Virus record (IMG/VR): IMGVR_UViG_3300038528_000009
Span: 1 to 34,976 of that record
Strand: one strand, 5' to 3'
Length of the DNA stretch: 34,976 bases
Source: a virus
In this document: in pieces, positions 1 through 34,976 of the stretch
Layout: every line of letters starts with the position of its first letter
How positions within the stretch are numbered: the first letter of the stretch is position 1
The notes under the pieces: generated by a model
The model's input: the letters and a program-made list of their open reading frames with translations, nothing else
The model's database searches: none
Told to the model about the DNA's origin: nothing
Translations under genes and position numbers: made by a program

Positions 1-178
1 CTTCCGCTTTGCGGGCGGCTGATAGCTGTGCGACCAATTGCTCAGGCGTTGGCGCTCTCAGAATAGCCAAGTCCTCATCACTGATGGCAACCAAGTTTTC
101 TTTGATGAATTCGTCTTGTGAGCCGTCGGACTCGTAAGCGTAAATCTCTTTTGTATCTGGATCAGTGTAATTTTTCAT
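1..178 (-). CDS. Tail-fibre assembly chaperone-like protein, partial
   Basis: The frame opens at ATG 178 and runs off the left edge, so only the first 59 residues are present. The protein begins MKNYTDPDTKEIYAYESDGS and continues with an acidic segment and LRAPTPEQLVAQLSAARKAE. This pattern (a short statement of current value, then an acidic linker, then a helix rich in Ala, Glu and Gln) is typical of small tail-fibre assembly proteins. AAGGA lies 5-9 bases upstream of the start. The gene follows the tail fibre gene by 8 bases, the usual position for a fibre chaperone. The family assignment rests on gene order and composition, not on a catalytic motif. Confidence 0.6.
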   Translation of the reverse strand, partial: MKNYTDPDTKEIYAYESDGSQDEFIKENLVAISDEDLAILRAPTPEQLVAQLSAARKAE

Positions 179-186
179 ATTTATCC

Positions 187-1545
187 TTATCTAAGTTCAG
201 CCCATACATCAATATAAACAGAATTTATTGGATTAACTTTGTATACCGCTCCATTTGGCACAATTGCTGAAACTATAACGTTACTCTCGCTAGTGCTGTT
301 TCCGCTTACAAAATTCTCCACGACGCTCACCCCGTCCACAATCAACTTTAGGCCTATCGTGCTTGCGTTGCCGACGCTGAATACTGAAACGGATATAGGT
401 TTTCCGGTTGAATTTGTGTAGTTTGTACCAAATAGCCGACTATATTTTACATCTTGCCAAGTCTGCCCAACGCCAATTTCTCTTAAAGTCTGATCGCCGG
501 TATTCGTTCCGCTCAGGTTGGTGGCGGATATGTTCCCCGCAAACGTAGCTCCTGATAGATTTGCCTTGGCATTAAGAAGGCTGTCAACTTCCGTCTCGGT
601 GTAGGTTGTGGCTTGATCAGCTTTAGCGTCAAGAAGATTGTCAACTTCCGTCTCTGTGTAGGTCGTGGCTTGGTCGGCTTTGGCGTCAAGCAGCCCGTCA
701 ACTTCCGTCTCGGTGTAGGTTGTAGCTTGGTTTGCCTTGGTTGCTATGGCAGCTGTGTTGTTGCTTATGGCTTGTGCGCTATCCTCTATGCTTTGCGCGC
801 TATTTGCGGCGGCAGTTTCACTGTTACCGGCAGCAGTAGCACTGCCGGCAGAAGCAGTCTCACTGTTACCGGCAGCAGTAGCGCTGTTGCCAGCGGCGGT
901 GTCACTGGCAGCAGAAGCAGTAGCGCTATCCCTGGCGGCAGTAGCTGCAGCCTGTACGTCAGTCTCGTCGTTTACAACTGCTGCCAGCAAAGTGCCATTG
1001 GTGCACGACACGGCCAAAGTTATTTCGTTTTCTACAGCGTCGTAAGTGTAGTCGGTACCTAGAAACAGTCGGCCCCGGTCGTTACTTCCACCATTAAGGT
1101 AGAGCGCGGCACCTGCTATGTTTTTTGTAAACGCAACGACGGTCTGATTGGTAACCAGAGTTTTTGTTTCGACTACACCCCCGACGACGGCAGCATTAAC
1201 CAAGTTGAAAAACACCGAAGCGACTGTATCCCACACCTGCACTTGACCGTTAAAAACACGCAGTACGTCCACGCCGGCTACGGCTATACGAAGGTCACCG
1301 GCGGCTGCGCGGTATAGCCCTGACTGCGGCTCACCATTAAAAGTAAAACTTGGTGCCGATTTTACTCCTGTAATCCCTTTAAGTGGGGCGAGCATGGCGC
1401 CTTTTCCAGACCGCGAAAGGCTATCTTGTATGGCTGCAGATATGTCCGCTAAAGTGGGGTTTGCCCAGTCTACGGTGATAGACGTATCTGCCACCACCGG
1501 GTTACCTGTAGGAAGGCTGTAGTTGCCTGCTGCGTCGCGTGCCAT
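187..1545 (-). CDS. Tail fibre protein
   Basis: A 452-residue receptor-binding fibre candidate. The N-terminal part (about 1-110) carries phage fibre features such as SAPSFTFNGEPQSGLYRAAAG and the following VAGVDVLRV. Residues about 205-265 are an Ala/Ser/Asn/Thr-rich stretch with repeated TAAGNSETA-like units that would form a trimeric coiled shaft. Three 19-residue repeats with the core QATTYTETEVDxLLDA follow. The C-terminal part from about residue 345 (TWQDVKYSRLFGTNYTNSTG) resembles small fibre-tip domains that end phage fibres. ATG 1545 directly abuts a GTTTAAAC octamer, with AGAGGG just upstream. The gene lies last but one in the virion operon, before a chaperone-like gene. The receptor cannot be inferred. 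Confidence 0.85.
   Translation of the reverse strand: MARDAAGNYSLPTGNPVVADTSITVDWANPTLADISAAIQDSLSRSGKGAMLAPLKGITGVKSAPSFTFNGEPQSGLYRAAAGDLRIAVAGVDVLRVFNGQVQVWDTVASVFFNLVNAAVVGGVVETKTLVTNQTVVAFTKNIAGAALYLNGGSNDRGRLFLGTDYTYDAVENEITLAVSCTNGTLLAAVVNDETDVQAAATAARDSATASAASDTAAGNSATAAGNSETASAGSATAAGNSETAAANSAQSIEDSAQAISNNTAAIATKANQATTYTETEVDGLLDAKADQATTYTETEVDNLLDAKADQATTYTETEVDSLLNAKANLSGATFAGNISATNLSGTNTGDQTLREIGVGQTWQDVKYSRLFGTNYTNSTGKPISVSVFSVGNASTIGLKLIVDGVSVVENFVSGNSTSESNVIVSAIVPNGAVYKVNPINSVYIDVWAELR
570..740 (-). repeat. Three tandem 57-bp repeats in the tail fibre gene
   Basis: The segment GTCAACTTCCGTCT recurs at 583, 640 and 697, exactly 57 bases apart. Each unit encodes 19 residues with the core QATTYTETEVD. 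Unit number could change by slippage or recombination, which would lengthen or shorten the fibre shaft. Confidence 0.9.
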
Positions 1546-1556
1546 GTTTAAACCCT

Positions 1557-4247
1557 CTATCTGTCGTTTTCGCCGTCTGCAGACACCGCTATTCTCTGCA
1601 TCGTAGCCTCAAAAAGTGCCTGCATTTCTGCAGGGTTAGACGAGGACGTTATTTTACCGTCCATTGCGTTAACAAACGCTTTAGGGTCCGTCAGTACCTC
1701 CCCCAGCTTCCTGACTCGTTCAGGGTCCGCTCTGGATTGACGCATGAGTTTTCTAAACGTCCGTTTAAACATTCCCGCTGCCATAAGTTGATGGCCTGAC
1801 GGTAGTGCCGACAAAAGAGGCAATGTAAGAAGGGTACTTACAGCATCATCGACGGTTTCAGATACCGCATCTGCCGGGTTAATGCGCCCGCCGGACCTGC
1901 GAAGGCGGCGGCCTTCCTGCGTAGCGATTATATCAGAAATCTCTTTCACGTCTTTTGTGCCTATCACTCCATTATCGACCAGTCGATCAATCTTGTTCTG
2001 AAGCGTCATTTTGTTCGTATTTGCCGTAGCTTTCAGGGCGTCGGCGTTCAGAACTTCATTTTTTAACCGCTTCAACGCTTCGGATTTAAACGCCTCTGCA
2101 CCGCCGTCACGCTTCAGTCGTGAGTATAACTTACCCAGGTCACCTGAGTCGTCTTTTGCGTTCAGCGCTTTATCGACAAATTTATTCGGACTATTATTGT
2201 ATTTTGAAAGTGCAAGACCGGTAATTTTGCTTTTTGTATTTTTTGCCGCCGCTTTCGCCGCAGACACGCTTTTTGTTAGTGCAGAATCGGCTTTTGTTTG
2301 CGATTTACCCTCGCCTTTTATCGTGGCTTTTGTCGAGCCTTCTACCTGCTTTAGCGTCTGTTTAGTAGCTACCGCTTTTTCTACCTGTGATTTTAGGGCT
2401 GGAAAACGCTCAAGCGCGGGGGCGTATTCTCGCAATGTTTTTGCTTTTACCCCCCCTTTGCGAAACGTATCACGTAAAAACGCCTCGGCCCCATCTGTAA
2501 TGAGCGGGCTTTCCGAGTCAAAAATACGGTTCATGGTGGCCGCACCTTTGTCCCCTTTAAAATTCAAGATGGAAGAAAAGGTTTCGGGGTCGGATCGACG
2601 TGCTTTAGCCACCGCATTGCCACCTAACTGACGCTTCTGGTTAACCGTAGCGGTAATGGCGTTTTCAAAATCTTTGCCGATGGTAACGTCGGCCCGGAGC
2701 GCGTCGTCCATAATCTTTGATATGTTCGACAAGTCCAGGTTCAAGGTACCAAAGTCGCCTGACCTTTTGGCTTCGCGGTTCACCTGTTTAACGGCCGACA
2801 GCATGTACTGAATTTCGCGGGGTTCCGCGATACCGTCCATGTTGTTTATGTTGCGCATGACGCCTTTAAATTTGGTGTTTAAATCAGCTCTCTGCGCGGC
2901 CGGCAGCTTTTCTACCAAGTCAGAAATTTCTTGCTTCATGGTCGTAGTGCTTATCGGTGCAGCTTCGTTTACCGGTTTCCAGGCAGGCTGCACGTCTGTA
3001 CGGCGAGTGTACTCTTCGAGGTCGTCATACCGAGCAGCCAATTCTGCGCTGGACAAGTCTGTTCGCCCTGTGCCGCCTATGGCTGCATCGGCGTCAGTGG
3101 TGGATTGTCGTGCGGCCACTGTTTCAGCTTCAGCGCCTTGCTGTGCCGCGCGACTTTGCGCGATGGCGGCCTCATTGGTACCCTGCGCCGCGGCCGTCCG
3201 GGTGTCGCGCAGCCGGTTTGCTTGTGCTTTTGCCCGGGTCAGCCGCCGGCCAGTTATATCCGTTGCGTTTACATCGGACGTTGGTGCTAGTTCGTCAAAT
3301 CTAGCCCTTGTTTGCGCTGCCCTGTCTGCGTACGCGCCGTCCAGCGACTCACGGATTTCAGGGAACCCCCGCATGTTTTGCTCGAAAGCGGATAGCTTCG
3401 GATTTATTGCCACGTCAGACAGCGATCCACCCTCTCCCCTTGCCAGAGCACCTTCTGCGCTGTCCCTGGCTGCGGTCATCCCCTCGTCCCCAAGGTTACC
3501 TCTCAAAAAAGCCAGCACGCCGTCCATGTCTGAATTTTTGCCAATGCTGCCCAGTCCTTTTCCGACCAAAGGCGATAGCGCACCGGTAAGCCCGCCGACC
3601 ATTTCCGCTGTCCCGGCATCTACCAAATCAGTGCTGTTGCCCACTGCTTCGCCTGATGCTGCACCCACGCCAGCCAGAATGTCAGGCAGCCGGCTCACCA
3701 TACGTTGCGGAGCAAGCGCACCCACCCCCCACTCAGCGCCAGTCCGTAAGAAATCTTGAACCGGGGTGTCTGCTTTTTGTATCGACTCAGGACGCCCAGC
3801 CACAAAAGGCCGCAAAGCCGACATGAAAGGCTCTACCTTGAATTTATCGCTACCCCCAGCCAAACCCACACCGGCGTTATAAATGTTCACCGGAAAGTCG
3901 ACAATATCCAGTATGCCGGTGTTTAAACCGCCTATAACATCGCCGATACGATCCCCGATTGTAGGGGCGTTCGGGTCGTATGGCTTAGCGCCTGGCGGCG
4001 TAGGGGCCAAATTCTGCGCGCGGCCCAGGTTTCTGTATTGCGGCCCTGCAGGCGCCACAACCGGTTGCGGTTGCGGTACCGGTTGTGGCGCCGGTGCAGA
4101 AGCGCGGGGTGTAGCAGCTCCCGCGGCAAAGGCTTTGGCGTTAAAGCCACCGGTGTTTTGTTGCGGAGCAGGAGCGGCCTGCAGCTTTTGAACAGGCTGC
4201 TCAGCCGCGGGTTGACCGGCGGCAAACGCTTTAGGGTCAAAAGCCAT
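1557..4247 (-). CDS. Large internal virion / DNA ejection protein
   Basis: At 896 residues this is the largest virion gene in the window. The N-terminus holds two related motifs, FDPKAFAAGQP and FNAKAFAAG, joined by Pro/Gln/Ala-rich low-complexity sequence up to about residue 90. A hydrophobic and Gly-rich part follows (GDVIGGLNTGILDIVDFPVN). Beyond about residue 250 the protein is mostly charged helix with Ala/Arg/Gln-rich segments. No catalytic motif, such as a lytic transglycosylase Glu motif, was recognised. Its ATG overlaps the stop of the preceding gene by one base. Size, composition and place between the tail hub and tail fibre fit the large ejection protein of short-tailed phages (the role of T7 gp16 or P22 gp16). 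The role is inferred from order and architecture. Confidence 0.65.
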   Translation of the reverse strand: MAFDPKAFAAGQPAAEQPVQKLQAAPAPQQNTGGFNAKAFAAGAATPRASAPAPQPVPQPQPVVAPAGPQYRNLGRAQNLAPTPPGAKPYDPNAPTIGDRIGDVIGGLNTGILDIVDFPVNIYNAGVGLAGGSDKFKVEPFMSALRPFVAGRPESIQKADTPVQDFLRTGAEWGVGALAPQRMVSRLPDILAGVGAASGEAVGNSTDLVDAGTAEMVGGLTGALSPLVGKGLGSIGKNSDMDGVLAFLRGNLGDEGMTAARDSAEGALARGEGGSLSDVAINPKLSAFEQNMRGFPEIRESLDGAYADRAAQTRARFDELAPTSDVNATDITGRRLTRAKAQANRLRDTRTAAAQGTNEAAIAQSRAAQQGAEAETVAARQSTTDADAAIGGTGRTDLSSAELAARYDDLEEYTRRTDVQPAWKPVNEAAPISTTTMKQEISDLVEKLPAAQRADLNTKFKGVMRNINNMDGIAEPREIQYMLSAVKQVNREAKRSGDFGTLNLDLSNISKIMDDALRADVTIGKDFENAITATVNQKRQLGGNAVAKARRSDPETFSSILNFKGDKGAATMNRIFDSESPLITDGAEAFLRDTFRKGGVKAKTLREYAPALERFPALKSQVEKAVATKQTLKQVEGSTKATIKGEGKSQTKADSALTKSVSAAKAAAKNTKSKITGLALSKYNNSPNKFVDKALNAKDDSGDLGKLYSRLKRDGGAEAFKSEALKRLKNEVLNADALKATANTNKMTLQNKIDRLVDNGVIGTKDVKEISDIIATQEGRRLRRSGGRINPADAVSETVDDAVSTLLTLPLLSALPSGHQLMAAGMFKRTFRKLMRQSRADPERVRKLGEVLTDPKAFVNAMDGKITSSSNPAEMQALFEATMQRIAVSADGENDR

Positions 4248-5458
4248 CAGTAAAGCTCCTCATCTTGCAGGCGTTTAATGACGCCTGGCGCGTCAGGACT
4301 GTCGGAGTTGTTTTTCAGCCATTCGAGCGCGGCCTGTTGTTGCGGCCCTGCTTGGGACTGCCGCAATTCTAGTTGCTGTGTGTTGTACCCGCTCAGGTTT
4401 TCCCAAGGGTTATAATCTGCAAAAGAGTACCCTGCTTCTCCACCCGAAGCGTCCAGGCTGTTAAGAGTGTCTGCCGATGTTTTGTCTATCTGGTTTATGC
4501 GCCGCATTATATCGCTCAACTTCAAACCATCTGCGCCGGCCAGGAATCCATTACTGGATTCTGTTTCTGTTGCTGTGAGCGCCGAACCAAACAGTTGGTT
4601 ACGCACTTCCGCGCTGCCCGAACGGACCTGGTTAAGAAACGTCCGAATGCGAGGGGTGTAGGAGTCAAATTCACCCTCAAGTATGGCTGTAAACGCCAAG
4701 GGAGTGACTGCTTTTGCCAGAGATTTACCCAGTCGTCCTCTAAGGTCTTCCAGTGTTTTGACTTCTGCAGGGGTAAAATCTTTGGCTACACCAGCAATAC
4801 GGTCTGCGTTACCGCGAATTTTGTACTGTTTTAGCGCTTCAGTTTGCGCTCTCGCCAACGGTGACCTTCTCCCACCGCCGCTACCTTCCGAGGCAGGTTC
4901 TTCGTACAGCTTATATTCATCTGTCAGCGGCGTACCTTCAGCGGTCTGATATCCTTGGTTTTTCGTTTCAAACGCAGTGATTATGTCGGTTGGGTCGTTG
5001 CGGTTAACAAAATCGACAGGTCTACCCTGTTTGTCGCCGCCTTCCACGCCGCGTTTGGCCCTCATTTCTGCCATTGTGCGCCCCAAAGCGCCGGCGGTTT
5101 GCCCACGGTCGTACTCTTGTTGCTCTGCTTTTAGTGCATCAGAGGTAGTGTCCCGTTCTCTGTCGTATTGTTTTTGCTCAGCTTGCTGCCTGGCATCGTA
5201 CATTTTCCCCGCGCCCGCCGCGTTTGCATACTGTTCTGTGGCGCGCTTTAAACGTGGTCGAGTGCTGGATATTAGCTCACGGCCGCGCTGGCGGTCCATG
5301 TTCCCGCTCAAGGCTGAAAAAATGTTTCGCCCACCGCTGGGCGTGTTATCAACAAGGTCTTGCCCGCGCTGCATTTGCGCCTGCTGAGTAGACAGTTCAG
5401 CTTTAGCTGTCCGTTCACCCCGCAACGCCTGCGCCAGCCTGTTAGCGTCAAATTCCAT
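4247..5458 (-). CDS. Internal virion / ejection protein
   Basis: A 403-residue, highly charged, mostly helical protein. Residues about 80-130 are rich in Gln, Glu, Arg and Lys and could form a coiled coil. The C-terminal half includes IRTFLNQVRSGSAEVRNQLF and LTATETESSNGFLAGADGLK, segments like those seen in small ejection proteins of podophages. No membrane helix or enzyme motif is visible. The stop overlaps the next gene's start (TAATG type), so translation is probably coupled. It is one of four consecutive ejection-type genes between the tail hub and fibre. A purely structural head-core role is the alternative. Confidence 0.6.
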   Translation of the reverse strand: MEFDANRLAQALRGERTAKAELSTQQAQMQRGQDLVDNTPSGGRNIFSALSGNMDRQRGRELISSTRPRLKRATEQYANAAGAGKMYDARQQAEQKQYDRERDTTSDALKAEQQEYDRGQTAGALGRTMAEMRAKRGVEGGDKQGRPVDFVNRNDPTDIITAFETKNQGYQTAEGTPLTDEYKLYEEPASEGSGGGRRSPLARAQTEALKQYKIRGNADRIAGVAKDFTPAEVKTLEDLRGRLGKSLAKAVTPLAFTAILEGEFDSYTPRIRTFLNQVRSGSAEVRNQLFGSALTATETESSNGFLAGADGLKLSDIMRRINQIDKTSADTLNSLDASGGEAGYSFADYNPWENLSGYNTQQLELRQSQAGPQQQAALEWLKNNSDSPDAPGVIKRLQDEELY

Positions 5459-5469
5459 TACTCACCCCT

Positions 5470-6177
5470 CTAAGATACAAGCCCCATCAGAATCCCTGCG
5501 GCAATTCCCGCCGGGCCAAGTGTGGCCAAGTACGCTTGTACCCCGGTAGAGGCTGCGCCAGCAACGTCGCCTTTGGCTATTTGATCCGCACCTCGTAAAG
5601 CTGACATAAGGCCGCCTGCGCTTACGCCTTCTATGGCGCTTGCGGCATCAACAGCACTGTCTGCGCCTGCCATAGCTGCGTCGGCCCCTGCCATAGCGCC
5701 TGGCGTGTTCATGGCCACTTGTTCAGCCCCGGGCATCATGGCCGCGTCGGCCACGCTGGCAGCGTCCATGCCTTCCCCTGACGCCCGCAAACCGTCAAGC
5801 ATACCGCCTGTAGGCTCAATGTCTGGCGCACTCATCATGGCGTCCATGTCGCCCATCATAGGATCAGCCGCTTTCATTTCTAACCCACGTCCGCCGGTAG
5901 GGTCCGCGCCTGGCGTGTCCATGGCAACCTGCTCGGTACCGCTTTGCGAAGGGCTCCCCCGCAGACTGTTTACAAGTGACGAGGTGTAGTCCGCAATAGG
6001 CGTGTTTTCGCCGGTAAACTTGTCGTAAGCCGTTGCGCCGTCTGCAAGCATCTGGCGCTGGAGCCGTTCTTTTTCCTGACTGGCCTGATTTGCAATACGA
6101 GAGCGTGAAATCTCTGCGTTTACATAGTCGGGCGTGCCGGGGACCGCCGCCTGTTTAAAGCTCGCATATCTGGCCAT
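5470..6177 (-). CDS. Small ejection-type virion protein with hydrophobic C-terminus
   Basis: A 235-residue protein very rich in Ala, Gly, Met and Asp between about residues 75 and 190. Two near-duplicate blocks contain EQVAMDTPGA and EQVAMNTPGA. The last 40 residues, ending LATLGPAGIAAGILMGLVS, form a Gly-rich hydrophobic helix that could enter a membrane. That is a common property of small podophage ejection proteins (P22 gp7/gp20 or T7 gp14 in role, not shown homology). The start ATG shares one base with the upstream stop. The low-complexity centre means function cannot be read further from sequence. Confidence 0.55.
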   Translation of the reverse strand: MARYASFKQAAVPGTPDYVNAEISRSRIANQASQEKERLQRQMLADGATAYDKFTGENTPIADYTSSLVNSLRGSPSQSGTEQVAMDTPGADPTGGRGLEMKAADPMMGDMDAMMSAPDIEPTGGMLDGLRASGEGMDAASVADAAMMPGAEQVAMNTPGAMAGADAAMAGADSAVDAASAIEGVSAGGLMSALRGADQIAKGDVAGAASTGVQAYLATLGPAGIAAGILMGLVS

Positions 6178-6935
6178 TATGCCTCACCTCCAAACGGTGA
6201 CATCAAATCTTTAACATTGCCTGTCGGGTTTAACGCGTCCGCTTCGTTCAGATCGAAACTGCGTTTGGACAGGTATTCTTGAATCTTCTTATCCCGTAGA
6301 GCGTTTGAAAACTCTGTAGAGCCAAGTTGCTGATTGTACGCCTGGGCGGATTCTGCGCGGCCAGTGCCCACTGCACCCATTCGGGCCTGTTCATAGGCGT
6401 CATTACGCGACCTATCAAAGTTACCTGCCGCGCGATCGTATGCCTCGTCACCGGGCCGCAGACCTTGATTGCGGAGTTTCACTTCCATGTCGTCTTCCCG
6501 CTGCGAGAATTGAGGGTCCAGGCGCGACGTTTCACGACCGTAAGCGGCATCTTCAGACCGTTGGCGAAGCTGGGTTGGATCAAACTCTAAATTGCTACCC
6601 TGGCCAAACTGATCGAAGTCTGCGCCGTCTTTCATAGACTCGCCGGCTCTGTTCATCGCACCGCTTTGCAGGTACGACTGCTTTTGAGCGTTACTGATCT
6701 GGTCCGTTAGCAGCCCTTCCATCGGATCAGACAAGTTTTGCTGTTGCCGCCACCGGGTCACCTTTTCTCCTGTTGCGGGGTCTATGTCGGAATATGTACC
6801 CCACGTAAGACTACCAAACGGGTTGTATTGGTCCGGCCGGTTGGCGTAGTTTGTATCGCGGGCAGTTTCGCGGTTTTCGATGCCCTCTTGCTTGGCCGCT
6901 CCGACAACATCCGGCCCATCGCTGCTTTTACCCAC
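6177..6935 (-). CDS. Podophage virion protein (PFGSLTW family)
   Basis: I place the start at GTG 6935, giving 252 residues starting MGKSSDGPDVVG. GGAG sits 9-12 bases upstream. The longer frame to 6998 would overlap the previous gene by 53 bases and adds a Cys/Arg-rich N-terminus unlike the rest. The protein carries NRPDQYNPFGSLTWGTYSD near residue 40. This segment recurs in a virion protein encoded just after the tail genes of many podophages. The rest is Gln/Arg/Asp-rich, helical and without transmembrane segments. The stop overlaps the next start by one base. The role is probably in the internal core or tail complex; the exact function is not known to me. Confidence 0.65.
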   Translation of the reverse strand: MGKSSDGPDVVGAAKQEGIENRETARDTNYANRPDQYNPFGSLTWGTYSDIDPATGEKVTRWRQQQNLSDPMEGLLTDQISNAQKQSYLQSGAMNRAGESMKDGADFDQFGQGSNLEFDPTQLRQRSEDAAYGRETSRLDPQFSQREDDMEVKLRNQGLRPGDEAYDRAAGNFDRSRNDAYEQARMGAVGTGRAESAQAYNQQLGSTEFSNALRDKKIQEYLSKRSFDLNEADALNPTGNVKDLMSPFGGEA

Positions 6936-6945
6936 GCTATTTCTC

Positions 6946-7374
6946 CTATGCTGTTTCGGGAAGTACCTTGCAATTTTCCTTGAGCATCTGCATTGCAACG
7001 TAATCCACGCCTTTGCCGAACCCTTCTGGAATCCTGAATACTTCAGTGAACCCCATGTGTGTATTTAGCTTGATCGCTTTTTTGTTGCTCGCAGGGATAA
7101 AACCGTAAATGGCTTGCTTGTCCGCAACATTGAACACGTAGTTTACACACTCTTGCAGGAAACCGTGACGTAAAACCATCGGTGACGTAATTGCAAAATG
7201 CGCTTGAACCGAATTAAACGTCCAATTATCCATGACGCAAGCGCCGACTATCTCGCCAGTGTCCGCAGACACCGCAATTATGCCGCTGGTATCTTCAACC
7301 TGCAACGCGCCTATGTGGAGTCGTATCCAAGCCCAATCTGTAGGGCCGTGAAACGCCCGAAAAACCACCTTCAC
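6946..7374 (-). CDS. GNAT-like virion-associated protein
   Basis: A 142-residue protein if started at GTG 7374. There the start and the upstream stop share the four bases GTGA, the usual coupled arrangement in this operon. The open frame continues to ATG 7410, but that would overlap the tail hub gene by 40 bases. The sequence has an N-acetyltransferase-like outline: a beta strand SGIIAVSADTGEIVGACVMD, a central LRHGFLQECVNYVF helix, then IYGFIPASNKKAIKLNTHMG, where the N-KAIKL-MGF arrangement resembles GNAT motif B. Genes of this type often lie between tail hub and ejection proteins in podophages and are compared with T7 gp13. It is unknown whether it binds acetyl-CoA. Confidence 0.6.
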   Translation of the reverse strand: MKVVFRAFHGPTDWAWIRLHIGALQVEDTSGIIAVSADTGEIVGACVMDNWTFNSVQAHFAITSPMVLRHGFLQECVNYVFNVADKQAIYGFIPASNKKAIKLNTHMGFTEVFRIPEGFGKGVDYVAMQMLKENCKVLPETA

Positions 7375-9017
7375 AGCATTGGCCCGCCAGTGTCGTAAAT
7401 TACATCCCATCCGATAAGTGTAAACGGTTTGTAGGCTTCTCCCCGGTACGCAATGGCCACTGTGCGGCCTATACCTGTGGCGCCATACACCGTGTCAAAA
7501 CCTTTGGCAAAGTTAGAACTACCCCAAACAGCGACGTTCCAGGTGTCCGCATCCCATAGAGAATCTCTAAACGAGGGAGAAGAAATAGGAATCGTACCTT
7601 CAACCAGCGCGTAATCGTACCGTGCAGCTGTGGCAAAAACAGGCTCTTGAACGCTGATAACGTCTGGGCGAAGAAACTTGACTCGTTTAAAGGTAGCCGG
7701 ATCGTCAAGGCTAGAAAAACTGGTCAGCAAAGAAAACTCAATCGGCGCTCCGTTTATTGTGCCTGGCGTGGGCGACAGAGGAACGTCATCAATATCCCGG
7801 TTCATAAACAAAACACGCAAAAGCCCGTCACCAAAAACTACCGTGCTTTTCCAGGTGTTAAAACTGCGAATATCGACATCCCGCCAGAACCCCCAACCGC
7901 CGATTGTCAAATTGTAGTAATACTGGATAGGGCGCTGCACGGCGGACCCCGGAGTGCTTATCAAAATCCCGCCTTCACTGGGTATGCTGCGAATAGCCCA
8001 GCCCGAACTCGACCCTTCTTTGCTAAGTCGTTGGCGAAGCTCACCGGCAATTCGAGCAGTGGTGTTATCTTGCTGCGAACTGGCCACTGCGACGCCGTTC
8101 AGCAAATCTGACATGCTTATAACACCGAACGTGGACAGCAGATACAACTCCCCACCTTGCTCGGTGGCAAAGTTTGGACCTTTGGGCAGCGTGCCGATGT
8201 AATAAACGCCTCGTATGGCCCAAGTAGCTGCGGAGCCAGGATCATCACCTTTATAGACAACCACATCGCCGGCGCCACTAACACCAACTAGAAAGTCGTC
8301 TACTCCTAACCCCCCATCGACTGTCCAGCTGAACAGACCTCGCAAAGCGCCGCCGTTTTTTAACTTGGAGCCGAAAAAGAATTGAGTGGCCGCACCAGAT
8401 ATAGCCCCAATACCCAGGTACCAAGCGTCTGGAGAGTCGCGCTCTATCAGCCAAATTCGCTGTTTGTGGACGGTGATAAAATTAATATTGGCCTCGGTGG
8501 CCCCGGTGATGCCGGTTGTCTGCGCCCACGAATCCGACGATACGGTGTAAGTGAACAAGCCATTTAAGCTGTCCGCAAACATCATTACTTTTGTCCCGCT
8601 GTCCGTTATGTACGTGATAAATACACCGTACCCGGCTTCGGCGGTTTGTGTTGAAAACGTCGTTTTTAAAACAGGGGTGGCACCTTTTACACTGCAGTCC
8701 CAAATACCCTCGTTACTGGCTGCGAATAGACGGTCTTCAGAGCCGTCTGCAGCGGTTCCATCAAAAGGTATTATGGTGTTTACACTTATCCCTGCCCCGT
8801 CATCAAGCGCAACCTGGTGCTGACTGTAGCCTTTACGAAGCGCCATACCCCCGTCGCCAGGGACCAAGTTGTAGCTGTAAATACACACGTCTTTTGCGCC
8901 TGCAGCGAACGGCGTACGAGAGTCGACGCCCTTGTAGGGCGCTGGGATGCGCGCTGTTTTTGCTGTTTGCCGTTTAGGCCGAGTTAGCGCCCCTCGCGGC
9001 AGTATGTGAATGGCCAC
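7371..9017 (-). CDS. Tail hub / tubular protein B-like protein
   Basis: A 548-residue protein starting at GTG 9017 with GGGAGG 8-13 bases upstream. The N-terminus contains IPAPYKGVDSRTPFAAGAKD and SYNLVPGDGGMALRKGYSQH, a pattern shared by tail hub proteins of the P22 gp10 / T7 gp12 functional class. The middle is made of repeated beta-rich segments such as RLFAASNEGIWD, TVHKQRIWLIERDSPDAWYL and GELYLLSTFGVISMSD, consistent with a beta-propeller-like body. It lies directly after the adaptor gene, matching the adaptor-hub order of short tails. The fold is inferred from pattern. Confidence 0.8.
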   Translation of the reverse strand: MAIHILPRGALTRPKRQTAKTARIPAPYKGVDSRTPFAAGAKDVCIYSYNLVPGDGGMALRKGYSQHQVALDDGAGISVNTIIPFDGTAADGSEDRLFAASNEGIWDCSVKGATPVLKTTFSTQTAEAGYGVFITYITDSGTKVMMFADSLNGLFTYTVSSDSWAQTTGITGATEANINFITVHKQRIWLIERDSPDAWYLGIGAISGAATQFFFGSKLKNGGALRGLFSWTVDGGLGVDDFLVGVSGAGDVVVYKGDDPGSAATWAIRGVYYIGTLPKGPNFATEQGGELYLLSTFGVISMSDLLNGVAVASSQQDNTTARIAGELRQRLSKEGSSSGWAIRSIPSEGGILISTPGSAVQRPIQYYYNLTIGGWGFWRDVDIRSFNTWKSTVVFGDGLLRVLFMNRDIDDVPLSPTPGTINGAPIEFSLLTSFSSLDDPATFKRVKFLRPDVISVQEPVFATAARYDYALVEGTIPISSPSFRDSLWDADTWNVAVWGSSNFAKGFDTVYGATGIGRTVAIAYRGEAYKPFTLIGWDVIYDTGGPML

Positions 9018-9020
9018 TGT

Positions 9021-9761
9021 TTACCTCCCGAAGCCGCTGTCTGGAATATTACCCATACCCAAATAAGGGAAACTGTTTCTGTTTCCCGCGTTCAATATGG
9101 GCGCGCCTTTCTCGGTGCCGGTCAAAAATGTAAACGTCTGGTTAAAATCATCTTGCGCTTTTGTGCTGTCAAAACCAGACGCTTCAAGCATTTTCATTTT
9201 GAGATACCGGCTTATCAGCGTCCGGTTAAACAGTGGAATTTCATCGCCGGCAGTTACCGCATTTGCGTAAGTGAAATCAGGGTCGGCCGTGGCTGATCGC
9301 ACCCATTTATTCGACATGTACTCAAAGTTTATATCCAGCCCTATGGCCGGAGGCGAAGGGTACACCGAAAATTTACCTTCAATAAACCTGAACGCCACGT
9401 ACAAAGGATTAGCTGAAAAATCACGGCCCTTGAGGTACGCCCAATCGCTGGATGTTAAAGGCCCACCCAGAGGCACGCGCTGCGACCGCTCCCACCCCGT
9501 TTGATTAATCATGTACGCGAAGTCGTTGGGTAGCGCATAAGCCCCAGTGTCGCCGTCTACCGTGACAATACGGTGCTCTTTTAGCAGCTGCTCCCAAGGG
9601 TGCGCCTCTACCAGCTCTTCACCGGCAATGTTAAGCAAATACTGCATCTTTACAAACGAGGGGTTTTGACTGGCGTAGGGGTCCGCCACTGGCGTAACGC
9701 CTATCTCTGCCGCTACTCGGTTGAGAATATCGTTTGCAGAGGCAAGCGTCGTAATCGCCAT
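9021..9761 (-). CDS. Head-tail adaptor / tail tubular protein A-like
   Basis: A 246-residue protein. The N-terminal part has features of the gp11 (T7) / gp4 (P22) adaptor group: an initial helix (ANDILNRVAAEIGVTPV), then MQYLLNIAGEELVEAHPWEQLLKEH, a beta segment GAYALPNDFAYMINQTGWER, and a C-terminal helix LISRYLKMKMLEASGFD. These proteins form the ring between portal and tail hub after DNA packaging. It ends 3 bases before the hub gene, and its stop TAA lies inside a GTAAAC element. The assignment rests on pattern and gene order. Confidence 0.8.
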   Translation of the reverse strand: MAITTLASANDILNRVAAEIGVTPVADPYASQNPSFVKMQYLLNIAGEELVEAHPWEQLLKEHRIVTVDGDTGAYALPNDFAYMINQTGWERSQRVPLGGPLTSSDWAYLKGRDFSANPLYVAFRFIEGKFSVYPSPPAIGLDINFEYMSNKWVRSATADPDFTYANAVTAGDEIPLFNRTLISRYLKMKMLEASGFDSTKAQDDFNQTFTFLTGTEKGAPILNAGNRNSFPYLGMGNIPDSGFGR

Positions 9762-9765
9762 TTAA

Positions 9766-10419
9766 TTATTCCTCAGTAGGGGCTGGCCGGCGCGTTTTGC
9801 GAACGCGGGGTTCAGGTGCTACGGCTGCGGTATCGATGTCTGCGGGCGCATCGCTGGTTTTTCCGCCACGCATTTCCTGCATCATCTTCCGCATTTCAAC
9901 CATTTCTGACTCTTGATCCGCCAAGCGTGTTTCAAGCGCTTGCTTCTCGGTAATCAGTTTGTTTTTGTCTGCGTACTTCAAAAAGTCTTTGGCTTTTTCT
10001 TTCAGCCCCAGGCCGCCGCGAATATTTGCAGCGTCACCGTCAGACATTTGCACAAACTGTTCGACTGTTTTTACCTGCAAGAAAGACAGCTCTTCGGCCA
10101 TACTGCGGGAAATCTGGGGCCATTCCGCCAAGGGCGTGCCTTCTGTCGGGGCTTCTACTCTACGTTTAAACATATCGTAGTGGCGTGGGAACCGAGTTTT
10201 GTCGATGGCGGTCGCCGGGCGGCACACCAAAGGGTCGCGTTTACCAGGTACGCGAATTTCAACGTATTCCCGGTCTTTATAGATTGGTCGTCCTGCTTCC
10301 TGTGACGCGGCGGTGTCTTCTTTTTCCCGCATGAAAAATTTAACCATTAAGGCGGCATCGGCTTCGGCTTCGCGGCCTTGAGCAAATTGTGTGTGATCGA
10401 AGTCTGCTGTTTGTACCAT
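9766..10419 (-). CDS. Conserved podophage structural protein with coiled coil
   Basis: A 217-residue acidic/basic protein. Residues about 45-75 (DREYVEIRVPGKRDPLVCRP then FPRHYDMFKRR) match a small protein widely found beside podophage capsid genes. Residues about 155-185 predict a coiled coil (ALETRLADQESEMVEMRKMM). The C-terminus is a Pro/Arg-rich tail. There is no enzyme motif. The leader carries AACGGCAGA at 10426-10434 (minus strand), a sequence also present before two other late genes. A capsid-associated or head-completion role is likely from position, but unproven. Confidence 0.6.
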   Translation of the reverse strand: MVQTADFDHTQFAQGREAEADAALMVKFFMREKEDTAASQEAGRPIYKDREYVEIRVPGKRDPLVCRPATAIDKTRFPRHYDMFKRRVEAPTEGTPLAEWPQISRSMAEELSFLQVKTVEQFVQMSDGDAANIRGGLGLKEKAKDFLKYADKNKLITEKQALETRLADQESEMVEMRKMMQEMRGGKTSDAPADIDTAAVAPEPRVRKTRRPAPTEE

Positions 10420-10462
10420 GTTTTTTCTGCCGTTTTAGTGAAGTAAAAAGTTATCTTACCAC

Positions 10463-10858
10463 TTATTCTATAAGTGAAGGTACCCGTGTCAGGCCCAGTG
10501 CTGCGATGTGATCCTGTGCTGACTCTAGCCTGTCGCCCAGTATCACTGCAATGACCTCGGGTGTAGCTTTGCCACGGTTGATCTGCAATAGCGCCTGGGC
10601 CTTGGTGGCTGCGTTTAAATCGACGTTAGGCGCGTGTGCTGGGGCTTTTAGTTGCTGGCCTGCTATTTGCGCGAAAACTGGATTTGCGACTGTCGAGGCT
10701 ACCGAGTACAGGTTGCCATCGGCGTCTTGATACGATGCAGCGGTGAACGTGTGATTGTCTGCGCTGGATTCGCCGAGGCATAGGGCTAGTTGGTTGGCGT
10801 CGGGGATGTGGGCTGCTGGGGCGGCAATTGTAACTCTCTGCGTGTATTCCGTGCTCAT
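10463..10858 (-). CDS. Hypothetical protein, capsid-region
   Basis: A 131-residue protein starting MSTEYTQRVTIAAPAAHIPD. It is Ala-rich with several beta-like segments (DADGNLYSVASTVANPVFAQ) and a C-terminal helix. No motif identifies a function. It begins one base after the repeat-bearing head-fibre-like gene ends and lies before the structural protein at 9766. It is therefore co-transcribed with head genes and may be a minor virion component or a chaperone for the fibre-like protein. The 41-base gap after it holds only the leader of the next gene. Confidence 0.55.
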   Translation of the reverse strand: MSTEYTQRVTIAAPAAHIPDANQLALCLGESSADNHTFTAASYQDADGNLYSVASTVANPVFAQIAGQQLKAPAHAPNVDLNAATKAQALLQINRGKATPEVIAVILGDRLESAQDHIAALGLTRVPSLIE

Positions 10859-10859
10859 A

Positions 10860-12521
10860 CTAATAGCCTCCGGTTACTGTGACTGTCCAGCCGCGTGAGC
10901 GTAGGGTGTCGATAGCTGCCTCGCCGGTTGATGATGGGGCTGATCCGCCGGATTGGTCGAATTTTCTTGTGCCTGTTGTGATGCCGGAAGTTACTAAAGA
11001 GACTAATATTCCGTCTATGCTGGCTTCGTCTAATGCTGTTTCATTAAATGCTGCTTCAAAAGCTCCGGCCTTTACGTTGTCGAAAGCGTTGGCGGGGAAA
11101 CTTGTAAGCGATGAACATCGATTCCAAGTGCTGATAAAATTAGTACCGCTTGAAGTATCAATTAGTGGAAAACTAGTTAATGAAGTGCAATTACGCCATG
11201 CTGAACTAAAATTAGTACCACTAGATGTATCAATTAATGGAAAACTAGTTAATGAATTACAATTGTACCATGCTACGCTAAAATCAGTACCACTAGATGT
11301 ATCAATTAATGGAAAACTAGTTAATGAAGTACAACTTAACCATGCTACGCTAAAACTAGTACCACTAGATGTATCAATTAATGGAAAACTAGTTAATGAA
11401 TTACAACTATACCATGCTCGATCAAAACTAGTACCACTAGATGTATCAATTAATGGAAAACTAGTTAATGAATTACAATCACGCCATGCAGCACTAAAAT
11501 TAGTACCACTAGATGTATCAATTAATGGAAATTCAGTTAATGAATTACACTTGTACCATGCAGCATAAAAATCAGTACCACTAGATGTATCAATTAATGG
11601 AAAACTAGTTAATGAAGTACAATAATACCATGCTAAACTAAAACTAGTACCACTAGATGTATCAATTAATGGAAATTCAATAATTTCTGAACGATCTCTC
11701 CAATACTCACTAAAACTAGTAACCTCACTGTAATCAACTCCAGCACCATTACCCACAAAGTAACTCTCTGCGTCTGATTTTTCGCTTGCAGTCAATGCAT
11801 CGTCGCGGAACAACGCTCCAACAATAGCACCACCGGGGAAGTATTCTCCGCCCAGCTCATACGCCCCGGCAGGTATACTAATGCCATAGCTCGCAGTACC
11901 ATCATCCGTAGCAAGCACCATAGTTCCATTCCAACCGCCCGTAGGCACTGTGATAATCAGCGCGTCGTCTACTTTGTCCAGTGATAACCGGTCGGGTAGT
12001 GTGTTGTACGTGGGTCTTGCTGCCGAGGTGGTCTGTACAGCGGTGTGCTCGTTTCCGGACTGGTCAATCATTGCGCCGGCTGGGTCGCCGTCAGACGTTA
12101 CAGGCACAGTGCCTGCCGCGTCCTGAAAGAGTGCCTGCACGCCAAGAACTATTGGCATGGGGACGTAAAATGCCCCCTCTTCGCCTGCGCCAAAAAGTTG
12201 ATTTATGAGCGTCGGCAACACGCTTGAAAAATCTATCGCAATCCGCCCGGTTGATGTAAACGGAATAGAGCCGGACACGTAATCAAAAGACGTGGCCCCA
12301 CCCACGCAGAGGCGTCCATCTGATGTAAACGGCAGCCCTCCTGATATGTGATCTATCGCACCGGTTAACGACGCGGCTATACGCTGGTTTGCTGCGTACT
12401 TTAGGCCGCTGTGGGTATGTGTTATCGCGCTTGCGCTGTCGATGGCCAGAGCGCTGTCTTTGTATGGGCGACCGCCCGACATGTTTGTTATTTCTGAGGT
12501 TGAGTCATCAACTAATATCAT
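10860..12521 (-). CDS. Head-fibre-like protein with BspA/DUF285 leucine-rich repeats
   Basis: A 553-residue protein. The N-terminal 110 residues hold short repeated segments resembling SGGLPFTSDGRLCV, SGSIPFTSTGRIAI and SGGRPYKDSALAID, suggesting a small repeated beta module. A segment with QDAAGTVPVTSDGDPAGAMI follows, typical of phage minor structural proteins. Residues about 275-466 are eight 24-residue repeats with consensus SLTSFPLIDTSSGTxFxxAW, each ending in Cys. This pattern belongs to BspA-type or DUF285-type leucine-rich repeats. The C-terminal cap includes PANAFDNVKAGAFEAAFNET. It sits next to the capsid genes, so it may be an exposed head fibre or adhesion decoration. The repeat DNA is clearly AT-richer than its surroundings. 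Confidence 0.75.
   Translation of the reverse strand: MILVDDSTSEITNMSGGRPYKDSALAIDSASAITHTHSGLKYAANQRIAASLTGAIDHISGGLPFTSDGRLCVGGATSFDYVSGSIPFTSTGRIAIDFSSVLPTLINQLFGAGEEGAFYVPMPIVLGVQALFQDAAGTVPVTSDGDPAGAMIDQSGNEHTAVQTTSAARPTYNTLPDRLSLDKVDDALIITVPTGGWNGTMVLATDDGTASYGISIPAGAYELGGEYFPGGAIVGALFRDDALTASEKSDAESYFVGNGAGVDYSEVTSFSEYWRDRSEIIEFPLIDTSSGTSFSLAWYYCTSLTSFPLIDTSSGTDFYAAWYKCNSLTEFPLIDTSSGTNFSAAWRDCNSLTSFPLIDTSSGTSFDRAWYSCNSLTSFPLIDTSSGTSFSVAWLSCTSLTSFPLIDTSSGTDFSVAWYNCNSLTSFPLIDTSSGTNFSSAWRNCTSLTSFPLIDTSSGTNFISTWNRCSSLTSFPANAFDNVKAGAFEAAFNETALDEASIDGILVSLVTSGITTGTRKFDQSGGSAPSSTGEAAIDTLRSRGWTVTVTGGY
11122..11697 (-). repeat. Eight 72-bp tandem repeats encoding LRR units
   Basis: The marker GATGTATCAATTAATGG or close variants recurs every 72 bases, with the unit phase at 11149, 11221, 11293, 11365, 11437, 11509, 11581 and 11653. 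Units are nearly identical over the FPLIDTSSGT part and differ mainly in the codons for the AWxxC segment. The block is AT-rich compared with the neighbouring sequence. This pattern fits recent tandem duplication or gene conversion with selection on a few exposed positions. Confidence 0.95.
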
Positions 12522-12587
12522 TGTGTAAACAGCCTCATTATTTTGAAAAGTAGTGCAAGCGCCGCTGCCGACGCTTGGCTTAAAAAG

Positions 12588-12923
12588 TTATTCTGCTGTC
12601 CAGCCTGCCGCCAAACTGGCCAACGTGGCGTTGCCCTGAGAGGTCACGGTACCGTTGCCGTTGGCGTTGTTTGCCCCGATTTTAATGGGAGTGCCTGCGA
12701 TGCCAATGTGTTGGCTATCTTGAGGTGTGCGCCCAGCGCCGGCCTGATCCAACAGCGTAAACTGATCGAGTGTCCCCGCCACAGCGGTTACGCCTTCACC
12801 AATGCCGATACCGGGAGCACATGATGCTGCTGCGTTCGCGCCATTGGCAAAGCTGGCGGCGGGTACCTGCGAGCCTCGGGCACTGACCAGCGTGCCGTTA
12901 AGGTAGTAACTTGGGTTAGACAT
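12588..12923 (-). CDS. Small capsid-associated (decoration-like) protein
   Basis: I start this at ATG 12923 (MSNPSYYLNGTLV, 111 residues), preceded by AGGAGA at good spacing. The frame stays open to 12947, but the extra residues carry no ribosome site of their own. The protein is rich in Gly, Ala, Asn and Thr, with no long helices, suiting a small beta-rich capsid decoration or stabilising protein. It is the first gene after the major capsid protein, a usual place for decoration proteins. No specific family was recognised. Confidence 0.5.
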   Translation of the reverse strand: MSNPSYYLNGTLVSARGSQVPAASFANGANAAASCAPGIGIGEGVTAVAGTLDQFTLLDQAGAGRTPQDSQHIGIAGTPIKIGANNANGNGTVTSQGNATLASLAAGWTAE

Positions 12924-12948
12924 TTTTTGTCTCCTGTCAGACGACAAC

Positions 12949-12969
12949 CCCGGCGATCACGCCGCCGGG
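12949..12969 (-). terminator. Hairpin after the major capsid gene (attenuator-like)
   Basis: CCCGGCG at 12949-12955 pairs with CGCCGGG at 12963-12969 around a 7-base loop, 11 bases past the capsid stop. On the minus strand it is followed only by a weak T-containing stretch, so it may slow or partly end transcription or protect the capsid mRNA 3' end. Full termination is doubtful because downstream late genes must be expressed. Confidence 0.5.
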
Positions 12970-12980
12970 ATTATTTATCG

Positions 12981-13973
12981 TTAGCCGTTGGCGTCGTATC
13001 GGCCTTGGAATTGGCGGCCTGATACAGTCAGATTGCCCGCCCAGGCCATGATCTGAACTTCAGCGTCCTGGTTAGTGGCATAGCGGCGATTAGGTGACAG
13101 AGGCACCATGTTACGGTCCGCGTGAGGGCGGTAGCATAGGTACTTGGTGTTCAAAAAGAACGCCGTACCGGCCGGCGCGCCGCCGTTACTGCCGTTGTTA
13201 ATGCCGCCATCAAGCACAACGTCGGAATCCATAAACTTCAGGGTTGCAAAACCAGCGTCGGCGGATTGAGTGTTTGTAAAGCGTTGCTGCGCCTGCAGCG
13301 AACCCATGTAGGCGTTCCATACCGAAGTATCCGCCATAATCAGGTCTGGCCGATCCATGCCGCGAACCAATGAGGCCCACAACAAGTTCCAGAAACCTTG
13401 TATTTTAGTGGAGTCCAGGCCGTTTGCCGCAGTCTGATCGGATACGCCGTTACGCCAAAACGAGAACGTGCCGCCGTCAATACCGCCGTAGGGTGCCGCC
13501 GTAGGATCGACAGGCAGTGCAGCATCCAAGCCGTCGATCTGCTTGCCGCCGGCTGCTGTGCCGTCAGAATACAGACCCGCACAAATCAAGTTGGTCATGG
13601 TCGCTTCGGCCACTTCCAAACGTGATTCCATAAGGTCGATCATGCGCTCTCGGCCAGAGTTTTGCAGCTGCTCAAGACCGGAGATGACCACCGGAACGGC
13701 GGCTTGCTTAATGTCGTACTCTGCTGCGCTCAATACGTCAGACACACCGACCGGCAACAGATCGTACCCAGAGTACCAACCAGCGTTGCTGTTTTCTGCA
13801 AAAGACAATTCTTGCAGAATTTTGGTGCCGCCACTAAAGGTTTTGATCTTGCCGTTTTTCTTTAAACGGTCCAGAAGAGCGTTGTTGTTCGTTACGTTAT
13901 CAGCGATCTGCTTGGTACGACTGGCAATGGTCGTAGCCATAATATCGCTGATGGAAGTGTTGGCAAAAGCCAT
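12981..13973 (-). CDS. Major capsid protein
   Basis: A 330-residue protein with the layout of a podophage coat protein: an N-terminal helix (SISDIMATTIASRTKQIADN), KKNGKIKTFSGGTKILQEL, an AEYDIKQAAVPVVISGLEQL spine-helix region, and a C-terminal beta segment ending MAWAGNLTVSGRQFQGRYDA. It likely adopts the HK97 fold, as all tailed phage coats known to me do. It follows scaffold in the operon after a 172-base gap, has GGAG 8-11 bases upstream of its ATG, and is followed by a GC hairpin, all consistent with strong expression. No decoration insertion or cleaved prodomain is obvious. Confidence 0.9.
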   Translation of the reverse strand: MAFANTSISDIMATTIASRTKQIADNVTNNNALLDRLKKNGKIKTFSGGTKILQELSFAENSNAGWYSGYDLLPVGVSDVLSAAEYDIKQAAVPVVISGLEQLQNSGRERMIDLMESRLEVAEATMTNLICAGLYSDGTAAGGKQIDGLDAALPVDPTAAPYGGIDGGTFSFWRNGVSDQTAANGLDSTKIQGFWNLLWASLVRGMDRPDLIMADTSVWNAYMGSLQAQQRFTNTQSADAGFATLKFMDSDVVLDGGINNGSNGGAPAGTAFFLNTKYLCYRPHADRNMVPLSPNRRYATNQDAEVQIMAWAGNLTVSGRQFQGRYDANG

Positions 13974-14109
13974 AATATTTCTCCATCAAGTCAATAAAGG
14001 ATGTTTACACCAGTCACCAAACTTGGGAACTTTGCGCGTTATTGACCGTTCAACGTCTTTTGGCCTGCTACCGTGGCTGGGGCGCTCAGTCGAAAAGTCA
14101 AATATTAAT

Positions 14110-14125
14110 AGCTACCATAATAGCT
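14110..14125. promoter_or_regulatory. Inverted repeat between scaffold and capsid genes
   Basis: AGCTA and TAGCT are separated by six bases within the 172-base gap 13974-14145. GTTTACAC elements lie on both sides (about 13999 and 14131). The gap has no convincing open frame. It may carry an internal promoter or operator that boosts capsid synthesis; no clear -35/-10 pair was found. Confidence 0.3.
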
Positions 14126-14145
14126 CACTGTTTACACGGGTACAA

Positions 14146-15252
14146 CTATTCGTTGGCTTCGTCTATCGCCGCCGCTAACTGCTGTCGCAAAGTCATGCCT
14201 GTGCCTTTGCCCCCTCCTCCGCTTTTACGCCCGGAAATACTGGCAGCAGCAGCGCGCTTGGCGGATAAATTGTTCTGGCTTTTCCGTTGCTCAATGACGG
14301 AAGAAATATCAGGGTTCCCCGCACAGGCTCGATCGTAGGCTTGCTGTAGCGTTAACTCGACTCCGCGTTTGTCGGCCAATTCAATAATGTCCGCCATGTC
14401 TTCGCGCACGTCGTTTAAAAACTCTGCGTTTTTGCTAAACTCCACAACCGCGTTTTGAGCTTTGCTGCTGCTTTGCTGCGACTGCTGATCTTTTATGTTT
14501 TGCGCATTGGTCATCAACTCGTTTATTGGCCCCATGCGCTCATCAAGCATTTTCTTGAATGCCGCTTGCTGGGGGTCTTCTTGCCCTTGGTTCTGGCCTT
14601 GGCCGCTTCCGCTGCCACCCACCAGAGCACTGTCCAGCTCTTCGATGTCCACACCAAACTGGTTGATTATACGTGCTAGCTCTTTTGCTTTTTCTTGCTG
14701 TGTGCCACTGTGCAGCACGTTCATAGACCCCATGGCCGCGCCGGCAGCATCAAGAGGATGCTGAAAACCGGAGCCTTTCATCATAGGCGCAAAATGCTCA
14801 CCCATTTTGCTCACGTAGTCGCTGACCTGTTTTGACTCTTTGGTGTTGGCCATGCTGTCTGACATTTCACGTTCACGGGCAGAAATACGCTCTTGCAGTT
14901 CCCGCGGCACTTTAGACCATAGCTCTCGCTCTTTTGGTGCCCACCCTGCAGGCGCTTTTAGGCTCTGGTTTTTGTCTGTAAGGTTGGAAGCTGCCTTGGC
15001 ATCAGACTCATCCTCGGCAGAGGTAGGTTTATCCTTTGCCTCGGCAGCTTCCTTTTTGTCTGCGGTTTCGTTTTCCGCCGGTTTTTCGTCGCCCGTACCT
15101 TCGTTGTCCCCTTCGCTGCCTTCAGTGCCAGGAGCCGGGTCGCCAATTTGCGCATCGTCTTCGTCTGTTACTATTTCTTGACGCGTTTCATCGCCTTCGT
15201 CGCCCATTGTTTCCATCGCTTCGGACAACTGATCTCTCATTGATTTGCTCAT
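14146..15252 (-). CDS. Scaffolding protein
   Basis: A 368-residue protein with the usual scaffold profile. There is a long, very acidic, disordered N-terminal part (about 15-95, rich in Glu, Asp, Gly, Lys and Ala), then LKAPAGWAPKERELWSKVPR, a helix ELQERISAREREMSDS, and charged helices through to the C-terminus. The basic tail KRAAAASISGRKSGGGGKGT may contact the coat. It directly precedes the coat gene and follows the portal region, as scaffolds normally do. Its leader holds AACGGCAGA at 15263-15271 (minus). No protease motif is present. Confidence 0.8.
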   Translation of the reverse strand: MSKSMRDQLSEAMETMGDEGDETRQEIVTDEDDAQIGDPAPGTEGSEGDNEGTGDEKPAENETADKKEAAEAKDKPTSAEDESDAKAASNLTDKNQSLKAPAGWAPKERELWSKVPRELQERISAREREMSDSMANTKESKQVSDYVSKMGEHFAPMMKGSGFQHPLDAAGAAMGSMNVLHSGTQQEKAKELARIINQFGVDIEELDSALVGGSGSGQGQNQGQEDPQQAAFKKMLDERMGPINELMTNAQNIKDQQSQQSSSKAQNAVVEFSKNAEFLNDVREDMADIIELADKRGVELTLQQAYDRACAGNPDISSVIEQRKSQNNLSAKRAAAASISGRKSGGGGKGTGMTLRQQLAAAIDEANE

Positions 15253-15270
15253 TGCATCTGCCTCTGCCGT

Positions 15271-15681
15271 TTACATGCCGTGCTGGTGCATGGCCTGTTT
15301 AATTGTGTCCACGCGTTCTCGTTTTGCTTTTGGGCTGTCGCCCGCCAGTGCTATTTGCCGCTCTCCAGCTTTGCGCTCAAAATACTTGGCGCCATCGTTG
15401 GCACCGTACTCCCCTGGGTTGGCAACACCGTGTTTTTCATTGTGTCGGCGAAGCTGGCCGCGATCACTTATAGTGCTGCCATCCACCGGGCTTACAAATT
15501 CTTTAATGCCTTTCAGTATGCTCGGACAGGACGAACCGCGCAAAGTGGGTGTGTATTCAGACTTGGGTACCATTTCACCGGTATCTGGGTGGCGTATCCA
15601 GCTGCCTGTTTGCGGGCGAGTGTGGTTACCAAATATCTTGACGTACTTTTCTCTGTAGTCGTCGCTGGTAATGTTACTCAT
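15271..15681 (-). CDS. Conserved small head-region protein
   Basis: A 136-residue protein when started at ATG 15681, which has GGGG at better spacing than ATG 15687. It overlaps the portal stop by 8 bases. The sequence has GSWIRHPDTGEMVPKSEY followed by PSILKGIKEFVSPVDGSTIS and DRGQLRRHNEKHGVANPGEY. This pattern (a W-RHP-TGE-VP motif, then a region that describes an identity loop and an R-H-E-H helix) occurs in short proteins encoded next to podophage portals. Its function is unknown to me. The stop TAA lies inside a GTAAAC element. Confidence 0.6.
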   Translation of the reverse strand: MSNITSDDYREKYVKIFGNHTRPQTGSWIRHPDTGEMVPKSEYTPTLRGSSCPSILKGIKEFVSPVDGSTISDRGQLRRHNEKHGVANPGEYGANDGAKYFERKAGERQIALAGDSPKAKRERVDTIKQAMHQHGM

Positions 15682-17899
15682 TTGCATCGTCCCCTTTATT
15701 TGGGGCTTGGGCGTCTAGGGTCTTCATTTCGCGTTCACCCTCGATCTTAACCCGCCCCTCTTCAATTTTGGCCATAGCGTTGGCTTGAATTTCGTTGATT
15801 TTATTGGCTGTTTTTCCTGCGTCAGACGCCGCGTTTAACTGCGCTTCTACCACGTCTTTTTGCATTTCGCCGCGCATGGTGGCGTCGGTCTGATCCATGT
15901 TGGCTGCTGCTTGCGCCTGCTCCAACATTAAATCGGCCTGCAACTTGGTGCGGGTTTCCGCAATAGATCGCTGCATATCCGCCGCTACTTCTGACATTTT
16001 CATGTTGTGTTGCTCGCGGGCAAACTGCACATCCAAATTATAATCTTGCTGGCGGATTTGCATGTCAGACTGCGCTTTAGCCTGAATTTTCTGCATTTCG
16101 CCCTGCTGTTTAACCTCTTCCTGTTGCATGACAGCCTGGGCTTTTTGCATTTCAGGATCAGGTTTGGTTTGCCCTTGTTGCTTTTTGGCCTCTTGCTGTG
16201 AGGCTTCAATGGCTTTGTCCAAAACACCTTCTATTTCACTTGCGCCTTTAAATCCAGACAGCCCCCATTGCAACATTTGCAGCAAAAACGGTTTTACTGC
16301 AGGGTCTTGCTCGATCAGCGGAGCCGCCGACTGCATAAACGTGGCCAGCGCGGTAAGGTACCCTGTGCGCTCGTTCTTCAGCTGTGCGTAATCAACCATG
16401 GCCACGGATTCGGGGCGTATGGATACCCTCATCTGTGCTGCATTAGGATCTTTTATGAGCTGTATGGCCGGCGGCACTTTATCCACGTCTGGCGAAAACT
16501 GCATATTGGACTTTTTTGCGATCGTCTGCGGTGAAAAATGCTTAGATATGATTTCAGCCTTGATCTGAAACAGGTCCGTAGCGAACTTGGCAAACCGGTC
16601 CTGCAAGGCTTGCACCCGCACTGAACCAAACTTGGCCTTCATTTCTGACTGGCCTACGCCTTCATACTGCGAGTCGAGTTCACCGCGCATAATGTCTGAC
16701 ATGCCGGTAATTTGCTGTAGCAGTCCTATGGCGTCAGATCGCATTTCTCTGAGCTTGTCGAGGGCGTTTACAATGTCTGCCAGCGGCATCCAGTCGATCT
16801 GACCTTTAAGGCCGTTCTTCTCACCAAACAGCGCCCAGTTTTCTACCGGTATCAACTGATTGTCTTGGCCCGAATTTAGCATGTTCTTTATGGCTTCTGA
16901 GCTTGAATCATACACCCCTACTACTTTTACCGCTTCGGTGATGACGGATATGCGCTCTTGCAGCTTGTCGATCTCATTGTACAAATCTTGCGCCAACGAA
17001 TAGTCGGGGGTTGGCATGTAAATGTTGGTGGTTGGGTTGGCCATGAAAAACGGCGGTGCAGGGAAAAAGTTTTCAAGCCCGAGGGGGTCTTCCTGGCTAT
17101 CCAGAACTTTATCGCAGCCCAAGTTTATCCAGACTACTTTTTTCTCCTTCTTATCCCAAATTTCCCAAATTTCGGCTTTTTTCCATAGCCCTTCCATGTC
17201 CGTTTCTTCGGCAGAATCCTCGCTAGAATTGGATTTTTGCTGCTTTAAATCAACTTTTTCGCCGTATTCTTCACCAAAACGAGCAGAAACTTCGTCTTTT
17301 GTCAGATATGACCGAAAGGCTATCCACGGCAGTTCTGACCAGTTTCGCCCCCACCCCCACAACACATCACCCCAATGGTAATACTCAATGGGCGCGCTTT
17401 CGCTTAGCATTTCTTCTGTGCCGTCTTCTGCTGTCTGCGTTTCTACTTCATACCGCACTCGGGCCGCACCGAGTCCGGCAATTAACCGGTCGCTGAGTGA
17501 CGACTGCAGTATGGCGTCCACTTCTTCGCCATTTTGCTGCACGTCCAAGTTCAACATGCGATTTAGTATGTCACTGGCCACCCGGGCTATGTCGTCGTTT
17601 TGATCGGTAAACTTGCGGCTGACATCAATCTTCGGCGTGTTCCCGTACAGCATGGACTGCAACGTGGTGACGTTGGAGTTGAACATGTTGAGTTTAAACG
17701 CTGTGTTATTGCTGTTTTCTCCCTGGGGGTCTTTGCCAACAAATTTACGAACTATTTTATCCGCTTGTTTGTGCCATTTGGACAGCAGCTTGATAGACGC
17801 TTTAAGCTCTTCAGCGTAATACTTCCACTGATCTGCTGGAGTCTCTTCATACTCATCGCGGGACTCGATAGAGCCGTTTTCTGCCTTGTTTTCAGCCAT
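15674..17899 (-). CDS. Portal protein (P22-like, long)
   Basis: A 741-residue portal, near the size of P22 gp1 (725) and longer than T7-type portals. Recognisable segments include the N-terminal YYAEELKASIKLLSKWHKQA helix, NTTAFKLNMFNSNVTTLQSM-like stem entry, PIEYYHWGDVLWGWGRNWSE, and LREMRSDAIGLLQQITGMSD in the crown/wing region. Residues from about 565 are a long Gln/Lys/Glu/Ala-rich helix, consistent with the barrel helix of P22-type portals. It follows terminase and two small genes. The ring would sit at the capsid vertex and bind the terminase, then the adaptor. Confidence 0.85.
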   Translation of the reverse strand: MAENKAENGSIESRDEYEETPADQWKYYAEELKASIKLLSKWHKQADKIVRKFVGKDPQGENSNNTAFKLNMFNSNVTTLQSMLYGNTPKIDVSRKFTDQNDDIARVASDILNRMLNLDVQQNGEEVDAILQSSLSDRLIAGLGAARVRYEVETQTAEDGTEEMLSESAPIEYYHWGDVLWGWGRNWSELPWIAFRSYLTKDEVSARFGEEYGEKVDLKQQKSNSSEDSAEETDMEGLWKKAEIWEIWDKKEKKVVWINLGCDKVLDSQEDPLGLENFFPAPPFFMANPTTNIYMPTPDYSLAQDLYNEIDKLQERISVITEAVKVVGVYDSSSEAIKNMLNSGQDNQLIPVENWALFGEKNGLKGQIDWMPLADIVNALDKLREMRSDAIGLLQQITGMSDIMRGELDSQYEGVGQSEMKAKFGSVRVQALQDRFAKFATDLFQIKAEIISKHFSPQTIAKKSNMQFSPDVDKVPPAIQLIKDPNAAQMRVSIRPESVAMVDYAQLKNERTGYLTALATFMQSAAPLIEQDPAVKPFLLQMLQWGLSGFKGASEIEGVLDKAIEASQQEAKKQQGQTKPDPEMQKAQAVMQQEEVKQQGEMQKIQAKAQSDMQIRQQDYNLDVQFAREQHNMKMSEVAADMQRSIAETRTKLQADLMLEQAQAAANMDQTDATMRGEMQKDVVEAQLNAASDAGKTANKINEIQANAMAKIEEGRVKIEGEREMKTLDAQAPNKGDDANE

Positions 17900-17900
17900 T

Positions 17901-18014
17901 TTAGTCGAATCCTGCGTGTTTTTTAGCGAAAAAGTTAATAACTATTGCCTGGGTCGCTGCCGCCGCCGGGTCCGCCTGCGCGCCCTCCACGACCACGGCG
18001 TCCAGCGCCTCCAT
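17901..18014 (-). CDS. Possible small protein upstream of portal
   Basis: A 37-residue frame (MEALDAVVVEGAQADPAAAA then TQAIVINFFAKKHAGFD) fills nearly all of the 122-base gap between neighbours and stops one base before the portal ATG. The Ala-rich start and amphipathic C-terminal helix look protein-like, and the packing fits this tightly spaced operon. The ribosome site is weak (GGACAG). If it is not a gene, the gap is an untranslated portal leader. Confidence 0.4.
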   Translation of the reverse strand: MEALDAVVVEGAQADPAAAATQAIVINFFAKKHAGFD

Positions 18015-18021
18015 GTTCTGT

Positions 18022-18474
18022 CTATCCGCCTCCCCTGCTATTAGCCTCGAGCCGCATCTTGTTTCTGCGGTCTATGGGGGCTTGCAGTCGAGCGGCGAGG
18101 GCGGCGGCCGCTTCTTTTTCTTCGGCTTTTCTGTCGAACTCCATGGCCGCCGGCGTGCTTTTTTGCAGTTCTGGCGCGCGCATAATCAGGTCAGGGTTTT
18201 GCCCCTGCGGCTGGCTTGAGGATGAAAACAAGCCTTCTGGTTCTGGTTGGTACCCAAAGAAAGATGGGAGAGCGCGCCCGGTTTGCTCAGGTGGTGCTGG
18301 CTGAGATGGCGCCGGTGTAGGTGACATACCACCCATTGCCTGCGGCGACCCTCCAAACCGAGGCACTGGCGAAGGCCCAGCAGGGGGTGTAAAAACAGGA
18401 CGTTTACCGCCGCCTGCGTCAGAAGGCGCGCGAAGTGCCTGAGCCATAGTATTTGATGGTTTTGTGCCATACAT
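18022..18474 (-). CDS. Small Pro-rich virion-operon protein
   Basis: A 150-residue protein with a Pro/Gly/Ser/Gln-rich, probably disordered first two thirds (PAGPSPVPRFGGSPQAMGGM) and a charged helical C-terminus (AMEFDRKAEEKEAAAALAAR). It begins one base after the large terminase stop, with GAGGA upstream. No family was recognised. Small unstructured proteins between terminase and portal are common in podophages and may be minor head components. Confidence 0.55.
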   Translation of the reverse strand: MYGTKPSNTMAQALRAPSDAGGGKRPVFTPPAGPSPVPRFGGSPQAMGGMSPTPAPSQPAPPEQTGRALPSFFGYQPEPEGLFSSSSQPQGQNPDLIMRAPELQKSTPAAMEFDRKAEEKEAAAALAARLQAPIDRRNKMRLEANSRGGG

Positions 18475-18475
18475 A

Positions 18476-19843
18476 TTAAATCCTCATACGTCTGATGCTG
18501 GCGCCAGTCTTTTTTTCTCGGCTGGCAAACAAGTCGGCCAAATTATACCCCGGGTATTGCTCCGATGCCGCACCTATAATGGGGTCCGGTGCTTTTAGTC
18601 GCTTTTTGTTGGCACATAATGCCAGATACCGAAAGCTGTCTGCAAAGTCACTCTCCCACGTATGGTGAGGCGTGTCGTGGTAAACCTTGTTTATCTCATC
18701 GTATTTTCTGCGGTATGTCCGCAGTGCTTCGATGCCCATTTCGCAGTTTTCTCGGTTGAAATAGCAGTATGGCAGTATCAACCGGACGGCATCTATGCCG
18801 TGCTGCACCTTTAGGTTCGGAACAAGCTGAAGCCTGATGTCGGTGGACTTAAAATGCGCCATGAACTGTTCTATGGTCGATTTACCCGTCTGCAGTGATT
18901 TTGCTTTGGCGTCGTGAGGTAGCCAGATTACGTCGTACCTGTACGGCTTTTGATCCAGCAGCTCAAAGTAATAATCCAAGGCATTGCCGTGGCTTTCTTC
19001 GCAATCAATAATGGCCAGGCCGTCAGGTCGCTCTTGAAAGAACCAGAGCACCGTAGAGTCAGAAAAACCAATGTCCGCACTGACACTGACCGGAAACTCG
19101 GGGTCGTACCGTACGTCGTCGTTTACATGGCCTTGCGCTTCGATGCGGCTTATCAGCGTCGCATAATAGGTACCCAACAAGGCCGCGGTAAAGCTGCACA
19201 TCATTTCTTGCTCGTACTGCGAGTCTGACATTTGATCTTTCAACTGCGCCAGTTCGTCGGCGTCTATGAGCTGACTTGTTTCGGCGTCCAGGCTTAGCGA
19301 AAACCAGTCGTCTGACCTTTTTGACAATTCGTAGAACTGATAAAACTGGTTTCGGCCTTTCGGGGTGCCGATAAACACCGCCCAGCCCTTTCGGTCGGCC
19401 AGCGTCGGCAGTAGCACCTCGGCCCATAGAGAAGGTCGGCAATCACCAAACTCATCCACAATAAGGCCATCAAAATAAAGGCCACGGAGCGCGTCAGGGT
19501 TGTCAGAGCCGTAAAGCGTGATGGTAGCGCCGTTGGGCAGGCGAACAGACAGATCGCTTTCTCGAATCTCAACAGCGATACCTTGCACGGCTTCTTTGAG
19601 ATACACCCAGGCAATGTTTTTGGCTTGCTGCCTGAACGGCGCTACATAGCCGTACCGGGGGTTCTTTTTGGTGGAGTACAAAGCCCGTACGACCAACTCG
19701 TTTACACATGCCACTGTCTTGCCGGCCCGCCGGTGCGCCACAATGCACGTCCACCGTTTAGTGCGCTGGTGAAACGCAATAAACGGCTTGCGGGGCGTGT
19801 AATCCAGCTCAAAATGACCTGATGCGGCGAGTTGGCCTGTCAT
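18476..19843 (-). CDS. terL: Terminase large subunit
   Basis: A 455-residue DNA-packaging motor. The ATPase domain shows Walker A AHRRAGKT at residues 36-43, Walker B LIVDE at 127-131 and the coupling motif GTP at 159-161. The C-terminal nuclease domain starts with an RNase H-like strand SVSADIGFSD, in which Asp 257 is the first metal ligand candidate. Further Asp-containing strands follow (VIWLPHDAKA). The start ATG overlaps the stop of the preceding small membrane protein by four bases (ATGA). It works with the upstream small terminase and docks on the portal. Confidence 0.95.
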   Translation of the reverse strand: MTGQLAASGHFELDYTPRKPFIAFHQRTKRWTCIVAHRRAGKTVACVNELVVRALYSTKKNPRYGYVAPFRQQAKNIAWVYLKEAVQGIAVEIRESDLSVRLPNGATITLYGSDNPDALRGLYFDGLIVDEFGDCRPSLWAEVLLPTLADRKGWAVFIGTPKGRNQFYQFYELSKRSDDWFSLSLDAETSQLIDADELAQLKDQMSDSQYEQEMMCSFTAALLGTYYATLISRIEAQGHVNDDVRYDPEFPVSVSADIGFSDSTVLWFFQERPDGLAIIDCEESHGNALDYYFELLDQKPYRYDVIWLPHDAKAKSLQTGKSTIEQFMAHFKSTDIRLQLVPNLKVQHGIDAVRLILPYCYFNRENCEMGIEALRTYRRKYDEINKVYHDTPHHTWESDFADSFRYLALCANKKRLKAPDPIIGAASEQYPGYNLADLFASREKKTGASIRRMRI

Positions 19844-20073
19844 TGTTTTTTCAGCCCGTGTGTGCGCCTTGCGATAGCTTCGCGGCGCTGGTTTCTTTCA
19901 TATTCTTTAAGTGCGAGAGACTCCATTTTTTGGCACCTGTGCATAGCCTCTGTTAATTTTTTTCGGTGGCTAATACGCCGCAGTAACGCCACTTTCCATA
20001 CGGCACCAAAAAGCAGAAACGCGACGGAAAAGACAACCAAAAAAGCAAAAATAGTAAACGAGTCTTGGGTCAT
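19840..20073 (-). CDS. Small single-pass membrane protein
   Basis: A 77-residue protein with one hydrophobic segment near residues 7-30 (FTIFAFLVVFSVAFLLFGAV), then a long Lys/Arg-rich, coiled-coil-like tail that would stay in the cytoplasm by the positive-inside rule. It could be a pinholin or a spanin-type lysis protein, or a membrane anchor for packaging. No endolysin gene is next to it, so the lysis idea is weak. Its stop overlaps the large terminase start, so the two are translated together. Confidence 0.6.
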   Translation of the reverse strand: MTQDSFTIFAFLVVFSVAFLLFGAVWKVALLRRISHRKKLTEAMHRCQKMESLALKEYERNQRREAIARRTHGLKKQ

Positions 20074-20092
20074 GATATTTCCTATATGCCGT

Positions 20093-20587
20093 TTAAACTA
20101 TTGCCCAGTCGTCGGCCAGCGTATCGTTTCCGCTCGGCGCCCAGGTGCTTACCGTACCTTGCGCAGTCATTATGACCATGTAAGGGGCTATTTTAATGAG
20201 TGTTTCTGGGGGTACCCGGTGTTTTACTGCTGTTTCTGCGTTTGCCGGCACGCCGAGGGGGTAGCCGTCCATCAGCAAAACGTACATATTTTTACCGTTC
20301 CAGCCAGTACGTGCAATTCTGTGCCCTTTTTTCATCGCTTCGACGGCCAAGCCGAAAGGCATACCCTCTGTTTCTCGATACGCGTTATCGGCCTGCGCTT
20401 TTGGCGACCAGCTTATGTATCCATCGTGGCGTTGGTCGTTACGCTCTCCGCCGTCGGTGTACTCGACCAGATAGCCCATATCGTTACCGTTTTCATTGTC
20501 TGGCAATGTCCAGCCGCGATACGCGTTGTAGTGCAATCGAGTCATAGCCGCCAAAAGTACAATTTTAGTGCCAATGTGCTTTTTCAT
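20093..20587 (-). CDS. DUF2829 / Tad2-like protein (candidate anti-Thoeris)
   Basis: I start this at ATG 20587 (MKKHIGTKIVLLAAM, 164 residues). A GTG at 20617 is also open. Residues 1-70 are a module with IGTKIVLLAAMTRLHYNAYR, GWTLPD and GYLVEY, and DGYISWSP further on, often found attached to DUF2829 in phage proteins. Residues 75-164 match DUF2829: GMPFGLAVEAMKKGHRIART, then GWNGKNMYVLL, and a C-terminal TLADDWAIV. DUF2829 is the Tad2 family, members of which sequester the cyclic ADP-ribose-type signal of Thoeris immunity, and some also bind CBASS cyclic dinucleotides. Ligand binding here is untested. It sits between the terminase genes. The stop TAA lies within a GTTTAAAC octamer. Confidence 0.75.
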   Translation of the reverse strand: MKKHIGTKIVLLAAMTRLHYNAYRGWTLPDNENGNDMGYLVEYTDGGERNDQRHDGYISWSPKAQADNAYRETEGMPFGLAVEAMKKGHRIARTGWNGKNMYVLLMDGYPLGVPANAETAVKHRVPPETLIKIAPYMVIMTAQGTVSTWAPSGNDTLADDWAIV

Positions 20588-20616
20588 AGCGTTTTCTCTG
20601 CCGTTGGTGGCGCCCA

Positions 20617-21126
20617 CTAGTTGTCCAGCGCGGTCCGTGGAAACGTGTTTTCATTAATGATTATGGTCACTTGCCCTGGCGCCGTGCCTGATTTGACCAG
20701 GTGATCGTTCATGTCCATTTTGTTTATTTCTGCAATGGCCGTGATGGCCACCTTGGGCTGCTTTGCTTCGTTGTCGGTGATGATCCGATACAGGATGGCT
20801 TTTCTGTGCGCGGCGCTTGGGCCGTCCGCTGCTGATTGAATGTATCGTAGCAGCTGCAGTAGCTTCTGGCCTGCCGGGGTGTGTATCACCCGGCTGACAG
20901 TGACATCGGTGTTTCCCACTTGCTCGGCAATTTTTACGTTGGTCCAGCCGGCAAAGTGCATTTTGACAATTTGGACGTGTTTGGGCTTCATTTGGCGTTG
21001 CGCAGCCATGACGCGGTTTTCAGCGTGGCGCATGTCTGCGTAATACCGATCGTTCATGGGGTGATAGGGGTTGTCCTCCACCTCGGGAATTTCGGCAATG
21101 TCGAGCGGCATTTTGTCTAGGTCCAT
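20617..21126 (-). CDS. terS: Terminase small subunit
   Basis: A 169-residue DNA-recognition subunit when started at ATG 21126. A GTG at 21132 lies inside the promoter -10 region, so it is unlikely. Residues about 48-85 form a helix-turn-helix: MKPKHVQIVKMHFAGWTNVK followed by IAEQVGNTDVTVSRVIHTPA. The middle is helical, for oligomerisation, and the C-terminus (VTIIINENTFPRTALDN) may contact the large subunit. First gene of the virion operon; the predicted transcription start falls almost on the start codon, so the mRNA may be leaderless. Confidence 0.85.
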   Translation of the reverse strand: MDLDKMPLDIAEIPEVEDNPYHPMNDRYYADMRHAENRVMAAQRQMKPKHVQIVKMHFAGWTNVKIAEQVGNTDVTVSRVIHTPAGQKLLQLLRYIQSAADGPSAAHRKAILYRIITDNEAKQPKVAITAIAEINKMDMNDHLVKSGTAPGQVTIIINENTFPRTALDN

Positions 21127-21133
21127 ACGCACG

Positions 21134-21162
21134 ATTATATAGTGCGTTTATACTGGGTGCAA
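21134..21162 (-). promoter_or_regulatory. Sigma70-like late promoter
   Basis: On the minus strand, TTGCAC (21157-21162) and a perfect TATAAT (21134-21139) are separated by 17 bases. This is the best host-type promoter found in the window, and it faces the virion operon. An ATAGT-N3-type element (21139-21151) overlaps its -10 and spacer, and another lies at 21169-21181, so a regulator could block or recruit polymerase here. Confidence 0.75.
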
Positions 21163-21323
21163 TACCTGATAGTAGGACTAAAACCAAATTTTGACATTTT
21201 ATGCAAATGGGTTCCAACCAAAAAAAGATCGGCGGTTTTAAATTTTCCGGCGGGGCCTTTTTCTCACCCAAGCGACTTAAACAAATAAGAAACTACGCAG
21301 TTATATGTAGGGCGCTTGTCTTA

Positions 21324-21541
21324 TTTAAACGGCTTGTTTAAACAACGATGAAGTAAACGATTAAGTAAACGCCGTGTTACTTATAGTAACTGAACAACAT
21401 ACATATAAACATGACGTTTAAACAGTGGGCAAACGAACGATGCCGGCACCCCTTCGGCCTTCGGCCTGGCACCACCTAGCCTAGGTAATACATGATGTTT
21501 ACACCTAGTAGTATGGGATAGTGTAGGTGGCGTAGTTTACA
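21324..21541. repeat. Cluster of GTTTA/TAAAC elements
   Basis: Within about 220 bases there are two GTTTAAAC octamers (21336-21343, 21416-21423), a TTTAAAC (about 21324), an AAGTAAACG direct repeat (21351-21359 and 21363-21371), an ATAAAC (about 21405) and two GTTTACAC copies (about 21488 and 21535). This is the densest set of an element found genome-wide at gene junctions. It looks like an array of binding sites. Confidence 0.65.
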
Positions 21542-21673
21542 CCCTTCCTTTATACCAGGTAAAAAGACACTATTTTAGGTATGCAGAAAAAGTGCAGTGC
21601 AGGCGTGACGGTGGCGGGGAGGCGTGACGGCACCTTAAACAGTGATTTCGGGCGTGAAATAGTGTCAAAAAAG

Positions 21674-21712
21674 GACACTATTGGCCACTGGGTGGTTTAG
21701 TGTCTTTTTTTT
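21674..21712 (+). terminator. Rho-independent terminator, rightward
   Basis: GACACTA (21674-21680) pairs with TAGTGTC (21698-21704). An inner CCAC/GTGG stem strengthens the hairpin, and eight T residues follow directly (21705-21712). It would stop plus-strand transcripts entering from the left. Confidence 0.75.
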
Positions 21713-21918
21713 GTGCCCTTACTCTACCAAGGGCTGCAGGTCAGAAGTCACTAAAAGACACTATTTCTGGCAACGTCTAGGAAAATTCTGGCCGCCCTGT
21801 TTACTAGTCCTACTATTTATATATTATTAACTCTATAAAACTTTATCTGTAAATAGTGTCTTTCAGTGTCTTTTAGGCTGTATCCGTTGGGAGAGTAAGG
21901 GCACAAAAAAAAGACACT
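21699..21918. repeat. Coaxial 220-bp interrupted palindrome
   Basis: A perfect 27-bp inverted repeat (21699-21725 and 21892-21918) and a perfect 13-bp inverted repeat (21754-21766 and 21851-21863) share one centre at 21808.5. The 28 bases between the two on each side match at 19 positions without gaps, so 68-bp arms match at 59 positions. The 84-base centre is AT-rich (TATTTATATATTATTAA). The outer ends coincide with the two terminators. This is one inverted duplication, not separate repeats. Confidence 0.9.
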
Positions 21919-21939
21919 GCTTTTTATAGAGTGTCTTTT
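21905..21939 (-). terminator. Rho-independent terminator, leftward
   Basis: On the minus strand, AAAAGACACT pairs with AGTGTCTTTT around an 11-base loop, and the downstream arm runs into eight T residues (A run at 21905-21912 on the plus strand). It would stop leftward transcripts, including any antisense from the early promoter region. Because the stem carries A on one side and T on the other, it may act in both directions. Confidence 0.7.
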
Positions 21940-22005
21940 CCCCGTCGCCGCTACTCCCCCCACCGCGCGGCATAAAAGCCGATTAGTGCTTGCGCCCTGG
22001 GTTAG

Positions 22006-22021
22006 ATAGTGCGACTATAAT
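22006..22021 (+). promoter_or_regulatory. Early promoter/operator candidate
   Basis: ATAGT-GCG-ACTAT is a perfect 5-3-5 inverted repeat (22006-22018) that runs into TATAAT (22016-22021), a consensus -10. No good -35 is seen at 17 bases, so an activator may be required. It lies 47 bases before the first rightward gene, and the same element recurs before other early genes. Confidence 0.6.
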
Positions 22022-22030
22022 GGCCTATCT

Positions 22031-22048
22031 GCGGGGAATCCCCCCCGC
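22031..22048 (+). promoter_or_regulatory. GC hairpin in early leader
   Basis: GCGGGG (22031-22036) pairs with CCCCGC (22043-22048) around six bases. It would form in the 5' leader of the first early mRNA, 20 bases before the start codon. It may protect the mRNA or control translation; no T run follows, so it is not a normal terminator. Confidence 0.5.
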
Positions 22049-22067
22049 TACTAACGAGTACTGAATT

Positions 22068-22670
22068 ATGACCACACCCTACGCCGTATCTGACCTAGAG
22101 CGCGAAACGTGGCTTACCGAGGCCGCCCAGTTCATCTTAGATGACATTATCGCCCCCCACTGCACGTTGCCCACTACTGAATTCCGAATCAGCATTGGAT
22201 TCCCGTCGGGTAAACCCAGCAAAGTGCTTGCCCAATGCTGGAAACATGAGGCAAGCGCTGACGGTGTAAACGAGATTTTTGTTTCACCCACTGTTAGTGA
22301 TTCCGTGGAAATTCTGGCCGCGCTCACTCATGAGCTAGTTCACTACGCTGACAACTGCGTGAGCGGTCACCAGCACCATTTTGCACGCGTCGCGCGCGCC
22401 GTTGGTTTAGATGGGAGGTTGACCTCCACCGTTGCCAGCACTGGCCTGGCTGAGAGGCTCGATTATTACGTGAGCATTCTGGGCACTATCCCGCACGCTA
22501 AATTAGACGCGTCATTGTCTGGCAAGAAAAAGCAAGGCACTAGAATGCTGAAAGTGGCCTGCAGCGGTTGTGATTTTTCGTTTCGTACTACTCAACGCCA
22601 TATAGATTCCATGGCGTACACCGACTGCTTAGCGTGCGACTCTGGCACACTACAAACCGAAGGCGTTTAA
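22068..22670 (+). CDS. SprT-like zinc metalloprotease domain protein
   Basis: A 200-residue protein with the zinc-protease motif HELVHYAD at residues 88-95, where His 88, Glu 89 and His 92 form HExxH, followed by a His-rich GHQHHF segment that can supply the third ligand. The C-terminus has a zinc ribbon: CSGC near residue 164 and CLAC near 190. This is the SprT/Spartan layout, a family linked to DNA-protein crosslink repair. In a phage it might clear proteins from DNA or act on a host factor. First early gene. The stop TAA is embedded in GTTTAAAC, and the next ATG starts directly after that octamer. Confidence 0.85.
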   Translation: MTTPYAVSDLERETWLTEAAQFILDDIIAPHCTLPTTEFRISIGFPSGKPSKVLAQCWKHEASADGVNEIFVSPTVSDSVEILAALTHELVHYADNCVSGHQHHFARVARAVGLDGRLTSTVASTGLAERLDYYVSILGTIPHAKLDASLSGKKKQGTRMLKVACSGCDFSFRTTQRHIDSMAYTDCLACDSGTLQTEGV

Positions 22671-22672
22671 AC

Positions 22673-23806
22673 ATGATATTAACCCCGGAAGAGAAAAGCA
22701 TTGCACGCGCTGCCCTGTTGAAAGCAGGCATCAAAACGCGCCGGCTGTCTGACGTTGAAATTTCAGTGGCCTACGCTGCCCAGACTGGCACCAGATTACG
22801 CGACGGCACACCAGCACCAGCACCAGCACCAGCACCAGCACCCACTACCACTACCACTACCACCGTCACCACACCGGAAGATCACGTTATGACCACACCA
22901 GCCTCCACCGCCGCCGCACTGGCCGAAAAAATCGCCGCTATGATTATCGAACAACAACCGGCGGCGCCGGCGCTGGATGAAGCGCGTATCATCGAACTGA
23001 TTGAACAGCACGCCACCAAATCGCTGGCCGTGAGCACTAACGACAATGAACCGATACGCATAGAGGGCGCACACCCAGCGCTTGAGCGCGTTGTTACCTG
23101 GTTGAGCACCCGCTCGAACGTGTATCTCGTTGGCCCCGCTGGCAGCGGCAAGACTACTTTAGCGGAACAAGCGGCCGAAGCGCTGGATCTTCCGTTCTAT
23201 TCATCCGGCGCCGTTATGGCCAGCTATGAGCTGCTAGGATTTCGCGACGCGCACGGCCAGTACACCCCGTCGCCCCTGCGCACCTGTTACGAAAACGGCG
23301 GTGTGTTCTTACTGGATGAACTGGACGCCTGCAGCGCGAAAGCTTTAATCTGCTTTAACCAGCTGCTCGCTAACGGCAGCTTCACGTTCCCGGACGGCAT
23401 GATACAGCGCCATGCTGATTTCGTGGTCATCGGTGGCGGTAATACCGTGGGCACAGGCGCGACGCGTCAATACATCGGCCGTAATCCGCTGGATGGCGCC
23501 AGTTTGGACCGTTTTGTTCAAATCGAAATAACCTACGACGAACCGTTAGAATACCGCCTGGCGAAAGCCGAATTTTCCGCCAACGGGGGCACGGACATAA
23601 ACTTGCTGCAGCGATGGATAACCGTCGTGCAATCGGTGCGCACGCAATTAGCCGGCATGAAATCCACGGCTATTGTATCACCCCGCGCCTCAATGTTTGG
23701 CGCCCGTGGCCTGGCAAAAGGCCTGGCGATCGATAGCATGGTTCCTGAACTGCTCACCGCTACGCTCACCGCTGACCAAATCGCACAACTGCGCATCAAC
23801 CTATAA
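22673..23806 (+). CDS. MoxR/CobS-type AAA+ ATPase
   Basis: A 377-residue protein from ATG 22673, directly after the GTTTAAAC that ends the previous gene. The frame is open upstream to 22634, but that overlaps the upstream gene. Residues about 50-67 are a Pro/Ala then Thr low-complexity linker encoded by CCAGCA and ACTACC repeats. The ATPase domain has Walker A GPAGSGKT near 154-161, Walker B FLLDELDA near 212-219, and FVVIGGGNTVG as sensor 1, with an arginine-bearing DRFVQIEITYDEP after it. MoxR/CobS ATPases act as chaperones that insert cofactors or remodel partners, usually with a VWA protein. The next gene may be that partner. Confidence 0.85.
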   Translation: MILTPEEKSIARAALLKAGIKTRRLSDVEISVAYAAQTGTRLRDGTPAPAPAPAPAPTTTTTTTVTTPEDHVMTTPASTAAALAEKIAAMIIEQQPAAPALDEARIIELIEQHATKSLAVSTNDNEPIRIEGAHPALERVVTWLSTRSNVYLVGPAGSGKTTLAEQAAEALDLPFYSSGAVMASYELLGFRDAHGQYTPSPLRTCYENGGVFLLDELDACSAKALICFNQLLANGSFTFPDGMIQRHADFVVIGGGNTVGTGATRQYIGRNPLDGASLDRFVQIEITYDEPLEYRLAKAEFSANGGTDINLLQRWITVVQSVRTQLAGMKSTAIVSPRASMFGARGLAKGLAIDSMVPELLTATLTADQIAQLRINL

Positions 23807-23810
23807 ATAC

Positions 23811-23839
23811 GTTTAAACGCTACCATAGGCCGCTATAAT
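23811..23839 (+). promoter_or_regulatory. GTTTAAAC plus ATAG/CTAT element before next gene
   Basis: GTTTAAAC (23811-23818) is followed by ATAG-GCCG-CTAT (23825-23836), whose right half runs into TATAAT (23834-23839) and overlaps the start codon at 23838. This resembles the early promoter element but lies too close to the gene to serve it except as an operator or as a leaderless-type start for internal transcripts. Confidence 0.4.
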
Positions 23840-24659
23840 GAAATACGAAACTGAGCATTTTGACTCTATCACTGCACTGCACGCACACCTGGCCAAAACT
23901 ATCGGCCAGCCGTTCCCGTTTGGTGATTCGTCGCTAAGCAACCGGGAGGCGCACAGCTGGGATCTTGACACCGGGTTCAATAAAGCCATGAATATGGCCA
24001 GATGTGGCGGTTACTGGCCGAATGGCGCCGCCGATCTGCAGTCAGTAGACATTACGGAAGCTGCACAGACCATGGCCCGGGAAATAGTCCCGGTTATCGT
24101 GAACGACGTCGTAGGCGGCGCTATTGATGTCGATGAATACCTCAACGGCAACGGGCCTGAATGCTTCCTACGTATGGAAGATGAACCGGACCATATACGC
24201 CCGGTGGTTCGTGTCGGTGTCTGTATCGTTGCCAGTTCAAGCGTGAAAGCCAGCGTTATGATGCACAGGGGGCGCGCCATTCTGGCCATGGTCGATGCGC
24301 TGGAACTGCGGGGGTACAGCGTAGAGCTGACGGCCATGCACCAGGTATCGCGTGACGACCTCATATATTTGTGTTGTACAGTGCTCAAGCACGCGGGCGC
24401 GCATTGGGACCCCAGTTCAGTGGCTTTCGGACTGGCGCACCCCGCGTTCGCCCGCCGCCTTGGTTTTCGCGCGCTAGAATTTAACCCAGCGGTTACACAC
24501 TTTACTAAGGGCGGCTATGGTTCAGTACGCAATCAAAAGCCAGCCGGTTATGATATGTATTTTAACGGCCTTACCGACAACGGGGCTGACACCCCAGAAA
24601 AAGCGCTGGCCAAGGTGACGGATGACATGAACCATCAGGCGCCGCACCTTATGGCGTAG
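23838..24659 (+). CDS. Hypothetical protein, possible degenerate VWA partner of the ATPase
   Basis: A 273-residue protein. The first half has conserved-looking segments (HSWDLDTGFNKAMNMARCGG, then YWPNGAADL). Residues about 130-165 (VVRVGVCIVASSSVKASVMM then HRGRAILAMVDALELRGYSV) follow the strand-loop-helix-strand order of a von Willebrand A domain. The usual metal-site DxSxS is replaced by ASSSVK, so metal binding is doubtful. MoxR-type ATPases commonly sit beside VWA proteins, which supports but does not prove the idea. It could equally be an unrelated phage family. Confidence 0.55.
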   Translation: MKYETEHFDSITALHAHLAKTIGQPFPFGDSSLSNREAHSWDLDTGFNKAMNMARCGGYWPNGAADLQSVDITEAAQTMAREIVPVIVNDVVGGAIDVDEYLNGNGPECFLRMEDEPDHIRPVVRVGVCIVASSSVKASVMMHRGRAILAMVDALELRGYSVELTAMHQVSRDDLIYLCCTVLKHAGAHWDPSSVAFGLAHPAFARRLGFRALEFNPAVTHFTKGGYGSVRNQKPAGYDMYFNGLTDNGADTPEKALAKVTDDMNHQAPHLMA

Positions 24660-24668
24660 ACCTTATGA

Positions 24669-24684
24669 GGGCGTTTAAACGCCC
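24669..24684. promoter_or_regulatory. 16-bp perfect palindrome with GTTTAAAC core
   Basis: GGGCGTTTAAACGCCC is a perfect palindrome in the 52-base gap after the gene at 23838. There is no T run, so it looks more like an operator than a terminator. A TATAAA follows at 24704-24709 just before the next ATG. Confidence 0.55.
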
Positions 24685-24711
24685 CTTAACCTTTTAACCT
24701 GAGTATAAATT

Positions 24712-24915
24712 ATGCACGCACTTGCTGACGTACTGGCCGTAGCTTTTTTTGTTGCCGCGTTGTTCGCTCTGGTAGCCTATCAGGACTGGATCGAGCGCGA
24801 GGCTGCCCGTGGTATGGCTAAAGCCGTAAAACCCGGCACAGAGCAGCACAGGCCATGCAAAAACGGGGTATTCATGCAAGATTTCGCAAATCGTCTGAAC
24901 AGGAGCAAAAAATAA
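24712..24915 (+). CDS. Small membrane-anchored protein
   Basis: A 67-residue protein with an N-terminal hydrophobic helix (VLAVAFFVAALFALVAYQDW), then a charged cytoplasmic tail. First of a set of four small early genes (the following ones start at 24915, 25175 and 25387). No homologous family was recognised. Small early membrane proteins often alter host envelope or block superinfection. The stop TAA shares one base with the next ATG. Confidence 0.55.
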   Translation: MHALADVLAVAFFVAALFALVAYQDWIEREAARGMAKAVKPGTEQHRPCKNGVFMQDFANRLNRSKK

Positions 24916-25169
24916 TGATTCCGGTTATCCATATTTTTTACTCTGTTGAAACAAAAACTCAGGGTTTCGGCTCGCTAATCCTTTACCCTATGAAAAACGC
25001 TATGACCGATATGACCGATGGGGGCGCTGACGTTACTGACGTTCGATCAGCACAGGCCGTAGCGGTCAGGGGACGCATTGATCGAGGTATAGACAGTCGA
25101 TCGCCTATGATTGCGCACAAGGTCACCCGGGCGCACTTAAACAACATCCGCAGACACGTGAAAGGATAA
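24915..25169 (+). CDS. Small hypothetical early protein
   Basis: An 84-residue protein (MIPVIHIFYSVETKTQGFGS) starting at ATG 24915 in the TAATG overlap, with AGGAG 9-14 bases upstream. The frame extends upstream to 24855, but that lies inside the previous gene. It has a beta-like start and a basic C-terminal helix (HKVTRAHLNNIRRHVKG) that might bind nucleic acid. No family was recognised. Confidence 0.5.
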   Translation: MIPVIHIFYSVETKTQGFGSLILYPMKNAMTDMTDGGADVTDVRSAQAVAVRGRIDRGIDSRSPMIAHKVTRAHLNNIRRHVKG

Positions 25170-25174
25170 AAATT

Positions 25175-25375
25175 ATGAGCCTACAAACCGTTAAATTATT
25201 GCTCAAGACCAAACAGCGACTAGAAGATCTGGCGCTGGACCTGCGAGAGTACGCCGCACACACGACCGACAACAACGAACCCCCACACTTGGTAATGCTG
25301 GCCGACTCTTTGGAATTGCGAAGCAGGTCCATAGCTGATCGAATTGCGGTAATGCTGGACCCCCCAACGATATAG
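25175..25375 (+). CDS. Small helical early protein
   Basis: A 66-residue protein predicted almost entirely helical (LLLKTKQRLEDLALDLREYA and later MLADSLELRSRSIADRIAVM). AAAGGA is 9-14 bases before its ATG. It looks like a helical-hairpin protein that could form a dimer. No family or function was recognised. Confidence 0.55.
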   Translation: MSLQTVKLLLKTKQRLEDLALDLREYAAHTTDNNEPPHLVMLADSLELRSRSIADRIAVMLDPPTI

Positions 25376-25386
25376 GAGCGTACAAG

Positions 25387-25503
25387 ATGCGAGAATTTAT
25401 AGAGTTGTGCGCCGCCGTGGCGGTGGTTGTGATCCTTGGGTACACCATAATTGTGGTCATGCCGGTGGTATTTCTTTTCGGTTATTTGTTGTTGCAAGGC
25501 TAA
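25387..25503 (+). CDS. Very small membrane protein
   Basis: A 38-residue frame with a strong ribosome site (AGGAG 10 bases upstream). Almost the whole protein is hydrophobic (LCAAVAVVVILGYTIIVVMP then VVFLFGYLLLQG), with only RE and E charged near the start, so it spans the membrane once or twice. The tight spacing after the previous gene supports it being real. It may be a toxin-like or envelope-modifying phage peptide. Confidence 0.6.
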   Translation: MREFIELCAAVAVVVILGYTIIVVMPVVFLFGYLLLQG

Positions 25504-25510
25504 ATTATTA

Positions 25511-25852
25511 GTGCCACTATGGGGCATCAGCCCGGCCGGCGGTGGCGCACGTAACACCGGCAGCAAGAGCTGGCAATATCTTCCTCGCTTGCGAGTTGGC
25601 GAAATGACATGGCAGGTGTGGTCCCCCCATTCGGGACAAGTGCTGTACTTGCCGACGAACGACGCCGCCAGTGATCTTGTATTACCCCATGAGGTGTTGT
25701 TTAAACAACACCTCATGGTCTTCTTTCCCTTCCGCTCTGTCCCAAACCACTTGATCTATCGTGTCCGCACCCATGAACGTCTTTACTGTCACCTTCTCAG
25801 TCTGGCCGCGCCGCCACACCCGGGCGATTGCTTGCATCCTGGCGTCGCGTGA
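25511..25852 (+). CDS. Possible small gene overlapping the 32-bp palindrome
   Basis: A GTG-started frame (MPLWGISPAGGGARNTGSKS) fills the 178-base gap before the minus-strand helicase gene and has protein-like sequence up to the palindrome (MTWQVWSPHSGQVLYLPTND). Past 25718 it only reads the helicase gene backwards. It may be a short real gene, or the remains of one whose end was replaced by the palindrome. The ribosome site (AAGG, 11-base spacing) is weak. Confidence 0.3.
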   Translation: MPLWGISPAGGGARNTGSKSWQYLPRLRVGEMTWQVWSPHSGQVLYLPTNDAASDLVLPHEVLFKQHLMVFFPFRSVPNHLIYRVRTHERLYCHLLSLAAPPHPGDCLHPGVA

Positions 25853-27034
25853 CCATATAGGCCCGAGCCACAGCACGTTCGACCCACCAGCGTACAAGTT
25901 CAGGCCGTGGCCGGCCGACTTTGGATGCAGCAACAACACCCGTTGTTTTTTGACGTTCCAGCCGGCAATGTTTCGATCGTTCAGTTCGGACCCTGGGTAG
26001 CGTTCGAGCAAGCGCGCAAGGTCGGCCGCGAACCAGTAGCACACCACCACCGACCCGCCACGGTTCAAGATGCCGTCGATCTCTGCACACATAGCGTCGA
26101 TCTTGTAACTGCTCATATACTCAGCCGCCCCCCGTTTACCTTCCAGCGTCCGAGGGCCGTACAGGAAACCGCTGACGCATTGCATCAGCTTGTTGGATAA
26201 GATTGCCTCAGTATCGGCAGTGATAACCCCGCCGCCGGGCACTTCCAGCGCCAAGCTCTTGCGCAGATCGTCATACTGCCCCCGCAAGGCAGGAGGCAAT
26301 GGCAGGTACACCCGTTCGTCAGTGATCTGCGGCAACTGGTGCCGGTAGTCAGGCATGGTGTAAACAACATCATTGATCGCCGCCGCTATTTTAGCCGCAC
26401 CCCAGTCGTAAAGCTCCCAACTATACTCATTGTAATCCGTAGGATAGAAGTATTTACGCAAAAAACCATCTTTCCGGGTGCCAAGCCGCTGGCCGCTGTC
26501 CACAATCAGCATTTGACCGAATAAACCAGTCCAGTCCTCGGAAACCGGTGTACCGGTCATACCGACGCGCCAGATAAAATCTTTTAGTCGCGGCCTGATC
26601 GCCTTGAACTGCATACCCCCTGTGTTTTTTAGCTTCGTCAGCTCGTCTACGATCAGGCCGTCAAAACCCTCTTTTAGCTTGTACGTTTTGAACAGCCAGG
26701 GCAGGTTCTCGAAATTAATGCACACAATGGGCGCGTCCGACTCTATGGCGGCCACTCGCTTGGCCATGCTTGATCCCGAGGCGTCAGCGACCCAGACTCC
26801 GGATAGATGACTCCATTTTGCGCATTCGGTAGCCCATACGTTTTTGCACACCTTAACCGGTGCTACTACCAGAATGCGTTTTAACACCCCCTCAGCCAGC
26901 AATTCAGCCGCAGCCGTCAGCGCCACTATGGTTTTGCCGGCGCCCATGGCCGCGACCAGCAGCGTATGATCGGTTTCAAACAATCGTTCGACGGATTGCA
27001 CTTGGTCATGCGTGAGATTATTAAGCCTCAGCAT
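25682..27034 (-). CDS. SNF2-type superfamily 2 helicase
   Basis: A 450-residue helicase. Motif I AAMGAGKT lies at residues 28-35, motif II VDELTKLKN at about 129-137 (DELT instead of DEAH), and motif III MTGTP at 159-163. In the C-terminal RecA domain SAGHGLNLYAGGSNVLWLG is motif V-like and QAIARVWRRGQTEKVTV matches motif VI of SNF2 enzymes. Such phage helicases often work with a VRR-NUC nuclease in replication or recombination. It is encoded opposite to its surroundings, overlaps the VRR-NUC gene by 14 bases, and ends in the 32-bp palindrome. Confidence 0.9.
   Translation of the reverse strand: MLRLNNLTHDQVQSVERLFETDHTLLVAAMGAGKTIVALTAAAELLAEGVLKRILVVAPVKVCKNVWATECAKWSHLSGVWVADASGSSMAKRVAAIESDAPIVCINFENLPWLFKTYKLKEGFDGLIVDELTKLKNTGGMQFKAIRPRLKDFIWRVGMTGTPVSEDWTGLFGQMLIVDSGQRLGTRKDGFLRKYFYPTDYNEYSWELYDWGAAKIAAAINDVVYTMPDYRHQLPQITDERVYLPLPPALRGQYDDLRKSLALEVPGGGVITADTEAILSNKLMQCVSGFLYGPRTLEGKRGAAEYMSSYKIDAMCAEIDGILNRGGSVVVCYWFAADLARLLERYPGSELNDRNIAGWNVKKQRVLLLHPKSAGHGLNLYAGGSNVLWLGPIWSRDARMQAIARVWRRGQTEKVTVKTFMGADTIDQVVWDRAEGKEDHEVLFKQHLMG
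25687..25718. repeat. Perfect 32-bp palindrome with GTTTAAAC core
   Basis: CCATGAGGTGTTGTTT is followed at once by its exact reverse complement. It has no loop and no T run. It lies at the end of the helicase coding sequence, where it encodes HEVLFKQHLMG, and between convergent genes. A cruciform or long mRNA hairpin could form on either strand, so it may act as a two-way transcript end or a protein-binding site. Confidence 0.95.
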
Positions 27035-27344
27035 TGTTGAACTCCCGCTGAATGATCGCCTGCAGTTTTATAGCCTCTATGACGGTCTTCACGCCCGTTC
27101 CTGAGTCAACCACCCACACGCGAGCGCCATGCTCGTGCAAGTCTGTTAGCACCCGTTGTTGTAAGCCCGACAGCTTGCCGGCGCCGGAGGGCGATTTCAC
27201 TTCGATAAAGGTCACCACGCCCTGAAACACGATCAGGCAATCCGGGAAGCCCTTGCGTGACCGGCTTTCCACCTTGTCGAACGTCATGCCGTTTTTGATC
27301 GCTTGAAGGCGCAGATAATTTTGAAGTTGGCTTTCGTTTTTCAT
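27021..27344 (-). CDS. VRR-NUC domain nuclease
   Basis: A 107-residue protein from ATG 27344 (MKNESQLQNYLRLQAIKNGM). The frame is open to 27428, but that runs across the promoter region and into the divergent gene. It is a stand-alone VRR-NUC domain with the PD-(D/E)xK core: the GFPD motif at 32-35 (Asp 35), then EVK at 48-50 after beta strand VVTFI, and LSGLQ with Gln 62. These proteins cut branched DNA and often accompany SNF2 helicases in phages. It overlaps the helicase gene, so the two form a co-translated pair. Confidence 0.9.
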   Translation of the reverse strand: MKNESQLQNYLRLQAIKNGMTFDKVESRSRKGFPDCLIVFQGVVTFIEVKSPSGAGKLSGLQQRVLTDLHEHGARVWVVDSGTGVKTVIEAIKLQAIIQREFNNAEA

Positions 27345-27413
27345 TGCGTTCTCGCTTTGTTGGTGTATAGTCGTACTATATATTACCCCTATTAACCGCA
27401 AAAGGAAATGAAA
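27345..27413. promoter_or_regulatory. Divergent promoter region with ATAGT-N3-ACTAT operator
   Basis: The 69-base gap between the leftward VRR-NUC/helicase pair and the rightward DUF2800 gene has a perfect ATAGT-CGT-ACTAT element (27367-27379). Rightward, TTGTTG (27357-27362) and TATATT (27379-27384) are 16 bases apart. TATACA or TATATA can serve leftward. One protein bound at the element could control both directions. Confidence 0.6.
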
Positions 27414-28607
27414 ATGCCAATTAAACACCTCACCTACGGCGGTTCAACCATCGCCCGCACAATCGCTTGCCCTGGCTGGGCCAGCCTGGCCAAACAAATG
27501 CCGAGGCAAGAAGGCCGCGCCTCAGACGCCGCCGAGGAAGGAACCGCCTTGCATGACGCTATGGAATGGATAATGGGGCGATTTGACCGTAACCCCACCT
27601 TTTGCAAAGGGTTGTTTTTCAATTCGGTTGAAATCACCGCTGAAATGATAGACGAACGTCTATGGCCTGCTTATGCCGCGATTAGGGAGTTAATGTATAC
27701 CTACGACGTGCCAGACAAGGACATAAAACTAGAGCCGTTCGTTCAGATCATTCCTGACCTGGCCGGGGGCTCGATTGACGTGTTGGCCCGGTCCCGCGAC
27801 GGCAAGACCATCATTGTGGCTGATTATAAATTCGGCTACATGCCGGTCGATGTGGCGTTCAATAAGCAGCTCTTATTTTATGCCCTTTGCGCAGACGCTG
27901 ACCCGCTAACGTCGAACTGGTTTGCCAAGGCCGAAAACATAGTGCTGGCGATTATCCAGCCTGCAGTGCCTGGGGGTGAAGACGAAGATGATGGCGAAGA
28001 TGATGACTACCAAGCGGCTACATGGGCCACCGACATCAGTATGCTGGACACGTTCGAGGACATAGTGGCCAAAGCGGTGGCGGAAGCCGAAGGCGACAGC
28101 CCAAAGTTCGAGGCCGGCGATCACTGCCGGTTCTGCCCTGCCGAGGTGATTTGCCCGATCAAGACCGGCGAGGCGCAACTGGCGGCCAAGCTGCCGGCCA
28201 TAGCGATTGAAACAATCGACACCTACATGCCCATGCTGGCCAGCATAGAAAAGTGGATAGCCGCCGTGCGTGAAATGGCGCTTAGCCAACTCCAAAAAGG
28301 CGCCGCTGTGGAAGGGTTTAAACTGGTCAACAAGCGCCCGACCCGAGTATGGACCAACAGCACCGAAGTGCAGGATATGCTTAGAAAGAACCGCAAATTC
28401 AAGGTGGCTGACATTTACGCTCAGACGCTAAAATCACCCGCGCAAATGGAGAAAGTTTTAAAAGCAAAAAAGATTGACGACACTATGATAACCGATTACA
28501 TTGTGAGTGTGTCATCAGGCGTCACAATGGCCCCGGCCGGTGACAAGCGAGAGGCAGTATTGCCAAGAGATGCACTGCGCGCCGCCTTACAGCGGCTACC
28601 AGAGTGA
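27414..28607 (+). CDS. DUF2800 nuclease, Cas4/AddB-like with Fe-S cysteines
   Basis: A 397-residue protein from ATG 27414, where AAGGA has better spacing than for ATG 27408. It shows a RecB-type nuclease core: His 47 in GTALHDAMEW, Asp 122 in GGSIDVLARS, Asp 137 and Lys 139 in VADYKFG, and Gln 152 in KQLLFYAL. One Cys early (Cys 19) plus three after the core (Cys 239, 242 and 248, in CRFCPAEVICP) give the one-plus-three layout of the Cas4/AddB iron-sulfur cluster. An acidic insert lies at about 188-200. Probably a 5'-to-3' resecting exonuclease that provides single strands for the next gene's protein. Confidence 0.8.
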   Translation: MPIKHLTYGGSTIARTIACPGWASLAKQMPRQEGRASDAAEEGTALHDAMEWIMGRFDRNPTFCKGLFFNSVEITAEMIDERLWPAYAAIRELMYTYDVPDKDIKLEPFVQIIPDLAGGSIDVLARSRDGKTIIVADYKFGYMPVDVAFNKQLLFYALCADADPLTSNWFAKAENIVLAIIQPAVPGGEDEDDGEDDDYQAATWATDISMLDTFEDIVAKAVAEAEGDSPKFEAGDHCRFCPAEVICPIKTGEAQLAAKLPAIAIETIDTYMPMLASIEKWIAAVREMALSQLQKGAAVEGFKLVNKRPTRVWTNSTEVQDMLRKNRKFKVADIYAQTLKSPAQMEKVLKAKKIDDTMITDYIVSVSSGVTMAPAGDKREAVLPRDALRAALQRLPE

Positions 28608-28619
28608 CAACAGGCACCC

Positions 28620-28652
28620 AACGACTATCAAACGACTATCAAACGACTATCC
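28620..28652 (+). repeat. Three tandem 11-bp repeats before the SSB-like gene
   Basis: AACGACTATCA is repeated three times (28620, 28631, 28642; the last copy ends in C). Each contains GACTAT, the right half of the ATAGT-N3-ACTAT element, spaced one helical turn apart. The array lies 21 bases before the start of the next gene, a good place for a translational or transcriptional control site. Confidence 0.8.
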
Positions 28653-28673
28653 ATACAAAAGGACGTGCAAAAA

Positions 28674-29363
28674 ATGTCACAATTACCGATTGATCCCAAG
28701 AGCTTGTTGGCTGGTTTTCAAAAGGCCCAACAGCGCGCTGAAATGGCGCAAGAAGAAGGCCTGTACCTGAAGATGGACAAGGCTGGGAACTGGCTGTACG
28801 GCTCCGAAGAAACCGAAGTTGAAGACAACTCGCGCTGGGCCGTTAACCCGTCCACCATGTCAACCGGGTTCTGTGCCTGGGCTGATGACGGTGGTGGCAA
28901 GATGGGCGAGGAAATGTGTTCTATCCTGTCCGATGACATTGTTCTGCGTAACCAACTGCCCGATGTGGGGGCCGCGTGGAAGCCTCAGACCGGTATGCAA
29001 TTAAAGTGCATGGACGGTGAAGACAAAGGCGTGGAAGTGCTGTATGCCACCACCAGCAAAGGCGGAACCAAGGCGTTCAAGGTCATTGTCAGCGCGATCA
29101 CGGCCCGCATTCAATCCGGTGAGTCCGGTGTGGTCCCTATCGTGGAACTGTGTACGGACAGCTACAAGCACAAGAAGTATGGCAAGATTTTCACCCCAGA
29201 ACTAAAGGTAGTCGGCTGGCTGGCGTTGGACGCCTTGCCGGAAGACAAGCCGGAAGACAAGCCGGAAGACAAGCCGGAAGACAAGCCAGAGCCGGAAGCT
29301 ACTCCCGAGCCCGAGCCAGAAGAAGCGCCAGCACGGCAACGTCGTCGCCAGCGTAAAGCGTAA
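28674..29363 (+). CDS. Probable single-stranded DNA-binding protein
   Basis: A 229-residue protein from ATG 28674, 11 bases after AAAGGA. It has a compact N-terminal part with YLKMDKAGNWLYGSEETEVE, WAVNPSTMSTGFCAWADDGG and GAAWKPQTGMQLKCMDGED, a set I know from phage proteins next to DUF2800 or recombination genes and probably OB-like. The C-terminal tail has four PEDK repeats, then an acidic segment, then a basic RQRRRQRKA end. Acidic tails are typical of SSBs that recruit partners, but the basic end is unusual. The nearby nuclease, polymerase and primase-helicase support a role at replication or recombination. Confidence 0.6.
   Translation: MSQLPIDPKSLLAGFQKAQQRAEMAQEEGLYLKMDKAGNWLYGSEETEVEDNSRWAVNPSTMSTGFCAWADDGGGKMGEEMCSILSDDIVLRNQLPDVGAAWKPQTGMQLKCMDGEDKGVEVLYATTSKGGTKAFKVIVSAITARIQSGESGVVPIVELCTDSYKHKKYGKIFTPELKVVGWLALDALPEDKPEDKPEDKPEDKPEPEATPEPEPEEAPARQRRRQRKA
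29238..29285 (+). repeat. Four 12-bp repeats encoding PEDK
   Basis: CCGGAAGACAAG is repeated four times without interruption in the C-terminal tail of the SSB-like gene. The unit codes for PEDK. Identical copies suggest recent slippage, so the number may vary between related phages. Confidence 0.9.
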
Positions 29364-29371
29364 GACCAACG

Positions 29372-29396
29372 CCCCTGCCCTATGCAGGGGTTTTTT
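29372..29396 (+). terminator. Rho-independent terminator after the SSB-like gene
   Basis: CCCCTGC (29372-29378) and GCAGGGG (29384-29390) form a stem with a 5-base loop, followed by six T residues. It begins 9 bases past the stop and separates the recombination genes from the next unit. Confidence 0.9.
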
Positions 29397-29406
29397 ACCC
29401 CCTTAG

Positions 29407-29419
29407 ATAGTGAGACTAC
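29407..29419 (+). promoter_or_regulatory. ATAGT-N3-ACTAC element at a gene start
   Basis: ATAGT-GAG-ACTAC lies between the terminator and the ATG at 29421. It has one mismatch from the dyad seen at 22006 and 27367. It directly precedes the start codon, so a bound protein would block transcription into the gene or its translation start. Confidence 0.45.
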
Positions 29420-29420
29420 C

Positions 29421-29825
29421 ATGAAGTACCACACCGAGAACAGCAAGACTGCGTGTAAACAGGCGTCAAAGAAGATCAACAATTTTGTTTCTGATATGGT
29501 TCACAACTTTTCAACCAACAGCACCAACAGCGACGAGGAAGCGTTTGATGTGGTGCGCACCATTGCCTATGAGCTGGCGGAAGCATCCACTGAGGTGTAT
29601 CTGGCGATGTCGATGAACAGCGTCAGCACCGGCGAAGAAAACATCAAAACTATGGACCGGGAGAAAATTCACAAAGCCGTAGAAATGACGCTGGACGCCA
29701 TACTGACCGACGCAAAAGACGTAATAAAGCGCACAACAGGCGTAGGCCTCAACACCGAAATAGTCGAATGCAGCCGTGAACAAATGGCCGGCTACAAAGC
29801 CTCAAAAAACGCCGTGAAGCACTGA
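29421..29825 (+). CDS. Hypothetical helical protein upstream of DNA polymerase
   Basis: A 134-residue protein from ATG 29421 (MKYHTENSKTACKQASKKIN). The frame is open to 29382, but that overlaps the terminator. It is largely helical and mixed-charge (FDVVRTIAYELAEASTEVYL). No motif or family was recognised. It ends one base before the polymerase start, so it is probably translated with it and may be a replication accessory. Confidence 0.6.
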   Translation: MKYHTENSKTACKQASKKINNFVSDMVHNFSTNSTNSDEEAFDVVRTIAYELAEASTEVYLAMSMNSVSTGEENIKTMDREKIHKAVEMTLDAILTDAKDVIKRTTGVGLNTEIVECSREQMAGYKASKNAVKH

Positions 29826-29826
29826 C

Positions 29827-31851
29827 ATGCGCACCGTCATCGTGGACTTTGAAACTCGCTCCCGAGCTGATCTGACCAAAACCGGCGCGTACAAATACGC
29901 GGCGGACCCCAGCACAGATATTCTGTGTATGTCAGCAATCGACTCTGAAATAGGCAACGAGTGGCTATGGTATCCGGCGACTGAGCTATTTCCGGCCACG
30001 TTGGCGGTGGCCATAGAACACGCCGACATTGTGGCGGCCGTGAACGCCGAGTTTGATAAAGCCATTTGGGAATTTATCGCGGCGCCTGATTACGAAGCGC
30101 CGGGAATAGAACACAAGAAATGGTACTGCCTGGCGGCGCAGTGCCGTGTGAACGCGATACCGTCCGGTTTGGAAAACGCCGCCCGCGCCCTGGGGATCAA
30201 CAAACGCAAAGACCCACGCGGTAAGCAGCTTATCAAGGCGATGTCGATTCCCGACCCTGTAACTGGCGAGTTTAGCGAAGCCCCAAAGCTGCTGCAGGAA
30301 ATGGGCGCCTACTGCCTGCAAGATTCACGGCTGGCGCGCAAGGTCATGGCCCTGACCCGCTTAATGAGTGTCACAGAACATCAGGACTGGCTGATAACCT
30401 GTGACATTAACGAACGCGGCGCCAAGGTCGATACCGAACTGGCGCGGCTGGCCGTGACCTACGCCGACTCCGAACGCGGCGAAATCGCCGGAAAGCTGAA
30501 TCAGCTCACCGGTGGTGCTATCACTAAGCACACCCAGGCTGTGCGCATTCGCGGCTGGCTGCTGGCAGAGTGTGACAACAACCCCGACGTTATCGCCCTT
30601 ATGACCGTCAAAAAGGGCGACGTACAAAAACAATCGCTCGACAAAGACGTGCGCACGGCCTTGCTGGATGCGCGCACCACAGACGGCTTTTTATTGGACC
30701 AGTTAACGGCTGACGTGCTGGAGCTGGTCGATCAAGGCAGCAAATCCAGTGTGTCGAAGTTCCAGCGTATGCTGGATATGGCCGAGGATGACGACCGGGT
30801 GCGCGGTGCGTTTGTGTTCGCAGGCGCCAGTCAGACCCAGCGGTTCGCATCCCGAGGGCTGCAACTTCACAACATGCGCCGGGACTGCTGGAAGGCCGCA
30901 GAAACCGAAGACATAAAGCAGTTTATGCAGGTCCATTACATAATTCCTAACGTCATGGAAACACTGTCTAAGCTGCTGCGCCCTGCCCTGATACCTGCCC
31001 CAGGACATAAATTCGTGGTGTCGGACTGGGCCGCCATAGAGGGCCGCGTTCTGCCGTGGCTGACGAACGACGCCCGAGCCGAGTCAGTGCTGGATGTTTT
31101 TCGAAGCGGCGCTGATATTTACATGGCCACGGCTAAGGCCATGGGCATACTTGAACGCCAGATCGGCAAGGTGGCCACCTTGGCGCTGGGCTATCAAGGC
31201 GCGGTCGGTGCGTTTCAGGCCATGGCCAAAAACTACGGCTTGAGCCTGACCGAATCCGAAGTTCTAAAGATAGTGTTTAAATGGCGTGACGCTAATCCGT
31301 GGGCCGTTGACTACTGGCGCGCTTGCGAAAAAGCCGCGCTGCTGGCCATGCGCCGCCCAAGTGCCATGATTGACATAGGCAAATGCCAGTTCATGTTCGT
31401 TGAAGGCTTGATGAATGGGACACTGTGCGGCATTTTGCCAGACGGTACTGTTCTGCAGTACCCTAGCGCCAGGCTAGAATATGTGAAGGGCAAGTACGGC
31501 GGGAAGTGGCAAGTAAGCTATGCCAAGGCCAGCATATTACCCAAGGCAGACGCTACCGAGTGGCCCAGACACACCTTGTATGGCGGTTTAATTGCGGAAA
31601 ACTTTGCTCAAGGCACCGCAGGCGCGATATTGAAATACGCCTTGCGGGAGCTGGCAAAAGTGAACGCGCCAGTGGTTTTTCATGTTCACGATGAGATAAT
31701 CGAAGAAGTACCTGATTCAGAAGTGGAAGCGCGCAGCCTGCAGCTGCAGACGATTATGGAAACGCCGCCGCCATGGGCTGCAGGGCCTTCGTGGGCCGCA
31801 GGCTTGCCGCTTGAAGCTAAGCCCTCGGTAATGGACAGGTACGGCAAATAG
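29827..31851 (+). CDS. Family A DNA polymerase with 3'-5' exonuclease
   Basis: A 674-residue replicative polymerase. The exonuclease domain has DFE (Asp 7, Glu 9) in IVDFETRS, the exoII segment NAEFD (Asn 73 to Asp 77) and the exoIII YCLQD (Tyr 162, Asp 166), so proofreading should be active. The polymerase domain has motif A SDWAAIEGR (Asp 400), motif B beginning at Lys 448 (KVATLALGYQGAVGAFQAM, ending YG) and motif C HVHDE (Asp 622, Glu 623). No 5'-3' exonuclease domain is present, as usual for phage polymerases. It follows the unknown helical gene by one base. Confidence 0.95.
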   Translation: MRTVIVDFETRSRADLTKTGAYKYAADPSTDILCMSAIDSEIGNEWLWYPATELFPATLAVAIEHADIVAAVNAEFDKAIWEFIAAPDYEAPGIEHKKWYCLAAQCRVNAIPSGLENAARALGINKRKDPRGKQLIKAMSIPDPVTGEFSEAPKLLQEMGAYCLQDSRLARKVMALTRLMSVTEHQDWLITCDINERGAKVDTELARLAVTYADSERGEIAGKLNQLTGGAITKHTQAVRIRGWLLAECDNNPDVIALMTVKKGDVQKQSLDKDVRTALLDARTTDGFLLDQLTADVLELVDQGSKSSVSKFQRMLDMAEDDDRVRGAFVFAGASQTQRFASRGLQLHNMRRDCWKAAETEDIKQFMQVHYIIPNVMETLSKLLRPALIPAPGHKFVVSDWAAIEGRVLPWLTNDARAESVLDVFRSGADIYMATAKAMGILERQIGKVATLALGYQGAVGAFQAMAKNYGLSLTESEVLKIVFKWRDANPWAVDYWRACEKAALLAMRRPSAMIDIGKCQFMFVEGLMNGTLCGILPDGTVLQYPSARLEYVKGKYGGKWQVSYAKASILPKADATEWPRHTLYGGLIAENFAQGTAGAILKYALRELAKVNAPVVFHVHDEIIEEVPDSEVEARSLQLQTIMETPPPWAAGPSWAAGLPLEAKPSVMDRYGK

Positions 31852-31856
31852 GCCAT

Positions 31857-31889
31857 AAAAAACCCCGACAAGGTTACCTGCCGGGGGTT
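31857..31889 (-). terminator. Terminator-like hairpin after polA, better on the minus strand
   Basis: CCCCG (31863-31867) pairs with CGGGG (31882-31886), with an AGGT/ACCT inner stem. The run of six A before it (31857-31862) becomes a T tract on the minus strand, giving a standard terminator for leftward transcripts. On the plus strand the T tract is missing, so it would act as an mRNA 3' hairpin at most. Confidence 0.6.
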
Positions 31890-31932
31890 CAAGGCGCGCT
31901 ACCACACACACCAACTTCGAGAGAACAACTGT

Positions 31933-34431
31933 ATGACCAAGCCGAATGATACTACTGAAGTTGCCGATGCGTCAACAAAGGCTGAAAAAGGCGACCGGGG
32001 CCGCAATAAGGCGTTTAAAGCGGCTGTAGAGGCAACACCTCCCGCCAGGCATTTTGACGTGGCCAGCAGAGAATACGACATACCGCTGATCGAGGAGTTT
32101 CTGGACACGGTTTTTCATTCCGATTTCACAGAGAACGAGGAGGTTTTGGCGTGGTCGGTGTCACGGCACGGCAAACCGGTGTACCCGATGGCGGAACACG
32201 ACTTGCTCGACAGCCTGAACGGCAGCAAGGTGGCAAAAGCGCTGTATTTTGGTACCGCTACCGCGCACCGGGACGCCAACACCGGGGGTTTGTACAACCG
32301 CCAATCTCTGTTTGAGCGTTTACACGTCATCGTGCTGGACGACATCGGCACCAAGGCACCAGCGTCCGGTTTGGCCGAAGCCATGCAAGACCCCACGTAC
32401 ATTTTGGAAACCAGTCCCGGCAATTTTCAATATGGGTACGTGCTGGACACACCCATAAGCGACATGGCAAGCGCCAGGGCACTGGTCACGCTTATGTACG
32501 AGGCAGGCATTGCCGATGCCGGGGGTAAGATGCCCAACAAGCTGGTGAGGTTGCCAGAGGGCATCAACGGCAAGAAAGACCGCGACAAATGCGACTTTGT
32601 GACTCGGCTTGTCACTATGGAAGGCCCAAGGTGGACGCCGCAGGCGTTGCTGGACGCTCTCGATACCGGTGCAACATGGGCAGAAATTGAAACGAGCGCC
32701 CTCGAAGCGACCAAACGCCGCGCCAGAATGCTGGGCGGCACAACGCCCTGGGCGCCGTTCGTACCGGCCCGCGCCAGTATGTCAGGCATTATTGACCCAG
32801 TGGCCGAATGGCTGGCAGAACGCGAAGAGATCATATCCGAGAACGGCGATTGGCTGACGATAAAATGCCCCTTTGCGCAAAATCACACGTCAGGTGGAGA
32901 AACGGCAGGATATAAACAGCTCGGCATGGGTGAAGACCCGGCGCAGCGCGCTTTTCACTGCTTCCATGACGGCTGCTCGGACATGAAGACCCGCGAGTTT
33001 CTGAACTACGTGGCGTTGCTGGACGGCCCAAGCGTATCGGCCAAAGATGAGGTGGCCAACCTGGTGGCAACCTACGTGTACGATTCGATCAACGACTGCG
33101 CATGGAAAATAAAGAATACCGACGCTCCGAAGGCGCTGACCATGAGCGGTATGCGCAACACTCACCCCAGAAAAACCATGGTGCCCGGGCCAGAAGGCAA
33201 ATTAACACCGGTGTCGGAATACGCCCGGTGGCTGACCAGCGAAAGCCGGGTGGTTGTTATGGGGCCGACGTTTGACCCCTCGAACCCTTCACGGTTAATA
33301 GAGCGCCAAGGTGATCTGTACGTGAACCAGTACGCGCCGCCGTCGTGGGGCGAAGGTCCGTACGACGCGGAGCAGGTCAAAAAGTTTACCGATTTCTTGA
33401 AATACCTGATACCGGACGGCTTTGAGCGGGGGTATTTCACCGACTGGCTGGCCGCCAAGTGCCAGGACATGGGTTTCAGAGGTGCAGCGATTGTCATGGT
33501 CGCACAGCGCCAAGGCATAGGCCGGTCTACGCTATCCACCATGATCGAAACCTTGCTCGGCGAAGTAAACGTCCGCAATGAGCCGTTCGAGAAAATTGTG
33601 GGTGAAGTGCAGTATAACGACTGGCTGGAATCCCCATTCATCGTAAGTGATGAAACCCTCAACACCGGCGGCCTGAACAGCTATCGCACGTATGAAAAAC
33701 TGAAAGAAATGATCGACCCACGCCCTCGCCTTATGTCGATCAATCCGAAGTACGGCAAGCAGCGCCGTACAATGGTGCATTCGTCGTTCTTGTTTCTGTC
33801 CAATCACAGTAACGCCATGGCCATGAGCGAAGACGATCGGCGGTTTTTTGTCATCTCAAACCCCCACGTCCCGGCGCCACCGGCGTATTTCACTAAGCTG
33901 AATGAGTGGATGAACACTTGCGGCAATGACGACCGGCCAGAGTGGGCACGGCACGTTTACAGGTATTTGATGGCGCGGGAAATGAACATGGAAACGCTGC
34001 TATCCCCCCCACCGTCGACAACCGCCAAGCGGGCCATGATGGAAGAATCACGCAGCGACATAGACAATGTGGCGCAAGAGATTTTAAACTTTTGGCCGTG
34101 CGAATACATTTCAAGTTCGCAGTTCACCTCAGCCATAGAAACATTTGCGCAGCGGCTTGACCTGTACGACATGCCGAACTACAAAGCCCAGCTGAAGCGT
34201 ATTTTCGCCATGACCACTTATCCTTTGGATCAAACCGCCACGATAAAAATAGACGGCAAAACCGCACGCTTGCGGGTAATAATCACCAAAGCAGAGCCGG
34301 GCACCACTGCGAGCAAAGGTGAAAGTTTGGGGTACAACATAAAAAAGGTCATCCGTGCGGCATTGAGTGCGGAGAAAATACAGGCTGGAGTTAGTGGCGC
34401 GGCTGAAGCTCTTGACGTTAAAGGAATATAG
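31933..34431 (+). CDS. Primase-helicase (RepB/DUF5906-like)
   Basis: An 832-residue protein. Residues about 60-260 resemble RepB-type archaeal-eukaryotic primase domains (VIVLDDIGTKAP, then YILETSPGNFQYGYVLD and LVRLPEGINGK). Around 312-348 there is a Cys/His cluster, CPFAQNH then HCFHDGC, that can bind zinc. The C-terminal superfamily 3 helicase has Walker A GIGRST at 528-533 and a Walker-B-like FIVSDE. It combines priming and unwinding for the polymerase upstream. Its leader shares CGAGAGAA with the gene at 34668. Confidence 0.85.
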   Translation: MTKPNDTTEVADASTKAEKGDRGRNKAFKAAVEATPPARHFDVASREYDIPLIEEFLDTVFHSDFTENEEVLAWSVSRHGKPVYPMAEHDLLDSLNGSKVAKALYFGTATAHRDANTGGLYNRQSLFERLHVIVLDDIGTKAPASGLAEAMQDPTYILETSPGNFQYGYVLDTPISDMASARALVTLMYEAGIADAGGKMPNKLVRLPEGINGKKDRDKCDFVTRLVTMEGPRWTPQALLDALDTGATWAEIETSALEATKRRARMLGGTTPWAPFVPARASMSGIIDPVAEWLAEREEIISENGDWLTIKCPFAQNHTSGGETAGYKQLGMGEDPAQRAFHCFHDGCSDMKTREFLNYVALLDGPSVSAKDEVANLVATYVYDSINDCAWKIKNTDAPKALTMSGMRNTHPRKTMVPGPEGKLTPVSEYARWLTSESRVVVMGPTFDPSNPSRLIERQGDLYVNQYAPPSWGEGPYDAEQVKKFTDFLKYLIPDGFERGYFTDWLAAKCQDMGFRGAAIVMVAQRQGIGRSTLSTMIETLLGEVNVRNEPFEKIVGEVQYNDWLESPFIVSDETLNTGGLNSYRTYEKLKEMIDPRPRLMSINPKYGKQRRTMVHSSFLFLSNHSNAMAMSEDDRRFFVISNPHVPAPPAYFTKLNEWMNTCGNDDRPEWARHVYRYLMAREMNMETLLSPPPSTTAKRAMMEESRSDIDNVAQEILNFWPCEYISSSQFTSAIETFAQRLDLYDMPNYKAQLKRIFAMTTYPLDQTATIKIDGKTARLRVIITKAEPGTTASKGESLGYNIKKVIRAALSAEKIQAGVSGAAEALDVKGI

Positions 34432-34440
34432 CCATACTAT
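34428..34440 (+). promoter_or_regulatory. ATAGC-N3-ACTAT element
   Basis: ATAGC-CAT-ACTAT overlaps the primase-helicase stop codon and is followed by TATTAA (34438-34443), a weak -10. It has one mismatch from the perfect dyad at 22006. It would control the small genes to the right. Confidence 0.45.
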
Positions 34441-34469
34441 TAACGTATCAAAACTACAGGAATTTCATT

Positions 34470-34634
34470 ATGTCAGGAACAGAAGCGTACGCCCCGCAAA
34501 AGCGGTATGTCGAAAAGCAGAAGACCGCCGGATTTATCGCGGTCACTGTATGGATTCCCGAGAAGGCCCGGGATCAAACAATCGAATACGCGGCCAATCT
34601 GCGCCGCTCAAGTCAGATGCACAAAGAAGCATAA
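34470..34634 (+). CDS. Small RHH-like protein
   Basis: A 54-residue protein with AGGA 9-12 bases upstream of its ATG. The centre, KQKTAGFIAVTVWIPEKARD, followed by a helix ending in NLRRSSQ, resembles short phage proteins with a ribbon-helix-helix DNA-binding fold (a beta strand, then helix A and helix B). If so, it would dimerise and bind DNA, and is a candidate for a motif-binding regulator. It is followed directly by a GTTTAAAC octamer (34635-34642). Confidence 0.6.
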   Translation: MSGTEAYAPQKRYVEKQKTAGFIAVTVWIPEKARDQTIEYAANLRRSSQMHKEA

Positions 34635-34667
34635 GTTTAAACGCGCTACCAACCGAGAGAAACAACC

Positions 34668-34976
34668 ATGATCGATACTACAGTAAAAGATTTTGTAGCC
34701 TGGATAGCCGCCAGCACGAAATACCGGTTCGCATCGCCCCGCACGCAAAAAGTGCTGTACGCCGGCTTTGAGGCTGGACGCGCCGAGGTTGATAGACTGA
34801 AGGCGCAGGTCGCTGATATGCACGCAGCCTCGAATTTTGCGGGGATGTTTCAGGATGCCGAGGGAACTATCCCAGTTACGAAAGAGGGCGACTCGGTCGG
34901 GCTTTACATAAGCCCGGTTGCTAAAATTTATGAGGAGGCCGCGTGCTGGTGGGACCCCGGAGACATATCTACTCTA
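34668..34976 (+). CDS. Hypothetical protein, partial
   Basis: Starts at ATG 34668 and runs off the right edge with 103 residues present. It begins MIDTTVKDFVAWIAASTKYR. It has LYAGFEAGRAEVDRLKAQVA (coiled coil) and YISPVAKIYEEAACWWDPGD. No family was recognised. The leader GAGAGAAACAACC contains no strong Shine-Dalgarno site but resembles that before the primase-helicase. Confidence 0.6.
   Translation, partial: MIDTTVKDFVAWIAASTKYRFASPRTQKVLYAGFEAGRAEVDRLKAQVADMHAASNFAGMFQDAEGTIPVTKEGDSVGLYISPVAKIYEEAACWWDPGDISTL

What the first reader, a model, noticed from the sequence alone, without database searches (positions are those of the whole stretch)
10860..12521. Leucine-rich-repeat head-fibre-like protein with variable AWxxC positions
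Eight near-identical 24-residue repeats vary almost only at residues after GT and around AW (AWYYC, AWYKC, AWRDC, AWYSC, AWLSC, AWYNC, AWRNC, TWNRC). The DNA is AT-rich and repeats at 72 bp. This looks like an imported, recombining array that exposes a changeable surface on the capsid, possibly for attachment to host, mucus or particles. No reverse transcriptase is visible, so any diversity would come from recombination.
Basis: partly seen in the sequence, partly recalled or inferred. Interest (0 to 1): 0.7.

Follow-up and report, generated by a model that had tools for sequence, protein, structure and literature searches.

The report
Phage fibre with swappable variable repeats
A marine-type bacterial virus carries a surface-fibre gene whose tip is a chain of eight repeats that share the same scaffold and differ at six exposed positions; the tip and a small partner gene have moved between unrelated viruses, which looks like a modular way of changing what the virus sticks to.

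Summary
ORF 12521..10860(-), 553 aa, holds eight 24-aa (72-bp) repeats at residues 283-474. Variation sits in unit codons 11, 13, 14, 17, 18 and 20. In units 1-7 and relative L010 these differ at 0.50 changes per nonsynonymous site, against 0.011 per synonymous framework site. The pattern holds in 592 non-redundant units from 106 arrays. The repeats are divergent BspA/PARCEL-type leucine-rich repeats; an exact framework pattern hits at least 120 viral stretches but one contig among 84,980 prokaryote species. The protein is a chimera: residues 1-107 belong to a domain family found in 15 of 81 contigs fetched as capsid relatives; the rest, with the next 131-aa gene, is an imported two-gene cassette, absent from the closest relatives and carried by podo-, myo- and siphovirus-like contigs. 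I read it as an exchangeable adhesin. Head-spike mounting is supported in relatives (spike-base neighbour, Carin-1 synteny, RcGTA-like N-terminus) but not shown for the window. Reverse transcriptase is absent from 40 records and adenine-specific mutagenesis does not fit. Unit gain and loss, mosaic units and diversifying selection are the likely source of variety. Ligand and virion presence are untested.

The parts
10860..12521 (-). Gene for the 553-aa chimeric surface fibre with the leucine-rich-repeat array
12201..12521 (-). Residues 1-107: N-terminal anchor-like domain with degenerate GGLPFTxxGRL repeats; HMM hits in 15 of 81 contigs fetched through the capsid and anchor searches, on proteins of 86-577 aa, and in none of the other LRR loci
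11676..12200 (-). Residues 108-282: linker domain shared with Cobetia phage Carin-1 gp39 and the other array genes
11100..11675 (-). Residues 283-474: array of eight 24-aa units, variable codons 11, 13, 14, 17, 18, 20 of each unit, frozen framework
10860..11099 (-). Residues 475-553 and stop: conserved C-terminal domain (FPANAFDN...GWTVTVTGGY)
10463..10858 (-). Partner gene, 131 aa, present in 70 of 145 array loci; homolog of Carin-1 gp38; no solved fold match
12588..12923 (-). p119 family gene directly before the fibre gene, conserved in capsid relatives; possible decoration or base protein by position only
12981..13973 (-). Major capsid protein (NF033394, phrog_9953)
9766..10419 (-). p217 gene, the far border of the insertion: in close relatives it follows p119 directly
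9021..9761 (-). Tail adaptor-like gene (SU10_adaptor, phrog_6013 tail protein)

Best explanation
It is an exchangeable virion adhesin. A resident N-terminal domain (residues 1-107) holds the protein on the particle, probably on the head next to the capsid and p119 proteins; a linker carries a leucine-rich-repeat solenoid of eight units outward, and a conserved domain closes it. Each unit presents six variable residues on an invariant scaffold, so the array makes a large, easily changed binding face. The array part travels between phages together with the 131-aa partner gene. New variants arise by gain and loss of whole units, exchange between units and between phages through their shared framework DNA, point changes, and selection for new residues at the six positions. 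Shown: anatomy, chimera, cassette transfer, codon-restricted variation, unit gain and loss in relatives, absence of reverse transcriptase. Inferred: virion mounting, adhesion, ligand, and the exact recombination route.
For: Codon pattern: variable codons 0.499 nonsynonymous changes per site against 0.011 synonymous per framework site in window units 1-7 plus L010; 112 nearest-neighbour unit pairs give N/S 238/15 at variable and 85/130 at framework codons (Fisher 6e-40, pairs not independent). Framework DNA is the same as in L010, L037 and L041 (synonymous difference 0.008) although the flanks tested differ at 22-51% of same-residue codons. Import: in L172, L173 and L174 (capsid 89-92% identical) p119 is followed directly by p217, so two genes are extra in the window; L001 and L010 match the window DNA around this locus only over the gene tail and partner although L001 has a tail sheath. 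Anchor family found in 15 of 81 contigs with other C-termini. Turnover: L071 and L149 differ by a three-unit and a one-unit block with flanks 98.7-100% identical; L024 and L039 differ wholly with a 99.1% flank; cultured Nonlabens phages P12024S and P12024L are 98% identical up to the array and differ in it. Unit segments are nearly unlinked within arrays (mean r 0.02-0.12). Head link in relatives: spike-base gene directly before the array gene in L117 and in the head cluster of L034, and Carin-1 order base, gp39, gp38; RcGTA head fibres bind capsule (PMC7296036, PMC10218006).
Against: No virion proteomics or binding data exist for any member here. The window has no recognised spike-base gene and no LGLGL motif, so the head position rests on gene order. 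In other contigs the cassette sits near tail or lysis genes (L011, L020). Several contig groups have identical arrays, so turnover is not always fast. No two variants of the window's own population were compared. The mosaic statistic could partly reflect saturation rather than exchange.
Confidence: 0.66

Rival explanations
1. The array is diversified by a targeted mutator such as a diversity-generating retroelement acting on the variable codons.
For: Variation is confined to six codons with an otherwise frozen unit, and 258 of 452 variable-codon differences involve two or three bases.
Against: No RVT_1 in 40 records including the window. About 195 framework adenines in 15 AT-rich units are unchanged except four (counted by hand from the codon tables), and K, Q and E occur at variable sites, which an adenine-only mutator on AAY codons does not give. 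Eight separate targets in tandem would be unlike known cases. A reverse transcriptase encoded elsewhere (host or missing contig part) is not excluded.
Confidence: 0.05
2. The array is a tail or baseplate adhesin, not a head fibre; its place beside the capsid gene is only an insertion hotspot.
For: In L011 and L020 the cassette sits near endolysin or terminase and tail genes; S-CBWM1 annotates its homolog 'putative tail protein'; the anchor differs from phage to phage.
Against: In the window, S-SKS1, L003, L019, L034 and Carin-1 the gene lies among head genes; spike-base homologs adjoin it in L117 and, below the curated cut-off, L020.
Confidence: 0.3
3. The conserved framework and variable residues reflect neutral repeat turnover with no binding role; the array is a passive decoration.
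For: Repeat number varies widely and some arrays are nearly gone (L037 has one unit).
Against: The N/S contrast between variable and framework codons and the near-absolute conservation of S7, W16, C19 and L22 across 592 units need selection for fold and for difference.
Confidence: 0.07

Closest known systems
BspA / PARCEL-type leucine-rich repeats (LRR_5, TIGR02167, DUF285)
   Same: Tandem 23-26-aa leucine-rich units with variable hydrophilic and fixed hydrophobic positions; window array matches plasmid-borne BspA proteins at 33% identity, E 2e-10; one relative reaches LRR_5 at 2.8e-8 and nine of 19 weakly hit TIGR02167
   Different: Window itself reaches no curated model; virus-centred motif FPLIDTSxGTxFxxAWxxC; no palindromic DNA; part of a phage fibre with a partner gene
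Head spikes of RcGTA (Rcc01079 base, Rcc01080 fibre) and of Cobetia phage Carin-1 (gp40, gp39)
   Same: Carin-1 gp39 shares the linker and gp38 the partner; same gene order after the capsid; some array proteins have the hydrophobic-glycine N-terminus and a neighbouring base gene
   Different: The Carin-1 fibre gp39 carries no repeat array; the window lacks a recognised base gene and the motif
Variable lymphocyte receptors of jawless fish
   Same: Modular leucine-rich units on a fixed frame with variable surface residues (analogy; weak Foldseek matches 2o6q and 3rfj)
   Different: Variable positions here lie outside the predicted beta strand; no cassette-assembly locus seen; no claim of common origin
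Diversity-generating retroelements of phages
   Same: Phage surface protein with codon-restricted variation
   Different: No reverse transcriptase, no adenine bias, tandem repeats instead of one variable region
Variable leucine-rich-like protein of Vibrio mediterranei phage P. lipares (PMC10945359)
   Same: Authors report a two-ORF insertion whose LRR-like product is the most variable protein between isolates with different host susceptibility
   Different: The tblastn hit to its genome PP179307 is antisense to a real ORF, so no homology is shown

Membership tests
BspA/PARCEL leucine-rich repeats | Match to a curated family model (LRR_5, DUF285 or TIGR02167) | tested here: inconclusive
   Window: none. 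Relatives: LRR_5 in 3 of 19, best 2.8e-8; TIGR02167 in 9 of 19, best 0.0026
BspA/PARCEL leucine-rich repeats | Solenoid of leucine-rich units with one short strand per unit | tested here: met
   AlphaFold: strand at unit positions 3-5 in each of eight units; Foldseek LRR matches
BspA/PARCEL leucine-rich repeats | Palindromic coding DNA (PARCEL definition, PMC2996958) | tested here: not met
   Best dyad score 10; synonymous shuffles reach 12, base shuffles 13; no inverted repeats
RcGTA/Carin-1 type head spike fibre | Spike-base gene (NF048002) in the same virus | tested here: not met
   None in the window; present in L117, L034 and Carin-1, sub-threshold in L020 and L126
RcGTA/Carin-1 type head spike fibre | N-terminal hydrophobic-glycine star motif | tested here: not met
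   Window starts MILVDDSTSEI; motif in 5 of 64 array proteins against 5 of 807 other ORFs, one of which is Carin-1 gp39
RcGTA/Carin-1 type head spike fibre | Gene position between capsid and connector genes with the gp38-type partner | tested here: met
   Carin-1 order and 61% identical partner
RcGTA/Carin-1 type head spike fibre | Protein present on the virion head | not testable with these tools
   Needs proteomics or cryo-EM
Diversity-generating retroelement target | Reverse transcriptase in the same genome | tested here: not met
   No RVT_1 in 40 records; controls ring
Diversity-generating retroelement target | Adenine-specific substitutions | tested here: not met
   Framework adenines invariant apart from four of about 195; K, Q, E at variable sites

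The most novel reading that the evidence does not exclude
Phages hold a shared, virus-specific pool of leucine-rich units whose identical framework DNA serves as the crossover site of a dedicated unit-shuffling process, giving a phage counterpart of a combinatorial receptor repertoire that moves between unrelated phages.
Probability: 0.15. Interest if true: 0.85.

Novelty: new variant of a known kind. Interest (0 to 1): 0.6.

Why it matters
Phage adhesins usually change by domain swaps, point mutation or retroelement mutagenesis. Here one small scaffold, found almost only in viral contigs under the pattern searched, is re-used hundreds of times with changes at six fixed positions, and the unit with its partner moves as a cassette between podo-, myo- and siphovirus-like genomes. 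If it binds host surfaces, the repeat order would be a readable host-recognition code, and sister phages such as P12024S and P12024L make that directly testable. It would also give a protein scaffold with natural variable sites, much as jawless-fish receptors have.

Tried and rejected
Pfam and NCBIfam scans of the window protein gave nothing. The 131-aa partner has no Pfam, NCBIfam or PHROG hit and no solved fold match. Palindromic DNA as in PARCELs was tested and not found. A genome-collection search with the family alignment found no relative. Reverse transcriptase was sought in 40 records without success. The Vibrio phage PP179307 hit, attractive because its LRR-like protein is reported as the most variable one, proved antisense to a real ORF with 21-aa repeats and was dropped. 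The Carin-1 structure paper is not in the library; its base protein is known here only from the record annotation and PDB entry 8cjz, and what that paper says about capsid spikes I know only from memory. Contig ends inside arrays were not used as evidence, since repeats break assemblies by themselves.

Full report
Observation. The ORF at 12521..10860 (-) encodes 553 aa and carries eight 24-residue units at residues 283-474, period 72 bp. The array has 31% GC and GC3 0.09; the two flanks of the same gene have GC3 0.50 and 0.46. The unit reads FPLIDTSSGTxFxxAWxxCxSLTS. In units 1-7 the framework codons are the same DNA letters throughout except one TGC and one GAA codon, while positions 11, 13, 14, 17, 18 and 20 differ.

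What the repeats are. AlphaFold gives a regular solenoid with one strand per unit at positions 3-5 and pLDDT about 80-93 across most of the array; residues 1-175 are not modelled with confidence. Foldseek returns leucine-rich-repeat proteins, with low TM-scores. Sequence searches place the array near BspA-type surface proteins: 33% identity over 99% at E 2e-10 on a plasmid, LRR_5 at 2.8e-8 in one relative, TIGR02167 weakly in nine of 19. The window protein alone reaches no curated model, and the palindromic DNA that defines PARCELs (PMC2996958) is not there. I call it a divergent repeat of the BspA/PARCEL kind, with one defining DNA feature missing.

A large virus-centred family. Fifty viral loci came back from the first scan. 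An exact framework pattern hit at least 120 viral stretches, where the scan stopped at its limit, but one contig among 84,980 prokaryote species genomes; the two collections differ in size and make-up, so this is a strong leaning, not a rate. After removing near-duplicates there are 106 arrays and 592 units. S7 is invariant, W16, C19, L22, T6 and F1 nearly so, and the six variable columns have entropies of 2.3-3.6 bits. Arrays range from one unit to 24 in a row, and L003 has two arrays, 18 and 10 units, in one protein.

Chimera and cassette. DNA similarity between the window and L010 or L001 is confined to the gene from about residue 108 on and the next gene, apart from a tail-fibre stretch shared with another part of the L001 contig. 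L001 has a tail sheath and a different capsid family; L003 and L019 look like siphoviruses. In L172, L173 and L174, whose capsid proteins are 89-92% identical to the window's, p119 is followed directly by p217: the fibre gene and the 131-aa gene are extra in the window. Fifteen of 81 contigs fetched through the capsid and anchor searches carry a domain homologous to residues 1-107, on proteins of 86-577 aa with other C-termini, and none of the other array loci has it. The simplest account is a resident anchor onto which an array cassette with its partner was fused. The partner is present in 70 of 145 array loci and, among 50,697 phage records, only in Carin-1.

How the variety arises. In window units 1-7 plus L010 the variable codons differ by 0.499 per nonsynonymous site and the framework by 0.011 per synonymous site. 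The same framework DNA recurs in L037 and L041 although the flanks tested differ at 39-51% of same-residue codons. Across arrays, nearest unit pairs show N/S of 238/15 at variable and 85/130 at framework codons. L071 and L149, with flanks 98.7-100% identical, differ by a three-unit block and a one-unit block; L024 and L039 share a 99.1% flank and no unit; L097 and L132 share only the last two units beside an identical flank. P12024S and P12024L, cultured on one host, are 98% identical up to the array and then differ. Distances in different parts of a unit are almost uncorrelated within arrays, and left or right variable triplets are shared between arrays more often than expected while codons 11 and 17 are not linked. 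Against this, several contig groups, for example L020, L021, L022, L023 and L035, have identical arrays. I conclude that whole-unit gain and loss, exchange through the shared framework and diversifying selection together make the pattern. Reverse transcriptase is absent from 40 records, and framework adenines hardly vary, so a classical retroelement does not explain it.

Where it sits on the particle. In Carin-1 the capsid gene is followed by the cement protein, a 29-aa ORF, spike-base gp40, gp39 and gp38; gp39 shares the linker of the window protein and gp38 is 61% identical to the partner. gp40 matches the curated spike-base family NF048002, as do a gene directly before the array gene in L117 and one in the head cluster of L034; the gene before it in L020 is just below the cut-off. 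In RcGTA, residues 2-10 of the head fibre, a run of leucines and glycines, bind the base pentamer, and the fibre binds capsule (PMC7296036, PMC10218006). Such a motif begins five of 64 array proteins against five of 807 other ORFs. The window has neither the motif nor a recognised base gene, so for this phage the head position is an inference from gene order.

Verdict. A real, modular, hypervariable repeat fibre built on a bacterial-type scaffold, most likely a virion adhesin. Function, ligand and location need experiments.

Noticed in passing
window 449-740: The window's tail-fibre gene shares 88% DNA identity with L058, part of the contig that also holds L001, so a second adhesin segment is shared between these otherwise unrelated phages.
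   Followed up: partly
window 34836-34976: An open frame at the window's right end repeats the linker motif (FQDAEGTIPVTKEGDSVG ... WWDPGDISTL), perhaps the start of a second, truncated gene of this type.
   Followed up: no
L001 8546-13700 and L018 1-5155: The two ends of contig IMGVR_UViG_3300037296_000035 match at 94.5% over 5.2 kb and one end lies inside the array, as if two variants of one population had been joined.
   Followed up: partly
L003 6771-10373: One 1200-aa protein carries two complete linker-array-cap cassettes in tandem, with 18 and 10 units.
   Followed up: partly
L117 9354-9620 and L034 4850-5101: Spike-base proteins of the RcGTA Rcc01079 family in phage contigs, beside or near array genes.
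   Followed up: yes
window 10879-11568 (+): A 229-aa open frame runs antisense through the array; it may follow from the codon make-up and has no other support.
   Followed up: no
L169: The only prokaryote-genome hit of the framework pattern, a Candidatus Kuenenia MAG contig with several short arrays; whether it is viral was not checked.
   Followed up: no
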